Assembly: GCF_002563635.1 (NCBI RefSeq)
Contig: NZ_PDIZ01000001.1
Span: forward strand, 1,674,001-1,738,000
Reading direction: 5' to 3'
DNA: 64,000 bases
DNA from: Bacillus sp. es.036
GTDB taxonomy: Bacteria > Bacillota > Bacilli > Bacillales > Guptibacillaceae
Numbering within the stretch: position 1 is the stretch's first letter; every line of letters starts with the position of its first letter. Below the pieces are notes generated by a model. It did not search any database. It had not been told where the DNA came from and saw nothing but the letters and a program-made list of their open reading frames with translations. Shown in pieces: positions 1-64,000 of this stretch. The position numbers were made by a program, and so were the translations under genes.

Positions 1-2204
1 GCTTCACTATAAATGTAAGGAAGAAGGTTCATCCTCATGTTCGTGTACTCACGGAACGTATCAATGACCGTGGAATCGCCTGTGCGATCAGCTACATTCC
101 AAGGAGAACGTTCTTCGCTTACTGATGGGTTAGCTTTTTCAGAGTGGAATTGCATAATCGGAGAAAATGCCGACATCGTTGTAGATCGCTTATATAGTTC
201 TGCAGTTGGAAAGCTTCCAGTAAAACCAGCTAAATCCCAACTCCAAAACGGAATCCCAGATGCGTTAGCAGAGAGTCCTGCTCTTATGGCTTCACGGTAT
301 GCAGAGAATGTGGATGTCTGATCGCCCGCCCAAAAAATTCCATGTTCTTGAGCCCCTGTAGTTCCTGCTCGACTAAATGTAAGAGCATCTGATTGTTTAG
401 ACTTAGCAAATTCACTATAAGCTTCTACATATTCATTTGGGTACTGATTTCTCATTTCATCCCCAGTTTTACCATTTTCAAATGAAACGTCTCTTCCCCA
501 TACCATCTCGCCGCCATCCGTTTTGAACCCATCTATTCCGATGTCATCAAACAAATAGCTACGCTTGGACATCCACCAATCTGTTGCTTGCTGATTCGTG
601 AAATCCAAAAGGAGACTGTTTCCAAACCATTTATTCTCTGGAACGCGATAAGGACTTCCATCCCCATTTTCTACAGCGTATCCTTGATTGATCATATAGG
701 ATTCATCGTTGTCTTTCTGTTCATAGTCATAATCCGTATATTTCAAAACAGGGATTTGCCACATCAATACTCGAATGTCGTTCGCATGGGCGTTATCGAC
801 CATTCCTTTAGGGTCTGACCACTTTCCACCAAAAGTATAGTCTTCGTAACCTAGTGACTGACCTCCTGATACAGGGGTGTATTGAGCATCGTTAAAAGCA
901 TAGAAGGTATGCTCGTCACTCCATTGTTCTAAAACCATTGCTGTCGCTGGAATGTCATAATTAGACGCTTGAGCAACCGCATTATCCACTTCTGATTGGC
1001 GGTCCCACTCATTAGCTGACATCCATAGACCAAAGGCCCACTTCGGTAACATCTCAGGTTTTGCTGTAACGTCCGTGTAGTTGGCTATCACATCCGGAAG
1101 ATCAGTTCCGTGAATGAAGTAATAATCCAACATGGATCCGCTACTTCCACCTGTATCCGTTGTGAAACTGTACATGTCTTGTTTCTCGGTTGCTAATTTG
1201 AATTTGGAATAGTGAGTAGAATTAACAAGCACCCCATAACCATTCGTGTTCAAGAAGAATGGGACGGCTAAGTAAGTACGCTCACCTTGATTACGGTATT
1301 GGTTGTAAACATAAGTATCTACTTCTGTTCCACGCTTACCTATTTGGTTATAACGTTCTCCAAAACCAAAGAACTCCTCGTTTGTTGGTGTATAAAAATG
1401 GTTCTCAACTTTATCAATCGTACTGCTACCATCTGTTAACCAACCTGCTGTGCGGTTTTGAGCAGGATTATATTCCTCGGTAATTAACGTTTGCCCATCC
1501 TCTTCGTATACACTCATTTTATAAGGGTCTTTTTGAATTTTGACTTGCAGTTCTGAAGTACTAACGACGATTTCATTTGAACTTTCATTAACTGTATAGT
1601 TACTTAATCCACCTTCATAGGTCCCTGTACTATTCGGACTCATTTGAACACGAAAAACATCATCAGCGGCGAAAGACAAACTCATTTCTGGTGTGAAGTT
1701 CCCGTTTGTAGATGAACCCGAGAACTCTACACGGTCCGTATTGTCCGTAAAGCTATTAATAGAGGTAAGGTTCTCCCAATCTGTAACTGTAAAATCGAAT
1801 GAACCTATCGTTTTTTCATTTGCCCCATCTTTGTTTGCATGAACGGTATATTCAACATCATCTCCTTGATTGAGAGAGCCTAGATTAACTTCCCAATAGG
1901 TGTTGTTTCCATCATTGTATTTAAACTCACCGTTGATAACTGGTTGTTGTACACCATTCTTCGTCCAAGTAATCCAAGTCGATTGTCCAGGTTCAACAGG
2001 CCAAGTTGCTATTTTGATTGAAACGTCTTGTCCGGCAACAGGATCTTTTGGACTTCTTTCAGTCGGCTTAACGTCGTAGAGCCCATCAATGCCATACGGA
2101 TCATGGTAGACTCCGTCTATAGCGTAGCCTGTGGTTGAGGTGAAAATAAAAGTGAAGAAAAGCGAAAAGATCACAACAAGAAATTTCTTGCCTAAATGTT
2201 TAAT
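1..2204 (-). CDS. Secreted GH31 alpha-glucosyltransferase/alpha-glucosidase, 3' end cut by window edge
   Basis: The reading frame is open from 2204 to base 1 and continues off the window. No ATG, GTG or TTG lies near the ribosome site. A strong AGGAGG at 2213-2218 sits 8 nt before an ATT codon (2202-2204). Starting there gives a textbook signal peptide: KHLGKK, a hydrophobic core, then a TTGYA-like cleavage site at about residue 27. The mature N-terminus (IDGVYHDPYGID) resembles, from memory, secreted cycloalternan-forming GH31 enzymes. About 200 residues of beta-rich domain precede the GH31 barrel. The barrel carries the nucleophile Asp563 in GFKTDGGE and acid/base Asp628 in WAGDQ. GH31 members hydrolyse or transfer alpha-glucosyl units. 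I infer a 6-alpha-glucosyltransferase or isomaltosyltransferase role from the operon. Plain alpha-glucosidase or alpha-xylosidase is possible. Family is sure, specificity is not. Confidence 0.85.
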   Translation of the reverse strand, partial: MKHLGKKFLVVIFSLFFTFIFTSTTGYAIDGVYHDPYGIDGLYDVKPTERSPKDPVAGQDVSIKIATWPVEPGQSTWITWTKNGVQQPVINGEFKYNDGNNTYWEVNLGSLNQGDDVEYTVHANKDGANEKTIGSFDFTVTDWENLTSINSFTDNTDRVEFSGSSTNGNFTPEMSLSFAADDVFRVQMSPNSTGTYEGGLSNYTVNESSNEIVVSTSELQVKIQKDPYKMSVYEEDGQTLITEEYNPAQNRTAGWLTDGSSTIDKVENHFYTPTNEEFFGFGERYNQIGKRGTEVDTYVYNQYRNQGERTYLAVPFFLNTNGYGVLVNSTHYSKFKLATEKQDMYSFTTDTGGSSGSMLDYYFIHGTDLPDVIANYTDVTAKPEMLPKWAFGLWMSANEWDRQSEVDNAVAQASNYDIPATAMVLEQWSDEHTFYAFNDAQYTPVSGGQSLGYEDYTFGGKWSDPKGMVDNAHANDIRVLMWQIPVLKYTDYDYEQKDNDESYMINQGYAVENGDGSPYRVPENKWFGNSLLLDFTNQQATDWWMSKRSYLFDDIGIDGFKTDGGEMVWGRDVSFENGKTGDEMRNQYPNEYVEAYSEFAKSKQSDALTFSRAGTTGAQEHGIFWAGDQTSTFSAYREAIRAGLSANASGIPFWSWDLAGFTGSFPTAELYKRSTTMSAFSPIMQFHSEKANPSVSEERSPWNVADRTGDSTVIDTFREYTNMRMNLLPYIYSE

Positions 2205-2212
2205 AGAAATTA

Positions 2213-2218
2213 CCTCCT
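2213..2218 (-). promoter_or_regulatory. Ribosome binding site that defines an ATT start
   Basis: AGGAGG on the minus strand, 8 nt before ATT at 2204-2202. An in-frame TAA lies a few codons upstream. The next usual start codon in frame is a GTG inside the hydrophobic core of the signal peptide and has no ribosome site. The site therefore argues for non-canonical ATT initiation, as known for infC. Confidence 0.7.
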
Positions 2219-2277
2219 GTTTATGTTAGTTAGCCCGAATTAATACACTTTCACTTCCTTTCATGAAACGGGCTCTA

Positions 2278-3948
2278 TTAATAAACCTTATACACAGTTC
2301 CTTCGAAGGGTCGCAAAACCTCAATCTCCCCAGAACCAGCCTCATTAGATATCACTACAGAAGCCCCCTGAATCCGCTCCACAACATCCGAATCCACTTT
2401 CACCTCATCACCTGAGAAATTGCACATAATAATAAGTGATTCCTGTTCCCCTTTTCGCTCATAAGCAAAAACCTTCTCCGACTCTCTCATTATGAGTTGG
2501 AAAGAGCCTTCCGATATAACATCCATGTCTTTTCGAAGCTGTATGAGTTGTTGATAATAGTAGAAAACAGACGTTGAATCTTTTAAGGATTCCTCAGCAT
2601 TGATCGTCAGATGATTTTCGTTCACTTGAAGCCAAGGGGTACCTGTTGTAAACCCTGCATGTGGCGAGTCGTCCCACTGCATCGGCGTTCTGGCATTATC
2701 ACGGCCTTTTGTATAGATCGCGTTCATGATTCGATCGGTAGACCAGCCCAGTTCTTGTTTTTCTTTGAACATGTTCAAGGTTTCAATATCCTGATAACCT
2801 TCCAACTGATCAAACCGAACATTTGTCATACCTAACTCTTCCCCTTGGTAGATGTAAGGTGTCCCTTGCATCATGTGCAGGCAGGTGGCGAGCATTTTTG
2901 CAGATTTCTCCCTATATTCCTGGTCATTTCCGAAGCGGGAGACGATACGGGGCTGATCATGGTTGTTCCAATACAAACTGTTCCAACCGATACCGTAGAG
3001 GGCCGTCTGCCACTTTTCAAAATTCTCCTTCAGATCACGGAGGTCAAGCGGCTTTAGATTCCACTTGTCGCCCCCCTGTTCGTCCAGTGACATGTGCTCG
3101 AACGTAAAGATCATATCCAGTTCTTCGTTCTCTGGATCCGTGTACGCTTTTGCATCATCAGGTGCCGCTCCTGGCATTTCCCCAACGGTCATGACATCGC
3201 GGCCTTTCAATACTTCTCGGTGCATCTCTTTTATAAATTCATGGATTCTAGGGCCATTCAGGAAATATGGGCCTGGATCTCCATACTTGTCCCCTTCTTT
3301 GACTTCCCCATTTGAGAAAGGATAGTGCTTGGAAATGAAATTGATGACGTCCATACGGAATCCATCTATCCCTTTATCCATCCAGTAGTTCATCATGTCA
3401 TAGATGTCGGTGCGGAGCTCTTGGTTCTCCCAGTTCAAGTCAGGTTGTTTTTCTGCAAACAGATGCAAATAGTACTGATCAGTGGTGTTTTCATATCTCC
3501 AAGCCGACCCGCTGAAAATGGATCCCCAATTCGTTGGCGGTTCTCCATTTGCTTTTCCATCTCGCCAAATATAATAGTCACGGTACTTATTGTTTTTGCT
3601 ATTCTTTGATTCCACGAACCACGGATGTTCATCAGAGGTATGGTTCACCACAAGATCCATCACAATCTTGATTCCCCTCTTATGGGATTCCTCCAACAAC
3701 TTCTCCATATCTTCCATCGAACCGAATAATTCATCAATAATCCTATAATTTCGTATATCATATCCATTGTCTTCTTGAGGCGAATCATAGACTGGGGAAA
3801 GCCAGATCACATCGATTCCGAGTTTATTCAGATAATCGAGTTTCTCAATAATACCGGGAATGTCCCCCACTCCATTTCCTGTCGTATCATTAAAGCTCTT
3901 TGGGTAAATCTGATAGATCGTACTTTTCTTCCACCATGCGTTTGTCAT
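2278..3948 (-). CDS. GH13 oligo-1,6-glucosidase (isomaltase type), intracellular
   Basis: About 556 aa with no signal peptide. It would hydrolyse alpha-1,6 bonds of isomaltose-like oligosaccharides in the cytoplasm. Typical GH13_31 motifs are present: DLVVNHTSDEH, nucleophile Asp200 in GFRMDVI, acid/base Glu257 in TVGEMPG, and Asp331 in NNHDQPR. The residue after the nucleophile is Val201. In this subfamily Val there goes with alpha-1,6 specificity and Ala/Thr with alpha-1,4 (established for yeast and bacillus enzymes). The first ATG (3957) abuts the AAAAAGG ribosome site, so the ATG at 3948, giving MTNAWWKKS, is the better start. It lies 51 nt after the large GH31 gene in the same operon and should finish degradation of what that enzyme releases. 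Confidence 0.9.
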   Translation of the reverse strand: MTNAWWKKSTIYQIYPKSFNDTTGNGVGDIPGIIEKLDYLNKLGIDVIWLSPVYDSPQEDNGYDIRNYRIIDELFGSMEDMEKLLEESHKRGIKIVMDLVVNHTSDEHPWFVESKNSKNNKYRDYYIWRDGKANGEPPTNWGSIFSGSAWRYENTTDQYYLHLFAEKQPDLNWENQELRTDIYDMMNYWMDKGIDGFRMDVINFISKHYPFSNGEVKEGDKYGDPGPYFLNGPRIHEFIKEMHREVLKGRDVMTVGEMPGAAPDDAKAYTDPENEELDMIFTFEHMSLDEQGGDKWNLKPLDLRDLKENFEKWQTALYGIGWNSLYWNNHDQPRIVSRFGNDQEYREKSAKMLATCLHMMQGTPYIYQGEELGMTNVRFDQLEGYQDIETLNMFKEKQELGWSTDRIMNAIYTKGRDNARTPMQWDDSPHAGFTTGTPWLQVNENHLTINAEESLKDSTSVFYYYQQLIQLRKDMDVISEGSFQLIMRESEKVFAYERKGEQESLIIMCNFSGDEVKVDSDVVERIQGASVVISNEAGSGEIEVLRPFEGTVYKVY

Positions 3949-3998
3949 TATCATCATCCTTTTTTGATTGTCATTTCCGTCCTTAGCCGATTACTATC

Positions 3999-6900
3999 TT
4001 AGTAGATAACACGTGTTTTTTTATCCGTACCAACAACTTCTATTTTTAATGGTTCTAAGTCCGTATACACATATACAACAACTTCATCCTCCCCTACTTC
4101 TACGTTCAACTCGACGTCATGACCGAGATGATCTGTAAGCGTCTTTTGGAATGATGCCTCACAATAGATTCGACATAAGGGCTGTTTGTATGAAGTTAGA
4201 TCATTACCTACGGGACTTCCTAGTTCTCCTGATTCACTGACATTTAATAGAAGCGCACTATTCATGCGGACGAACACTGGAATCTCTTCTACTCCAGCAG
4301 TACACGTTATATAAGTGGGACCTTCCAGCACTTCGCTTGTCCACAAGTGCATCCATTTTCCTTCAGGAAGATATACATTTCGTTCGATTTCTCCTTCATC
4401 AATGACAGGCGCCACAAGTAATGACTCGCCGAATAAGTATTCATCGTAGATTCCTGTTACCCGCTCATCCTCAGGAAAATCAAGCATGAGCGCTCTCATC
4501 AATGGTTCTCCTGTGTTACACGCTTTGAGCGACTCCTGATAGAGATAAGGTATTAGATTCATACGCACATTGGCAAAGAAGCGGTACACATCGATCACTT
4601 GATCCTCTCCAGTCCGAGAGGCAATATTCCAAGGCGTCCTGTCCTGACTGAACTCTGCTTTGCTCTCTGCATGATACTGCATAATCGGGCAAAAGGCAGC
4701 CATGGACGAAGACCGCATAAATAGCTCTGCAGAAGGAATGTCTCCATTAAATCCAGCTAGATCCCACCCCCAAAACACAACGCCTGCAAGACCCGCGTTC
4801 AACCCAGCGATCAGTGACCTTTTAAACGCATCGAAGGTAGACCGTTCATCCCCTGCCCAGTGCGCGGGGAATTGCTGTGCCCCGGTGTAACCAGCACGAC
4901 TAAATGTGATGCCATCATTTTGCTGGGCGAAATCATAATAAGCTCCGATATAATCATTTGGATACTGGTTCCGCATTTCACTTCCCGTCTGTCCATTCGC
5001 GAATTTTAGATTTTTCCCGAACACGAACTCGCCGCCATCCGTTTTAAAACCATCCACTCCAATGTCCAACAGGTACTGGCGCTTGTGAAACCACCATTTT
5101 CGTCCTTCTGGATGACTGAAATCCATAATCAGACTATTCGTGAACCAGTTCTCAGGAATTCGATAAGGATTTCCATCTTCTTTTTGTACGACGTACCCAT
5201 TCTCAATCATGTAGGCTTCGTCCTGGTCCTTTAATGGATGGTTTTGTTTGTTTAAGTATTTTTGAATCGGTATCTGCCATAGAACGAGTTTTAAGTTCTC
5301 ATCATGGATGTGATCGACCATCCCTTTAGGATCCGGCCAGCGTCCCCATGACGGGAAGTCCATCTCTTCATAACCGTGAACATGTCCGGGTTCTTTCAAC
5401 TCATAAGTCGCGTCATTGAACATATAGTATGTCGCTTCATCGCTCCATTGTTCCAATACAATTACCGTAGCTGGAATTTTATGATCGTTCGTCGCTTTGA
5501 TTTCATCCTCTACAACCGACTGACGATCCCAGTTATTACTCGACATCCATGGCCCTAGCGCCCAAGTCGGAACCATCTCAGGCTTGGCTGTTCCTTTCGT
5601 AAAAGCTTGAACTTGCTCCCTGTAGTCCCCGAAGTAAAAATGAACCGTTGTTTCCTGTACGTTTTCATTTTGTTCAATCAGCCATGTGCATTGATCTTGT
5701 AACGAGGAGGCCAAATCAAACTTTGTGTACATCATTGTATCGACATGACAGCCATACCCTTTATTGGTCATATAGAAAGGGATGGGAATGTACGTCCGTG
5801 TTCCCTGATCTCTGTATTGGTTGTACACATAACAATCGATAATTTCCCCGCGCTGTTCGATTGCATTATAGCGTTCTCCAAACCCATAGAATTGCTCTTC
5901 TTTAGGAGAGTACCAATGCAGCTGAAATTCACGTATCGTTCCAGCTAGATCCTCTTTCCACTCAAGCGGCGGAAACAATGGGTGAGACCGGAGCAGTTCC
6001 TCGTCTTGATGGAAAAGAATGATTTCCTTTGAATCGGACGGCACATGTAGACGGTAATCTCCCGCAGAAATCGATGCACCCTTTTTAGAAACGTGCGGAG
6101 GCTTCTTCCCTGCTTTGGAACGAAGGGTCATGTCCATACCTTTTTCACTGATTTCAATTGTCAGCCTATGTCCTTCTCCGAACCCCAACTCTAGTGCTTG
6201 TTCTGTTGCTTCCACTATTGAAAAAGCATCAACGGATTCCTTTTTTCTAGTCGAGAGAGAATATGTATCAGAATAAAGCTCTTCTCCCTTTTCAAATGTA
6301 ACGTGAAAAACGTAGGAATAGGTTCCATGATCGGGCAGAGGAGGGCGTTTTCCTTCATAGATGGTCGCTTCCCCTTTTTTCTTCGGTTGTAGATGAACAA
6401 AGTCTTTCCACGTAATGGATTCATTTTCCACATGAGCATCTACATGTAGAATTTTCTTTTCACTAATGACCTGACAAGCGAAGTGCACATAGTCTTCTGT
6501 GGTAGGATAATGCGGGTGTCTTTCCGTTAATTGTGGCAAGTAGACATTTTCATTACCAAGAGGATCATGAATGACCTTTTCGCCTTCTTTATTCTGAGAA
6601 GCGTAATAGTCGAATAGTGAGAGAATGACATCACCAAGTTGATCCTCTTTAGTATGATTTCTTGTTAAGTGTGCATAATACAAAGCTTTTTCTTGGTCGT
6701 ATTTCTCGAGGTAATAGAGGGCCATCATCGCTGTTGCAGCTTTGGACGTTTTTTCAGCTCCACGGAAAGGAAGCATCCCCTCTTCTTCTTCCAAGTCCAG
6801 AACCATCTTCTTCGTTGCTTCCACCATAATCAGGTCTTCTGGAGAGAACAATCCGTAAGGCATAACGGCAAGTGTTTGATCGACAGAGATCCCCCTGTTT

Positions 6901-7325
6901 TCCATTCCATTCAAAGCGGTGCCACCAGAGAGCAGTTCGTTAAATACAAAATCACGTATTTCTGTCATAGTCTGCTGTACTTCTGTTTGTTGCCGGGTAT
7001 TCTTCGTTTCCGCTAACGCGGCATAAGCCATGGAAACGTGAGAAAGATAGATGTCACCATCGTTTCCCCATATATCAGAGTGAGGCTGATTCCATTGTTC
7101 CGCTATATATGTGATGAACGGCTGATCATCAATAGAAGTCAATTCCTTATCATCTGGCGTCAGACCAACTTGTTTCTGCAACAACCACAGCCATGTAGCA
7201 ATGGTGTGAAAATGATCCACTTCCAAAGTTGGCTGGTACTCTTTGATGGTTTTTTTGACGTCGGAGTGATTCTCTTTCAGTTGGTCTACATGAGCACGAA
7301 GTAGAGATAGATAAGCCTGATCCAC
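3999..7325 (-). CDS. Large intracellular GH31 enzyme with N-terminal glucoamylase-like region
   Basis: About 1108 aa with no signal peptide. The C-terminal two-thirds is a GH31 barrel with nucleophile Asp763 in GFKTDGGE and acid/base Asp826 in WAGDE. It is clearly related to the secreted enzyme downstream; GFGERYN and LEQWSDE occur in both. The first ~430 residues are extra. Residues about 140-260 read like the (alpha/alpha)6 barrel of GH15 glucoamylases (SVDQTLAVMPYGLFSPED, then KAATAMMALYYLEKYDQEKA). The start is GTG at 7325, five bases after AAAGGGTGG; the longer frame from 7370 has no ribosome site and overlaps the intergenic hairpin. From context I infer cleavage of an imported, perhaps cyclic, alpha-glucan. 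A Listeria homologue of similar size (lmo0183, from memory) sits in the same gene order. Confidence 0.87.
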   Translation of the reverse strand: MDQAYLSLLRAHVDQLKENHSDVKKTIKEYQPTLEVDHFHTIATWLWLLQKQVGLTPDDKELTSIDDQPFITYIAEQWNQPHSDIWGNDGDIYLSHVSMAYAALAETKNTRQQTEVQQTMTEIRDFVFNELLSGGTALNGMENRGISVDQTLAVMPYGLFSPEDLIMVEATKKMVLDLEEEEGMLPFRGAEKTSKAATAMMALYYLEKYDQEKALYYAHLTRNHTKEDQLGDVILSLFDYYASQNKEGEKVIHDPLGNENVYLPQLTERHPHYPTTEDYVHFACQVISEKKILHVDAHVENESITWKDFVHLQPKKKGEATIYEGKRPPLPDHGTYSYVFHVTFEKGEELYSDTYSLSTRKKESVDAFSIVEATEQALELGFGEGHRLTIEISEKGMDMTLRSKAGKKPPHVSKKGASISAGDYRLHVPSDSKEIILFHQDEELLRSHPLFPPLEWKEDLAGTIREFQLHWYSPKEEQFYGFGERYNAIEQRGEIIDCYVYNQYRDQGTRTYIPIPFYMTNKGYGCHVDTMMYTKFDLASSLQDQCTWLIEQNENVQETTVHFYFGDYREQVQAFTKGTAKPEMVPTWALGPWMSSNNWDRQSVVEDEIKATNDHKIPATVIVLEQWSDEATYYMFNDATYELKEPGHVHGYEEMDFPSWGRWPDPKGMVDHIHDENLKLVLWQIPIQKYLNKQNHPLKDQDEAYMIENGYVVQKEDGNPYRIPENWFTNSLIMDFSHPEGRKWWFHKRQYLLDIGVDGFKTDGGEFVFGKNLKFANGQTGSEMRNQYPNDYIGAYYDFAQQNDGITFSRAGYTGAQQFPAHWAGDERSTFDAFKRSLIAGLNAGLAGVVFWGWDLAGFNGDIPSAELFMRSSSMAAFCPIMQYHAESKAEFSQDRTPWNIASRTGEDQVIDVYRFFANVRMNLIPYLYQESLKACNTGEPLMRALMLDFPEDERVTGIYDEYLFGESLLVAPVIDEGEIERNVYLPEGKWMHLWTSEVLEGPTYITCTAGVEEIPVFVRMNSALLLNVSESGELGSPVGNDLTSYKQPLCRIYCEASFQKTLTDHLGHDVELNVEVGEDEVVVYVYTDLEPLKIEVVGTDKKTRVIY

Positions 7326-7345
7326 TTTTACCACCCTTTCATGAA

Positions 7346-7381
7346 GAAGGATATATATGGAGACCCCCACATATATCCTTC
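7346..7381 (-). promoter_or_regulatory. Intercistronic hairpin between binding-protein and GH31 genes
   Basis: Two 15-nt arms at 7346-7360 and 7367-7381 are complementary with one imperfect pair around a 6-nt loop. No T-run follows on the minus strand, so it is not a simple terminator. Such hairpins after a solute-binding-protein gene often protect its mRNA and raise its level above the downstream genes; that role is inferred. Confidence 0.6.
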
Positions 7382-7395
7382 ATGTCCTACTATCA

Positions 7396-8673
7396 TTAGT
7401 TTAAGATATTCTCATACTCTGATTGAAGCGTCTTCAAGACATCTTCTGCTGATTTGCTACCATTTAGTGCTTTTTCGAATTCTTGGTTGGTAACATCATT
7501 GATCTGGCTCCAGTTTTCAACAACCGGAGGCAACACAAGAGAGTCCAAGGCATTAAAGACCGCTTCACGGTTTTGTGGAGGGGACTGATCAAGGTATGGT
7601 TGAAGTACTTCTTCATCCGTCACAGCCGGAAGCTCCCAAGAGTTCTCAACACGAAGCTCCGCCACTTGTTCACTTGCACTCATGAATCGTGCAAACTTAT
7701 AAGCCGCTTCCTGTTTGTCTGTATCAGCCGAAACAGCAAGACCATTAGCAAAGAAATGATGCGCTTTTTGCGAATTGCCCGCTTCTAACGCAACGTCCCA
7801 TTCAAAGGAAGCTTCTTTGAATACATCAAACATCCAGATCCCTGTGTGGACGATTCCAAGCTGACCATTCAAGAACAAATCTGCTGGAGCTTGACCGGAC
7901 ATTTCACCAGGTGATGGCGTAACTCCTGATTCCGTCACTTTATCGACCATATATTTCAGGGCTTCTAGGTTTTCTTGCGTATCGACTGTAGGATTACCGC
8001 TGTCATCGAATAATTGACCACCATTTTGAGCCGCAATCTTAAAGAACTCATTCATCGTTGTCGGAGCATACGTACCCCAAACGTTGTTTTCTTCATTCGT
8101 GATCTTTTCTGCAGCCGCTAGTTCATCTTCCCACGTCCAGTCGGCTGTTGGATATTCTACGCCCGCTTCATCAAACAATTCCTTGTTATAGAACGTTAGA
8201 ACGTTGGAGAAACTCTCGACCATTCCATACTGTTTTCCATCATACTGATAAGCTTCGAACGCTTCTTGATTTAATTGAGAAGGATCGAATTCGTCGTCCT
8301 CTTCAATAAAACTGGAAAGGTCGGCTAACGTTCCCTTTGAAGCGTATTGAACAAAATTCTCATAGTTCAATTCAAAAACATCTGGAGCATTACCCCCGGC
8401 CAAACGGGTTTGTAGTTTAGTAAAGTAATCATCGTAAGCTGCCAATTCCGTGTTCACTTTGATATTCGGATTTTCTTCTTCAAAAGCCGTGACAATATCA
8501 GCCAGGACATCCTCATAGTTAGGAGTAGCTGAGAAACTGTAATAGGTGATTTCGGTTGTACCTTCTTCACCATCACTGCTTTCATTTCCTTCACCACTCG
8601 ACTCAAAAGAACAACCAATCAATCCAACACTAGCCAGTAGAAAAAACAAAGATAAAACCCAGATTTTTTTCAT
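7396..8673 (-). CDS. ABC sugar transporter, solute-binding lipoprotein
   Basis: A 425-aa family 1 extracellular solute-binding protein. It has a lipoprotein signal peptide (MKKIWVLSLFFLLASV) with lipobox LIGC, so Cys21 would be lipidated and the protein tethered outside the membrane. A Ser/Glu/Gly-rich linker follows, then the usual binding-protein fold (EITYYSFSA, DVFELNYENF, GIWMFDVF). It feeds the two permeases encoded just upstream. Ligand is unknown from sequence; the enzyme genes in the operon suggest an alpha-glucan oligosaccharide, possibly cyclic. Confidence 0.92.
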   Translation of the reverse strand: MKKIWVLSLFFLLASVGLIGCSFESSGEGNESSDGEEGTTEITYYSFSATPNYEDVLADIVTAFEEENPNIKVNTELAAYDDYFTKLQTRLAGGNAPDVFELNYENFVQYASKGTLADLSSFIEEDDEFDPSQLNQEAFEAYQYDGKQYGMVESFSNVLTFYNKELFDEAGVEYPTADWTWEDELAAAEKITNEENNVWGTYAPTTMNEFFKIAAQNGGQLFDDSGNPTVDTQENLEALKYMVDKVTESGVTPSPGEMSGQAPADLFLNGQLGIVHTGIWMFDVFKEASFEWDVALEAGNSQKAHHFFANGLAVSADTDKQEAAYKFARFMSASEQVAELRVENSWELPAVTDEEVLQPYLDQSPPQNREAVFNALDSLVLPPVVENWSQINDVTNQEFEKALNGSKSAEDVLKTLQSEYENILN

Positions 8674-8703
8674 GTACTCTTCTCCCCTTTGATAGAATAG
8701 AAT

Positions 8704-9588
8704 TTATTCTTTCATTCCGCTCATCGTCATACCTTGGATAAAGTATTTTTGAGCAAAAAGATAGACGATTAATATCGGTAAAACACTAATGACAACGCCA
8801 GCCATCATCAATCCCCAATCGGTTCCCCACCGACCTTGCAACAAAGAAAGGCCTAACGGCAATGTGGCTAATTCCTTATTGCTGATGACAATCAGCGGCC
8901 ATAGAAAGTTGTTCCATGACTGCATGAAAGTGAAGATTCCAAGCGCAGCCAGCATCGGTTTGATCAATGGAAGACAAACGCGATAAAATACTTGAAAATG
9001 ATTAGCTCCATCCATGAAAGCTGCTTCCTCAAGTTCCCTTGGAATACTCAACATCGCCTGTCTCATAAGAAATGTTCCGAAAACAGCAAACATTGTAGGT
9101 ATAATAAGGCCTGGATAAGAATCCAGCCAGCCAAACTGCTTAATCAAAATAAACTGAGGAATCATCGTAACCTGGGTTGGTACCATCATTGTGGCGAGGT
9201 ATAGCAAGAATAATTTATCCCTGCCTCGGAATTGCATTCTTGCAAAGGCATATGCCGCCATCGAACTGAAAATCATTTGCCCGATTGTAGTCAAGACCGC
9301 AACCACAACAGAGTTCCAAAGAAAGCGTACCATCGGAAACTGTTGAGTGACCTGCTCATAATTTTGAGTTGTCGGTTGATTCGGAACGAGTTCAGGAGGC
9401 AGTACCATCGTGGCTCCATCTGGCTTCAGGGATGTAGAAACCATCCAGAGAAACGGCACCAACATAATGAAAGCGCCTCCGATTAACAATAAGTAAAAAA
9501 GGACTTTTTTCATAATCGGGCGTCTCTTCGAACTTTCTGACTTGATGTTCCGGTAAACCAGAGCCTTGCTTGAGTTCTCCATAGCCAT
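8704..9588 (-). CDS. ABC sugar transporter permease (MalG-type)
   Basis: 294 aa with six predicted membrane segments and the cytoplasmic EAA loop (ELEEAAFMDGANHFQVFYRVCLPLIKP) that docks the ATPase. An N-terminal tail of about 25 residues precedes the first helix. It starts 3 nt after the other permease gene ends, so the two are probably translationally coupled; AGGAGG lies at the end of that gene. With its partner it forms the membrane channel for the lipoprotein at 7396-8673. No ATPase gene is present in the operon. Confidence 0.92.
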   Translation of the reverse strand: MAMENSSKALVYRNIKSESSKRRPIMKKVLFYLLLIGGAFIMLVPFLWMVSTSLKPDGATMVLPPELVPNQPTTQNYEQVTQQFPMVRFLWNSVVVAVLTTIGQMIFSSMAAYAFARMQFRGRDKLFLLYLATMMVPTQVTMIPQFILIKQFGWLDSYPGLIIPTMFAVFGTFLMRQAMLSIPRELEEAAFMDGANHFQVFYRVCLPLIKPMLAALGIFTFMQSWNNFLWPLIVISNKELATLPLGLSLLQGRWGTDWGLMMAGVVISVLPILIVYLFAQKYFIQGMTMSGMKE

Positions 9589-9591
9589 GGA

Positions 9592-10467
9592 TCACTTCGC
9601 CTCCTTGTCCTGAAATCTCATTTGAATCAATGTAAATAGGAAGATAACTAAAAATAATACCCAGCTCATAGCTGATGCATATCCCATATCAAAGTAACGG
9701 AAAGCGTGATTGTATATATTCTGTACCATAACTACAGTCGAACCACCTGGACCTCCGCCTGTCATAATCATCACCTGGTCAAACACCTGAAAAGAATTGA
9801 TCAAAGAAATGATCGTGACGAAAAAAGTAGTTGGTGCCAGCAAAGGAATCGTGATATTCCAAAGCTTCCTTGCTTTCCCCGCTCCATCAATAGATGCTGC
9901 TTCATAAAAAGAAGGAGAGATATTTTGCAGACCACCGAGAAACAAGACCATGACAAATCCTATGTCTTTCCAGGCACTAGTAAGAATGATGCCGATCATA
10001 GCTGTATTCGGGTCATTCAACCACATAGGCCCATCGATACCTATTGTGGATAAAGCATAATTGATGAGTCCATATTCCGGGTTGTATAACCATTTCCATA
10101 CAAGGGAAACCGCAACCCAGCTTGTAATAACCGGCAGAAAGAAGGTAGCTCGAAAAAACGCTCGAAACTTCATTTGTTTGTTCAGAAGTAACGCACAAGC
10201 TAATCCAAATACCAGTACCAATGGGATATAGCCAAGAATGAAGAAAAATGTATTTCGAAAAGAAACCCAAAACTCAGGGTCCTGCATCAAGCGTATGTAG
10301 TTTTCAAAACCTGTAAATTGCATATCCCCAAGCAGGTCCCAATCCGTAAAGCTGATGACTAGGGAAGAAACAATTGGAGCCCCTATAAACGTCAAGAACC
10401 CCAGCAGGTTCGGAAGAAGAAAGACACAAAGCCAAAAAAAAGTTTTTTTCCTCGTCATTCCAACCAT
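9592..10467 (-). CDS. ABC sugar transporter permease (MalF-type)
   Basis: 291 aa, six membrane segments, binding-protein-dependent permease family. The EAA loop reads SFYEAASIDGAGKARKLWNITIPLL. It lies 24 nt downstream of the ROK regulator and just before the second permease. It pairs with that protein to form the translocation pore of a CUT1-type importer. The ATPase is probably a shared MsmK/MsmX-like subunit encoded elsewhere, as is usual in Bacillus. Confidence 0.92.
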   Translation of the reverse strand: MVGMTRKKTFFWLCVFLLPNLLGFLTFIGAPIVSSLVISFTDWDLLGDMQFTGFENYIRLMQDPEFWVSFRNTFFFILGYIPLVLVFGLACALLLNKQMKFRAFFRATFFLPVITSWVAVSLVWKWLYNPEYGLINYALSTIGIDGPMWLNDPNTAMIGIILTSAWKDIGFVMVLFLGGLQNISPSFYEAASIDGAGKARKLWNITIPLLAPTTFFVTIISLINSFQVFDQVMIMTGGGPGGSTVVMVQNIYNHAFRYFDMGYASAMSWVLFLVIFLFTLIQMRFQDKEAK

Positions 10468-10491
10468 AGACCATCACCCCCTCTCAAAATT

Positions 10492-11709
10492 TTAATCCTC
10501 AGCTTTCATTTGTTGATAGATTGGTTCTCGAAATAGTTGGTTAATAGCAAGTAAAGATCCCCCCGTAAACCAAGAGTCATCCTTCAAATGGGAAAAAACA
10601 ATATCTGTTTTGATGTTCACTTTCTCAAAAAAATTATCTTGAGCGATAGTTAGTACTTCGTCCTCAAACAAATGCTTATACTTTACACCTTCCCCTACAA
10701 CAATGATCTTGTCCGGGTTCATCGTATTGATCAGGTTTCTCAATCCGTAGCCAAGGTGTGTACCCATTTCTTTCATAAGGGAAGTTGCCAACAGATCGCC
10801 CTCTTCCGCATCCATTGCTACCTTTGAAAAGTGATAGTCCCTTTCCTCCAAATCAGGTTGCTTATCCGCTAATTCCTTGAGTCTATTTTCAAAATAGAAT
10901 TCCGATGCATACATCTCAAGGCACCCTTTTTGGCCACAGTGACATGAATACCCCTCCATGACCAAGTTTGTATGACCAAATTCTCCAGCACCCCCCACAG
11001 CCCCGTAATAGATGTTTCGATCAATAACAACAGATAATCCAAGCCCAGCCCCAATGGAAACGACTAAAAAATCATTATCCTTTTGACCTTCTCCTTTCTC
11101 AAGTTCAGCCAATGTGTATCCATTGATATTGTTATCAACAAATACCGGAATATCTGGGAAACACTCTTTGATCATAGAGGTGATGGAGACATCCTCCCAG
11201 CCTAACAGGGAAGAACGTATAATTTTCCCTTCATTTCGGTTTACGATACCGGAAGAAAGCACGCCTATACCTAGTAGACGCGAGATATCTTTGTCCTCTT
11301 CAGAAAAAATCCATTTCACTTTCTTTTTAATAAGAAACACGATAGTTTCAGCAGATGCTTTCTTTTCGAATGAAGCATACGTTTTTAATAAGGTCGCACC
11401 ATCCAAGTTTGTAAGCGCTATCAAAATTTGTTCTTCTTCGATTTTAATGCTAACAACATAACCATGGCCTTCGTTAAATTTGAGCAGCTTAGCTTTCCTT
11501 CCTCCTGTAGAGGTTGCTTCTCCTACTTCGTAAATAAGGTCTTGAGATTTCAATTCTTCCATAATGTATGAAAGTGTTGAAATCCCCAGTTTACACTGTC
11601 TGGATATTTCAGATCGACTGATCGGTTGTTGTTGCCGAATAATATTTAATACCTTGAAACGATTAATCTCTTTAATGAGTTCCTTACTACCCGTTCGTAA
11701 AGCTTTCAT
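10492..11709 (-). CDS. ROK-family transcriptional repressor of the sugar operon
   Basis: 405 aa. The N-terminal winged helix-turn-helix (residues about 15-60, PISRSEISRQCKLGISTLSYIM) is followed by a ROK sugar-kinase-like domain with a GVLSSGIVN-type ATP loop, EFGHTNLV and the zinc-binding CHCGQKGCLEMY. XylR/NagC-type members bind DNA until a sugar binds. It is the first gene of the operon and would control itself and the six genes after it. The palindrome at 11758-11778 in its promoter is the obvious operator. Start is ATG after GAGGTG. The inducer is unknown. Confidence 0.92.
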   Translation of the reverse strand: MKALRTGSKELIKEINRFKVLNIIRQQQPISRSEISRQCKLGISTLSYIMEELKSQDLIYEVGEATSTGGRKAKLLKFNEGHGYVVSIKIEEEQILIALTNLDGATLLKTYASFEKKASAETIVFLIKKKVKWIFSEEDKDISRLLGIGVLSSGIVNRNEGKIIRSSLLGWEDVSITSMIKECFPDIPVFVDNNINGYTLAELEKGEGQKDNDFLVVSIGAGLGLSVVIDRNIYYGAVGGAGEFGHTNLVMEGYSCHCGQKGCLEMYASEFYFENRLKELADKQPDLEERDYHFSKVAMDAEEGDLLATSLMKEMGTHLGYGLRNLINTMNPDKIIVVGEGVKYKHLFEDEVLTIAQDNFFEKVNIKTDIVFSHLKDDSWFTGGSLLAINQLFREPIYQQMKAED

Positions 11710-11757
11710 ATCTTCACCTCATCAATATTCCACTTACTTCTTTCAATGAACGAATTA

Positions 11758-11797
11758 AGTGTATATTCAATATACACTACCCATCCAGAAAAGACAA
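11758..11797 (-). promoter_or_regulatory. Promoter and operator of the sugar operon
   Basis: On the minus strand TTGTCT (11792-11797) and TATATT (11769-11774) are spaced 17 nt, a good SigA promoter. A perfect inverted repeat with 10-bp arms, AGTGTATATT and AATATACACT, around one central base (11758-11778) covers the -10 box. A repressor bound there would block polymerase; the ROK protein encoded next is the natural candidate. Confidence 0.75.
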
Positions 11798-12242
11798 CAC
11801 CATTCCTGAAAATTCTGAAAATTATACATTACTCTCATTCGTTTTCTCCTTTCTTTGAATTTGTAAAATAGGCTACACTAATTTGGATAGTTTCGTTAAG
11901 CTCCGAGACACTTTACTCAATATTAAGTTTGAGGTGTGTTTTGCAATAAAAAAACACATAAGCTTGTTAGCCGGTATTTTCAAGTGTTTTGTCTTGATAA
12001 TACTTGGCTCATTCGGTAGCTATCTCCTGTATATGTAAGTACATGTGCGTAATGAATATCACAATCAACTAAAGCCGCTGTATTGTAGCCCCTTACCTTT
12101 TGTGTACCTATAACTTACTTCTCCAGAGACAGGTACTTCCAAAAATAAAAGTTCATCAGTTTATAATATGTACTTACTACAATTCAATTTCCCCCTTTCC
12201 TAAACCGTTATTTATATGTTGTTATCTCGAAACTGAGTCTTC
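11798..12242. other. Intergenic region with no recognisable gene
   Basis: About 445 bases between the sugar-operon promoter and the 3' end of the group II intron. No open frame with a ribosome site was found on either strand. It may be decayed mobile or coding DNA. Bases just left of 12,243 form the intron's 3' exon. Confidence 0.5.
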
Positions 12243-12291
12243 ATACAGATAGATAAGGGTTTGAAGTTATCGCCCCCTTTTCCCCCTGTTT

Positions 12292-12325
12292 GCACCGTAT
12301 GGGCAACTTTCATCGCGTACGGCGC
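12292..12325 (-). ncRNA. Group II intron domain V
   Basis: Exactly 34 nt, with two arms closing on a GATGAAAG-type internal segment. This is the catalytic hairpin and the most conserved part of group II introns. Its intact form suggests the ribozyme is functional. Confidence 0.85.
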
Positions 12326-12383
12326 GCCAACTAATCCAATTCATTCTTTCGATGTAATGAATAAAGCCGATTTATATTAAATC

Positions 12384-14198
12384 TTAGATTGCTTGAAGAT
12401 TGCACTGCCTTCGAAGATCATTTACCTTTTCTTTTTGAGTGTTTTCCAGCTTTAATTCTTTAAGGATCGCTTTAATTTTAAGTGGATCCTTTAAATGTAC
12501 AAGCCGGTGAACGGGTTCATATAACACGATCAGGTTAGAGAATCGATCATCTTTTGAAAGATGATAAGGTCTCTTATGATGACAGTGCCAGTCTGATAAT
12601 CCAAGCTCTGTTCCCGTTACAGCACACTTACCGTACTGAGCGATGAACTTACTAATGCGATTATCATTGTATTCAATCGTTCGATTTGGTATATAGTTTG
12701 ACATGACATAGTTAAGTACATTTTTCTGAATCGCTTTTAGGTTCTGGTGAATTTTCGCCCTACCTTTCGCAGTATAGTTACAGGTTTCTTGCGAAAAACA
12801 TAAGTTGGTTTTATGCCGTTGCGCATAAATCGGGACGAATACCATGTCTTGAATCTTATAATATTGGGGTTCATACCCTTTAAAGCGTTTTTGTAGCGTA
12901 CTTGTCATGTCTTTAAACTCAGCTTCTTTTCTCACGTCTTTTAATCGGTTGTATAATGTCCTGCGAAGATAGAAGTTCAACTCATGTAAATTATTTGTGA
13001 TATGAGTGGCGGCAGCGTAATAATTCTGGATCCCCATGACAACTGTATTGAAATGCCAGACGGTCTCAGCACAAGGCTTTTTATGGATTGCCTTGATGGA
13101 TTCTTTCATTTTCCTTTTGGCATTTGCTTTGGCTTTTTTCGACATATTTGAATGAGCCACAAATCCTTTTCTCGTCTTTCCTTTCTTGACAGCTCGAAAC
13201 GTAAATCCTAGAAACTCTGAAGAGTTTTTCTTTAGGTTTACTACTTTCGATTTTTCTTCACTTGCCTCAAGATGAAGTCTTGTATGGAGAAAATCCTTTA
13301 TGGCATAATTCATTTTCATTGCTTGTGAGCGTGTACGACATAAGACTTTGAAATCGTCCGCATAACGGACGATGTAACATTCTTTTAAATTTGACCTCTT
13401 CAGCGCTTGTATTTTACTTCCATTATGTTTGTACTGATGGCTAGTCTCCAGAGTTTCCCATTGGTTACTAATCCACCAATCTAGTTCATTTAACACAATG
13501 TTGGATAGAAGTGGAGAAATGATACCGCCCTGTTGCGTTCCTCTGGTTGGTATGCCTTCTCCTTCAACCTCTGCCTTCAGAAGCTTTGAGATAATAGAAA
13601 GCAATGCTTTATCCTTTATACCAATAGACCAGATCTGTTTCAGTAATTTGCTGTGATTGACGTTATCGAAGAAGCCTTTAATATCAACGTCAATACAATG
13701 ATAAAGTCCACTCAAATTGATAAGAGACTCGAATCTCGCTTTTGCGTGATGCGTACTTCGATTGGGTCTAAAACCATAGCTGTGTTTGTGGAATTTCGCC
13801 TCACAAATCGGTTCTAGGACTTGTAAAATACATTGTTGAAGAATTCGGTCCCAGATGGTGGGTATCCCCAACGGTCTCGTTTTGCCGTTGGCTTTTGGTA
13901 TTAGAACACGTCTAACGACTTCAGGCTGGTAGGATTGAAGCGTGTTTTGAACTTTCTCAATGACTTCTTCTACAGACAGAGATCGAATGTCATCGATGGT
14001 TAATTTATTAACACCTGCCGTTTTACTTCCCGTATTTCGTTTGATATTTCGATAGGCAAGACGTATATTTTCGTTCGAACAGATAATATTCATTAAGTCA
14101 TAGAAATTCTGACCATTAACACTTTGAGCGTACAGATTATCAAAGCAGTGCTCCATATTGTAATACTCAGAGTGTCTCAGTTTCTTCCGTTTCAACAA
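12384..14198 (-). CDS. ltrA: Group II intron-encoded reverse transcriptase/maturase
   Basis: 604 aa, LtrA-like. The reverse transcriptase domain shows GIPTIWDRILQQ, a QGGIISPLLSN block and the catalytic YADD in YIVRYADDFKVL. The maturase (X) domain follows at about 370-450. The C-terminus carries an HNH endonuclease module (CAVTGTELGLSDWHCHHKRP...). It would help the intron RNA fold and splice and copy it into new DNA sites. All catalytic motifs are present and no frameshift is seen, so the element looks active. The start is TTG, eight bases after GGGAG; the next Met is MEHCFDN. Confidence 0.93.
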   Translation of the reverse strand: MLKRKKLRHSEYYNMEHCFDNLYAQSVNGQNFYDLMNIICSNENIRLAYRNIKRNTGSKTAGVNKLTIDDIRSLSVEEVIEKVQNTLQSYQPEVVRRVLIPKANGKTRPLGIPTIWDRILQQCILQVLEPICEAKFHKHSYGFRPNRSTHHAKARFESLINLSGLYHCIDVDIKGFFDNVNHSKLLKQIWSIGIKDKALLSIISKLLKAEVEGEGIPTRGTQQGGIISPLLSNIVLNELDWWISNQWETLETSHQYKHNGSKIQALKRSNLKECYIVRYADDFKVLCRTRSQAMKMNYAIKDFLHTRLHLEASEEKSKVVNLKKNSSEFLGFTFRAVKKGKTRKGFVAHSNMSKKAKANAKRKMKESIKAIHKKPCAETVWHFNTVVMGIQNYYAAATHITNNLHELNFYLRRTLYNRLKDVRKEAEFKDMTSTLQKRFKGYEPQYYKIQDMVFVPIYAQRHKTNLCFSQETCNYTAKGRAKIHQNLKAIQKNVLNYVMSNYIPNRTIEYNDNRISKFIAQYGKCAVTGTELGLSDWHCHHKRPYHLSKDDRFSNLIVLYEPVHRLVHLKDPLKIKAILKELKLENTQKEKVNDLRRQCNLQAI

Positions 14199-15065
14199 GT
14201 CGGTGACTCCCTTAGGAGTTGAACCTCTTTTAGTCTCACGAGAACCTTATTAATCGATAAAGAACTGTCTTACATGGTTGAATGATCTTCATTAGTCTAG
14301 TGGCGATCCCTCCATGTGAATTAGACATTTCATTGGTACTGTGCCACCACTTTCACTGATATTAAGGTAAGTTATACAGTTGTTATTCTCACAATTGTTT
14401 TCCTTATCACCATTTCATCGGAAGCAAGTCCTCCACGTTATCAGCTTACAACGTTGAATTATATCTATTATAGAAAGAAGTTAGGTGCTTCCTGTAAGCC
14501 TGTTAGTCGTTCATGCGCCTTTAACACACCGTGGACTTTCATATTTACGAGTTTTACTCATCCACTACTAACCTCACTCTTGGTGATATACACATTTCTA
14601 TGTATTGCAGTTATAGACCTGTACCTTCAGAAGTTCGTCAGCTTAACCTCTATTCTTATAGGTTATACGCATTCTCACCATGTTCTTTCAACCCAAGCAT
14701 TATGATTCACACCACCCCCGCAGGTAGGTTTTCGTCAGCCGATCCTGTTACGGTGAATTCTCACGCCTTTTCATCGAGCTTATAACACTCTTATCCTTGC
14801 TAATTCAAGTGCTATTCGACTAAGAGAGAGCCCTTCAAGACGTTACGCTATCATTTGACTCTTCGATATAATCCTTCAGTTCTGTAAAGAACTGTCTAAC
14901 TTTTACCTGAGTAATGTGACCATTCTCAGTTTAATTAGAAACGTTTCGCACCACAAAACTGCCCGATTGCTGAACATCACTACGCTTTAAAAAATACCAT
15001 ATTTTTCTATTCAATCGAACTATTCTACTTTTTTAATGACATTAAATACTTTATTATCAGCAAAA

Positions 15066-15124
15066 AAAGAAGTTCAATTCGAAAGGCCTTTTATGATCCG
15101 CCTGCCAAATTGAACTACTTCTTT
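15066..15124 (-). terminator. Terminator of the glycine-oxidase-like gene
   Basis: The arms AAGAAG-TTCAATT and AATTGAAC-TACTTCTT form a long hairpin with a 3-nt bulge, just past the stop at 15129. A short T-run follows on the minus strand. Confidence 0.55.
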
Positions 15125-15128
15125 CGTA

Positions 15129-16250
15129 TTATTGTTTTGAAATCGCTGCGTGAATGTCGTAATCTGCAGGATCAAGTTCAGTTTCTTTACCAATCGCAAG
15201 CCTGGCAAGTTCAAGTCCAAGATATGGACCTACGGTTAGGCCTGAGGCGCCCAGACCATTTGCAGCTAGTAAATTATTCATCTCAGGTACATAACCGAAT
15301 ACTGGAAGAAAACCTGGTGTGAAAGGACGAAAACCTACTTTTGCTTCCAAAAAAGTACTCTTTGCTAATCCAGGAGCAATAGCAAGTGCTTTACTAAATA
15401 TTTCTTGAAGACCGCCTGCCGTTACTCGCCTGTCCATCCCAGCCTCATTTTCATGAGTTGCGCCAATGACGACTCGCCCATCGTCAAAGCTTAATAAATA
15501 CTGGTCGTTTGGCGGCATCACAACTGGCCACTCGCTTGTAGTTTCACCAGGCACATCAAGGTGAACAATTTGAGCTTTTTGAGAAGTGACGCTGAACTTT
15601 AGTCCTAACGGAGATAAGAGTTCTTCCGCCCATGCTCCAGCGGTAACAATGACTTTATCCGCTTCGAGTGTCTCGCCTTCAATGGTTACTCCTGTGATTT
15701 CGCTATTTGTTGACTGGAGTTTCGCATCACCATATTTCAATGAAGCCCCATGCATTTGTGCAGCGCGTAGAAGCGCTTGTCGAAGTGCTGCGCCATTTAC
15801 TCGAGCGGCTCCGCTCACAAAAACAGACTGATACTCTTCCGCTACGTAAGGAAACATTTTTTTTGTTTCTTCGGCTGATAACTTTTTAATCTCACCTATT
15901 TCTGGTGCATCTTCTCTCCGTTTTTTTGCTCGATCCATCATTTTATCTAATTTCGTTTCATCCGTGTGGAGGCTAATTGCGCCTACTTTCTTGTAACCCG
16001 TTTCTGTCTCTCCATCCTCCATTAATTGTTCAATTAAATTTGGATAGTACTTTGCTCCACCTTTGGCGAGTCGATACCATACCTTATTTCGGCGTTGAGA
16101 GAGCCATGGGCATACGATCCCTGCCGCGGCTTCTGTAGCCTGGCCAGGTTCGTTTCTGTCGATAATTGTAACATCTACCCCCATTTTTGCTAAATGGTAG
16201 GCAGTTGAGGCACCAAGAATACCTGAGCCTATAATAATCATTGAATTCAT
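15129..16250 (-). CDS. FAD-dependent oxidoreductase, DAO/glycine oxidase-like
   Basis: About 373 aa. An N-terminal Rossmann motif (IIIGSGILGASTAYHLAKMG, then IIDRN) binds FAD; the C-terminal GFRPFTPGFLPVFG and NGLGASGLTVGP segments are typical of the D-amino-acid oxidase family. Such enzymes oxidise amino acids to imino acids with release of H2O2. No thiamine genes are near, so a ThiO role in thiamine synthesis is not supported by context; D-amino-acid dehydrogenase or sarcosine oxidase activity is equally possible. The frame can be read from a GTG at 16259, but the ATG at 16250 has better spacing to AGGTG. Confidence 0.85.
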   Translation of the reverse strand: MNSMIIIGSGILGASTAYHLAKMGVDVTIIDRNEPGQATEAAAGIVCPWLSQRRNKVWYRLAKGGAKYYPNLIEQLMEDGETETGYKKVGAISLHTDETKLDKMMDRAKKRREDAPEIGEIKKLSAEETKKMFPYVAEEYQSVFVSGAARVNGAALRQALLRAAQMHGASLKYGDAKLQSTNSEITGVTIEGETLEADKVIVTAGAWAEELLSPLGLKFSVTSQKAQIVHLDVPGETTSEWPVVMPPNDQYLLSFDDGRVVIGATHENEAGMDRRVTAGGLQEIFSKALAIAPGLAKSTFLEAKVGFRPFTPGFLPVFGYVPEMNNLLAANGLGASGLTVGPYLGLELARLAIGKETELDPADYDIHAAISKQ

Positions 16251-16410
16251 CAGTAACACCTATTTCGTTAAATTCATTTCTTTTTCATTTTACACACAAT
16301 CATAAAACCGCTCAAGCAGTTAAAAGACGCTTTGTCGGGAAACAACTTTCTTCTATATAAATTGCTGTCTATGCTAAAATGACACCATTACGTTATGAAG
16401 GAGTTTCATC

Positions 16411-16830
16411 ATGAAAAAAACATTGGATCATATGGGAATTGCAGTTAGACGATTAGATGAAAGTGTTCAGTTTTATACTGAAGTATTAGGAGGAGAACTA
16501 TTCGACCGCTATCGTAGTGAAGCTACAGGAGTTGAGAGCGAAATTGCAGTGATTGACCTTAATGGAAGTCGTATTGAATTGCTTATGCCTACAAACAATA
16601 CAACTTCTCCAATCGCACGATTTATGAAACAAAAAGGAAAAGGCGTTCACCATATTGCATACAGGGTCGATAACCTTGATGAAGCCCTTAAAGAATTAGA
16701 ACAACAAAGCATCCGTGTGATGGAAGAAACACTGCGTATCAATAAACATGGTAGAAGGTTAATTTATTTAAATCCCGCTGATACAGAAGGGACAATTATT
16801 GAATATTGTGATTATCCAGAAACAAATTAA
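16411..16830 (+). CDS. VOC-family protein, methylmalonyl-CoA epimerase-like
   Basis: 139 aa with one glyoxalase/bleomycin-resistance fold built from two beta-alpha-beta-beta-beta units. Probable metal ligands are His7 (DHMGIAV), Glu in IELL, His in GVHHIAY and Glu in IIEYCDY. Size and the GVHHIAYRVDNLDEAL segment are close to methylmalonyl-CoA epimerases. No mutase or carboxylase gene is beside it, so lactoylglutathione-lyase-like or other lyase activity cannot be excluded. AAGGAG lies 8 nt before the ATG. It is single and convergent with the small frame at 16832. Confidence 0.8.
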   Translation: MKKTLDHMGIAVRRLDESVQFYTEVLGGELFDRYRSEATGVESEIAVIDLNGSRIELLMPTNNTTSPIARFMKQKGKGVHHIAYRVDNLDEALKELEQQSIRVMEETLRINKHGRRLIYLNPADTEGTIIEYCDYPETN

Positions 16831-16831
16831 C

Positions 16832-16948
16832 TTATAATTGAATAAACGCTAGTCGAAAAACAAGAATCATAAATAACAAGAATGTGAGCACAAGAAGTAT
16901 ATTAATTCTTGAAGGTAAATTATTATTTTGATTGTTTTTATCACTCAT
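16832..16948 (-). pseudogene. N-terminal fragment of a class B penicillin-binding protein, or a 38-aa membrane peptide
   Basis: A 38-codon frame with GGAGG before its ATG. After a polar MSDKNNQNNN start it reads LPSRINILLVLTFLLFMILV, then FRLAFIQL and a stop. The pattern LPxRxNILxxxxFLLFxxLVxRLxxxQ matches the cytoplasmic tail and membrane anchor of Bacillus PBP2A/PbpH-type transpeptidases. Those continue for some 650 residues, but here a stop comes directly after the helix. Most likely a truncated gene remnant, but the intact ribosome site means a short membrane peptide could still be made. Confidence 0.6.
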
Positions 16949-17147
16949 GGTAGCTTTCCTCCCGTTACTAAAATTGTAAAACGATATCGTTCGTGTTATT
17001 GCTTCATGATCGTTAAGGATTACATTACAAAATCCTCATATCTTTAACATATAGGAAAAACAGCACCTTTACTGAAGGGGCATATTCCTCATCGTTTGCA
17101 TTTTAGCATAATTTCACTTGTTACAAACGAGTTTTTTGGATTCAAAG

Positions 17148-17267
17148 TTATTTTTCTTCAAACGCTTTAAGGAAAAACCGGTAAAAGAAAGCTTTTCTCT
17201 CTATTGCTTGATCTTCTTTTACATCATTCGTTTCCACTTCTTTTCTTATGGATGGAGAAATCGTCAT
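17148..17267 (-). CDS. Short unidentified frame, possible gene remnant
   Basis: A 39-codon frame (ATG at 17265-17267) rich in charged residues (IRKEVETNDVKEDQAIERKA) and ending FYRFFLKAFEEK. The frame stays open upstream to the terminator at 17300, where it reads LLNNLAEWLEI. The ribosome site is weak. Composition looks protein-coding, but I do not recognise it. It may be the 3' remnant of a lost gene between the PBP fragment and the channel gene. The rest of 16,949-17,300 shows nothing else. Confidence 0.3.
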   Translation of the reverse strand: MTISPSIRKEVETNDVKEDQAIERKAFFYRFFLKAFEEK

Positions 17268-17299
17268 TATCTCTAGCCATTCAGCCAAATTATTTAATA

Positions 17300-17332
17300 A
17301 AAAAAATGCAGCCTAAGCTGCATTTTTTTTAT
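17300..17332 (-). terminator. Terminator of the TRIC-like channel gene
   Basis: AAAATGCAGC, a 4-nt loop and GCTGCATTTTTTTT just past the stop at 17338. It is symmetrical with A- and T-runs and could work in both directions. Confidence 0.85.
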
Positions 17333-17337
17333 TCCAT

Positions 17338-17958
17338 CTATGTTTTCGATTCCTCATTATGAATGCTTCTATACGGCAACTTCCATCCATATCGAAGAGA
17401 AAGCATGCGGAGGAACACAATGGTTCCAAATAGTAACATTAATGGAGGCAATTCTTTCGGATAACCAAGGCCGATTAACAGACCAGCCATCATCGCCCAA
17501 ACAGCATAGACTTCTTTTTGCAACACCGTTGGTTTCCTTCTCGCTAGAAGATCACGAATGATCCCTCCACCTGTTCCTGTCATAGCAGCAGCGACCATAG
17601 CTGCAATAAAAGGATGTCCCATCTCCTCTGCAAAGAGTGCACCCTGGATTGCGAATGCTGCGAGACCAATCGCATCAAAGAAGCTCCCCCACTTTTCCCA
17701 GTAATAGTTAATCCAGCTAGCTGGAAAAACAAAGATAACGAGAATTGTAGCGATCGCAATCATAATAAGAATATCTTGATCCCAAATTGAAGCTACGGGA
17801 ACACCTATTAATAAATTTCGGATAATCCCTCCACCAAATGCCGTTGCAAGTCCAAGAACGATTACACCAAGAAAATCAAACTCTTCTTCAAGTGCGACCA
17901 GTGCGCCACTCGCTGCAAAGGCAATCGTACCGATAATATTAAGAATTTCCCAAGTCAC
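17338..17958 (-). CDS. TRIC-type (UPF0126) cation channel membrane protein
   Basis: About 206 aa with seven predicted membrane helices in two repeated triplets. Each repeat carries the family's glycine-rich signature (TAFGGGIIRNLLIG and MTGTGGGIIRDLLARRKP). Prokaryotic relatives of TRIC channels pass monovalent cations; some members are annotated as glycine transporters, so the substrate is open. The GTG at 17958, seven bases after AAAGGG, is a better start than the GTG at 17976. It is a single gene between terminators. Family call is firm, function less so. Confidence 0.85.
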   Translation of the reverse strand: MTWEILNIIGTIAFAASGALVALEEEFDFLGVIVLGLATAFGGGIIRNLLIGVPVASIWDQDILIMIAIATILVIFVFPASWINYYWEKWGSFFDAIGLAAFAIQGALFAEEMGHPFIAAMVAAAMTGTGGGIIRDLLARRKPTVLQKEVYAVWAMMAGLLIGLGYPKELPPLMLLFGTIVFLRMLSLRYGWKLPYRSIHNEESKT

Positions 17959-18054
17959 ACCATTACGCCCTTTCACGATCTATTGAAAGTTAAAGTGTAC
18001 GTCAGCTTTTGCGTGTTAGCAACCCTTAATAGAAAAAAACCCCCAGCTGGAGGT

Positions 18055-19542
18055 TTAAGAAGAAAGATGATAGTGCATTTCGATTAAGTCTTCATCTGAA
18101 TGTGGAATTTCTTTTCCTTTTACCATTTGAGCGCCGTTGATACATCCACTCGTAAGGAGAATAATATCGTGATCACGTCCAAGCTGCAGTGACTTTAAGA
18201 CACCTTCACGTCTTGTGTGTGTACGATAGATATTCGGAGCATTTGGATTCGAAAATCCAGACATCACCTTATCAACAATGACTGACGGCTCATGATAGCC
18301 TGGATGGTCCACGGTTACAATCACTTCATCTGCCCTACCTTCGATCGCCTTAGCCATTTTTGGCATTTTTTCAAAATCTCTTATTCCAATGCCAGCAATC
18401 ATGACGATTAGTTTCCGATGGTCTATTTTTTTCACTTCATCAACGAGACGAGTAAGAGCAACTGGTGTATGAGCGTAATCCAGAATAATCGTTTCACGAT
18501 TAGGCCCAGTTATGACTTGAAAACGACCTTCAGGACTTTCTAATCGCGGAAGCACTCCTATAATTTCGGATAATGAATAACCGAGTAATAGTGCAGTACC
18601 AACAGCCGAAAGAACATTCGCAACATTATAGTCAGCAAAAACCGGTACAAACACATCATACGACTCACCATGTGAAACAAGTCTAAAAGATGTTCCATTT
18701 ACTTGATAGCGAATGTCAGTAGCGATGAGGTCAGCCTCAGCATGTTGGTTTAAGCTATAGCTTACGATTCGATCGTTAAAGGTTCGGATCAGTTCGCTTC
18801 CCATTTCATCATCTACATTCACGACAGCTGCTTTTGCTTGATCAAAGAGTTTCATTTTACAAGCTCTATAATGTTCAAACGTATGGTGGTATTCCAGGTG
18901 CTCAGGAGAAATGTTTGTATGAATGGCTACATCAAAATTAATTCCATCAACTCGGTGTTGATCAAGGGCAATCGAAGAAACTTCCATTGCTACTCCCTTA
19001 TCTCCTGCCTCCACTAAATCATTGAAAATCCGATGGAGATCGAGTGATTCAGGTGTAGTAGGCGTGCTTTTTTTGTACGGAATCCTCTTTTTGGAAGACC
19101 AGATACCTGTTGTGCCAATCGAACCCGTTGGTAAACCAAGTAAGCTTAAGAGAGACCGAACATAAGCGGCAACTGTCGTTTTTCCATTTGTTCCTGTTAC
19201 ACCGACGGTTCTTAATTTCTCATCTGCGGTATCGTAATATTGTTTTGAAAAGGAACCCATCGCTTTTCGAACATCATCGACAAGAACAAATGTGCAATTT
19301 GGATAGCTGTGTGAAAGACTTTGAGTAAGATCCTCTCGGTCAGCTATGACAGCGACTGCTCCATTTTGAATGGCGTCTTCTATGTATAAATGTCCATCGT
19401 GATTCTCACCTCTTATCGCAAAAAACACGGAAGACGGCTCTGCTTTCTTTGAGTGAAACGTAAGTTGGGTAATCGTCTGATGGTCTGGCCCATCAATTTG
19501 AAAAATGGATGGATAGTCAAGTTTTGAAAAGTTAATCTTCAT
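18055..19542 (-). CDS. MurE-family ligase paralogue with altered substrate motifs
   Basis: 495 aa, full length for MurE (UDP-MurNAc-tripeptide synthetase). The Mur N-domain, central ATP-binding loop (TGTNGKTT, residues 116-123), lysine in ACKMKLFD and a C-terminal domain are present. Two MurE signatures differ. The DNPR motif that reads the diaminopimelate substrate is VDHPGYHEP (411-419). The GxGGDRDxxKRP segment is GIGIRDFEKMP. The gene is alone, not in a division/wall cluster, so it is probably a second copy beside a true murE elsewhere. It likely adds a different amino acid, or acts on a different polymer; substrate unknown. Start ATG follows GAGGAA. Confidence 0.8.
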   Translation of the reverse strand: MKINFSKLDYPSIFQIDGPDHQTITQLTFHSKKAEPSSVFFAIRGENHDGHLYIEDAIQNGAVAVIADREDLTQSLSHSYPNCTFVLVDDVRKAMGSFSKQYYDTADEKLRTVGVTGTNGKTTVAAYVRSLLSLLGLPTGSIGTTGIWSSKKRIPYKKSTPTTPESLDLHRIFNDLVEAGDKGVAMEVSSIALDQHRVDGINFDVAIHTNISPEHLEYHHTFEHYRACKMKLFDQAKAAVVNVDDEMGSELIRTFNDRIVSYSLNQHAEADLIATDIRYQVNGTSFRLVSHGESYDVFVPVFADYNVANVLSAVGTALLLGYSLSEIIGVLPRLESPEGRFQVITGPNRETIILDYAHTPVALTRLVDEVKKIDHRKLIVMIAGIGIRDFEKMPKMAKAIEGRADEVIVTVDHPGYHEPSVIVDKVMSGFSNPNAPNIYRTHTRREGVLKSLQLGRDHDIILLTSGCINGAQMVKGKEIPHSDEDLIEMHYHLSS

Positions 19543-19565
19543 GGTGAATTCCTCGCTTTAGCCGT

Positions 19566-19622
19566 ATTATTTACTTTTATTGGAAAATTTTTAAAACGAA
19601 AGTAAATAATCTAATTTTACTT
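19566..19622. repeat. Repeated TTTACTT boxes upstream of the MurE paralogue
   Basis: A perfect 12-bp inverted repeat (ATTATTTACTTT at 19566-19577, AAAGTAAATAAT at 19599-19610) is followed by a third box, TTTTACTT, at 19615-19622. It lies 24-80 bp upstream of the start codon at 19542 and could be a regulator binding site or an mRNA leader hairpin. Confidence 0.45.
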
Positions 19623-19706
19623 AAATTCCCCATTATTGCTTGATAAAAAACAATGACGTTACATATAGCATACTCAATTTAACCTACTTTTCATTCATAG
19701 GAAATG

Positions 19707-19737
19707 AACAGACAGCCTTGAAAAACAGCTGTCTGTT
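19707..19737 (-). terminator. Hairpin after the formamidase gene
   Basis: AACAGACAGC and GCTGTCTGTT arms with an 11-nt loop, 8 bp past the stop at 19745. The T-run is poor, so termination may be partial. Confidence 0.55.
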
Positions 19738-19744
19738 ATTCCTG

Positions 19745-21046
19745 TTACTTTTCTGTATTATAGTGATTTCGAACAAGGTCGGTTAGGCTAAGTTCATCTA
19801 GGAGATGGGCGGGAACTAAAAATGTAATCGTCACTACGCCTGGGTGCCTTCCGATTTCGATTGAACCTGTAATCGTTGCACGGTTCATTACTTCAGGAAC
19901 GGTAATGCCTAAAGTGTCAGCTGCACGCTTCAGTCCATTATCTGTTGCCTCATTAAGATCAGCACCGGTTCCGATAAAAGATACCGGTAATGACTCTTCT
20001 AATTTTGAAACACCGTACATATTCGCCACGCGCTTGGCTGCTTCTCTTTCTTTTGAAGTAAATGGCTTTGCCAAATGCGGTAGATCTTCTACTGTCGGGA
20101 GTAAAATAGGTCCATCTATCGTTAGGTCCTTAATGACGATCGCTTGAAGATTTACAATACCCGCAACATCAGCTGTATGACCTGCGATCTCTCCATTCCC
20201 CTGCATCGCATGCATGTCCCCGATATAAATACCTCCACCAGGTACTTTAACAGGACAAATCAATACCGCTCCTTCTCTAACACGATTAATGTCCATATGG
20301 CCGTCTGTCCGATCTTCCAATTCCTCTTTTGTAACACCATAATCATGAGGCGCATCAATTAGAAATTGACCGAAATCTCCGGCATTATGTGAATCAGGTA
20401 ATGGGCGGGAAGGCGTTGTTCCGAGCTGCCCGAGAAAAGGACGTAGTCTTGCCATCGTTCCTACTAGATCACTTGGTCCAAACGTAACAATTGGATTTTG
20501 GACAGAGTTTTCAGGAGTAGCCATAAAGGATTTACCATTTTGAGCTATATGAGTGGCTGCAGCTTCATCTACCGTAACACCAACCGTTCGATCAGAATCA
20601 AATGCCATTGTATACCCATTCGTAAAAACAAAAGGTGTTACATCTTCTCCACAATTCGAACAGCGAATCGCCTCTGGTCCGGTACCTTCAATTTTCGTAT
20701 CAGGATATAATTCTCCACAGCCAGGGCATTTCACCGCTACGAATGGATCGCCAACAAACCTTCCATCAACAGGTTGATCGTTTCCTGAAGAAGTTGCCAT
20801 TGAAGTAACCTGAACCGATTTAATGCGTATTGCAATTGCGTCCCCAACTTCAGCACCTTCTACAAAAACAGGCTTCGTCACTTCATGCCCACCGCGTAAA
20901 CATGGAGTGATCATTGGCCCCCAACATCCAGGTGCTGTATTTGCAACAATATGACCACCATCTTTCAATGGTCCGAGCATTTCTTTGGAAGGATCGAGTA
21001 TTCCGTTCGTAAATTCATTAACAAACACCGTTTGCTTTGCTTCCAT
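19745..21046 (-). CDS. Acetamidase/formamidase family amidohydrolase
   Basis: About 433 aa of the FmdA/AmdA family. It would hydrolyse formamide or acetamide to ammonia and the acid in the cytoplasm. The HIVANTAPGCWGPMITPCLRG segment, the insert with paired cysteines (CPGCGELYP ... CSNCGEDV, probably a zinc ribbon), the glycine-rich PGGGIYIGDMHAMQGNGEIAG active-site region and the EIGRHPGVVTI C-terminus are typical. The first ATG of the frame (21082) lacks a ribosome site; GGGGAG precedes the ATG at 21046. It is a single gene. Formamide versus acetamide cannot be told from sequence. Confidence 0.88.
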   Translation of the reverse strand: MEAKQTVFVNEFTNGILDPSKEMLGPLKDGGHIVANTAPGCWGPMITPCLRGGHEVTKPVFVEGAEVGDAIAIRIKSVQVTSMATSSGNDQPVDGRFVGDPFVAVKCPGCGELYPDTKIEGTGPEAIRCSNCGEDVTPFVFTNGYTMAFDSDRTVGVTVDEAAATHIAQNGKSFMATPENSVQNPIVTFGPSDLVGTMARLRPFLGQLGTTPSRPLPDSHNAGDFGQFLIDAPHDYGVTKEELEDRTDGHMDINRVREGAVLICPVKVPGGGIYIGDMHAMQGNGEIAGHTADVAGIVNLQAIVIKDLTIDGPILLPTVEDLPHLAKPFTSKEREAAKRVANMYGVSKLEESLPVSFIGTGADLNEATDNGLKRAADTLGITVPEVMNRATITGSIEIGRHPGVVTITFLVPAHLLDELSLTDLVRNHYNTEK

Positions 21047-21246
21047 TGCCTCTCCCCTTTTCATCTGTATTCCTTTCTTCATTATAAGAGTAATGTCGAT
21101 TCATGTAAAAAATTAATTGGCTAAAAACAAAAAAACTTTGAATTCGAAGGTTTATTACTTTCAAAAGTTAGTTATTTTGAAGTGATTGACGAATTCCAAA
21201 ACGTTGCCTATACTAAATAAACGCAAACATAGAGACGGGTGATGAA

Positions 21247-22320
21247 ATGGAATTTAAAATGCAGTATCTTTCCTTTTACTTAATCCAAGTAGAAGGAAGC
21301 GGAGAAAGTGAAGAACGACGCTACAAGCATTATCAAACACTTGATGCAGACAGCTATGAAGATAGCTCTCTCAAAGACTTTCTCAATGGTGAATTAACAA
21401 AAATCATGAAACGAAAAGTGGATCGTCATGCTAAATCTGAAGGTGCTCCAACCAAGATTGGCCGATTTATTGTCGAGCCTGGTCACGAGCTAACGTCCAA
21501 TCCCAACTATAATTTATTCGACCGCACCCGCTATGCCGAATCTGCGGATGATTTTGAAACATCTACTGACCAAATTGTACAAATGTATCTTGATACAAGT
21601 GCGATAAGAGGCGGGGTTTTGATTGTTGCGACTGCTAAATTAACAAAACTCTTCGATGATCCTTTTCTCTTTATCTTAAAATGTGACTTCGAACCAAAAG
21701 TAGCAACGATAACCGACGAAGATACGCTAATCCAAAATGTTGAAATGGCGATTACGACAAAAAGCATGAAATCTGTCCAGTATCCCTACATGCCAGAAGA
21801 AGGCATGATCGACAGCGCTGAAATTAAAGTCCACCAGTCTTCTCACGCCCGCTACTTTGAAGACTTCTTAAAATGGGTCGAATACGAAAAGTCGATGCCT
21901 GAAATTGTGAAGACGCAAACGATGGGCATGGTCCAGGAGCATATCCAAGAAACGTACCAGGAAGAAAGTGAAGAACGAGAAGAGTTTGAGCAAGCAATGG
22001 AAGAATGGTCTCAGAGTCCTAAGCGAGAGCTACAGGAGCGCTTTACGACCGAACAAGTCGTCGAAGCTACTTCACAAATCGTTGAGCACTCCCCTGACGT
22101 TGAATGGAAGCTGAAGCTTGACCACGTATCCGTGAAAGCGATGCTGTCTGACTTTGGCGAATCAATTCATCTTGCGAAGGTGAACGGAAAGTATGTGCTT
22201 GCGATTGAAGCCGATTCGATTACGTTTGAGAAAGGCTTTTCTCCTGTTGAGTTTCACAAGCCTGATACGCTTCAGGAAGTGGTGGAGCGGATTTATAAGA
22301 AGAATGAGAATGAGTCATAA
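21247..22320 (+). CDS. Uncharacterised protein, possibly DUF3900 family
   Basis: 357 aa, soluble, acidic, no signal or membrane segment. Residues 225-260 are rich in Glu and Gln (EEREEFEQAMEEW) and likely form a coiled helix. The N-terminal region (MQYLSFYLIQVEGSGES...) and the overall length resemble what I recall as the DUF3900 family of Bacillus; this was not checked. No catalytic motif is evident. Some features recall NdpA/YejK-type nucleoid-associated proteins, but that is a guess. It is monocistronic, with a terminator at 22369-22394. Confidence 0.7.
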   Translation: MEFKMQYLSFYLIQVEGSGESEERRYKHYQTLDADSYEDSSLKDFLNGELTKIMKRKVDRHAKSEGAPTKIGRFIVEPGHELTSNPNYNLFDRTRYAESADDFETSTDQIVQMYLDTSAIRGGVLIVATAKLTKLFDDPFLFILKCDFEPKVATITDEDTLIQNVEMAITTKSMKSVQYPYMPEEGMIDSAEIKVHQSSHARYFEDFLKWVEYEKSMPEIVKTQTMGMVQEHIQETYQEESEEREEFEQAMEEWSQSPKRELQERFTTEQVVEATSQIVEHSPDVEWKLKLDHVSVKAMLSDFGESIHLAKVNGKYVLAIEADSITFEKGFSPVEFHKPDTLQEVVERIYKKNENES

Positions 22321-22368
22321 TAAAAAAAATAAAAAGGCTACTCGTTTCAATCCTATATGAACTTTGAT

Positions 22369-22394
22369 AACCTCACTACTATGTGGGGTTTTTT
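22369..22394 (+). terminator. Terminator of the gene at 21247
   Basis: AACCTCAC, a 6-nt loop, GTGGGGTT and a T-run. Confidence 0.8.
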
Positions 22395-22550
22395 AAATAA
22401 AAGATCGTTTTAAGTTCGATTTTAATCGCTTCTGTAATAGGATGATTCATGTATAAATCAACATTTTGGTAATGAGTCCAACCCTTTTGTTTTATCCCCT
22501 CTTTATCCGGGTAAAAACCACTATCATTCAAGTAAGGTGGTATGACATTT

Positions 22551-23546
22551 ATGAAACCCTTTGAACCAACGATAAAATATCAAGTAGGATTAGGTACAGC
22601 ACCGCTCGGTAATATGTTTCGAGAAGTGCCAGAAGATGAAGCTCTGAGCACGATACAAGCAGCATGGGACCAGGGCATACGTTATTTTGATACTGCCCCT
22701 TTTTATGGAGCAGGACTAGCAGAGATGCGTCTTGGTAACGTGCTGTCAAAGTATAATCGTGATGACTACGTATTGAGTACGAAAGTTGGCCGTTATGTAA
22801 CCGATGACACGGAAGACAAGGAAGGCTTGTTCCAATATGCTCGCAATAATAAAGTGATTACGGATTACACAGAAGATGCAACAAAGAGGTCTATTGAACA
22901 AAGCCTTGAACGATTGAAAACGGATCGCTTAGACTATGTTTTCGTTCACGACGTTTCCCCAGATTTTCATGGGGATGAGTGGATCGGAAAGTTCGAAGAG
23001 GCTCGCAAAGGAGCCTTTCGAGTGTTGACGCGTCTTCGTGAAGAAGGCGTTATCAAATCATGGGGGCTTGGTGTCAATACAACAGAGCCAATCGAGATCG
23101 CGATGGAGCTCGAAGAATTCCGACCTGATATATGCTTATCAGCGACACAATACACTTTGCTTCAGCATGACCGAGCTTTACAGCGTATGATGAAGACAGC
23201 TGAAGAAAATGATGTAGCGATTGTCGTTGGCGCACCGTATAACTCTGGTGTTTTACTAGGCGGTGATTACTACAATTATGAGAAAGCAGATGACGATATT
23301 ATTACGAAAGTTAATCAGTTAAACGAAATAAGCAAAAAATATGATGTTCCTTTAAAAGCAGCTGCTCTACAATTCTCAACTTCTCACCCTGCTGTAAAAT
23401 CTGTGATTCCAGGTTCAACGCGTCCAGATCGGATAAAAGAAGATATTGAAATGATCCAACGCGATATTCCGAAAGCTTTCTGGAATGAATTATTACAGAA
23501 GGGGTTTATCTCTCCTGATGCCCCTTTACCTACTACGATTAAATAA
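22551..23546 (+). CDS. Aldo/keto reductase, D-threo-aldose dehydrogenase-like
   Basis: About 331 aa (beta/alpha)8 NAD(P)H-dependent oxidoreductase. The catalytic tetrad is visible: Asp and Tyr in YFDTAPFYG, Lys in VLSTKVG and His in YVFVHDV. The C-terminal VIPGSTRPDRIKEDI loop binds the nucleotide phosphate. The subfamily with YFDTAPFYGAGLAE and FVHDVSPD includes D-threo-aldose 1-dehydrogenase and pyridoxal 4-dehydrogenase; substrate is not certain. The ATG at 22542 is almost in contact with AAGGTGG, so the ATG at 22551 is slightly favoured. It converges with the HNH gene and shares its terminator. Confidence 0.88.
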   Translation: MKPFEPTIKYQVGLGTAPLGNMFREVPEDEALSTIQAAWDQGIRYFDTAPFYGAGLAEMRLGNVLSKYNRDDYVLSTKVGRYVTDDTEDKEGLFQYARNNKVITDYTEDATKRSIEQSLERLKTDRLDYVFVHDVSPDFHGDEWIGKFEEARKGAFRVLTRLREEGVIKSWGLGVNTTEPIEIAMELEEFRPDICLSATQYTLLQHDRALQRMMKTAEENDVAIVVGAPYNSGVLLGGDYYNYEKADDDIITKVNQLNEISKKYDVPLKAAALQFSTSHPAVKSVIPGSTRPDRIKEDIEMIQRDIPKAFWNELLQKGFISPDAPLPTTIK

Positions 23547-23561
23547 GTATCTTAACTAAAC

Positions 23562-23594
23562 AAAAATGGACTTCTCTACTGGAAGTCCATTTTT
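23562..23594. terminator. Bidirectional terminator between AKR and HNH genes
   Basis: AAAAATGGACTTC and GAAGTCCATTTTT arms with a 7-nt loop between two convergent genes; T-runs on both strands. Confidence 0.9.
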
Positions 23595-23621
23595 GTGTAT
23601 ATACTTTACCCTAATAAAAAA

Positions 23622-24539
23622 TTACTTCCTCATCCTCTTGCGTTTATGCCACTTGAAATATACTTTATTTTCAGGATGAATGCTAATTTTTTTGCGTTGA
23701 TTTAATCCGTACATGTCATAGTCATCTTCTTGAATACTTGAAGAAATGTGTAATCGACCCTGGCCGTCAAAGGCAATCAACCCCTCATCATAGAGAGCGG
23801 CGTGGTTTTGACAAAGTAGCACCCCATTAAAAGGATCCAATCGCTCATCGTTTGAACAATCCTTCCACGGTTTAGCGTGGCTTGCTTTAAGTAATTCCGG
23901 AAGTTTAATGGCACAAAGAGCACACTGACCTTCCCATAAAGGAGCAACTTCATTGCGAAACTTTAACTTTCCCCATCTCATTTTCATTTTCGCTTCTGAT
24001 TCTGTTTCCGTAATGATAGGTATTAGTGTATTACGTTCCGTTCTTCTAACTTCATCTACGGTTAACTCTAATTGTTCTTCATTTATACGATAAAAATTGG
24101 ACTCACTAATTAGCTCAAGCAGCTTAATTGTTAGTGCTTCATGACAAGGGTATAAATACCCGGGATTTCCACTTGCATCAAGTTGAAATGGTGCGTATTT
24201 AAGAGGTAATAAAGGTGAAATTTCTTCAAATTTTTCTCTTACATTTAGCGGAACGTCCAACTCATGGTATTCTAGCGCCACTAAATATCCTTTATCGACT
24301 ATCGTTTGATGCGATAAAGTTGACGTTTTCGCCTCCTCTTTACAGTCACTCTTAGCAAGGCTAACCGCTACAATCTCTCCTTTAACATAGTGGAAAATAG
24401 GATCTCCTTTTTTGACTTCTTTCAGCCTCTTCCACGAATGAGGCTCTTGGCCACCCCTATCTTCTTTCGGTGACCAGATCACCCCTGCTTCTTTTTCTTC
24501 AACATATGTATCTCCTTGCATGACAATAAAACTATTCAT
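23622..24539 (-). CDS. PUA/EVE-like domain fused to an HNH endonuclease, putative modification-dependent restriction enzyme
   Basis: 305 aa. The N-terminal ~100 residues (FIVMQGDTYVEEKEAGVIWSP, then WKRLKEVKKGDPIFHYVKGEIVAVSLA) look like an EVE/PUA-type base-reading domain. The C-terminus is an HNH_2-type nuclease: Cys206-x2-Cys209, His221 in ASHAKPWKD, Asn238 in DPFNGVLLC, Cys243 and His246. EVE-HNH fusions are known or predicted type IV restriction enzymes that cut DNA with modified cytosine. The gene is alone; no methyltransferase or other defence gene is beside it, which fits a type IV enzyme. All HNH residues are present. Function is inferred from architecture. Confidence 0.78.
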   Translation of the reverse strand: MNSFIVMQGDTYVEEKEAGVIWSPKEDRGGQEPHSWKRLKEVKKGDPIFHYVKGEIVAVSLAKSDCKEEAKTSTLSHQTIVDKGYLVALEYHELDVPLNVREKFEEISPLLPLKYAPFQLDASGNPGYLYPCHEALTIKLLELISESNFYRINEEQLELTVDEVRRTERNTLIPIITETESEAKMKMRWGKLKFRNEVAPLWEGQCALCAIKLPELLKASHAKPWKDCSNDERLDPFNGVLLCQNHAALYDEGLIAFDGQGRLHISSSIQEDDYDMYGLNQRKKISIHPENKVYFKWHKRKRMRK

Positions 24540-24671
24540 CTTTCTTCCTCCAACTGTTGTGCTTATTTCTCTAGTTGTTTATACGCTATCCAAGTTAAAG
24601 TATATGGGTGATCTGTGAATCATTCAAGTTATTGCGTATCTTAAATATATGTTTATGGTTCACTACTCCAT

Positions 24672-24700
24672 AAAAAAAGACCGAGCAGGCTCGATCTTTT
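24672..24700 (-). terminator. Terminator of the SDR gene
   Basis: On the minus strand AAAAGATCGAGC pairs with GCTCGGTCTTTTTTT; one pair is G-U in this direction only, so it points to the minus strand. Confidence 0.8.
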
Positions 24701-24728
24701 GCTAACGAACTATAAAAATGAGTCGCTC

Positions 24729-25469
24729 CTATTGCTGCATTGGTCGGACAACCACTTCATTCACATTCACATATTCAGGTTGAGTGACTGCATACACAAC
24801 CGCACGAGCAATATCATCCGCTTGAAGAGCTTTCATTGAAGAGGCACGATCTTTAAACATGTTGAGGACCTCTTCATCCGTAATATGATGAGTTAGTTCA
24901 GTTTCAACGGCACCTGGAGAAATATTCGTGACACGTACACCAGTTTTTGATAACTCTTTTTCAAGTCCCATTGAAAGGGCTCTTACGGCATATTTTGTAG
25001 CACTATACACGGCACTTGAAGCAAATACTTCATGCCCTGCTACACTTGAGACATTAATAATATGACCACTCTCTTGTTTTAACATATCAGGAAGCGCTGC
25101 ATGAATGCCGTATAGAACACCTTTAATATTCACGTCCACCATTTGACTCCATTGATCCACCTCATCATTTTTCATAAATGATAGTAGCATCACTCCAGCA
25201 TTATTGACGACGATGTCAACCTTTCCAAATTCTTGTTTGGCTTGCTCAACGAGTTGCTCCATATCTTCTTTTTTCGTAACATCCGTTTTCACTACAATGG
25301 CTTTTCCATTTGATTGATTCGTGATGAAGCTCGCTAAGTCAGTCAGTTTTTCTTCACGACGAGCTGCAAGCACAAGACTTGCTCCTTCATTCGCTAGTTG
25401 TTTCGCTATCGCCTCACCAATACCACTGCTAGCTCCAGTTACTATTGCTACTTTCCCATCAAGTTTCAT
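24729..25469 (-). CDS. Short-chain dehydrogenase/reductase
   Basis: 246 aa classical SDR. The cofactor motif is [12 protein letters not shown] (residues 11-22), with NNAG at about 90, the catalytic Ser in INVSSVAG and Tyr/Lys in [11 protein letters not shown], and [11 protein letters not shown] after them. The arginines after the second strand (AARREEK) suggest NADP(H). Substrate unknown; close relatives are broad-range alcohol or carbonyl reductases. It is monocistronic. Confidence 0.9.
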
Positions 25470-25622
25470 CGATTGATCGCCTCCGCTTAGTTAAAGTTAT
25501 TCTTATTGACCATAGCACAACTTTCTAAAATGATTGAATGTTCTGCTCAATTAATATGTAAATGCTTCGTTACTGGTGTAAAATGAAGCACGATCTACCT
25601 CCATAAGAAGTTTCCTGCTTAT

Positions 25623-25671
25623 ACAAAAACGAAACTAACCAACAAAGCATCGACTTTGTTGGTTAGTTTCG
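25623..25671 (-). terminator. Strong terminator of fbp
   Basis: Perfect 18-bp arms (25630-25647 and 25654-25671) with a 6-nt loop, followed by TTTTT on the minus strand. Confidence 0.92.
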
Positions 25672-25691
25672 TAAAAAAGGTGCATAAACCG

Positions 25692-27623
25692 TTAATTGAT
25701 ATACCGATATTCCATTAATCGATTAAGAATATGAACTTCTTGCAGGATTTCTTCTCCAATGTTTGTTTCACGAACTTTTTTTCTTTCTAATTCCTTATCT
25801 ACTAATCGTTTTACTGACAATACATCTGCTCCGTGTAATAAAACTTCTTCTTTAGAATTAAATAATTTATGAGCAACAAGCTGCATGCCGTAAGAATTAA
25901 ATAATAACGTGTACCCCGCAATACCTGTTGTTGATTGATAAGCTTTCGAGAAACCGCCATCAATGACAATCATCTTGCCATTTGCTTTGATTGGATTTTC
26001 TCCATCAATTTCTTTAACAGGCGTGTGTCCATTTATAATATGACCTTGATCTGGATTAAGGTCAAATTCTGCTAGAATCTGGCGACAGATCTCTTCTTCT
26101 TCACGCAAATGATAATAGGGATTTTTTCTTTCTTTATGGCTCTTCTTATCACTTATAAAATATCTCTCAAACGTCGTCATTTCTCTCTTACCGAACAGAG
26201 AAGAATACTCGCCTGTCCACAAATACCAAACCATATCTGTCGAAAGGTCAGCTGTTTCTTCAGGATGTGCGAAAGCATGGCGTAAATAATTCTCAAAAAT
26301 ATCAAGTAACTCGCGACCGGCATACGTTTTATTTTCGATGATCATTTTTTCCATATTCCCATTCTCATCGAGAGGAATACATCCATGAATTAATAGATTA
26401 CCATTGTATCTTAGATAAAGACTGCCTTTTTTCATAAGGAAGTTCATATGTCTAGCAAGCTTTTCCGAGTGTTGTACTGAAAACAAAAGCTTGTTGATGA
26501 CTTCCTCCTCCTCCTCTAATAGCTGGTCAGGTTGATCTGGATTAATGGTTGAAAAACAGGTGTTTTCTAACGGATACGTTTGCCCATGAATCGTAATGGT
26601 GTTTTCTTGATAATCAATCTTCTCTAATAAAAGTCTTTCAGACATATTAAAGTAAGATCTTCTTTTGATGATTGGACTCTCGAGTTTAAACTGTATCATC
26701 GTGATCGCCTGATGTATTTTCGTGATTTGACATTTTTCATGACTCGTTTGTTTCTCATCAGATTCTCTCTTTGGCGCAAAAGCGGGATTATCATCATAAT
26801 ATTTTTCGGCGAGATTCAGTAAGGGTCTCAGATTTATGCCATAAACATCTTCAATGATTTCCAAATTGTTGTATCTAGCACAAATACGAATAATATTAGC
26901 AAGACATACTTTAGATCCTGCAAACGCACCAATCCATAAGACATCGTGGTTTCCCCATTGAATATCTACCGAATGATAGTGAATAAGGGTATCCATAATT
27001 TTATCAGGTTCTGGTCCTCGATCGTAGATATCCCCCACAACGTGAAGATGATCCACAACTAGTCTTTGCGTCGTATAGGCAAGCCCGGTGATTAGCTTAT
27101 CAGCTTGGTTCAGAGAGATAATTTGTTGAAGTATTTTATTATAATAAGGCTCTTTATTCGTAAGATCAGCCGTTTTATAGAGAAGCTCTTCAATGACATA
27201 AACAAACTGAGTAGGCAAAGCTTTACGTAATTTGGATCGTGTATATTTGGAAGAGGCATACGAGATGAGCTTTAGCATACGTTCAATCATCACCGTATAC
27301 CATTCGTATAATTCGTTATCATTACTGAATGAATGTTTAATTAGGTTGATTTTTTCTTCTGGGTAGTAAACGAGCGTGGCAAATTCATTCAACTCATCTT
27401 CTGGTAATTCATCTTTAAACAAGTCAGAAATTTTCTCTTTCACTTTACCTGAACCATTTCGTAGCACATGTTGAAAGGCTTGGTACTCCCCATGTAAATC
27501 ACTAACAAAATGCTCAGTTCCTTTTGGTAGATTTAGGATGGCTTTAAGGTTGATGATTTCAGTGACAACTTTTTCTTCACTATCATATTTTTGGGCAAGT
27601 AAATCCAAATGTTTTGTGTTCAA
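25692..27623 (-). CDS. fbp: Fructose-1,6-bisphosphatase class III
   Basis: 643 aa, matching the ~670-residue Firmicutes-type enzyme. It dephosphorylates fructose-1,6-bisphosphate in gluconeogenesis. It belongs to the metallophosphatase superfamily, shown by [27 protein letters not shown], a histidine in HGCIPLD and NGHTPV, all metal-site motifs in order. The start is TTG at 27623, nine bases after AAAGGGG; no better start is nearby. Monocistronic with a strong terminator. Confidence 0.95.
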
Positions 27624-27832
27624 ACTGATGTATCCCCTTTCAAATTACTGCAAGGTTTAAGATGAGAACGATTGCAACTAGCCTTACTAGGATTCATTTT
27701 TATAAATGTTTCTTTACATTGATAGTAACATATTTTTAAAATACTAGAATAGAGAATAAAGCAGCACTCTACTACCTCGTATGATACGAATGATTACTAC
27801 ACTGAAAGTTTCTCATTTAATGTAAAAGATAC

Positions 27833-27894
27833 AAAAAAGCAGTTCCATTTAGAGTGCACGATTACAATGTGCCTCCTCCAATGAAACTACTTTT
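27833..27894 (-). terminator. Terminator of folD
   Basis: On the minus strand AAAGTAGTTTCATT pairs (with G-U pairs) with AATGGAACTGCTTTTTT; an inner GCAC/GTGC helix caps it. Confidence 0.6.
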
Positions 27895-27908
27895 AACTTT
27901 ACTTCTTT

Positions 27909-28754
27909 TTATTGAACTGTTTTTTCAGCTGCATCAACGGTATGTTTTAATAGCATCGCGATTGTAACTGGGCCCACACCGCCCGGAACAGGTGTAATAT
28001 AGGACGCTTTCTTAGCTGCCGCTTCATATTCCACATCTCCAACGTTTCCTTTGTTATATCCAGCATCAAGCACAACAGCTCCATCTTTAACCCAGTCACC
28101 TTTAATAAATTCCGGCTTGCCCACTGCAGCAATTACGATATCTGCTTGCTGCACATGCGAAGCAAGGTTAGTGGTTCTAGAATGACAAGTTGTTACAGTT
28201 GCATTCTGATTTAATAAGAGCGCAGATACTGGTTTTCCTAAAATTGGGCTGCGGCCGATTACAACAGCGTGCTTTCCTTCAGCTTTAATATCATAGTCTT
28301 CCATGATTTTCATTATTGCTGCAGGAGTGCAAGATGGATAAGTTCCAAATCCAAGAGCTGTTTGGCCATAGCCAGCACTCGTTACACCATCAACATCTTT
28401 CTCGATCGCAATGGTTTCAAAAGCAAGACGTTCATCAATTTGAGATGGAACGGGGTGTTGAAGCAATATACCATGCACAGAAGCATCCTGGTTTAACTCT
28501 TCAATTGTCTGTACGAGCGTTTCAGTTGTTGTGTCTTCAGAGAGGTGAATTTTTTTAGAGGTAATTCCTACCCGCTCACACGCATTGCCTTTCATTCTTA
28601 CATAGGTCTCAGAAGATGGATCATCTCCAACAAGTATCGTCACAAGGCTTGGCGTCACATCCTTTTCTTTAAGAGATGCGACTCTTGTCTTTAACTCTTC
28701 TTTTATGCGATTAGCAACTGCTTTACCGTCTAAAATTTTTGTTTCGTTTGTCAT
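27909..28754 (-). CDS. folD: Bifunctional methylenetetrahydrofolate dehydrogenase/cyclohydrolase
   Basis: 281 aa. It interconverts 5,10-methylene-THF, 5,10-methenyl-THF and 10-formyl-THF with NADP+, feeding purine synthesis. Family motifs are YVRMKGNACERVGI (catalytic Lys), GILLQHPVP, VIGRSPILGKPVSALL and TPVPGGVGPVTIAMLL. The frame can be extended to 28829, but the extra codons lie inside the riboswitch. AGGAGG precedes the ATG at 28754. Expression is probably controlled by the ZTP riboswitch upstream, matching folate stress sensing. Confidence 0.95.
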   Translation of the reverse strand: MTNETKILDGKAVANRIKEELKTRVASLKEKDVTPSLVTILVGDDPSSETYVRMKGNACERVGITSKKIHLSEDTTTETLVQTIEELNQDASVHGILLQHPVPSQIDERLAFETIAIEKDVDGVTSAGYGQTALGFGTYPSCTPAAIMKIMEDYDIKAEGKHAVVIGRSPILGKPVSALLLNQNATVTTCHSRTTNLASHVQQADIVIAAVGKPEFIKGDWVKDGAVVLDAGYNKGNVGDVEYEAAAKKASYITPVPGGVGPVTIAMLLKHTVDAAEKTVQ

Positions 28755-28800
28755 ATGAACTCCTCCTGAAAATTGGTAAAGAATGAGCTGCCCCATTTCT

Positions 28801-28875
28801 TCGCCCAGACGACCGGCATTGTACGTCACAGCTCCCCTGTGGTTACTTCCACATTTGTCGCCAGTTACTGCAACG
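28801..28875 (-). promoter_or_regulatory. ZTP (pfl) riboswitch upstream of folD
   Basis: Minus strand. The conserved parts are in order: AACTGGCGA, a GTGG/CCAC hairpin, GGGGAGC, then after a linker GCCGGTCGTCTGGGC, which forms the second half of the ZTP pocket. Outer arms CGTTGCAG and CTGTGACG pair with G-U. ZTP (AICAR triphosphate) builds up when 10-formyl-THF is short and switches such RNAs on. The gene it controls, folD, is a classical target. Confidence 0.9.
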
Positions 28876-29125
28876 AATCTTTTCTACGGATATAGTAGCA
28901 TAAAACAGAAAAAAACGAAAGAAAAACGGGACAATAAACTACTAAAAGTGAACAAATTAATTGAATTATAATTAATCGTTCGTATATAACCTCATCGCTC
29001 ACCTCTAAGAAAAGATGAATTACTTTCGATTTTCCTTATCATTCAGTCCCAAATATTCTTTAAAATAGATGCTCTACTCGTTTGTTGGAAATGACCTCCA
29101 TGCGCACTTACTCATGTGTATAAGA

Positions 29126-29163
29126 ACAAAAAAACCCTTGAATAGAAATTCTATTCAAGGGTT
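29126..29163 (-). terminator. Terminator of the tRNA operon
   Basis: AACCCTTGAATAG and CTATTCAAGGGTT arms (29133-29145, 29151-29163) followed by TTTTTTTG on the minus strand, 8 bp past the last tRNA. Confidence 0.92.
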
Positions 29164-29170
29164 ATTGGTA

Positions 29171-29244
29171 TGCGCCTTAGAGGATTCGAACCTCTGACCC
29201 ACAGCTTAGAAGGCTGTTGCTCTATCCTACTGAGCTAAAGGCGC
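29171..29244 (-). tRNA. tRNA-Arg (UCU)
   Basis: Cloverleaf with acceptor GCGCCTT/AAGGCGC and anticodon loop CTTCTAA, anticodon TCT. The 3' CCA is not encoded, unlike the other tRNAs of the cluster, so it depends on the cca enzyme (gene at 56461). Confidence 0.95.
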
Positions 29245-29338
29245 ATGATATTGAGAAGTGACTCATCTAATCATTAGTATATCATGATTTAAATTATGAT
29301 GGGAAGTTCGTTCTGACATTCTTCTCGAAAATATGTAA

Positions 29339-29412
29339 TGGAGCGGGTGATGGGGATCGAACCCACGACATCAGCTTGGAAGGCTGAGGTTTTACCACTA
29401 AACTACACCCGC
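29339..29412 (-). tRNA. tRNA-Gly (UCC)
   Basis: Acceptor GCGGGTG/CACCCGC, anticodon loop CTTCCAA, anticodon TCC; CCA encoded. Confidence 0.95.
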
Positions 29413-29415
29413 AAA

Positions 29416-29490
29416 TGGCTGGGCTAGCTGGATTCGAACCAACGCATGACGGAATCAAAATCCGTTGCCTTACCGCTTGGCTATAGCCCA
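29416..29490 (-). tRNA. tRNA-Gln (UUG)
   Basis: Acceptor TGGGCTA/TAGCCCA, anticodon loop TTTTGAT, anticodon TTG; CCA encoded. Confidence 0.95.
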
Positions 29491-29494
29491 ATCA

Positions 29495-29579
29495 TGGTGG
29501 AGGGGGACGGATTCGAACCGCCGAACCCTGAGGGAGCGGATTTACAGTCCGCCGCGTTTAGCCACTTCGCTACCCCTCC
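29495..29579 (-). tRNA. tRNA-Tyr (GUA)
   Basis: Acceptor GGAGGGG/CCCCTCC, anticodon GTA in CTGTAAA, long variable arm as expected for bacterial tRNA-Tyr; CCA encoded. Confidence 0.95.
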
Positions 29580-29596
29580 ATGATGAAATTGAAATA

Positions 29597-29673
29597 TGGT
29601 AGCGGCGGAGGGGATCGAACCCCCGACCTCACGGGTATGAACCGTACGCTCTAGCCAGCTGAGCTACACCGCC
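29597..29673 (-). tRNA. tRNA-Met (CAU), elongator type
   Basis: Starts GGCGGTGTAGCTCAGCTGG, anticodon loop TTCATAC; close to B. subtilis elongator tRNA-Met as remembered; CCA encoded. Confidence 0.92.
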
Positions 29674-29687
29674 ACTTAAATTATGTA

Positions 29688-29764
<77 letters not shown>

Positions 29765-29774
29765 AAAAAATATA

Positions 29775-29859
29775 TGGTGCGGGTGAAGGGACTTGAACCC
29801 CCACGTCGTAAGACACTAGATCCTAAGTCTAGCGCGTCTGCCAATTCCGCCACACCCGC
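29775..29859 (-). tRNA. tRNA-Leu (UAG)
   Basis: Acceptor GCGGGTG/CACCCGC, anticodon TAG in CTTAGGA, long variable arm; CCA encoded. First gene of the seven-tRNA unit. Confidence 0.95.
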
Positions 29860-29958
29860 ATGTGCTGTGCATCAGCGACGTTTAATAATATACCATTAGA
29901 TCATTTAAAAAGTCAATCGTTATCCTAAAAAAACATAGAAAGTTTTTTACACAAAGAG

Positions 29959-29995
29959 TGAAAGCGTTGACAGGTCCTTATCCCTTTCATACGAT
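29959..29995 (+). promoter_or_regulatory. kynU promoter with overlapping cre box
   Basis: TTGACA (29967-29972) and TACGAT (29990-29995) are spaced 17 nt. TGAAAGCGTTGACA (29959-29972) matches the catabolite-response consensus TGWNANCGNTNWCA at every fixed position and covers the -35 box. CcpA binding there would repress transcription. Confidence 0.72.
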
Positions 29996-30021
29996 TAGTG
30001 GTAGAAAAGGAGCTGTTTCTT

Positions 30022-31299
30022 ATGAGTTTATCACAGTCCATTGAAAATGCTAAAAAATTCGACGAGAAAGATCCACTTGCGAAGTTCCGACGTGAATTTT
30101 ATTTGAATCCGAACAGGCTATATATGGATGGAAATTCACTTGGTCTTCTTTCAAAAAAAGCTGAATCCTCTCTTCTTCAATCACTAGAAGACTGGAAACA
30201 CCATGGAATAGACGGCTGGACTGATGGTCAACAACCCTGGTTTTATATGCCTGAAAACCTTGGTGGAATGACTTCTAACTTAATTGGCGCCCATTCTTCT
30301 GAAACCATGACAACCGGATCTATAACAACGAACCTTCATCAGATGCTTGCTACATTTTTTAAACCTTCTGGTAAAAAGACGAAAATTCTTGCTGATTCTC
30401 TAACATTTCCATCGGATATTTATGCGATTCAAAGTCAATTACAACTTCACGGGTTATCACCAGATACACACCTTATTCAAGTTACAAGTCAAGATGGTAG
30501 AACGCTATTGGAAGATGACATTATTGAGGCGATTGATGAGACAGTTGCCCTCATTCTTCTCCCTTCTGTTCTGTATCGAAGTGGTCAATTACTCGATATT
30601 GAGAAGTTAACGAAAGCGGCTCATGATAAAGGAGCGATCATCGGATTTGATTTGGCTCACTCAATAGGAGCCATTCCACATAAACTTCATGAATGGAAGG
30701 TGGATTTCGCCGTTTGGTGTACATACAAATACTTAAATAGTGGACCTGGTGGAGTTGGCGGCCTTTTCGTTCATAAGGATCACCTGGGAAGACGCCCTGG
30801 ACTTGCGGGTTGGTTCAGTTCGAAAAAGGACGTGCAATTTGATATGAGTCATACGCTTACTCATGCAGAAACCGCCGGCGCTTATCAAATTGGAACACCT
30901 CATATTTTTAGCATGGCCCCATTAATCGGATCGTTAGAATTGATGAATGATGCAGGGATTGAATCGATACGAGCAAAATCACTTTCCCTAACGAGGTATC
31001 TAATGGAACTTGTTGAAGAAAACCTGAGGGAAGATGGCTTTGTGATTACCAACCCATTAGAAGATGATCGGCGCGGTGGACATGTTTGTTTGGAGCATGA
31101 TGAAGCTGCACGTATATGTAAAGCGTTAAAACAAAATGGCGTCATTCCAGATTTTCGTTCTCCAAACGTCATTAGACTCGCACCGATTGCCCTTTATTCA
31201 TCTTATGTAGACGTCTATTACGTTGTAGAGATTCTTAAAAACATCATGCGCGAAAAGACGTATCAACAATTTTCTAACAAACGAAATGTTATCGCTTAA
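30022..31299 (+). CDS. kynU: Kynureninase
   Basis: About 425 aa, PLP-dependent fold type I. It cleaves L-kynurenine to anthranilate and alanine (tryptophan breakdown). Family motifs: YMDGNSLG near the N-terminus, FDLAHSIGA and the PLP-lysine segment [13 protein letters not shown], then GWFSS and [16 protein letters not shown] precedes the ATG at 30022; the frame also opens at a GTG at 29998 but without a ribosome site. kynA and kynB are not adjacent, so either they lie elsewhere or the enzyme salvages imported kynurenine. The upstream cre box suggests carbon catabolite repression. Confidence 0.93.
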
Positions 31300-31363
31300 G
31301 TTTGTATATTTCCAAACCTCCCCATTCATACTAAACATGATTAAAATGAAGGAGGGAAACTGG

Positions 31364-31549
31364 ATGAGTCAACTTAATGAACTTGAACTTCAAAACTTAC
31401 GTCATATGATTGGCGGCCATGAAACACTTGCAAACAAACTTGATTCGTACGCGGAGTCGTGTACCTGCCCACAGCTTAAACAAATGCTACAAAAAGATGC
31501 TCAAGATGCACGTCATACACAACAACAACTAATGGGCTTTTTAAGCTAA
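31364..31549 (+). CDS. Small spore-coat-type protein
   Basis: 61 aa (MSQLNELELQNLRHMIGGHE...). Helical, with a ferritin-like short repeat pattern seen in small companions of CotF-like proteins in Bacillus. AAGGAGGG lies 7 nt before the ATG; the frame upstream to 31286 has no ribosome site. It is followed after 11 nt by the CotF-like gene, so both are one unit. Coat function is inferred from the partner. Confidence 0.7.
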   Translation: MSQLNELELQNLRHMIGGHETLANKLDSYAESCTCPQLKQMLQKDAQDARHTQQQLMGFLS

Positions 31550-31560
31550 GGAGGGATCTT

Positions 31561-31845
31561 ATGAACGAAAAAGATATGGTGAACGACTATTTATCAGTGT
31601 TAAACAGTAGCTTAAGCAATTACGGAAGCGTGATATCTCAAGCTGATAATCAGCAACTCCGACAGGCTCTTCAACAGATTCGTAATACAGATGAACAAAG
31701 ACAGTATAACCTTTATCAGTACGCAAAACAGAAAGGATACTACCAACCTGCAGCGCCAGCTCAGGTTAATGAAATTCAACAAGTCAAGAGCCAATTGAGT
31801 GGTGCGCAACAACAACAAAACAATCAGCCACCTCAAATGCATTAA
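31561..31845 (+). CDS. CotF-like spore coat protein
   Basis: 94 aa. The N-terminal part (KDMVNDYLSVLNSSLSNYGSVISQADNQQLRQALQQIRNTDEQRQYNLYQYAKQKGYYQPA) follows the coat F pattern of two helices plus a KGYYQPA-type end, as in B. subtilis YraD/YraF/CotF. The tail is Gln-rich and disordered. Expected in the outer layers of the spore. AAGGAGGG precedes the start. Confidence 0.82.
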   Translation: MNEKDMVNDYLSVLNSSLSNYGSVISQADNQQLRQALQQIRNTDEQRQYNLYQYAKQKGYYQPAAPAQVNEIQQVKSQLSGAQQQQNNQPPQMH

Positions 31846-31849
31846 GCGG

Positions 31850-31869
31850 GAGCCGGTGAAAACCGGCTC
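31850..31869 (+). terminator. Hairpin after the coat genes
   Basis: GAGCCGGT, GAAA loop, ACCGGCTC, 4 bp past the stop. No direct T-run, so a weak terminator or mRNA-stabilising hairpin. Confidence 0.6.
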
Positions 31870-31968
31870 TATGTCTTTATGCTCATTTTTTCATAATTTT
31901 ACAAATAGCGTTTCACTCTCCCACTATATGGATAATTAAACTAGTACTACATATAAGGAGTGTTGGCA

Positions 31969-33351
31969 ATGGACGCTATTTTAAATGCAATAACCGAGTT
32001 TTCCGCATTCATCTGGGGTTACCCAATGATGATCTTACTTTTAGGCGGCGGATTATTTCTAACAATACGGTTAGGCTTCTTTCAAATCCTATTTTTTCCC
32101 CATGCTTTAAAACATACGATCGGTAAAGTATTCAAAAAAGAAAAAGGTGATGGCACCATTTCACCTTTCCAAGCATTTGCTTCAGCGCTCGCATCCACTG
32201 CTGGCGCAACGAACATAGTTGGGGTTCCTGTTGCCATCGCTTTCGGTGGACCTGGTGCGATTTTTTGGATGTGGGTCGTTTCCATTATTGGGATGTCAAC
32301 CAAATTCTCAGAAATTGTGCTCGGCATCAAATATCGTGAAGAAGATAAAAACGGCGTTTATGTTGGTGGCCCTATGTACTACATAAGAAAAGGGTTAGGG
32401 TGGAAATTTGCCTCTTCTCTCTTCGCATTTGGATTAATGATTGAAATTATACCTAGTGTCATGGTACAAACAAACTCCATTTCAACACTATCTGAAAGTG
32501 CTTTTGGTTTACCTACATGGCTTACTGGCGTTATTTTAATCATTTTGATTACCGCCGTTGTTTTTGGTGGAATTCGAAGAATAGGCGCAGTAGCTGAGAA
32601 AATCGTTCCATTTATGGTGCTTACATATATTGCTGGTGCGATCGGCGTCATGATTATTAATATTGAGGAATTCCCGAACGTGATCAGTCTAATTTTCGTC
32701 CACGCCTTTCAACCAATCTCTGCGGCAGGTGGATTTGCTGGTGCGGGATTTGCTGCTGCAGTTAGGTGGGGACTGGCTCGAGGACTTTATTCGAACGAAG
32801 CCGGGATGGGTACGGCATCAATCGCCCATTCTGCAGCACACACCCCTCATCCATGTAGACAGGGATTATGGGGCATCTTCAGCGTATTTATTGATACAAT
32901 CGTCCTCTGTACCGTTACAGCATTCACTGTACTTTTGTCAGGAGCTTGGAAAGATGTGAAGCCTTCTAATGCAGCTGATATGGTATCAGATGCATTCTCT
33001 GGATTAATGGGACCTACCTGGGGACCGATATTCGTTTCTTCCCTCTTATTGATCTTTGTTATTAGTACGATTGGTGTACTCGTGTTTTACGGTGAAAAAC
33101 AAGCTGAGTACTTATTTGGGATTCCTTTTTCTCGAGTGATGCGTTTCGTTTATATTCTTTCGATTTTTGTCGGGGCTATTGGTGGCCTTCAATTCGTTTG
33201 GGAGCTCGTTGATATTACACTCGCGTTGTTTGTTGTTCCAAACGTGATTGCCATTCTATTCCTTAGTAAGGAAGTAAAAGAACTGACCGACGATTATAAA
33301 TTCAACTTCTTAAAGCAAGCTCAAACAAAAGATAAAGGCATTAGTTCATAA
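31969..33351 (+). CDS. Alanine/glycine:cation symporter, AgcS family
   Basis: About 460 aa with roughly ten membrane helices. The family signature is clear: GDGTISPFQAFASALASTAGATNIVGV and GLYSNEAGMGTASIAHSAAHTPHP, which bind Na+ and the amino acid. It imports alanine, glycine or a related amino acid with Na+ or H+. AAGGAG lies 8 nt before the ATG at 31969. Single gene. B. subtilis AlsT is of this family and takes up glutamine, so the substrate is not fixed. Confidence 0.92.
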   Translation: MDAILNAITEFSAFIWGYPMMILLLGGGLFLTIRLGFFQILFFPHALKHTIGKVFKKEKGDGTISPFQAFASALASTAGATNIVGVPVAIAFGGPGAIFWMWVVSIIGMSTKFSEIVLGIKYREEDKNGVYVGGPMYYIRKGLGWKFASSLFAFGLMIEIIPSVMVQTNSISTLSESAFGLPTWLTGVILIILITAVVFGGIRRIGAVAEKIVPFMVLTYIAGAIGVMIINIEEFPNVISLIFVHAFQPISAAGGFAGAGFAAAVRWGLARGLYSNEAGMGTASIAHSAAHTPHPCRQGLWGIFSVFIDTIVLCTVTAFTVLLSGAWKDVKPSNAADMVSDAFSGLMGPTWGPIFVSSLLLIFVISTIGVLVFYGEKQAEYLFGIPFSRVMRFVYILSIFVGAIGGLQFVWELVDITLALFVVPNVIAILFLSKEVKELTDDYKFNFLKQAQTKDKGISS

Positions 33352-33464
33352 ATTTTTCCTGGGACATTCACCTAATTTAGGTTCTCCTCCGCTCCCGCCT
33401 ATATCATTTCTAGACGGCAACATACAGTGATAAAGAAAGAGAAATTAAAGGGGGACCTAATACT

Positions 33465-33629
33465 ATGTACCATGCAAACAATGCACCATACGGAAACGAG
33501 CCTTATCAGCCGGTAGCTGGAGCTTCATACGGTATGCCTTGTCATCAACCTGCAGGAAATGGATTTGCGCTAATCGTCGTTCTTTTCATCCTGCTTATCA
33601 TCGTAGGAACTGCTTTTATTAAATGCTAG
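33465..33629 (+). CDS. YjcZ-family sporulation small membrane protein
   Basis: 54 aa. A Tyr/Pro/Gly-rich head (MYHANNAPYGNEPYQP) precedes one membrane helix with the family hallmark GFALIVVLFILLIIVG and a short end TAFIKC. GGGGG lies 10 nt before the ATG. Such proteins are abundant in Bacillus and some are made in sporulating cells; function unknown. A terminator follows at 33637. Confidence 0.85.
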   Translation: MYHANNAPYGNEPYQPVAGASYGMPCHQPAGNGFALIVVLFILLIIVGTAFIKC

Positions 33630-33636
33630 TCCACTG

Positions 33637-33665
33637 AGCAAGAACCAATTGGTTCTTGCTTTTTG
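33637..33665 (+). terminator. Terminator of the yjcZ-like gene
   Basis: AGCAAGAACC and GGTTCTTGCT arms followed by TTTT. Confidence 0.88.
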
Positions 33666-33737
33666 TATGAGTGGAATTGTTCCAATTTCCATTCGCTGTT
33701 ATAGTGATAAAGAATGTATGTGGAAAGAAGTGATTTA

Positions 33738-34271
33738 ATGATAACCCTTCTAATTGATATGGACTCTGTCATTTGTGATTTGATGTCAGAATGGCACCGC
33801 AGGTATAACGAAGATTATCAAGACAATCTTTCTGTTGAAAACCTTATGTGCTGGCGCTCTGAAGATTATGTAAAAAGCGAATGTGGAAAGAAGATTTATG
33901 AGTACCTGGATCAACCTGGTATCTTCCTTCACTTAAACCCTCTTCCAGATGCGATCGAAGTTCTTGAACGACTCTCTTTGAACTATGATGTCCTAATTGT
34001 AACTAGCAGCCGTACATATGCTTATACTGAAAAAGAACAGTGGGTTGAGAAAAACCTCCCATTTATCGGTAAAAATAATTTGATTTTCTCTCATCGAAAA
34101 GAAATGATTCGTGGTGACTTATTGTTTGATGATGCCCCTCATAATCTAATGGCCTTTAAAAATACTGGCAGAACAGCGATCGCCATGAATTATCCTTATA
34201 ATGCTAACATTGATGTTCCTCGTGTTAACAATTGGCTAGAGTTTGAGAAATGGCTTGTAACATGGAAGTGA
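33738..34271 (+). CDS. 5'(3')-deoxyribonucleotidase-like HAD phosphatase (NT5C family)
   Basis: About 177 aa. HAD motif I is DMDSVICD with both aspartates; motif II is TSS; the Lys and Asp (LLFDDAP) of motifs III and IV follow. The pattern fits cytosolic 5'-nucleotidase type C proteins that remove phosphate from deoxynucleotides. Start ATG at 33738; the frame opens at 33714 but MITLLIDMD is the usual N-terminus. Its 3' end is followed 11 bases later by the GTG start of the TrxB-like gene, whose ribosome site overlaps this stop, so the two are coupled. Confidence 0.8.
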   Translation: MITLLIDMDSVICDLMSEWHRRYNEDYQDNLSVENLMCWRSEDYVKSECGKKIYEYLDQPGIFLHLNPLPDAIEVLERLSLNYDVLIVTSSRTYAYTEKEQWVEKNLPFIGKNNLIFSHRKEMIRGDLLFDDAPHNLMAFKNTGRTAIAMNYPYNANIDVPRVNNWLEFEKWLVTWK

Positions 34272-34282
34272 GGGCAAAACTC

Positions 34283-35197
34283 GTGGACCAAAAAAAAGAC
34301 CTCTTAATTATCGGGGGAGGACCAGCTGGTATTTCAGCAGCCATATGGGCGAAACGCCTCGGACTAAATCATTTGTTACTTGAAGAAAAGAATGATCTCG
34401 GTGGTCAATTAAATACCATCTACAATCAAATTGTCGATTACCCTGGCATGATCGCACCAAACGGTCAATACCTACAGAAAAAACTTACTGAACATGCCCA
34501 CAAAATAAATTTTGACTATGCTTTAAATTCAGCTGTTACGTCAATTGATTGGAAGAAAAAAATTCTTAAAACAATCGCTGATGATACATATGAATTTCGC
34601 TCTTTGCTCATTGCTACAGGATCATCACCTCGAAAACTCCATGTTCCCGGTGAACAGGAAATGATCGATCAGAAAGAAGTATATTCAGCTACTAGAGATA
34701 AATCTAAATTTATTAATAAGGACGTCGCTGTAATTGGCGGAGGCGATCGAGCTTTTGAGGGTGCCTTACTACTTGCTGAAGCTGGCTCTCGAGTAACCCT
34801 TATTCACCGTTCTGATCACTTTAAAGCTCGTCAAGAATATAAAGATCCTGTGATGGAACATGAAAACATCTCGATCCTTACCGGAACAGTCGTAACTGGA
34901 ATAAAGGGAAAAGGTAGGAAAGTTTTATCTTTATCTAGTAAAGATCTTCATGAAACAATTGAAGTGGATGGTGTGTTTATTCGAATTGGTGTCCAACCAA
35001 ATACCGGACCTTACAGTGAAGGTATTGCACTTGATGACGAAGGCTATATCAATTGCAATGCAGATGGTGAAACATCACTTCCCTACGTGTATGCTGCTGG
35101 AGATGTTTGTACGCGCCCACTTTTGTCTAGCATCGCTTCTGCAGTTGGCCAGGGAATGACGGCTGTGAAACAACTCTCGTTTTATCTAGAAAATTAA
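34283..35197 (+). CDS. Thioredoxin-reductase-like flavoprotein lacking the CxxC
   Basis: About 304 aa. FAD motif GGGPAGISAA (11-20), GGQL, NAD(P) motif VAVIGGGDRAFEGALLLAE and the C-terminal YAAGDVCTRPLLSSIASAVGQG are those of class II thioredoxin reductases. The redox pair (CATC in TrxB) is replaced by SATR at about 135-138. It cannot reduce thioredoxin by the standard route. Relatives without CxxC act as ferredoxin-NADP reductases, bacilliredoxin reductases or sporulation-linked flavoproteins. The start is GTG at 34283, 8 nt after GTGAGGG; a longer frame from 34250 overlaps the nucleotidase gene. Confidence 0.85.
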   Translation: MDQKKDLLIIGGGPAGISAAIWAKRLGLNHLLLEEKNDLGGQLNTIYNQIVDYPGMIAPNGQYLQKKLTEHAHKINFDYALNSAVTSIDWKKKILKTIADDTYEFRSLLIATGSSPRKLHVPGEQEMIDQKEVYSATRDKSKFINKDVAVIGGGDRAFEGALLLAEAGSRVTLIHRSDHFKARQEYKDPVMEHENISILTGTVVTGIKGKGRKVLSLSSKDLHETIEVDGVFIRIGVQPNTGPYSEGIALDDEGYINCNADGETSLPYVYAAGDVCTRPLLSSIASAVGQGMTAVKQLSFYLEN

Positions 35198-35219
35198 AAA
35201 GGACCCACAGGTCCTTTTT
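35196..35219. terminator. Bidirectional terminator
   Basis: AAAAAGGACC, CACA loop, GGTCCTTTTT between the convergent TrxB-like gene and the carboxypeptidase gene. Confidence 0.92.
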
Positions 35220-35227
35220 AGTTTTAT

Positions 35228-36430
35228 TTATGGAAATGTACGATGTCTTTTGACAGAAGTATTGCTTCTTCCCAAAATCAAACAAATGATAATGAAGAGA
35301 AAAATGCCAATCCCTAGATAAAGGATCGTGCTACTTGAAAAAATGGATTCAGTTTCCTCATCCTTAACTTGTGCAACAGGTTTAGCTTCAGTTTTTTGCT
35401 CAGGAGCGTTACTTTCTATAGAAGTTGTGGTTAATAACTCTAAATCAAGATTTGAACGATATGAATTTCCTACACTCACAAGTTGGTTTTCATTTGATAA
35501 TGTAAGATCGATCGGATAATCGTCATTTTGATACAGAGTAATGTCCTCTGAAAGACTGTATTTCTTTTGATTGACAACGCCCAGTTCAGTTCCTTTCTCA
35601 AACTCAACCGGTGTAAAGTCACTAAATCCATAATTAAGAAGATTTAACGTATCCTGATAAGCGATTTTGTCATCTGTTGCTTTCATCGTAACAGCAATTA
35701 ATTCTTGATCACCTTTCGAAGCAGTCGTGACAAGGGTAAAACCAGATTTTGATACATAGCCATTCTTTCCACCAGTAACGAAATCGTAATCAAGTAAGAG
35801 GCGATGGTGATTGATAAGGGTCGTCTCCCAGTCTTCCCCGTTCCACATCATTTGTTTCATTCCAAATAGTGATCGAAACTCTTCATTCTTCATCGCATAA
35901 TGGGTGATTTTTGCCATATCCTCTGCAGTCGTAAGATGCTCTTTATCAAAAAGACCGTTAGGATTTACAAAGTGAGTGTTCTGAACACCTACTTCTTCAC
36001 TTAAAAATTCATTTAATTCATTAGAAAACGATTCCACATCTCCACTCAAATGCTCTGCAATAGCAATGGCGGCATCATTTCCTGAATTAATCATCATACC
36101 TTTTACTAATTTATCTAAAGGGACTGTTTCTCCTTCCTTTAAATAAACTCTCGTACCTTCTGCTGCCCGTGCATTTTCGCTAACAGTAACCATCTCATCC
36201 ATTTTATTGGACTTTACTGCCATTAATGCGGTTGCAATTTTCGTAATACTCGCAGGATACATTTCTTCTGAGCTGTTTTTCTCATAAAGAACCTGTCCTG
36301 TCTTTCCATCAATAAGGATCGCGGTCTCACTTCTAATGGTTGGCGTTTCTTTTGCAGATGTTACGACAGGAATCAAACTCGTTGTTATGCAGATAACGAC
36401 AATAAGATGCGCAATGTGTTTTAAACTCAT
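35228..36430 (-). CDS. D-alanyl-D-alanine carboxypeptidase (PBP5/DacF type), KTG motif changed to KNG
   Basis: 400 aa. Signal peptide of about 26 residues, then a serine peptidase S11 domain with Ser61-x-x-Lys64 (SITK) and SGN (116-118). The third motif, normally KTG, is KNG (222-224, in GGKNGYVSKSG). A beta-rich C-domain is followed by one membrane helix at about 369-388 and a basic tail, so it is anchored by its C-terminus. Such enzymes trim the last D-Ala from peptidoglycan stems. The Thr-to-Asn change touches the substrate pocket and could lower or redirect activity. Related spore enzymes (DacB, DacF) are the nearest known. Confidence 0.88.
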   Translation of the reverse strand: MSLKHIAHLIVVICITTSLIPVVTSAKETPTIRSETAILIDGKTGQVLYEKNSSEEMYPASITKIATALMAVKSNKMDEMVTVSENARAAEGTRVYLKEGETVPLDKLVKGMMINSGNDAAIAIAEHLSGDVESFSNELNEFLSEEVGVQNTHFVNPNGLFDKEHLTTAEDMAKITHYAMKNEEFRSLFGMKQMMWNGEDWETTLINHHRLLLDYDFVTGGKNGYVSKSGFTLVTTASKGDQELIAVTMKATDDKIAYQDTLNLLNYGFSDFTPVEFEKGTELGVVNQKKYSLSEDITLYQNDDYPIDLTLSNENQLVSVGNSYRSNLDLELLTTTSIESNAPEQKTEAKPVAQVKDEETESIFSSSTILYLGIGIFLFIIICLILGRSNTSVKRHRTFP

Positions 36431-36624
36431 GGAAGCTCCTCTTTCTATTACGTGCTAACTACATTATTCGTTCTATTTCTGAATGAATTGTCTAGTAAAA
36501 AAGACCTGATCCGCATTTAATTATAGCCTCCTATCCGCCATCTGAACATAGTTTATTTCTATACACCCTAATCAACAAACTTTTAACTTAAAACGAATCG
36601 TTGCTAAAAATTTAAAATAACAAA

Positions 36625-36650
36625 ATAAAAAACCGCTCAAAGCGGTCTTG
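36625..36650 (-). terminator. Terminator of the 54-aa ORF
   Basis: GACCGCT, TTG, AGCGGTTTTTTA on the minus strand, directly at the stop codon. Confidence 0.85.
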
Positions 36651-36815
36651 TTAAGAAGCATAGGAGCCTTTCCATTGTTCTACAATATGTTGTGGCGTAC
36701 TCCAACATAGCCAGGATACAAGTATTTTATTGTCTTCTGTTAACACCATCCAATATTCTACTCTTTTTTTGTCAAAGTTCTGGTAAAATCCTGACTTTTT
36801 TATAAAACGATCCAT
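36651..36815 (-). CDS. Uncharacterised 54-aa protein
   Basis: Not recognised. GGAGGGG lies 8 nt before the ATG and a terminator directly follows the stop, so this is a proper single gene. The sequence begins MDRFIKKSGFYQNFDKK and is rich in aromatics (YWMVLTEDNK, VSWLCWSTPQHIVEQWKGSY). No membrane helix or signal. It could be a sporulation small protein, given the neighbours, but nothing proves that. Confidence 0.72.
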   Translation of the reverse strand: MDRFIKKSGFYQNFDKKRVEYWMVLTEDNKILVSWLCWSTPQHIVEQWKGSYAS

Positions 36816-36991
36816 ACTCGAATCCCCTCCAGTTTGTACGTGTTATACATAACTAAATTCGATTAAGAAGCTTTTAATCCTCTAAATTTTCAGAAAACTT
36901 AAAGCGTTTTTTTACCATAATGTCCCTTTAATAAAGTTGTATAGCAAGTCTTTCTCCTGAGCATCATATTAGTCAAGGAGGTGTACACAAC

Positions 36992-37195
36992 ATGGCAAAC
37001 AACAATAGCTCAAACAATCTGGTAGTCCCTGGTGTACAACAAGCTTTAGATCAAATGAAGTACGAAATTGCAAGTGAATTCGGAGTTCAACTTGGTCCAG
37101 ACTCCACTGCTCGCTCTAACGGTTCTGTTGGAGGAGAAATCACAAAACGTCTTGTCCAAATGGCTGAACAACAAATGGGCGGCGGGAGCTACTAA
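36992..37195 (+). CDS. Alpha/beta-type small acid-soluble spore protein
   Basis: 67 aa. It coats and protects spore DNA. The two conserved helices are seen: [26 protein letters not shown], containing the GPR protease cut site around EIASEFG, and [28 protein letters not shown] lies 8 nt before the ATG. Single gene with a terminator at 37219. Transcription by SigG in the forespore is expected. Confidence 0.95.
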
Positions 37196-37218
37196 TCGCT
37201 AACTGAATAGTATGGATA

Positions 37219-37244
37219 AAGGAGGCGGAGAAATCCGCCTTCTT
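37219..37244 (+). terminator. Terminator of the SASP gene
   Basis: AAGGAGGCGGA, GAAA loop, TCCGCCTTCTT; meets the 3' end of the convergent gene at 37246. Confidence 0.75.
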
Positions 37245-37245
37245 C

Positions 37246-37752
37246 TTATTCTCCAAGAAGATTAGATGTTTGAATCGCATATTCAATAAGATCACCTAAA
37301 TCACTAATTTGATCTTCATTAATTTTACGGTTAAATTCTAATAAAACCTGTGTGGATAATGAAATATCCTGTTGATTTTCTGCATAAGGAAAAGAAACAG
37401 TTTGACGTATAGTCGGACGATATCCCCAGATACTACGGATGTCTTCTTCAATTTCAGCACAATCTTCTTCATCTGATATGACGACATCGAAGTATATTTT
37501 AATTTCACATCCAGGTTCAATCTGGTCTAGCTGTAGCTGTTCCGCACTAAAATTAGCGAGGTCGGCGAATAGCTCGATTGTCACATAAACATCTTCATTT
37601 CCAGTAAACTTCATCAGGTATTTTCTTGAAAGCGATGCGAGATCTACCAAATCTTCGCGACTTACGATCGAGATCTCTCCTTCAAGATCCCGATCATAAA
37701 GTTCTCCTTCTAAGACTACTTTAACATTTTCATAAATGGTTGGATCAAACAT
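37246..37752 (-). CDS. Uncharacterised acidic protein
   Basis: 168 aa, soluble and strongly acidic, with no signal or membrane helix. The N-terminus MFDPTIYENVKVVLEGELYD and alternating strands (VYVTIELFADL, CEIKIYFDVVI) suggest an alpha/beta domain. I do not recognise a family with certainty, though it looks conserved and intact. It lies 53 nt past the zinc-ribbon gene on the same strand; they may be cotranscribed. Confidence 0.7.
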   Translation of the reverse strand: MFDPTIYENVKVVLEGELYDRDLEGEISIVSREDLVDLASLSRKYLMKFTGNEDVYVTIELFADLANFSAEQLQLDQIEPGCEIKIYFDVVISDEEDCAEIEEDIRSIWGYRPTIRQTVSFPYAENQQDISLSTQVLLEFNRKINEDQISDLGDLIEYAIQTSNLLGE

Positions 37753-37805
37753 ACCGTTACCCCCCTATCGTTTCACTATATCATGAATGCTAGAGGGACA
37801 AGTAG

Positions 37806-38057
37806 TTAGGAATGACGCGGGTGAGATTTAGCAAATTGAATAAACGTTTCTTCATCTCCAATTTCACCACATGCAGCACATTGAACTCTGACATTTGGTC
37901 CTTTGTATTCCATATGAAAAGGATCCGCTTTCCCTTCCTCCATAACAGAAACGACTTCTCCTGACTCTGGGTCTAACTTCACTGAAGTAGCTTTTTGCTC
38001 AATTTTATTAAATCTCATACGATTCGTCTTACATCTAGGACACAAATATGCTGTCAT
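37806..38057 (-). CDS. Small zinc-ribbon protein
   Basis: 83 aa. Two Cys pairs, CPRCKTN (6-9) and CAACGE (about 60-63), can hold one zinc. The middle is Glu/Lys-rich. No enzymatic motif; function unknown. Start ATG after GGGAGT. Confidence 0.7.
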   Translation of the reverse strand: MTAYLCPRCKTNRMRFNKIEQKATSVKLDPESGEVVSVMEEGKADPFHMEYKGPNVRVQCAACGEIGDEETFIQFAKSHPRHS

Positions 38058-38158
38058 AAACTCACTCCCTTTTTTATTAGTGTTCCACTAAAAAAGGAAA
38101 TTTTATTCATTTAGTATGGTATGTGAAATTTAATATTCTAACGGGAATCTCTCCCGTC

Positions 38159-38521
38159 TCACTTCACTTCCTCCATTAACTTTTCTAACACATATTCAAC
38201 CGATTGTACCCGCTCATTGAATTTTTTTGGCCCTGTATCTTTTTGCCAGGCAACAACCGAAATCATTTCAATATTTTCAAACGTATTCTTAATTTGAATT
38301 GGATACAAATATTTAGGTTTATTGTACATAACCCATTCCCTCGCTAAAGGCTCCCAATCTTTAAGAAGCATTAATGCTCGATCAGCAAATGGTTTCACTT
38401 CTTCATAAAAATTCACCTTATAGTCATCAAGGTGAGTGCGCGTTGTATATTGCACTCTTGCTTCTTCATTTATTTGTAATAACTTCTTAGTCAATTCACG
38501 TAATTTTTGTGTGTTTTGCAT
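38159..38521 (-). CDS. yppE: YppE family (DUF1798) protein
   Basis: About 120 aa, all-helical. The pattern YKVNFYEEVKPFADRALMLLKDWEPLAREWV ... PKYLYPIQIKNTFENIEMISVVAWQKDT is that of B. subtilis YppE, a helical bundle of unknown function. GGTGAGG precedes the ATG at 38521; the longer frame to 38539 has no support. Its place between racA and the recU-ponA group agrees with the B. subtilis ypp cluster. Confidence 0.85.
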   Translation of the reverse strand: MQNTQKLRELTKKLLQINEEARVQYTTRTHLDDYKVNFYEEVKPFADRALMLLKDWEPLAREWVMYNKPKYLYPIQIKNTFENIEMISVVAWQKDTGPKKFNERVQSVEYVLEKLMEEVK

Positions 38522-38570
38522 GATCCTCACCCCCACCAATCTATCCTAACACACGATAATCGTTTACATA

Positions 38571-38602
38571 CAAAAACCTTATATCCAATAGGGACATAAG
38601 GT
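38571..38602 (-). terminator. Terminator of racA
   Basis: ACCTTATGTCC and GGATATAAGGT arms then TTTTTG on the minus strand. Confidence 0.85.
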
Positions 38603-38628
38603 CAGAAGGGAACCATATTCAACTCTTT

Positions 38629-39126
38629 CTAGAAACTGAACAGACTCATGATCCAGGGACGCTTTCCTTTGCCCGTCGACTGACCTACTGCCTCTTGTAT
38701 AGACGTGTGATCTTCAAGCTCAATCAATTTTTCTTCCAACATGTTTATTTTTTGCATTAATTCATCTAGTTCTGTTCGGTGCTGGAGAACTTGCACGGTA
38801 ATCACTTCATTCGCTTTTTCCTCCAACTGACGCTCAAGCTGCTCCAATCTTACTGAAAAACGATCTAGCCTTTGTTCAAATCGTTCTGGAGTTATCATAA
38901 CCTGTTCTTGTGAACCGCCCGTTCCTGATGATTTGATTTTTTCCATTGAGTAACCCCTTCTTAAATCGTTTTTAATCGATTTTAGTTCCTCAACTGTCTC
39001 GCTCGAAAAAAGAAAATGTCCAAGTTCATTCTTCTCACATGCTAAATCGAAATACTTTACCCACCTTTGAACAGTAGTAGGGTTTACACCAAGTTCATCT
39101 GAAACCTGCTTTGTTTTCAATAACAT
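38629..39126 (-). CDS. racA: RacA-like polar chromosome-anchoring protein
   Basis: 165 aa. The N-terminal MerR-like helix-turn-helix (LLKTKQVSDELGVNPTTVQRWVKYFDLACEKNELGHFLFS) is followed by a coiled coil at about 85-140 and a basic, aromatic end (KGKRPWIMSLFSF). RacA binds ram sites near the origin and ties them to the cell pole through DivIVA when sporulation starts. Length is near the 184 aa of B. subtilis. The order HTH then coiled coil then short basic tail is why I prefer RacA to an ordinary MerR regulator. Confidence 0.8.
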   Translation of the reverse strand: MLLKTKQVSDELGVNPTTVQRWVKYFDLACEKNELGHFLFSSETVEELKSIKNDLRRGYSMEKIKSSGTGGSQEQVMITPERFEQRLDRFSVRLEQLERQLEEKANEVITVQVLQHRTELDELMQKINMLEEKLIELEDHTSIQEAVGQSTGKGKRPWIMSLFSF

Positions 39127-39335
39127 GCAATCCCATCCCTTCTGTCATTCTCAGGCCTTTGCCTGTAAGTTTGTATAATACATATTCTCTTTCCTCTCTT
39201 CATTGCCTTCCTCGCTGACAAAACTAGAACGGTTTCGTCAAAGGTAGTGGTTTACTGCTAAAGGAAAGTAATTTCGACAAAGAAGGGGCATGATTTTGTA
39301 ACATCTGATCAAACTAAGAGTAGGAGGTGGTACAA

Positions 39336-39446
39336 ATGAACAAAAAACAAAAATTCGATAAACCAAATCAGAAAACAAAACAGCAAGAACCGAAAACTGG
39401 GTACGGAAACAAGAAAACGGAAGGCCCCGATCGTCCTTCCACTTAA
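39336..39446 (+). CDS. sspM: Small acid-soluble spore protein M
   Basis: 36 aa, Lys/Gln-rich and disordered, ending TEGPDRPST; B. subtilis SspM ends GGPNRPST and has similar length and composition (from memory). AGGAGGTGG precedes the ATG. In B. subtilis it also lies in the ypp region near recU and ponA. Minor SASP made in the forespore. Confidence 0.85.
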   Translation: MNKKQKFDKPNQKTKQQEPKTGYGNKKTEGPDRPST

Positions 39447-39472
39447 AGCAGGGTTATCTCCTGCTTTTTTTC
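39445..39472 (+). terminator. Terminator of sspM
   Basis: AAAGCAGG, 7-nt loop, CCTGCTTTTTTT. It begins at the sspM stop and overlaps the last codons of the convergent yppC. Confidence 0.85.
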
Positions 39473-40425
39473 ATGAGCAAATTTTCTATTTCAACAGCAA
39501 TACGAATTTCACTTCTTTTCTTTTCATACCAATCCGATAAGGCAAGTTCAGCTGGAAGCGTTACGTCATTTTTTAGCATTTTCTTTACGAGTGATTGCCC
39601 ATGGTACCAATCCTGTCTTTCTTTTCGATGATGATGAATGAGCGGATAAACTTGCCGTAACATCTTGCCTTCTCGCTTTTTATTCATATACCGTTCATAG
39701 TCAAATCGCGCCCCTGTAGGATACGTATTTGTGGCGAAACGATAAAACTCTTCAAAGTATGTCGGATGAAAGAGCAGCTTAGCTAATTTTTTCCCAAGCT
39801 CAATGCGATCTTTTGTATGTCGGAAACGACTGACAGACAAACCGTATAACTCACCTCTCATAGTTGGAAAAAGTACCGTACTAAAATGAAACCAATCTTG
39901 AATTGTAAAAAAGAAAGAATGAAAAACTTCTTTTGCATACGTATGATGTTCCATTACTGGCGCTTCAATCACGTGCTGTTCATTTATAATTAGCGCCGTC
40001 ATTAAACGCTCTTCATCACCAGTTTGAAAAAACTTTTCCCATTCCCGCAAAATAAAATTCGATATTCCTAATTTTTGTCCAAGATCAAAAAAAGGTTTAT
40101 TTCTTCTTTTGCTAACTTCGTATAGCATAAGCTGTGGCGCTGCATCATCAAATATTGTCCAATTCGCGCGTTCATATGTCATGAAGAAGTTGATTAATTG
40201 TTTCTTCGTTAATGCTTTTGGAAACCACTCTCCTTGTAAATCACACATACTCCAACCTGCATTCCGAGAAACCATTGAAGCTAAAAATGCCCATTTAATT
40301 TCTGGATTCCGTTGATAATAGTGATGATAAAATACGGTACGTGAAATATTATCCCTATTCCACTTTTTCGTTTCTCTTCTAATTTGACGAATGATCTCCA
40401 ACGCGTTTTTCACAACATTTTTCAC
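39454..40425 (-). CDS. yppC: YppC family (DUF2515) protein
   Basis: 323 aa, soluble, rich in aromatics and basic residues. Segments NISRTVFYHHYYQRNPEIKWAFLASMVSRNAGWSMCDL and LGISNFILREWEKFF resemble B. subtilis YppC. Function unknown. Divergent from recU with 86 bp between the starts, as in B. subtilis. Confidence 0.85.
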   Translation of the reverse strand: MKNVVKNALEIIRQIRRETKKWNRDNISRTVFYHHYYQRNPEIKWAFLASMVSRNAGWSMCDLQGEWFPKALTKKQLINFFMTYERANWTIFDDAAPQLMLYEVSKRRNKPFFDLGQKLGISNFILREWEKFFQTGDEERLMTALIINEQHVIEAPVMEHHTYAKEVFHSFFFTIQDWFHFSTVLFPTMRGELYGLSVSRFRHTKDRIELGKKLAKLLFHPTYFEEFYRFATNTYPTGARFDYERYMNKKREGKMLRQVYPLIHHHRKERQDWYHGQSLVKKMLKNDVTLPAELALSDWYEKKRSEIRIAVEIENLLMKKSRR

Positions 40426-40511
40426 CTGCTTGAAACATTTTTGTCGTACAACTCGTATTAAGTAAAGTAAAATAGATTCAGTGCACCTTCGAAATAGAAA
40501 GGATGATTAAC

Positions 40512-41114
40512 GTGCCGATTCGATATCCGAACGGAAAGCCGTACGTCCCTTCGGCTCAGAATCAGCTGGCAAGTCAAAAACAAAAGTCATATAGCAATCG
40601 AGGTATGACACTAGAAGAGGATATTAATCAGAGTAATACGTATTATCTCTCAACAGGTAAAGCCGTTATTCACAAAAAGCCTACCCCCGTACAAATTGTT
40701 AATGTTGATTATCCGAAACGGAGTGCGGCTGTTATTAAAGAAGCTTACTTCAAACAGGCTTCGACTACCGATTATAATGGAGTCTATAAAGGAAAATACA
40801 TCGATTTTGAAGCCAAAGAAACGAAGAACAAAACGTCCTTCCCTTTAAATAATTTTCATGAACATCAGATCAGTCATATGAAACAAGTGCATGATCATGA
40901 TGGAATTTGTTTTGTCCTTCTCCGCTTTTCAATCACCGATGAGGTTTTTTTACTTGACGCAGTTGCTCTCTTTTCTCATTGGCAATTAATGAAAGATGGC
41001 GGCAGGAAATCGATTAAAAAACAAGAGATTGAAAAAGAAGGCACACATATCCCATATACCTTTCAGCCACGCATTGACTATCTGAAAATTATTGATAAAA
41101 TGTATTTCAGCTAA
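40512..41114 (+). CDS. recU: Holliday junction resolvase RecU
   Basis: About 200 aa. It cuts Holliday junctions in recombination and helps RecA. Family motifs are in place: [60 protein letters not shown] and the nuclease core [24 protein letters not shown] with Asp, Glu and Lys of the PD-(D/E)XK fold. The ATG at 40503 touches AAAGG; the GTG at 40512, giving VPIRYPNGK, has proper spacing and matches the B. subtilis N-terminus MIRYPNGK. It is followed by ponA, 81 nt later. Confidence 0.95.
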
Positions 41115-41195
41115 TGAAGTCTTCTATTTAATTCATAAAACAATGGATTCATTCGAATCCTATTACTAGTACAGGTTTGAAAGGCAGGAATATTC

Positions 41196-43898
41196 ATGAG
41201 TGAATATCAATCACGTCAAGAAAGACGTAAAACAAGTAGTAAGAAGCAGAAAGCTCCCAAAAAATCAGGTAAGAAAAGCATTTTCAAAAAAATCTTTCTT
41301 ACATTAGTTGTTTTATTTCTAGTCGGTTTAGTCGCTGGAGGCATAACAGCAATTGCCTATATCAATAGTGCACCGGAGCTTGATCCTGATAAGCTTACAA
41401 ATCCACAGTCATCTGTCATTCTTGACCGAGATGATGAAGAGGTTCAAACAATCGAAGGTGCTGATGCAAGAGAAGTAGCAAAAATCGATGAAATACCAGA
41501 TGTTCTAAAAAGTGCGTTTGTCTCAGTTGAAGATACTCGTTTCTATGAACACTTTGGTATTGACCCAAGAAGAATTGGTGGAGCCGTTCTTGCAAACATT
41601 ACAAACGGTTTTGGAGCTGAAGGAGCCAGTACAATTACGCAACAGGTAATTAAAAACTCTCTTTTAACATCTGAAAAATCGTTAGAACGAAAAGTTCAAG
41701 AAGCTTATTTATCCATTAAGCTTGAGCAAGAATATTCAAAAGATCAAATTCTCGAAATGTATTTGAATAAGATCTATTTCGGTAACGGAGCTTGGGGTGT
41801 TGTCGATGCCGCCGAAACATACTTTGGCAAAAACATTACTGAAGAGGAATTAACACCAGGTGAGGCTGCACTTCTTGCAGGTCTACCACAACGTCCTACT
41901 TACTACAATCCATATGAATATCCAGATCAAGCTGAACAGCGTCGAAATGTTGTTCTTAGCTTAATGGAAAAGCAGGGTGTTATTACTGCCGAAGAAGCTG
42001 ATAAATATCAGGCTGAAAAGGTTAGTGATATGATTGTAGCCCTTACGGAAGAGAAAGAAAACGATCAATATAAAGTCTTTATGGACCAAGTTGTCAAAGA
42101 ACTGCGCGATCGAGATGATATTTCTGAAAAAGATATTTACTCAGGTGGACTTGAAATTTATACAACACTTGATACTCGCGCTCAGGATATTACGTCTAAT
42201 GTGATTGCAAACTATCCATATTCAAATGAAGATATGCGTTCAGGTCTTGTCCTAATGGATACGAAGACTGGTTCTATCCGCGCAATTGGTGAAACTCGGA
42301 AAGATGAGAGTGTCATCACGTACGCTACAACTGGCCAGTTTCAGCCAGGATCAACGGCTAAGCCAATCATTGCTTACGGACCTGCCATTGAAAACAAGCA
42401 GTGGTCAACTGGCCGATCCATTAAAGATGAGCCATTACAAATAGGTGATGCAAATATCCGAAACTGGGACCGCGAATACCGTGGTCAGGTTTCGATGAGA
42501 CGTGCTCTTGAAATGTCTTATAACGTACCGGCTGTAAACACGTTCCTTGAAGTTGGAGAAAAACCTGCTCAAGAGTTCGCAAATAAACTTGGTATGGGAC
42601 TAGAAGATAGCGATATGGTTCCTACCGCTGCGATTGGAACATTTAGCACTTCTCCCCTCCAAATGACTGGTGCATATGCGGCATTTGGTAATGGTGGAAC
42701 GTACAACGAACCACATACCGTTCGAAAAGTGGTCTTCCCGGATGGAAAAGAAATTAATGTTGAGCCTGAACCGGAGAAGGCAATGAATGATTATACTGCT
42801 TATATGATTAGCGATATGCTAAAATCGGTTGTCGATGAAGGAACAGGAACGGATGCCAAAATACCTGGTCTACCTGTTGCCGGTAAAACTGGTACAACAA
42901 ACCACGATTCGGCTGTCGTTCAGCAACAAGGGTTTCCTACCTCAGGAATTGTAAAAGATGCCTGGTTTGCTGGATACACGACTGAATACTCGATGGCCGT
43001 TTGGACAGGATACAACGAACCAAATGCCCACTATCTTGATTCAAATAAAGGGGAAGACGATACGTCTAAACTGATATTTAAAGAAATTATGAGCCAAGTA
43101 TCAGAAGGCATTAACACGGCTGACTTCCAGAAACCTGATTCTGTTGTAGAAGTTGGCGTAGAAAAAAGTACGGGGCTTCTTCCAAGTGACTACACACCGA
43201 AAGATCAAATCGTGTATGAACTTTTTGTAAAAGGAAGCACGCCAGAAAAAACGTCTACCAAATACGAACAACCTGATGGCGTAAAAGGTCTATCTGCCCA
43301 GTACAATGCTGATTCTAATAGCCTTGCCCTTTCTTGGCAGCCTGGTGAAGATAAATCCTTCACCTATAAAGTCGAAATGGCTGTAAACGGCGGTGGCTAT
43401 CAAGGGTTGACGGAAACCGGTGACACTGGATTTACCGTACAAAATGTTGAAAAAGGTAGCGAATATAAATTTAAAGTAACAGCCGTATCAGATTCAGGCG
43501 TTTCAACGAAACCAGCTGAAACTTCTGTATCAGTTCCGAAAGAAGAAGAATCAGAGGAGCCTGAAGAGCCGGCAGAAGAAGAAAATCCTGAAGAAGAAGG
43601 CGAAACACCACCTGAAGAAGGAAGTAATGACCAAGGTGAAGACGGTAGCGGCGACACCGAAGGGAATCAGGGAGATGAAGAAGAGCCTCCTGCCGATGAT
43701 CAAGGTGGAAATGCTGGCGGTGGAGAGGATCAAGGGAACCAGGGCAACAACGGTTCAGGAGGTAATGGTGAAGATGGTTCTGGTAACAATGCTGGAACAA
43801 CTGAGCCTGATAATCCTGAAGATACCGAGAATACTGAAGAACCCGCTCCAGAGGGAGACGCTCCAGCTAATACTCCACCTGCAAATGAAAACGAATAA
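41196..43898 (+). CDS. ponA: Bifunctional penicillin-binding protein 1 (class A)
   Basis: 900 aa. Basic cytoplasmic tail, membrane anchor at about 31-55, glycosyltransferase domain with catalytic Glu112 (SVEDTRFYEHFG) and GASTITQQ, then a transpeptidase with STAK (QPGSTAKP), SYN and KTGTT. A fibronectin type III-like domain follows (SAQYNADSNSLALSWQPG), and the last ~130 residues are a low-complexity tail rich in Glu, Gly, Asp and Pro. It polymerises and crosslinks peptidoglycan. Same order with recU as in B. subtilis. The acidic tail is longer than the B. subtilis one as I remember it. Confidence 0.95.
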   Translation: MSEYQSRQERRKTSSKKQKAPKKSGKKSIFKKIFLTLVVLFLVGLVAGGITAIAYINSAPELDPDKLTNPQSSVILDRDDEEVQTIEGADAREVAKIDEIPDVLKSAFVSVEDTRFYEHFGIDPRRIGGAVLANITNGFGAEGASTITQQVIKNSLLTSEKSLERKVQEAYLSIKLEQEYSKDQILEMYLNKIYFGNGAWGVVDAAETYFGKNITEEELTPGEAALLAGLPQRPTYYNPYEYPDQAEQRRNVVLSLMEKQGVITAEEADKYQAEKVSDMIVALTEEKENDQYKVFMDQVVKELRDRDDISEKDIYSGGLEIYTTLDTRAQDITSNVIANYPYSNEDMRSGLVLMDTKTGSIRAIGETRKDESVITYATTGQFQPGSTAKPIIAYGPAIENKQWSTGRSIKDEPLQIGDANIRNWDREYRGQVSMRRALEMSYNVPAVNTFLEVGEKPAQEFANKLGMGLEDSDMVPTAAIGTFSTSPLQMTGAYAAFGNGGTYNEPHTVRKVVFPDGKEINVEPEPEKAMNDYTAYMISDMLKSVVDEGTGTDAKIPGLPVAGKTGTTNHDSAVVQQQGFPTSGIVKDAWFAGYTTEYSMAVWTGYNEPNAHYLDSNKGEDDTSKLIFKEIMSQVSEGINTADFQKPDSVVEVGVEKSTGLLPSDYTPKDQIVYELFVKGSTPEKTSTKYEQPDGVKGLSAQYNADSNSLALSWQPGEDKSFTYKVEMAVNGGGYQGLTETGDTGFTVQNVEKGSEYKFKVTAVSDSGVSTKPAETSVSVPKEEESEEPEEPAEEENPEEEGETPPEEGSNDQGEDGSGDTEGNQGDEEEPPADDQGGNAGGGEDQGNQGNNGSGGNGEDGSGNNAGTTEPDNPEDTENTEEPAPEGDAPANTPPANENE

Positions 43899-43903
43899 AG
43901 TTC

Positions 43904-43939
43904 AAAAGCCCACTCTGCGTATACGCAGAGTGGGCTTTT
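43904..43939. terminator. Bidirectional terminator between ponA and nth
   Basis: A perfect palindrome with 15-bp arms (AAAAGCCCACTCTGC) around a GTATAC centre. Confidence 0.95.
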
Positions 43940-43970
43940 CTTTCTTATTTACATCACTGCTAACTATTCT

Positions 43971-44630
43971 TTACTTACCACGCGCTCGCTGCTTCATTCG
44001 TTTTTGTCCTTCTCGACATAGTTCCAATAGCGGACAAATTTCACACTGTGGAGATTGCGCTTTACAATGGTACCTTCCGAAGAAAATAAAGCGATGATGA
44101 GACACAGACCACTCTTCTTCTGGAATTTTCCGCATGAGCGTTTTCTCTACTTCAAGTACTGAGTCCTTCCATCTGCAAATTCCGAGACGCTTGCTCACTC
44201 TCTCAACATGCGTATCAACAGCAATGGCAGGTACGTTGAAAGCAACGGAAGCAATCACGTTCGCAGTTTTTCGGCCTACCCCTGCTAACGCCATTAATTC
44301 GTCTCTCGTCTCAGGAAGGACACCGTTATACTGTTCTACAACGGTTCTTGCTAGCTTTTTAATATTTTTCGCTTTGTTTCGAAACAAGCCAATGCGTCTT
44401 ATATCATTTTCTAGCTCCTCAATCGGCACATGAAGAAAATCCTCTGCCCTATTGTATTTCTCAAATAGGCCCGGCGTTACCTTATTAACAAGAGCATCTG
44501 TACACTGAGCCGATAGCACCACAGCAATGGCAAGTTCAAAAGGTGTCGAATGATTCAATTCACAGTGCGCATCAGGGAACATCTCTCCCATTGTTTCAAG
44601 AACAGTTTGTATTTGGGCTTTCGTTAACAA
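43971..44630 (-). CDS. nth: Endonuclease III, DNA glycosylase/AP lyase
   Basis: About 219 aa. It removes oxidised pyrimidines in base excision repair. Helix-hairpin-helix LAGVGRKTANVI with catalytic Lys, catalytic Asp in AVDTHVERVSKRLG, and a C-x6-C-x2-C-x5-C iron-sulfur motif (CKAQSPQCEICPLLELC) are seen. The frame is open to 44699 but the protein should start at a TTG (44630) 8 nt after AAAGGAAG. It follows dnaD; the ypoC gene that comes next in B. subtilis is missing here. Confidence 0.93.
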   Translation of the reverse strand: MLTKAQIQTVLETMGEMFPDAHCELNHSTPFELAIAVVLSAQCTDALVNKVTPGLFEKYNRAEDFLHVPIEELENDIRRIGLFRNKAKNIKKLARTVVEQYNGVLPETRDELMALAGVGRKTANVIASVAFNVPAIAVDTHVERVSKRLGICRWKDSVLEVEKTLMRKIPEEEWSVSHHRFIFFGRYHCKAQSPQCEICPLLELCREGQKRMKQRARGK

Positions 44631-44720
44631 CAGTCCAACTTCCTTTCTTCCGTTCGCAACGTTTTTTATTTCTTCACAAACAAAAAACGGAAGCCACACT
44701 TCCGCTTTCTTGATACGTAT

Positions 44721-45437
44721 TTATCGTCCAAGCCAATTATAGATTGGCGCACTTTGATTTGAATCATTTTTCGTTTCTGTTTTAGCAGGCGATTTTTTAT
44801 CGTACTGATGCTTTCGAAACTTTTCGCCATAGGCCCTCGCCTGTTCTACCGTTTTGATGCCATTTCGTTTCCATTCAAAAAGAATTCGGTCAATGTAGCG
44901 GAAGTTTAACTTACCACCGAGCACAGCTTCTTTTAACGCAGCTTTGATCAGCTCTGCATCATGCTTGTCAGCATCAATCCACATCGCAAGCGTCTCACAT
45001 TCAATTGGCGAAAGCGGCCTTGCAAACTCACGCTCAAATAACGTATAAAGACTTTCTTCTTGCTCCATGTTTTTCGCTGCAGATTTTTCTGCTTCTTCCT
45101 GCTCGATTGCTTTAAAAATTCTTTCCCACAATGGAAGAAGCGAATAGGCTTCTGAATAATAACTTTTCAGATCATTCTGGTGTTCTTCAATTGTTAAAAC
45201 ACCTTTTTGCATCAGCTGCTGTATTTTATCCAAACAAGCTTGAGGCGAATAGGTCATCGCTGATGCAAGCTCTTCTGGCGTTGGAAAAGTGTTTCCCTGA
45301 TCAATAAAACTGTGTAGCTTAATTAAAAAGAAAGTATCCTCTTCTTGCAAACCAATGTCAACATAGTGGTTTAACAACAATCTTGGTACTGAAACATTTC
45401 CTTCGTTCATCATATGAATGATTTGTTCCTTCTTCAT
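44721..45437 (-). CDS. dnaD: Primosomal protein DnaD
   Basis: About 238 aa. It loads the replicative helicase together with DnaA, DnaB and DnaI. The N-terminal winged helix (residues 1-100) and a C-terminal DnaD domain (SPIECETLAMWIDADKHDAELIKAALKEAVLGGKLNFRYIDRILFEWKRNGI) with the YxxxIL...W motif are present, plus a Lys/Ser-rich tail ending IYNWLGR. AGGTGG precedes the ATG at 45437 by five bases. Same order asnS-dnaD-nth as in B. subtilis. Confidence 0.95.
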   Translation of the reverse strand: MKKEQIIHMMNEGNVSVPRLLLNHYVDIGLQEEDTFFLIKLHSFIDQGNTFPTPEELASAMTYSPQACLDKIQQLMQKGVLTIEEHQNDLKSYYSEAYSLLPLWERIFKAIEQEEAEKSAAKNMEQEESLYTLFEREFARPLSPIECETLAMWIDADKHDAELIKAALKEAVLGGKLNFRYIDRILFEWKRNGIKTVEQARAYGEKFRKHQYDKKSPAKTETKNDSNQSAPIYNWLGR

Positions 45438-45589
45438 CCCATCCACCTCTACCTTTCATTATAGCATGCCGGCATTTTGTGATGGGAGTAGAAAAAAATG
45501 CCTTTGCTACGTGCAATACATTTTTTAATCTATCCTCTAACAATATCCATCTTTGGTACTTTAAATGCTTCTAACTTCGGCAATTTTTC

Positions 45590-45625
45590 AGATAAAGACG
45601 CTTCTCTCATAACGAAAGAAGCGTC
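45590..45625 (-). terminator. Terminator of asnS
   Basis: GACGCTTC and GAAGCGTC arms, 13-nt loop, moderate T content after it on the minus strand. Confidence 0.65.
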
Positions 45626-45640
45626 AGCTTTGTTAGTTTA

Positions 45641-46933
45641 TCATGGATATAGACGATTTAAAAGACGTGGGAACGGAATTGTTTCACGAACATGTTCCAC
45701 ACCTGAAAGCCAGGCAACCGTTCGCTCTAAACCAAGACCGAATCCTGAATGTGGAACAGAACCATAACGACGCAGTTCAAGATACCACTTATAAGCATCG
45801 TCTGTTAAGCCGTGTTCCTCGTAGCGTTTTTCCATAAGAGATAAATCATCGATTCGTTGACTACCTCCGATAATTTCACCATAGCCTTCAGGTGCAATTA
45901 AGTCAGCACATAAAACGACCTCTTCGCGTTCAGGATCTGGTTTCATATAAAAGGCCTTAATATCTTTCGGGTAGTTCGTAATAAAGACTGGCTTCTCGAA
46001 ACTTTCAGCAATGGCTGTCTCATGAGGTGCACCAAAGTCTTCGCCCCACTCAATATCCGTAAATCCTTTATCTTTCAATAAAGTAATGGCATCATCGTAA
46101 GAAATACGTGGGAACGGCGCTTGAATCGCTTCAAGTTTTGAAATATCTCGCTCGAGCGTTTTTAATTCTAGTTGACAATTTTCTAGTACTGATTTCACAA
46201 GGAAGCTCACATATTGTTCTTGAACCTCAAGACTCTCATCGTGATCCATAAACGCCATCTCAGGTTCAATCATCCAGAACTCAATTAAGTGACGACGGGT
46301 TTTGGATTTTTCAGCACGGAACGTTGGACCAAAGGAAAAAACGCGTCCAAAGGCCATTGCAGCTGCTTCCATGTAAAGTTGTCCACTTTGAGAAAGATAA
46401 GCATCTTCTTCAAAATATTTCGTATGGAAGAGATCAGTTGTGCCTTCTGCCGAACTTCCTGTTAAAATAGGCGGGTCAATTTTAACGAAATCATTTTCGT
46501 TAAAGAACTGGTACGTAGCGCGAATAATTTCATTTCGGATACGAAGAATCGCATTTTGACGTCTTGAACGGATCCATAGATGACGATTATCCATTAAAAA
46601 TTCAGTACCATGTTCTTTTGGGGTAATTGGATAATCGATAGCTTCGTGAATAAGCTCCACGTTCGTGACGGTTAATTCATAGCCAGATTGTGATCGGTCA
46701 TCTTCACGTACCACGCCTGTTACCCAAACGGATGATTCCTGCGTAAGATTTTTCGCTGTTTCCCATGCTTCTTCAGAAACTTCTTTCTTAACCATAACTC
46801 CTTGAATAAAACCAGTACCATCACGAAGCTGAAGAAACTGGATTTTACCACTAGAACGTTTATTATGTAACCAGGCACCAATTGTAACAGTTTGCTCAAC
46901 CTGTTTATTTACGTTTGAAATCGTCGTTTTCAC
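45641..46933 (-). CDS. asnS: Asparaginyl-tRNA synthetase
   Basis: 430 aa class IIb synthetase. OB-fold anticodon domain (1-110), then the catalytic core with motif 2 ([24 protein letters not shown]) and motif 3 ([15 protein letters not shown]). MAFMDHDE and lack of an insertion domain point to AsnRS rather than AspRS. The start is GTG at 46933 with GGAGGG 9 nt before it. It lies downstream of aspB; a hairpin with T-run lies between them. Confidence 0.95.
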
Positions 46934-46956
46934 TACTTATTTCCCTCCAACTGATT

Positions 46957-47003
46957 AGAAAAAATTGGCGCACACTCTCCATTCTTAATGAGAATAGCGC
47001 CAT
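46957..47003 (-). terminator. Intercistronic terminator or attenuator between aspB and asnS
   Basis: On the minus strand GGCGC (with an inner ATTCT/AGAAT helix) pairs with GCGCC and is followed by AATTTTTTC, about 25 bases before the asnS ribosome site. It may end aspB messages or act as an attenuator of asnS. No T-box sequence is seen. Confidence 0.6.
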
Positions 47004-47079
47004 GCATCTATTTGTTAAGATGGCTAAATCAAATGTTCGGTACTTATTATACCGATAATTTGTACATTGAACAACTCGC

Positions 47080-48264
47080 TTAAGCCTGTTTGGTTTTTAC
47101 GAATCGCTCGATACGAACAATGGCTTCAATAAAGACTTCAAGTGATGTTGCGTAAGATAGTCTGACGTTATCAGGCGAACCAAATCCTGAGCCAGGAACA
47201 AGCGCTACTTTTTCTTCTTCTAAAAGTCCTTTTACGAAAGCATCAACATTTTCATACCCTGTTTTCTCTGCTGCTTCTTTTGCGTTAGGGAACAGGTAAA
47301 AAGCACCTTGAGGTTTCACACAAGTGAATCCTGGAATATTATTCAGTTTTTCATAAACGGTGTTCAATCGTTCTTCAAATGCTGTTTTCATTTCATTTAC
47401 AGGTTCCTGTGACCCTTCGTAAGCTGCTAAAGCAGCATACTGTGAAATGGATGTAGGATTTGATGTAGAATGACTTGCTAAATTCGTCATTGCTTTAATG
47501 ATTTCTTTTCGTCCTGCCGCATACCCAATTCTCCATCCAGTCATCGAATGAGATTTAGATACGCCATTAATGATAATCGTTTGTTCTTTTAATTCCGTAG
47601 ACAGTTCTGCGATAGAAGTATGTTTTGCTCCATCATAAACGAGCTTTTCATAAATTTCATCAGAAACAATAAGAATATTGTTTTCTAAACAAAAAGCACC
47701 GATTTCTTTCAACTCATCTGGTGTATAGATCGAGCCGGTTGGGTTTGAAGGAGAATTAATAATTACCGCTTTTGTTTGAGGCGTGACCGCTTTTTCTAGC
47801 TGCGCCACTGTTATTTTAAATGCATGATCTTCTTTACCTTCTACATAAACTGGATTTCCGCCAGCTAGCTTTACTTGTTCAGGATAACTTACCCAGTAAG
47901 GTGTAGGAATAATGACTTCATCACCTTCATCAAGGATTACTTGAAACAATGTATAAAGCGCATGTTTCGCTCCCGTACACACAATGATTTCATCAGCATT
48001 GTAAGCGATATTTTGATCTTCCTGGAACTTTGCGATAATACTTTCTTTTAGAGGAAGAATACCACCTGAAGGCGTATATTTTGTTAGTCCCTCATCCATT
48101 GCTTTCTTAGCAGCATTCAGAATATGTGAAGGCGTATTAAAGTCAGGTTCCCCTGCACCAAGTGCGATTACATCATGACCTTCAGCTTTCAACGCTTTTG
48201 CTTTTGCTGTGATTTCTAAAGTGGCAGATGGTGTCAGAGCTGCTACACGAGTTGATAATTGCAT
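47080..48264 (-). CDS. aspB: Aspartate aminotransferase
   Basis: 394 aa, PLP-dependent class I aminotransferase. It interconverts aspartate and oxaloacetate with glutamate. The PLP lysine lies in INGVSKSHSMTGWRIGYAAG; NSPSNPTGSIY and SDEIYEKLVYDG bind the cofactor; the arginine in VRLSYATS binds the substrate carboxylate. GGGAGG precedes the ATG at 48264. It follows ypmB by 22 nt, as in B. subtilis. Confidence 0.95.
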   Translation of the reverse strand: MQLSTRVAALTPSATLEITAKAKALKAEGHDVIALGAGEPDFNTPSHILNAAKKAMDEGLTKYTPSGGILPLKESIIAKFQEDQNIAYNADEIIVCTGAKHALYTLFQVILDEGDEVIIPTPYWVSYPEQVKLAGGNPVYVEGKEDHAFKITVAQLEKAVTPQTKAVIINSPSNPTGSIYTPDELKEIGAFCLENNILIVSDEIYEKLVYDGAKHTSIAELSTELKEQTIIINGVSKSHSMTGWRIGYAAGRKEIIKAMTNLASHSTSNPTSISQYAALAAYEGSQEPVNEMKTAFEERLNTVYEKLNNIPGFTCVKPQGAFYLFPNAKEAAEKTGYENVDAFVKGLLEEEKVALVPGSGFGSPDNVRLSYATSLEVFIEAIVRIERFVKTKQA

Positions 48265-48286
48265 TTCTCTTCCTCCCTTAAGTACA

Positions 48287-48784
48287 TTAACTTTGTTTAA
48301 TCGACCGTGAGCGCCAGTAGTCCCCATTACTAAAGTAATAATAGGCAAACGTATAGCGATTGTCGGTATCGATAAACGTTGCTTCCCATACGAGTACTTG
48401 TTTCTTTTCTTGATTCACTTCAATACCTGGTTTAATATTAATAATCTCTTGTGGAGAAAATTCATTGTTCAATTTCTTTTTAACCGTTTCTGCACTAACG
48501 CCTTCCTCCACTTTCTTTGTTACGAGAGGTTGATCGTTGTCTGGCACAAAAACGTAAACCTCATCCTTGTTCTTATCGCTTCCTTGTAAGACGACATATG
48601 CATCACTCGTCCCATGATATTGGACGGCATTATCAACTTCTTCGATCACTGCTTCAGATTCAGCTCGAGCAATCGCTTCGTCCTCTAACTTATCAGGATG
48701 ATCCGTAATAGCGTTATAAAAAGAGACTCCTTGCCAAATCATCAGTGCTACAATAACACCAGCAATAATTCCTATCAGTCGCAT
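48287..48784 (-). CDS. ypmB: YpmB family protein (membrane-anchored)
   Basis: 165 aa. One N-terminal membrane helix (LIGIIAGVIVALMIWQGVSFYNAI) then two PepSY-like (DUF5590) repeats. Probably outside the membrane. Function unknown. It lies between ypmA and aspB as in B. subtilis, so the three genes form one unit. Confidence 0.9.
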   Translation of the reverse strand: MRLIGIIAGVIVALMIWQGVSFYNAITDHPDKLEDEAIARAESEAVIEEVDNAVQYHGTSDAYVVLQGSDKNKDEVYVFVPDNDQPLVTKKVEEGVSAETVKKKLNNEFSPQEIINIKPGIEVNQEKKQVLVWEATFIDTDNRYTFAYYYFSNGDYWRSRSIKQS

Positions 48785-48796
48785 ACTATCACCCTA

Positions 48797-48967
48797 TTAT
48801 GTACGGTAGATCGTGAAAATCATTTGATCCTGATCTTCTTCATCAAGTGCAAGCCCAAACATAAGGTCTTTTTCTTTTAACGTACGATTTAACGAATCTA
48901 CAATTTTGTAAATATCAAGGGACTTACTCACTTTTACTGTCGATAAAACTTCAATGTTGCTTTCCAT
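48797..48967 (-). CDS. ypmA: YpmA small conserved protein
   Basis: 56 aa, starting MESNIEVLSTVKVSKSLDIY and ending FTIYRT, nearly identical in pattern to what I remember of B. subtilis YpmA. It has no signal or helix anchor; function unknown. Its stop lies 12 nt before the ypmB start. Confidence 0.92.
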   Translation of the reverse strand: MESNIEVLSTVKVSKSLDIYKIVDSLNRTLKEKDLMFGLALDEEDQDQMIFTIYRT

Positions 48968-48994
48968 TCCTGTCATCTCCCTGTACTATATGTG

Positions 48995-49147
48995 TTGATG
49001 CCTATGTGGAGTGCTGCGCTTACTCCGGGATAAATTTACTACTTATAGATGGCAGAAGGTGAGACAAACTATAAGTACCGTCAGAGACGGTGCATTAAAT
49101 CTGCTCCACTTCCAACAGTGCCTGCGCCATGCGCAGGCTATTTTTTA
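48995..49147 (+). ncRNA. Candidate structured small RNA, unassigned
   Basis: On the plus strand between genes of the other strand. Closing helix GTGGAG (49006-49011) with CTCCAC (49104-49109). Inside are ACTTATAG (49041-49048) with CTATAAGT (49069-49076) and an ACCGTC-AGA-GACGGT hairpin (49077-49091). It ends in GCCTGCGC-CAT-GCGCAGGC (49120-49138) plus TATTTTTT, a good terminator in the plus direction only. GGAGT near the 5' end can instead pair with ACTCC (49021-49025), and CTGCGC at 49014-49019 can pair with the 3' arm of the terminator, as in switching RNAs. No gene follows on this strand, so a free sRNA is more likely than a leader. I cannot match it to a known family. Confidence 0.45.
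49120..49147 (+). terminator. Terminator of the candidate RNA
   Basis: Eight-base-pair stem GCCTGCGC/GCGCAGGC, CAT loop, then TATTTTTTAT. It faces the plus strand although both flanking genes are on the minus strand. Confidence 0.75.
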
Positions 49148-49241
49148 TGTTGCTTTCTTACCCAAACCTTATAAAAAACATTTTCTCTTCCTATTTTTAA
49201 ATAAGTTCCGTTTTTTTGCAACAATTTCGATGAGGAAACTT

Positions 49242-50069
49242 TTATCTTGTTTCTTTTGTAGGAAGAGTGATGACATCATAGCGATCATTTTGAATACGAA
49301 GGGTTACACTTCCGATTCGATAAGGATAGTAAACGTCCGTCCAGCTTTCATTCAAACGTTCGAGTACCGATTCACTTACGTCAATGTTGTTATGACGAAA
49401 GATAACCGCCATTTGAGGATCAATTGCACTAAGAAATTCGGTTGAACTGCCATTTCCAGCACCAAAATTAGCCACTTTCAAAACTTCTACCGCTCTCCCG
49501 GAAGAGGCAATTTCTTCTTCAAGTTCAAGATTTGTTTCCCCCATCATTAATAAATCCTGACTTCCTAAGGATAGCATAAAAGTAACGGAACCTGTCTTAG
49601 AGATGTTCAGTATTTCTACATTCACATCCTCCGTCAGCTCAAGCTGTTGATTTTCTTGAATGTGCTGTTTTTGAATGTGTGATGGAATAGATGAAAGAAA
49701 AGCCGTTTCTACTCCTTTTGATAAAAACACTTCTTTCACATCATAATAGTGAAGCAAGTTGGAAAAATTCCCTGTATAAGCTTCATCCGCATTGGTAAGC
49801 CAAACTTTTCTAATTTCCTTTACCTTAAACATTTTCAGCCGATCTATTAACTCTTGTTCGGAATGAGAACTACCTGTATTAATTAGCACCGCTCCATTTT
49901 CTTTTGATTGAAGAAGAATGGCCTCTCCAATTGAAAGGTCAAGAAACGTCACTGCCACTTCATGATTTCTTAAATGAAGATCAACAGATTGAATTGAGGC
50001 TTCAGTACTTGTTGCACCGAGCATAAGAATATAAGTACTTATCATCAACACGAGTAATTTCTTCATCAC
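49242..50069 (-). CDS. Secreted metallo-beta-lactamase-fold protein with degenerate metal site
   Basis: 275 aa. Signal peptide of about 24 residues, then a ComEC-like metallo-beta-lactamase fold: VAVTFLDLSIGEAILLQSKENGAVLINTG corresponds to the DVGQGDAxLI...IDTG start of that family. The HxHxDH metal motif that should follow the next strand is replaced by LTNADEAYTGN, and later histidines are also missing. It is probably not a metallo-hydrolase; a binding or structural role outside the cell is possible. It follows dinG (40 nt) in the same direction. Unusual for this gene block compared with B. subtilis. Confidence 0.78.
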   Translation of the reverse strand: MMKKLLVLMISTYILMLGATSTEASIQSVDLHLRNHEVAVTFLDLSIGEAILLQSKENGAVLINTGSSHSEQELIDRLKMFKVKEIRKVWLTNADEAYTGNFSNLLHYYDVKEVFLSKGVETAFLSSIPSHIQKQHIQENQQLELTEDVNVEILNISKTGSVTFMLSLGSQDLLMMGETNLELEEEIASSGRAVEVLKVANFGAGNGSSTEFLSAIDPQMAVIFRHNNIDVSESVLERLNESWTDVYYPYRIGSVTLRIQNDRYDVITLPTKETR

Positions 50070-50109
50070 AATCCCTCCTCATAGAAGTAGTTTGTGATGA
50101 AGATGTGCA

Positions 50110-52905
50110 TTATAACCAGAGATCTAGTTCATTTACCAATTCTTCTGTTGTCCCTTTAATTAATGGGACGTCCGGTAAGGATTTTACAAATAATCGACCG
50201 TATCTTGTCGAAATGATGCGGCGATCGAATATAAATACTGCACCTCGATCACGCTGCGAGCGAACGAGCCTTCCAAACCCCTGTTTGAAGCGAATAATTG
50301 CTTCAGGTAGCGAAAGTTCCATAAATGGGTTACCACCGGAACTTTTCAATTGCTCTGATCTCGCCTGAAAAACGGGGTTATCAGGCGGCGAGAATGGAAG
50401 GCGAACGATGATAAGGCAACTTAAATCTTCTCCTGGAATATCCACGCCCTCCCAGAAGCTACTCGTACCAAACAAAATCGCGTCTTCACTTTCTTTAAAA
50501 TTCTTTGTTAGCCTAACCCTGCTTCCGCTATCAACACCCTGACTAATCAACGTTAGTTCATCATGAGCGATTAATTCTTTCATCCGATGATGTGCTTTTT
50601 TAAGCATGTCGTAAGATGTAAACAAAACAAGCATTCTTCCCCTCGTGACGCGGGCAATTTGAAGAATCGCATCCGTAATATGTTCAACAAATTGAACATC
50701 GGATACATCTTTAATCATAGGCAAATCTGTAGGTATCATCAGTCGTGCTTGCTCACTATAATCAAATGGAGAATGATATTGGTGAATAAGCGGCCCAAAT
50801 TCTTCCAAACCAAGTCGCTTCGTAATATAATCAAACGAATTCTTTACAGTAAGCGTAGCAGATGTTAACAATATACTTTTTTTCTTTCCGAAGTAGTCGC
50901 TTGAAAGTAGGGAACCCACTTCCACTGGTCTACTGAACAAAAATGCCGAATTTAACGATCCTTTAGGATCAATTTCTACCCACTTTACATCATTTTCACT
51001 TTCATTAAGAATAAGATAGTCAACTTTTGAAAGCTCCTCTAAAACAGAAGCATGAATGCCTTTAAAGTCAGCAGACGTATTTAACTGTTCTCTCGTTAGC
51101 TCATCTTCTTTTAAATCAAGTTCTTTCTCTAGCTTTTTTAATGATTTATCTAGATCTTTCAAATAGAAAACCAAACGATGGGCTGCTTCTTGAATCGCTT
51201 CCCATGCTGAGCCATTCTCACCTGTAATCCGATAGCTTAATCGACCAATTTCATTTGAGCGATGAATGTTTTTTTGTACGTAACGATGAAGCATACGAAA
51301 AAGTTCATCAACATCTCCAAGAATCGTTTTCACATATGCATCAATTTCATTTTTTGTCTCTTCTACTTCGACTTCCAGGTTTTTTAAAATGCTTAGAACT
51401 TTTCCATAAATTCCGTCGCCATCCTTTAGTCCAATTCGGACAAATCCCTGTAGAATCGAGAAATAATCGGTTTTGATGCCAAAAAACTCAGTAGCAATAT
51501 CTTCAAGATGATGAGCTTCATCAATCACAGCCTGCTGATAAGCGGGTAATAATTGATGCTCATTAATTAAATCACTGAATAATAAAGCGTGATTTGTAAT
51601 AATTAAATCCGCATTCATCGCAAAGCGTTTTCTTCGATGATAAAAGTCACGCGAAAACCATGGAGAACGGTGATTAGCGGAAACGGCTGCATCACTTTTT
51701 ACCTGATGCCAGAAAATCTTTCCACCGCTAGAAAGGTTTAACTCTTCCACATCCCCATAATCCGTTTCAAGTAGCCAGACGAGAATTTGTGCCTTTGTTA
51801 AAATCGTATCGTAATTGTCTTCTTCAACATGATGTAGCTGCTGTTCAAATCGGGTTAAGTCTAAATAATGACTTCTTCCTTTGATAATCGTAGCTTTAAA
51901 GGAAAATGGCAAAATATCACGAAGAAAAGGCAGATCCCGTTGTAGCAGTTGTTCTTGTAATTGAATCGTATGGGTACTAACAACAACTGGCTTGCCAGAG
52001 TTCTTAGCATGAACGACTCCAGGTAGTAAATAACCTAATGACTTACCTATCCCCGTCCCTGCCTCAATGAGAATATGTTGATTTGTATCAAAGGCATGAG
52101 CCACCTGCTTCATCATATCGCTTTGACCCGTTCGCACTTCAAAGTCAGGGATTGTTTCAGCCATTTTTTGTTCAAACTCTTTTTGTGCATGCTCAAATTG
52201 AATCGATTGATGGGGAGAATCCACTTCACTGGTTTGTTCTTGTAACTTAATCGCAATGTCTCGAAAGATCTCAAAATTGCCTTCTGGTTCAATCCTATTC
52301 TTTTTGTCTTGCATGATCTCATGTAAGACCACTTCCATATCGCTCGATAGTCGAGTGGAAAGCTCCGCTAACTGTTCGAGGGTTACAAGTGGTAAACCAT
52401 ACAGTTTATCAAAAAGAAAGAGCAATAGTTCAGCTGTAACTTCAGCATCACTATCTGCTTGGTGGGGATTATCATGTTGAATTTCTAAATATTCTGCAAG
52501 TGAAGATAATTTATATGCTTCTGCTGTTGGCAATAAAATTCGAGCAAGTTCCACCGTGTCAATCGTTGGTCCTGTAAACGGATCATATCCACTCACATCA
52601 AGCTGCGCATTCATAAAGTTAAGATCGAATCGTACGTTATGGGCGACAAAATAAGCCCCATCCAATCGTTTGAGAAGCTCTGGAGCCACCTCTTCAAATA
52701 ATGGTGCATCTTTCAAATCTTCATCCGTTATTCCGGTCAATTGTTGTATAAATAGAGGAAGTGATTTCTCAGGGTTTACAAATGTTGCATACCGATCAAC
52801 GATCACTCCATCTTCAATAACTGCTAATCCTATTTGAATGATTCGATCCCCATTTTTAGGGGAGTTTCCTGTCGTTTCAAAATCTATTATGGTATATCGA
52901 TTCAT
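50110..52905 (-). CDS. dinG: DinG-like 3'-5' exonuclease/helicase
   Basis: 931 aa. An N-terminal DEDD exonuclease (IDFETTG, HNVRFDLNF, HQADSDAEV; residues 1-170) is fused to an XPD/DinG-type helicase with Walker A GTGIGKS, DEAH box (VIDEAHHLED) and motif VI QGFGRLVRSQRDRG. In Bacillus the protein acts as a single-strand 3'-5' exonuclease. Like other Gram-positive members it lacks the four cysteines of an iron-sulfur cluster (KGRSHYLDL). Its place between panD and ypmA matches B. subtilis. Confidence 0.95.
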   Translation of the reverse strand: MNRYTIIDFETTGNSPKNGDRIIQIGLAVIEDGVIVDRYATFVNPEKSLPLFIQQLTGITDEDLKDAPLFEEVAPELLKRLDGAYFVAHNVRFDLNFMNAQLDVSGYDPFTGPTIDTVELARILLPTAEAYKLSSLAEYLEIQHDNPHQADSDAEVTAELLLFLFDKLYGLPLVTLEQLAELSTRLSSDMEVVLHEIMQDKKNRIEPEGNFEIFRDIAIKLQEQTSEVDSPHQSIQFEHAQKEFEQKMAETIPDFEVRTGQSDMMKQVAHAFDTNQHILIEAGTGIGKSLGYLLPGVVHAKNSGKPVVVSTHTIQLQEQLLQRDLPFLRDILPFSFKATIIKGRSHYLDLTRFEQQLHHVEEDNYDTILTKAQILVWLLETDYGDVEELNLSSGGKIFWHQVKSDAAVSANHRSPWFSRDFYHRRKRFAMNADLIITNHALLFSDLINEHQLLPAYQQAVIDEAHHLEDIATEFFGIKTDYFSILQGFVRIGLKDGDGIYGKVLSILKNLEVEVEETKNEIDAYVKTILGDVDELFRMLHRYVQKNIHRSNEIGRLSYRITGENGSAWEAIQEAAHRLVFYLKDLDKSLKKLEKELDLKEDELTREQLNTSADFKGIHASVLEELSKVDYLILNESENDVKWVEIDPKGSLNSAFLFSRPVEVGSLLSSDYFGKKKSILLTSATLTVKNSFDYITKRLGLEEFGPLIHQYHSPFDYSEQARLMIPTDLPMIKDVSDVQFVEHITDAILQIARVTRGRMLVLFTSYDMLKKAHHRMKELIAHDELTLISQGVDSGSRVRLTKNFKESEDAILFGTSSFWEGVDIPGEDLSCLIIVRLPFSPPDNPVFQARSEQLKSSGGNPFMELSLPEAIIRFKQGFGRLVRSQRDRGAVFIFDRRIISTRYGRLFVKSLPDVPLIKGTTEELVNELDLWL

Positions 52906-53109
52906 ACGTTTTCACCTCAGTTGCTTCAACCCTTCAAGCGGTTACCTTCATTACTTTATCATTTTTTCTCTTGAACGGAAAATAATTTCTTATTCATTTG
53001 AACTCAATTTACCTAAAAGACTTCTAAAACATAGACCCGCTTTGCTTTAGAAGGAAGCGTTCTATATCTGAGAGCACGCATGGGAGAAGAACTTTCCATA
53101 TCACCCTTC

Positions 53110-53143
53110 AAAAAAATGCCCTGGACAAAGTCCAGAGCATTTT
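53110..53143 (-). terminator. Terminator of panBCD
   Basis: AAAATGC(T)CTGGAC, AAA loop, GTCCAGGGCATTTTTTT on the minus strand, two bases past the panD stop. Confidence 0.85.
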
Positions 53144-53144
53144 C

Positions 53145-53528
53145 TTATAAAATTGTTGCTTCAGGCTCTAGCCCAATCATATCAACGATTGTATTATGCT
53201 CATTCATTATGGCTACGCGCGGCGTATATTGTTTCGCTTCTTCCTCAGTCATCATAGCGTAAGCAACAATAATGACCACGTCTCCTTCTTGAACGAGTCG
53301 TGCAGCTGCTCCATTTAAACAAACAACTCCCGATCCTCTTTCACCAGGAATAATATATGTTTCTAACCTTGCACCATTATTATTATTTACAATTTGAACT
53401 TTCTCATTCGGAAGCATGCCTACAGCTTCAATAATGTCCTCGTCTATCGTAATGCTTCCCACATAGTTTAAATTAGCTTCCGTTACACGGGCGCGATGAA
53501 TTTTACCCTTCATCATTGTTAAAAACAT
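53145..53528 (-). CDS. panD: Aspartate 1-decarboxylase precursor
   Basis: 127 aa. It makes beta-alanine for pantothenate. The precursor cuts itself between Gly and Ser in NYVGSITID, leaving a pyruvoyl group. [20 protein letters not shown] and [12 protein letters not shown] match the family closely. It starts 3 nt after panC ends. Confidence 0.97.
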
Positions 53529-53531
53529 CTT

Positions 53532-54395
53532 CTACACTCCTATCGCAATTTCATTTCTAGTTGTAACCTTGTTATCTATGAGTCGTGCAGCAGTAAATTG
53601 AACAGCCACCGCTACAATGATGTTTTCTTTCATCACATCAATGGCTTCTAACGCTGGATATGAAAGAACTTCAACATAATCAATCACTCCAGATGTTTGG
53701 TTTAAGTAAGAAATAATCATTTCTTTAATACGTACTGGATTCGTTTCCCCTCGCTCAATCGCATTTGCTGCAGCATCAAGACTTCTTGACAACTGAATGG
53801 CCTCTTCTCGTTCAGTAGGCGTTAAATATACATTACGCGAGCTTTTCGCAAGCCCATCTTCCTCTCGGATAATTGGACACGGGACGATTTCAACGGGAAC
53901 GTTAAAATCCTCCACAAGCCCTTTTATCACGGCTACTTGCTGAGCATCTTTCATACCAAAGTACGCGCGATCTGGGAGAACGATCTGAAGCAATTTCATA
54001 ACGACGGTAGCTACGCCATCAAAATGCCCTGGCCTTGCTTCACCACATAATGTATCCACACGTTCTTGAACGGTTAATCGTGTGGTACGTTCTTTTGGAT
54101 ACATCTCTTTCACATTTGGATAGAATAGGATGTCTACTCCCGCCTGTTTCGCAAGTTGTTCATCGCGCTTCAAATCTCTCGGATAGCGATCAAAATCTTC
54201 ATTCGGACCAAATTGCAAAGGATTTACAAATATGCTCATGATAACGCAATCATTTTGTATCAACGCTTCTTCAACAAGACTCATATGTCCTTCATGAAGA
54301 TAACCCATCGTAGGTACAAAGCCAATCGTCTTGCCCGATCTTAACGTTTTTTTAGAAAAGGTCTGCATTTCGTTGATCGTCGTTATGATTCTCAT
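53532..54395 (-). CDS. panC: Pantoate--beta-alanine ligase
   Basis: 287 aa. It joins pantoate and beta-alanine with ATP. The nucleotidyltransferase motifs are [17 protein letters not shown] (HIGH-like) and KSSRNVYL (KMSKS-like); [14 protein letters not shown] binds pantoate. Its start overlaps the panB stop by 4 nt, so translation is coupled. Confidence 0.97.
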
Positions 54396-55231
54396 GATCT
54401 TGTCCCTCCGTACATCCCTGATAGCTGCTCTTCCTTCATATTAAACGAGTGCTTTTGCTCTGGAAATTGACGTTCTTTCACTTCTGCAACATACTCACCA
54501 ATCGCCTTCGAAATAACGTTTGAAACATGACTATACTGCTTCACAAATTTAGGTACATGACCCGTACCATAACCGATCACATCGTGATAAACGAGAACTT
54601 GCCCATCTGCCTGAACACCCGCTCCAATGCCAATGACTGGAATCGAAAGCTCATATGCCACAATTTCCGTTAGCTGTTGAGGGACACATTCCAATACAAG
54701 CGCAAAGGCTCCTGCTTCTTCTATTGCTTTTGCTTCTCTAACGAGTAAGGCGGCACTATCAGATTCTTTTGCCTGTACTTTATAGCCACCTAATACACCT
54801 ACAGATTGTGGTGTTAGCCCTAAATGTCCCATAACCGGTACACCTGCTGTAGTTAACTTTCTAACTTGTGAAATAACTTCTCCACCGCCTTCAAGCTTAA
54901 CTGCATGAGCTCCAGCTTCTTGCATAAGTCTTCCTGCATGTGCAAGCGTTTCTTGAAAACTACTATGATAGGTAAGGAAGGGCAAATCCGTTACTACAAA
55001 TGTATGAGGCGCTCCACGTTTTACCGCTTTCGTATGAAGAACCATATCATCCATCGTAACCGGTACAGTTGAATCGTAACCAAGTGCCACCATGCCTACC
55101 GAATCACCTACTAACAAGAGATCCATCCCTGCTGCTTCTGCTAGTTTTGCTGAAGGATAATCATAAGCGGTTAACATCGCAATTGGCTCTTTGTTTACTT
55201 TCATCTTTTTAAAATCGCTTGTCGTTTTCAT
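54392..55231 (-). CDS. panB: Ketopantoate hydroxymethyltransferase
   Basis: 279 aa TIM barrel. It adds a hydroxymethyl from methylene-THF to ketoisovalerate in the first step of pantothenate synthesis. Motifs: [29 protein letters not shown] (Mg2+ and substrate), [15 protein letters not shown] and [23 protein letters not shown] precedes the ATG at 55231; the longer frame is not supported. First gene of panBCD; a structured leader lies upstream. Confidence 0.96.
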
Positions 55232-55269
55232 CTTTTTCCTCCTTTTTTTAGAGGAACAACCCACCGCAC

Positions 55270-55400
55270 AAAAAACCTCCTAACATGGAAATGCAGCAGA
55301 CAGGGGTATCCCATCAGTCTATGTACGCATAGACTTGCCGCAAAACTCCACGTTAGGAGATTACTTCATCGGTTTTATCCCTCTGTCCCAGTCCATACGG
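55270..55400 (-). promoter_or_regulatory. panBCD leader RNA, pan-motif-like, with terminator-type hairpin
   Basis: On the minus strand CTCCTAACGTGG (55348-55359) pairs with CCATGTTAGGAG (55277-55288), which is followed by GTTTTTT. It encloses an AGTCTATG/CATAGACT hairpin. A -10-like TATACT is at 55472-55477, so transcription probably begins in the birA-panB gap. Position before panB fits the pan RNA motif described for Firmicutes; exact agreement with its bulged-A consensus was not checked. It could also be an attenuator. Confidence 0.6.
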
Positions 55401-55498
55401 ATCAAGGCAGACTATTATTTTAGTAAGAATAAATGGTGCGGCTCTAATCAGATACCGCCCTTACACCTGTTAGTATAGCAGAAAATATGACACAATCG

Positions 55499-56476
55499 TT
55501 AACAGATTTCAATATCTGCAGAATAAATATAGTGCATCTTCCCACTTTCATCTTCTAAAAGCAGAACGCCTTCTTCTGTAATCCCTTTTGCAAGGCCTTC
55601 GATAACGCCATTTAACGTTCTTGCCTTTATTTTACGACCTAGACTAACTGCATAGCTTTCCCATAGAAGTTTGATCATCCTAAATCCATTGTTTAGATAT
55701 TCTTCATAAAGCGTTTCGAGTTCATTTAATATGGCAGCTAGAAGGGCTGAACGGGTTATATCCCTGCCAGACTCAATCTTAAGTGATGTTGCGGTCGTTA
55801 ACTCATCCGGAAAATCTTCTTTGCTCGCATTCACATTAATGCCCATCCCAATAATGATTGACTTAATTTGATCTGCTTCAGCCTGAAGTTCTGTAAGTAT
55901 GCCCACAACTTTTTTTCCATCAATTAAAATATCATTCGGCCACTTAATTTCTGCTTCAAGTCCTGTTTGCTTACGAATCGCATGCACCACGCTAACCGCA
56001 GCAATCAGTGTAAACTGTGGTGCCCTCTGAGGTGGGAGTTTCGGACGCAAAATAATACTTGTCCAGATCCCGCTCCCACTAGGAGAGTGCCAGGAGCGAC
56101 CAAGTCTTCCCTTCCCTGCTGTTTGTTCATCAGCTACAATGATGGTGCCATCCGAAGCTCCTCGATGAGCTAAATCATGCGCAATAAATTGAGTTGATTC
56201 GACAGTAGGATACGTATATATGGTTTTCCCTAGAAAATTGGTCGTTAGCTTAAGAGCAATTTCTTCTTTACTAAGCATATCCGGTCTGGAAACGATTCGA
56301 TAACCTTTTTTTTGAACTGCTTCAACTTCGTAGCCGTTTTTTCTAAGTTCTGAAATGTGTTTCCAAATAGCTGTTCGAGATACATTGAGCGTTTCACTTA
56401 TCATTTGACCTGAAACGTAGTTTTCTGCATGCTCTTCAAGCATTTGCAGCAGGCGCTGCCTTATTGAGTCTGCCAC
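55499..56476 (-). CDS. birA: Biotin--protein ligase and biotin repressor
   Basis: 325 aa. N-terminal winged helix (YVSGQMISETLNVSRTAIWKHI), a central biotin ligase domain with GKGRLGRSWHSPSGSGIW, KWPNDILIDGKKVVGIL and GMGINVN, then the C-terminal SH3-like domain. It attaches biotin to carboxylases and represses biotin genes. It overlaps cca by 16 nt, as in B. subtilis. Confidence 0.96.
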   Translation of the reverse strand: MADSIRQRLLQMLEEHAENYVSGQMISETLNVSRTAIWKHISELRKNGYEVEAVQKKGYRIVSRPDMLSKEEIALKLTTNFLGKTIYTYPTVESTQFIAHDLAHRGASDGTIIVADEQTAGKGRLGRSWHSPSGSGIWTSIILRPKLPPQRAPQFTLIAAVSVVHAIRKQTGLEAEIKWPNDILIDGKKVVGILTELQAEADQIKSIIIGMGINVNASKEDFPDELTTATSLKIESGRDITRSALLAAILNELETLYEEYLNNGFRMIKLLWESYAVSLGRKIKARTLNGVIEGLAKGITEEGVLLLEDESGKMHYIYSADIEIC

Positions 56477-57648
56477 TGTTTAAGCCACCTTCTAATGCTG
56501 GATTTCTCATTTTTAATTTCATCATTGATTACGGCTAGCTCAATTTGCTTTAGAGCCTCACCAACCCACGGTCCTGGAGAGGATTCTCTCCAGTGAATGA
56601 GGTCCTCCCCTGTCACAGCAAGCATTTTGGAAGAGGTTATCGTAAGATCTGAAGTGATCTGTTCCACACTTTCAAGAAATGGACGACGCTTTTCAAACAC
56701 TGATCGAAGTCTCTCACATGACTTCACTTCTGGGAGTGCATTATAAACGGTTTCCTTATTCCACCCTTTATCTTGTGCATTCTTTACATTTACTAAAAGA
56801 TGCTCCACTTCTTTAATAATCCGATTTGACAAACGCCACTTTTTTAAAAATTGACTTGGCTTTTCAGTCGTGGAAGATAGCCACGCCCACCGCTCTATTT
56901 CTGTCGTTAAATTCACCAAAAAAGGAATTTCATCAAATGATTGCTCAATTTCTTGAAGTTCTGGTAAAACGAGATGAACATTTGCCTGTACAAGTGCATG
57001 GAGTGCTTGATCTACAGCTTTTCCAGCTAGTAGTTTGCTGAACTCCATTTGAATTCTTTCAATTGCAACATATTGAAGCAAGTCCGCTTGTTTCTTTAAC
57101 GCTTGTTCCGTTTGTTGGTCAAGTGTAAAATTAAGCGTGCTTTGAAATCGCAGGGCTCTTATCATCCGTAACGCATCTTCTTGAAATCGTTCATCTGGAT
57201 TACCGACCGTACGAATAAGACGATTTGTAAGATCCTCTTGTCCACTATATAGGTCGATAAGTGTTCCATCTATTGAAAGCGCCAGACTATTCATAGTGAA
57301 GTCACGCCTCGCGAGATCTTCCTCTATTGAACCTAAGAAAGAAACCGCATTTGGATGTCTAAAATCATTATAAGACACATCAGTTCTAAATGTTGTTACC
57401 TCGTATGAAAACCCATGATGAATAACAGTAACCGTTCCATGATCGATCCCTGTTGGAATGACTGTATGAAAACTAGCCATGATCTCTTCAGGTTTAGCTG
57501 AAGAGGCAAGATCAAAGTCAGAAACAGGTAAACCGAGTATCGCATCTCTCACTGCGCCTCCAACAATATACGCTTCATGTCCGGCGTCCTTTAGAAGTTG
57601 AAGTACCTCAAGACAACATTCATAAGCTTTACCCGTCAATCTAATCAA
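56461..57648 (-). CDS. cca: CCA-adding tRNA nucleotidyltransferase
   Basis: 395 aa. Class II nucleotidyltransferase: [25 protein letters not shown] gives the GG and DxD (here DFD), then [10 protein letters not shown] and [16 protein letters not shown]. It adds or repairs the 3' CCA of tRNAs; one tRNA in this window (Arg-UCU) has no encoded CCA and needs it. It overlaps bshA by 4 nt. Confidence 0.96.
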
Positions 57649-58781
57649 GTAAGTGCCCCCTGAAGCGTTTTATAATAAATCGCCTCATACTGTTCTAAAA
57701 TGCGTTGGGAAGCAAACCTTGTTTGAACGGCTTTAACCGCAGCCGAACTCATTCGGTTATGCAACTCTTTATTCGATAGTAACTGCACAGCATAAGCGGA
57801 GATGATGTCTAACTCACCAACTTCTGCAATAAACCCGTTCACCTCATGTTCAATGACTTCCGGAATACCGCCTATGTTCGTTCCGATTGCAGGGACGCCA
57901 CAGGCCATCGCTTCAAGAGCAACTAAACCAAAACTCTCTTTTTCAGATAGCAATAATTTTAAATCACAGATAGAGAGAATTTCAGCTACATTTTCTTGTT
58001 TACCGAGGAACTTCACTTTATCTTTTAACCCTAAATCGTTTACGAGTCGACAGGCAACTTGAATTTCAGGGCCATCACCAATGAGCAATAGCTTTGCAGG
58101 CATTTCTTTTTGGATGCGGTGAAAGACCTTAATGACGTCAGGAACACGTTTTACCGCTCTAAAATTCGAAATGTGAACAATAACCTTTTCCTCTTCCGTA
58201 ATGCCGTAACTTTTCTTCAAGTCGGCGGGAGGTTTTGGATAATAAATGCGTTCATCTACAAAGTTATATACCGTGTCAATCGGTTTGTCGGTTTCAAGTA
58301 ATCGGTGTGTTTGATCAACGAGATCGTTTGATACAGCTGTAACGCGATCAGATTTTTCAATACCAAATCGAATTAGTTGTGTTAACGACGGATCATATCC
58401 AAGTACTGTAATATCTGTTCCATGCAGGGTTGTAACGATTTTAATATCTCCTCCAACCATTTCTTTCGCTAGGAAAGCACAAACAGCATGCGGAACAGCA
58501 TAGTGAACATGAAGGAGATCAAGGTTTTCTCGTTGAATCACCTCTGCCATTTTACTAGCAAGGGTTAAATCATATGGGGGGTAACGAAAAACAGCATATT
58601 GGTTGACTTCAACTTCGTGAAAATAAATATTAGGGTGAAACGTATCCAGGCGGAACGGAACGCTACTTGTAATAAAGTGAACTTCATGCCCCTTTTCAGC
58701 CATCATCTTACCAAGTTCTGTCGCAATAACGCCAGATCCCCCGACAGTTGGGTAACAAGTAATTCCTATTTTTAATGTCAT
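57645..58781 (-). CDS. bshA: Bacillithiol synthesis glycosyltransferase BshA
   Basis: 378 aa GT4 glycosyltransferase. It joins GlcNAc from UDP-GlcNAc to L-malate, the first bacillithiol step. The typical [30 protein letters not shown] start, [22 protein letters not shown] and the donor site [27 protein letters not shown] are present. AGGAG precedes the ATG at 58781. It overlaps bshB1 by 4 nt. Confidence 0.95.
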
Positions 58782-59491
58782 CGTCTTTCTCCTAACGGAA
58801 ATTCTTCCAGGCACAGCAGATTCTTCGCAATAAACCCTTCTGCATATTCTACTCCTGACTCTTTACCATATAAATATTCTCGATGAATCACTTTATCAAC
58901 GTACCCATTTGTTAAAGGAGTGGATACACTATCGGGCGTGAGAGTAAATTGACTCTCATACGCTTCAAGCGATTGTCTTTTTGCCTCAATTTGATGACTG
59001 ATGTTAATCGTAAATTGAGGACGGTGGAATCCGTTAATAAAGTAATAATAGATTTGGCTTACTTTATGAGCATCTCCTAATTGTGGATGATATTTTCGAA
59101 TGCCCGCTGAAAAAACGGCTTCTTCCACTAATCGAGCCGCTTGACCATGATCCGGGTGGCGATCTTCTGAGTAAGGGACAAAAACAATCCGCGGCTTTCT
59201 CTTGCGTATGATTTTAACTAGTGCTGAAAGCTTATCATCTGAAATACCCAATCCACGGTCAGGGAATTTCATATTTAAACGCGTTGTAACCGACAAAATT
59301 TCAGCTGCATGCTGGGCTTCGTGATGTCGGGTGAAAACAGTACCGTTTGAAGAAAGTTCAGCCTCTGTTAAATCACAAATGCCTGTCGTCCTACCTTCTT
59401 CAGCGAATTTCTTTAGTGTACCACCCATACCAATTTCAACATCATCTGCGTGGGCCCCAAACGCAAGTATATCAAGTATTATTTCTTCCAT
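58778..59491 (-). CDS. bshB1: Bacillithiol synthesis deacetylase BshB1
   Basis: 237 aa LmbE-type zinc deacetylase. [17 protein letters not shown] and [14 protein letters not shown] hold the zinc ligands (His, Asp-Asp, His). It removes the acetyl group from GlcNAc-malate. Start ATG at 59491 with GGAGAG upstream, 20 nt inside the 3' end of mgsA; the frame upstream to 59551 is not supported. Second of the three bacillithiol genes here; bshC is elsewhere. Confidence 0.95.
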
Positions 59492-59882
59492 GTACAATTT
59501 CTCTCCAATCCAATTCTCCCCTTGCCAGAGCGTGGACAAGTATTTCCGCACTGCCCATATTTGTTGCTAGCGGGATATCATATACATCACATAATCTAAT
59601 GAGCGCTGTAATATCTGGCTCATGCGGCTGTGCTGTTAGGGGATCTCGAAAGAAAATCACTGCATCCATATCATTCTCTGCAATCATTGCACCAATTTGC
59701 TGATCCCCACCAAGAGGACCAGATTGGTAACGATGCACGTTTAAACCAGTTTCATCTATGATTCGCTTTCCAGTTGTCCCTGTCGCATACAGGTCGTGTG
59801 GATCTAAAATCATTTTATAAGCTAGTGTAAAACGAACAAGATCGTCTTTTTTCTTATCGTGTGCGATTAAAGCGATTTTCAT
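59472..59882 (-). CDS. mgsA: Methylglyoxal synthase
   Basis: 136 aa. It converts dihydroxyacetone phosphate to methylglyoxal. [16 protein letters not shown], the phosphate site ATGTTGKRI and catalytic Asp in [13 protein letters not shown] are present. GGGG lies 8 nt before the ATG. Methylglyoxal is toxic and is detoxified with bacillithiol, which fits the genes next to it. Confidence 0.96.
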
Positions 59883-59893
59883 GAGAACATCCC

Positions 59894-60694
59894 CTACTCC
59901 ATTATATTTTCAAGACCGTAAACAAGCTGATCGATTTTCAAAACCGTTTCAACAGCAAGCTGTACACCTGGCATAAAGGACGCTCTGTTCATTGAGTCAT
60001 GACGAATTTTCAATGTTTGTCCTTCGCCTCCAAAAAGAACTTCTTGGTGGGCAACAAGACCTGGCAAGCGAACGCTATGAATTCTCATGCCTTCATAATC
60101 TGCACCACGTGCTCCAGCAATGTCCTCCCGTTCGTCTTCATGCCCCTGCTTCTTTTCTTCCCTTACCTCTGAAATCATTTTTGCTGTTTTTACTGCTGTT
60201 CCAGATGGTGCATCAAGTTTTCGGTCATGATGTTGCTCAATAATCTCAACATCTGAGAAATATTTAGCTGCCATTGAAGCAAATTTCATCATTAATACAG
60301 CACCGATTGCAAAGTTAGGAGCAATAATCGCACCTAACTCTTTTTCTGCTGCCGTTCTTGATAGTTCGTCCACATCTGCATTTGAAAATCCTGTTGTTCC
60401 TACAACAGGTCGAACTCCATGATCAAACGCAATTTGCATATGCTTTTTCCCATGTTCAGGCGTTGTTAAGTCAATCAAAACGTCACACTCTACTTCAGAT
60501 AAACATTGATCAAGATCTGTATAAATAGGTGAATTTAGCGATGGAAGGCCACTAATATCTGCCACCGTTTGTCCAGACGATTTACGGTCCACAACAGCAG
60601 TTAACGTGAAATGCGCTGTCCGATCGACAAGTTTTACTGCTTCCATCCCCATATTCCCTCTTGGTCCTGCAATAACAATTTTCACTTCTTGCAT
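59894..60694 (-). CDS. dapB: 4-hydroxy-tetrahydrodipicolinate reductase
   Basis: 266 aa. It makes tetrahydrodipicolinate for lysine, diaminopimelate and dipicolinate. N-terminal cofactor motif [20 protein letters not shown]-like [12 protein letters not shown], catalytic [15 protein letters not shown] and [14 protein letters not shown]. The ATG at 60694 overlaps the stop of ypjD; the frame upstream is within that gene. Confidence 0.96.
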
Positions 60695-61035
60695 CAGTCG
60701 CCACTCTCCTTCTCGATTTTTGTCCAACGATCTTTATCTCGTGTTTGAAACTTATTCATCACTCTTCCAAATGCTTCATCAAGATCAATATCTAACGAAT
60801 TCGCAAAACAAGTAAGCACAAATAAAAGATCGCCCATTTCATCTTCAATGGTCCGTTCTTCTTCCGAATTCTTTTTTGGTTTTTCACCATGGTAATGATT
60901 AATTTCACGTGCTAACTCACCAAGTTCTTCTGTCATTCTGGCAAGCATGGCAAGTGGACTAAAGTATCCTTCTTTAAATTGACTTATGTATTGGTCTACC
61001 TCTTCTTGCATTTCATGTATTGTGCGTTCAGACAC
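60694..61035 (-). CDS. ypjD: MazG-like nucleotide pyrophosphohydrolase YpjD
   Basis: 113 aa. The MazG metal-binding motif [11 protein letters not shown] (ExxE) and [18 protein letters not shown] (ExxD) are seen. It would hydrolyse NTPs to NMPs and pyrophosphate for house-cleaning. I prefer the GTG at 61035 (VSERTIHEM, 8 nt after AAAGGTGG) to the ATG at 61047, and it matches the B. subtilis N-terminus. First gene of the dapB operon. Confidence 0.92.
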
Positions 61036-61210
61036 GAACCATTCCACCTTTCACATCAGTTCTTATGTTAGCTAAAAGAAGAACATTTGACAAATGTTTC
61101 ACACGAATTCCTCTCTTTAACTTATAGCGAGTATAACAGAATGAAATTGCTGTCTGCTCGGTATTTGATTATAATGTAGATTGTTGGTTCATACGTTAGG
61201 AGTGTCGGAT

Positions 61211-62080
61211 ATGGAAGGTATACGAACAAAAAATGTGTTCTTTATTTTATTAGGCTCTGCCATTTTTGCATTTGGGCTTGTGCATTTCAACATGGAAAAC
61301 AATTTAGCTGAAGGTGGTTTCACCGGCATAACACTATTACTCTATTTTCTATTCAATATCGATCCAGCTATTTCGAATCTTGTTCTTAACATCCCCTTAT
61401 TTCTCATTGGCTGGAAGCTACTTGGTCGAAAAGCATTTATTTACACGATTATCGGAACCGTTTCCTTATCTCTGTTTCTATGGATCTTTCAGCATTATTC
61501 AGCGCTCTCAATACCTCTACAAGATGATCTAACACTTGCCGCTCTGTTTGCAGGTGTTTTCGTAGGAGTAGGACTCGGTATTATTTTTCGGTACGGAGGG
61601 ACAACTGGCGGCGTAGATATTATCGCAAGACTTGGATCTAAATATGTTGGATGGAGTATGGGAAGAACGATGTTTGTTTTTGATTTTTGTGTCATTGCCA
61701 TATCACTTGTTTATCTTAATTACAAAGAGGCCATGTATACGCTTTTAGCCGTTTTTGTAGCCGCTCGCGTGATCGACTTCATTCAGCAAGGTGCATACGC
61801 AGCAAAAGCTGCAATGATTATAAGTGAGAATAACAAAGAAATAGCCGATACCATTATGAGCCAGATGGATCGTGGCGCAACCGTCTTAAACGGGAAAGGA
61901 AGTTTCTCAGGATTACAAAAAGAAATACTCTATTGCGTCGTAGCACGAAATGAAATCGTACGCCTAAAAAACATTATTAAACAGGTAGACCCTCATGCAT
62001 TTGTCGCAGTAAATGATGTTCATGATGTGCTAGGTGAAGGGTTTACGCTTGATGAAAATAAAAATCCAATTGAACAGTAA
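61211..62080 (+). CDS. ypjC: YitT/YpjC family membrane protein
   Basis: 289 aa. Five to six membrane helices (11-190) with FRYGGTTGGVDIIARL, then a C-terminal DUF2179 domain (GRGATxLxGKGxYSG-like DRGATVLNGKGSFSG) that resembles small-molecule binding domains. Function unknown. AGGAG precedes the ATG at 61211. It is transcribed away from ypjD, unlike its minus-strand neighbours. Confidence 0.9.
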   Translation: MEGIRTKNVFFILLGSAIFAFGLVHFNMENNLAEGGFTGITLLLYFLFNIDPAISNLVLNIPLFLIGWKLLGRKAFIYTIIGTVSLSLFLWIFQHYSALSIPLQDDLTLAALFAGVFVGVGLGIIFRYGGTTGGVDIIARLGSKYVGWSMGRTMFVFDFCVIAISLVYLNYKEAMYTLLAVFVAARVIDFIQQGAYAAKAAMIISENNKEIADTIMSQMDRGATVLNGKGSFSGLQKEILYCVVARNEIVRLKNIIKQVDPHAFVAVNDVHDVLGEGFTLDENKNPIEQ

Positions 62081-62112
62081 CGTCACTGCCAAACAGAAAA
62101 AATAAATGAACT

Positions 62113-62142
62113 AAAAAAATCTCGCCATTAGGCGAGATTTTT
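62113..62142. terminator. Terminator of ypjC, shared with yugP-like gene
   Basis: AAAAAAATCTCGCC, ATTA, GGCGAGATTTTT; between convergent genes, runs on both sides. Confidence 0.93.
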
Positions 62143-62144
62143 CA

Positions 62145-62822
62145 TTAATCTTCGTTCATTCCGATAAAGATAAACACAAAGCGTACCAATTCTAATAGCG
62201 CAACAACTGCTGCTGCTACATATGTTAACGCGGCTGCATTCAATACTTTCTTTGTTTCTCTTTCTTCGTCATTTCGAATCACACCAGTGGATACAACTTG
62301 CTCCATCGCTCTGTTAGATGCATTAAATTCTACCGGGAGCGTTACTAGCTGGAACAAAACAGCTGCACTCATAAAGATAATCCCTAGCAATATAAAGTTT
62401 GCAGAAGACATGAGAATACCAGCAAGAATGACAAAATAGCTAAAGTTTGAACCAAGATTCGCTACTGGAACAAGCGTATGACGGAACCGAAGTGGCGCAT
62501 AGTCTTGCTCATCTTGAATCGCGTGTCCTACCTCGTGCGCTGCTATAGCTGCACCCGCTACAGAATGCCCATGAAAGTTTCCTGATGAAAGTCTTACCGT
62601 TTTGGAACGTGGATCATAATGATCTGAAAGGTGACCTCGTACTTCTTCTACACCTACTGAATACAACCCATTTTCATCAAGAATTTTTCTTGCTACTTGA
62701 GCACCAGTCATTCCAGAAGAATTAGGAACTTTGGAATATTTTTTATAGGCGCTCTTCACTCTGCCCTGTGCCCAGAGTGGAATGATTAACAAAAGCGCGA
62801 AGTATATTAGAAAACCAGCCAT
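62145..62822 (-). CDS. yugP: YugP-type membrane zinc metallopeptidase
   Basis: 225 aa. N-terminal membrane helix, HEVGHAIQD zinc motif at about 95-103, and several C-terminal helices. Typical YugP features are YDPRSKTVRLSSGNFHGHSVAGAAIAAHEVGHAIQ and NASNRAMEQ. GGAGG lies 7 nt before the ATG at 62822. In B. subtilis this gene is elsewhere; here it sits between ypjB and ypjC. Its substrate is not known. Confidence 0.88.
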   Translation of the reverse strand: MAGFLIYFALLLIIPLWAQGRVKSAYKKYSKVPNSSGMTGAQVARKILDENGLYSVGVEEVRGHLSDHYDPRSKTVRLSSGNFHGHSVAGAAIAAHEVGHAIQDEQDYAPLRFRHTLVPVANLGSNFSYFVILAGILMSSANFILLGIIFMSAAVLFQLVTLPVEFNASNRAMEQVVSTGVIRNDEERETKKVLNAAALTYVAAAVVALLELVRFVFIFIGMNED

Positions 62823-62936
62823 TTTCATTCCTCCATCACATGTGTAATTGCTTTTAAAACTCTTATTAACGTCAATTTTAGTCAAATTCACCTTGAAAGT
62901 CAATTACACAGTTTCAGGTTCACAAGATCTTCAAAT

Positions 62937-63698
62937 TTAATCCATCTGTTTCCTTTTTAATGTCTCTTTTTCTCCTTTATACTTTCGATAAATGACATAA
63001 ACCAATGTGAAAATAATTATCCCGCCAATTGAGACGATTAACCACATGAGAGAAGTTTCTTCAGAATAAGATGGATCATAGGCGTTTTTAAAATCATCAT
63101 ACATCGTTTCAAGCTGACCAGATAATTCTGTATTTCGTCCTGACGCGTACTTTTCGATAAAAGCGATATGAGAATCAAGACGCTGCTGAGTTTCAGGAGG
63201 TAGATCAATTGCCATCGCAGGTCGAATAGTGCTATAACTACCTAAAAAACGGTCTTTACTTGCTTTATATACATCTATATCTCCGTGTTCAATAGCAGTG
63301 GACATCTCATGAATTAGTGGCAAAATCTGATCATTCGTTTGATGCCAAATCGGCTGTTCTTCCGTAACTAGAGCATCTACCGCCAATCGAAATTCTGTTA
63401 ATGCCTGAATTCGTTGATCATTTGCTTTATCCATAGATGTTACAGCTTTAAGTGCACGATCATGCGTATTTAGTATCACCCTAAGTTCCGTATTCGAAAG
63501 TTCACTTGACTGTTCACCGGGAAAAACGGTTGAAAATTCCTCTAACATCATTTTTGATCGATCAAACTTCTCTTGCTTTCCAAATTCCAGGACATTTGCG
63601 GCTATGTCATTCCAGACTTGTTTCGAATCGGCCTGTGAAGCGTGTACATTTACCGGGAGCGTGAAAAGCAACACTAATAGGAGCCATCGTCTACCCAT
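62937..63698 (-). CDS. ypjB: Sporulation protein YpjB
   Basis: 253 aa. Signal peptide (MGRRWLLLVLLFTLPVNVHA), a long helical extracellular region, then a membrane helix (LMWLIVSIGGIIIFTLVYVIY) and basic tail. The pattern matches B. subtilis YpjB, and it lies beside ypjA. Role in sporulation is reported for the family, mechanism unknown. Confidence 0.88.
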   Translation of the reverse strand: MGRRWLLLVLLFTLPVNVHASQADSKQVWNDIAANVLEFGKQEKFDRSKMMLEEFSTVFPGEQSSELSNTELRVILNTHDRALKAVTSMDKANDQRIQALTEFRLAVDALVTEEQPIWHQTNDQILPLIHEMSTAIEHGDIDVYKASKDRFLGSYSTIRPAMAIDLPPETQQRLDSHIAFIEKYASGRNTELSGQLETMYDDFKNAYDPSYSEETSLMWLIVSIGGIIIFTLVYVIYRKYKGEKETLKRKQMD

Positions 63699-63760
63699 TC
63701 CTGTCCCTCCTTCTTCCTACTTCAATGTATGAAGAAATGGACAAGAGTAGACCACCGACC

Positions 63761-64000
63761 TTATTGGATCGAGAGCTTAAACCGTTCTTTTCGAACGGCT
63801 AAGAAATACACAATCGTAAGTGAAACTAACGATAGCCAGAATGTAAAATATCCGATTAGTGATGTGTATTCGCTTAAGATCGAATATCGCGGCATTTGAC
63901 CAAACACATAATCAATCACATCATTATGTAATGTCCAAATAGCTACAGCTACTAAATGCCACCGTTTTATTTTATAAAATGGGGTAAAGAGCAATCCTTC
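63761..64000 (-). CDS. ypjA: YpjA (DUF1405) membrane protein, cut by window edge
   Basis: The C-terminal ~79 codons are in the window; the frame continues off the right edge, so the start is not visible. Membrane helices WHLVAVAIWTLHNDVIDYVFG and SLIGYFTFWLSLVSLTIVYFLA, then RKERFKLSIQ. Fits YpjA, the neighbour of ypjB in B. subtilis. Confidence 0.85.
   Translation of the reverse strand, partial: EGLLFTPFYKIKRWHLVAVAIWTLHNDVIDYVFGQMPRYSILSEYTSLIGYFTFWLSLVSLTIVYFLAVRKERFKLSIQ

Follow-up and report, generated by a model that had tools for sequence, protein, structure and literature searches.

The element at positions 49031-49147 of the plus strand is a real feature, a candidate RNA gene that had not been catalogued before and whose general kind is known, judging from the comparison of related genomes. 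It is probably a stand-alone, base-pairing small RNA (sRNA) of the FsrA/RoxS type, encoded on the plus strand and restricted to one bacterial family, in which a C-rich seed would lie next to the terminator. The strong evidence for the element was comparative, and came from the contrast between a conserved island and its flanks, from the column-shuffle z score of the aligned sequences and from compensatory changes. An earlier note on the window (the whole stretch of DNA that was analysed, 64,000 nucleotides) had proposed a structured RNA on the plus strand that carries a terminator of its own and fits no known family, and its conservation among relatives supported this proposal.

The source genome of the window belonged to the genus Pseudalkalibacillus, which was placed in Fictibacillaceae by NCBI, and the same gene neighbourhood was found in the named relatives P. 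hwajinpoensis, P. spartinae and P. caeni and in strains filed as Alkalihalobacillus or Bacillus. The minus-strand genes around the element followed one another as dinG, ComEC-like gene, ypmA, tseB/ypmB, aspB and asnS, of which TseB was assigned by Pfam and the names dinG, ypmA, aspB, asnS and ComEC-like gene were read from the sequence; every nearby gene lay on the minus strand, as had been stated. The element was located in the spacer between the end of the ComEC-like gene (49242) and the start of ypmA (48967). Its divergent neighbour was ypmA (48797-48967, minus strand; open reading frame read from the sequence, synteny in 15/15), and the ComEC/metallo-beta-lactamase-like gene (49242-50069, minus strand; alignment of 8 homologues, no Pfam match) was convergent on the 3' side. 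The ComEC-like protein carried LTNADEAYTGN at the expected place of the metal-binding HxHxDH motif and is possibly a pseudo-enzyme, and in several other families of the order a similar gene also separates dinG from ypmA.

Conservation dropped sharply at both ends of the island, as displayed by blast limits and by the identity profile. Identity over nine divergent loci ranged from 0.47 to 0.93 within 49031-49150, compared with about 0.15-0.16 in the flanks at 49001-49015 and 49151-49180 and 0.39 at 49016-49030, and the blast match of four more distant relatives (L010-L013) spanned only ~49031 to ~49144. The core was smaller than the 48995-49147 proposed earlier: the island 49031-49145 was kept in all 14 genomes of the genus and in one of a sister genus (P. 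caeni), always between the ComEC-like gene and ypmA (15/15 family genomes examined). By blast against 60 relatives the spacer was found in 12 genomes, its own included, all of one genus. No copy was detected by blast in G003 and G010, yet divergent copies came to light when tseB was used to find the place, and these scored E 1e-21 to 1e-22 with a covariance model that had the two among its building sequences. The single sister-genus genome, P. caeni (G014), was left out of model building, and a further diverged copy was recovered at the same place with E 7e-6 over the 3-kb locus.

No credible copy outside the family was obtained in an order-wide covariance-model search of 397 sampled genomes under strict filters; further matches down to E 8e-5 were rejected, being at unrelated places and hairpin-driven where inspected. 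In 15 tseB loci from other families that were inspected directly, the element was missing by the same search that recovered the P. caeni copy, and Bacillus sp. OK048 had the same gene order without it. There were no second copies in its own genome, where an extra covariance-model match came from the element's own terminator hairpin on the opposite strand, and none in the phage records searched. As far as searched, the putative RNA was restricted to one family of bacilli.

The predicted structure consisted of three stems followed by an open C-rich stretch and a terminator. Stem P1, formed by ACUUAUAG (49041-49048) and CUAUAAGU (49069-49076) around a loop of ~20 nt, was fully paired in 11 of 14 sequences and carried a single mismatch in the other 3. 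Its 5' arm was invariant within the genus and the stem did not persist in this form in P. caeni; it was supported by pairing and position only, with no covariation in the 14-sequence alignment. Compensatory changes were found in stem P2 (ACCGUC at 49077-49082, GACGGU at 49086-49091), in which a U-A pair was replaced by C-G in 4 loci. The inner pair of P2 was C-G in eight sequences, U-A in two and C.A in two (L010/L011), the last being U.G if read on the minus strand. Insertions of 2 nt in L007 and 4 nt in L008 were located in the P2 loop, and length changes between loci fell in loops. The small stem P3 (GCA at 49092-49094, UGC at 49102-49104) was kept in 12/12 and was extended to GCACUA/UAGUGC in L010-L011 of clade 2. 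Both inner helices of the earlier note, 49041/49069 and 49077/49086, were present and paired across relatives, and of the covariation suggested there, compensatory changes were confirmed in P2 and none was detected in P1 or in a third helix, 49006/49104.

RNAalifold returned P1, P2 and the terminator from both the 12- and the 14-sequence alignments, and P3 from the 12-sequence one only. Compared with column shuffles, which do not keep dinucleotides, the energy of the 14-sequence alignment gave z -7.7, or -6.3 without the terminator. The single sequence 48995-49147 was moderately better than shuffles (z -2.0, 7/200 shuffles as good), and its minimum free energy (MFE) structure contained P2 and the terminator, without P1 and without the 49006/49104 helix. 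Single folds of clade 2 (L010-L012), G003 and G010 displayed P1, P2, P3, an open C-rich stretch and the terminator.

A long-range closing helix and two mutually exclusive pairings of 5' segments, as in a riboswitch, had also been suggested, and these were not retained. The closing helix (GTGGAG at 49006-49011, CTCCAC at 49104-49109) was intact in L002, L003 and L005, and of its 6 pairs, 3 were disrupted in some loci among the 8 closest, without any compensatory change; its 5' arm lay within the least conserved bases (16% identity). The segments held to pair alternatively were in 48995-49030, poorly conserved and outside the island, and GTGCTGCGC (49011-49019), expected to pair with the terminator arm, drifted freely in relatives. 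Since the closing helix breaks in relatives and the 5' segment drifts outside the island, the switch idea was dropped. The element resembles riboswitches as a multi-stem RNA ending in a terminator, but it has no gene downstream on its own strand, conserved alternative pairing was not seen and no matching family was found.

The highest conservation of the region, 0.93 over the nine divergent loci, was reached in the C-rich motif CUCCACUUCCAACA (49104-49117, plus strand; consensus CYCCACUUCCAACA), the unpaired stretch proposed as the seed. CCACTTCCAACA was identical in 12/12 genus loci and in P. caeni, and CCACTATCCAAC was found in G003/G010, in which the seed was changed from CCACUUCC to CCACUAUCC. 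The mean unpaired probability of the motif was 0.70-1.0 outside clade 1 and 0.22-0.49 within clade 1, to which the window belongs and in which some bases of the motif were usually paired with the P1 loop in the MFE structure. This competition was seen in the one clade and not consistently in others, and a pseudoknot AAGUG/CACUU between the P1 loop and the seed was rejected, as it fitted only some species.

The plus-strand terminator with T-run described earlier was recovered in all loci. It was composed of GCCTGCGC-CAT-GCGCAGGC and a T tail (49120-49147), the stem 49120-49127/49131-49138 being followed by TATTTTTTA, and the stem was present in 15/15 loci. Two terminator-like sites were found in 48700-49300 compared with 0.2 expected in shuffles. 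On the plus side at least 4 of 8 bases were T in 15/15 loci (mean 5.5 vs about 3.2 background), the tails being weak in L010/L011, whereas no T tail was found on the minus side of the hairpin in 15/15 loci (mean 3.1, about background). The closing pair of the terminator was C-G in most loci, U.G in L013 and U-A in L052/L053, and another pair was changed from U-A to U.G in L012; the wobbles in L012 and L013 favoured the plus strand, because the same positions are A.C mismatches on the minus strand. The terminator stem of P. caeni was largely replaced, and still formed a perfect 12-pair hairpin with a T tail. The energy of the consensus fold was -32.6 kcal/mol on the minus strand vs -28.4 kcal/mol on the plus strand. 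We considered the plus strand about four times as likely as the minus strand, which was a judgement and not a computed ratio.

A weak -10-like element TAAATT (consensus TAWATT) was located at 49031-49036 on the plus strand, which an approximate SigA scan gave as the best position common to 14 loci, and AATATT occupied this position in L013, L052 and L053; no shared -35 was found in the same scan of 14 loci. On the minus strand a second conserved element, TTGCAA-N17-AAAAAT (49185-49222; hexamers at 49216-49221 and 49193-49198), was kept in 12/13 loci and was looser in P. caeni. It may be a minus-strand promoter or operator for ypmA-tseB-aspB-asnS. A near-palindromic CTTATTT/AAATAAG was observed within it in G003/G010.

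Rfam at the gathering threshold gave no match for the element or for its copies in four relatives, and the relaxed threshold gave only chance-level matches (E 0.17 or worse), so the view that no known family fits was upheld. Elsewhere in the window, Rfam matched two group II intron domains (12243-12327 and 14684-14879, minus strand), a ZMP/ZTP riboswitch (RF01750, 28796-28878, minus strand) beside a cluster of seven tRNA genes (29171-29859), and a pan motif RNA (RF01749, 55379-55461, minus strand). A small open reading frame starting at ATG 49049 was open in some clade 1 genomes only, and a conserved one was ruled out because of loop indels of 2 and 4 nt and stops. A minus-strand mini-ORF after GGAAGUGGRG was likewise rejected, its length and frame varying between species.

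Several known sRNAs share single traits with the element. FsrA of B. subtilis is an 84-nt trans-encoded sRNA whose C-rich single-stranded region was proposed to pair with ribosome-binding sites (PMC8464778); the element is likewise small with a C-rich single-stranded region, but it differs in sequence, genomic place and structure, has no Rfam match and has no evidence of Fur control. RoxS/RsaE binds target mRNAs through C-rich regions, four in number and with many targets (PMC8464778), whereas the element has one such region, of different sequence and without an Rfam match. One of the interactions of SR1 of B. subtilis has its starting point in the left terminator arm (PMC8464778), and the motif described here sits near the left arm of its terminator; unlike SR1, which also encodes a peptide, the element has no conserved reading frame.

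The base-pairing sRNA reading was preferred since the most strictly held part of the element was an unpaired C-rich motif, and short C-rich single-stranded regions have been described as the means by which FsrA and RoxS contact their target mRNAs (PMC8464778). An sRNA gene of ~105 nt would extend on the plus strand from roughly 49042 to 49147, and we infer its transcription, start site and base-pairing action from the conservation described. P1, P2 and P3 would form a scaffold in the 5' half, CYCCACUUCCAACA would lie exposed downstream of P3, and the terminator that follows it would end the RNA. Most likely, the C-rich stretch would then base-pair with mRNAs from other parts of the genome, at purine-rich sequences of their ribosome-binding regions, and block their translation.

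Matches to the seed-complement pattern TGGAAGTGG..ATG were mostly in coding regions, with no clear excess over a reversed control, and no ribosome-binding site with conserved complementarity was found in partial scans. Among 20 sites fetched, the only real ribosome-binding site was that of eutH in G003, which was set aside, the gene having no match at E 1e-60 in any of the other 13 genomes. The ribosome-binding site of a bkdB-like dihydrolipoyl acyltransferase gene (GAAGTGGAGGG before GTG; contig C1 of its own genome, 1938030-1938043, L206) was complementary to the proposed seed. Its duplex of -20.2 kcal/mol was near the 1% tail of random windows in a scan of the own genome, and this site is the most plausible start-site lead, as an unconfirmed candidate. 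Two more weak seed matches were observed in the same stretch.

The main rival explanation is a minus-strand 5' leader of ypmA-tseB(ypmB)-aspB-asnS, transcribed from a promoter at ~49185-49222 and regulating the operon in cis. The conserved promoter-like TTGCAA-N17-AAAAAT just upstream, a consensus fold on the minus strand that equals or betters that on the plus strand, the P2 pair that is a wobble only there and a leader-like distance to ypmA fit such a leader, but we regarded it as unlikely: the T tail is on the plus side of the hairpin throughout, two terminator-stem wobbles fit the plus strand only, and aspB of B. subtilis was described downstream of the dinG promoter (PMC10938345). Moreover, the 45-60 bases from the island to the ypmA ribosome-binding site were poorly conserved, so that no conserved expression platform was seen. 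If the plus strand is transcribed, the RNA could instead act in cis only, as an antisense to the dinG-ComEC-like-ypmA-aspB spacer, where RNase III processing or interference would uncouple aspB/asnS from dinG. The position fixed in 15/15 genomes, fully antisense within a spacer that would be crossed by a dinG-to-aspB transcript (B. subtilis P dinG, PMC10938345), agrees with this; pure antisense, however, requires neither compensatory pairs nor a specially conserved single-stranded motif, and the same gene order occurs in related families that lack the RNA. We rated this reading as unlikely, slightly below the leader.

A plus-strand RNA that binds a protein through the conserved motif, as a decoy or scaffold, rather than pairing with mRNAs would explain why CCACUUCCAAC is nearly invariant and why the scans gave no conserved target, but the repeated motif of CsrB-type decoys is absent and Rfam gave no match, and we gave this reading a slim chance. 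That the structure arose by chance, or is decaying sequence without function, is very improbable; the single-sequence z of only -2.0 would suit it, and the sharp conserved island over 15 genomes with kept stems contradicts it.

Few trans-acting sRNAs with known targets have been described in Bacillus, five of them in B. subtilis (PMC8464778), and no sRNA work on this group of bacilli was found in the literature searched. The trans-acting C-rich sRNA might, through its position, also be an obligate signal for antisense processing of the dinG-to-aspB/asnS transcript, a dual role that we rated as improbable, little short of the purely antisense reading; if true, expression of the DinG helicase would be tied to the cell-wall regulator TseB and to aspartate/asparagine metabolism within one family of bacteria. 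The candidate family is single-copy and synteny-fixed with a clear proposed seed, and thus lends itself to an easy deletion and target test. If confirmed, the element would represent a new RNA family of an expected type.
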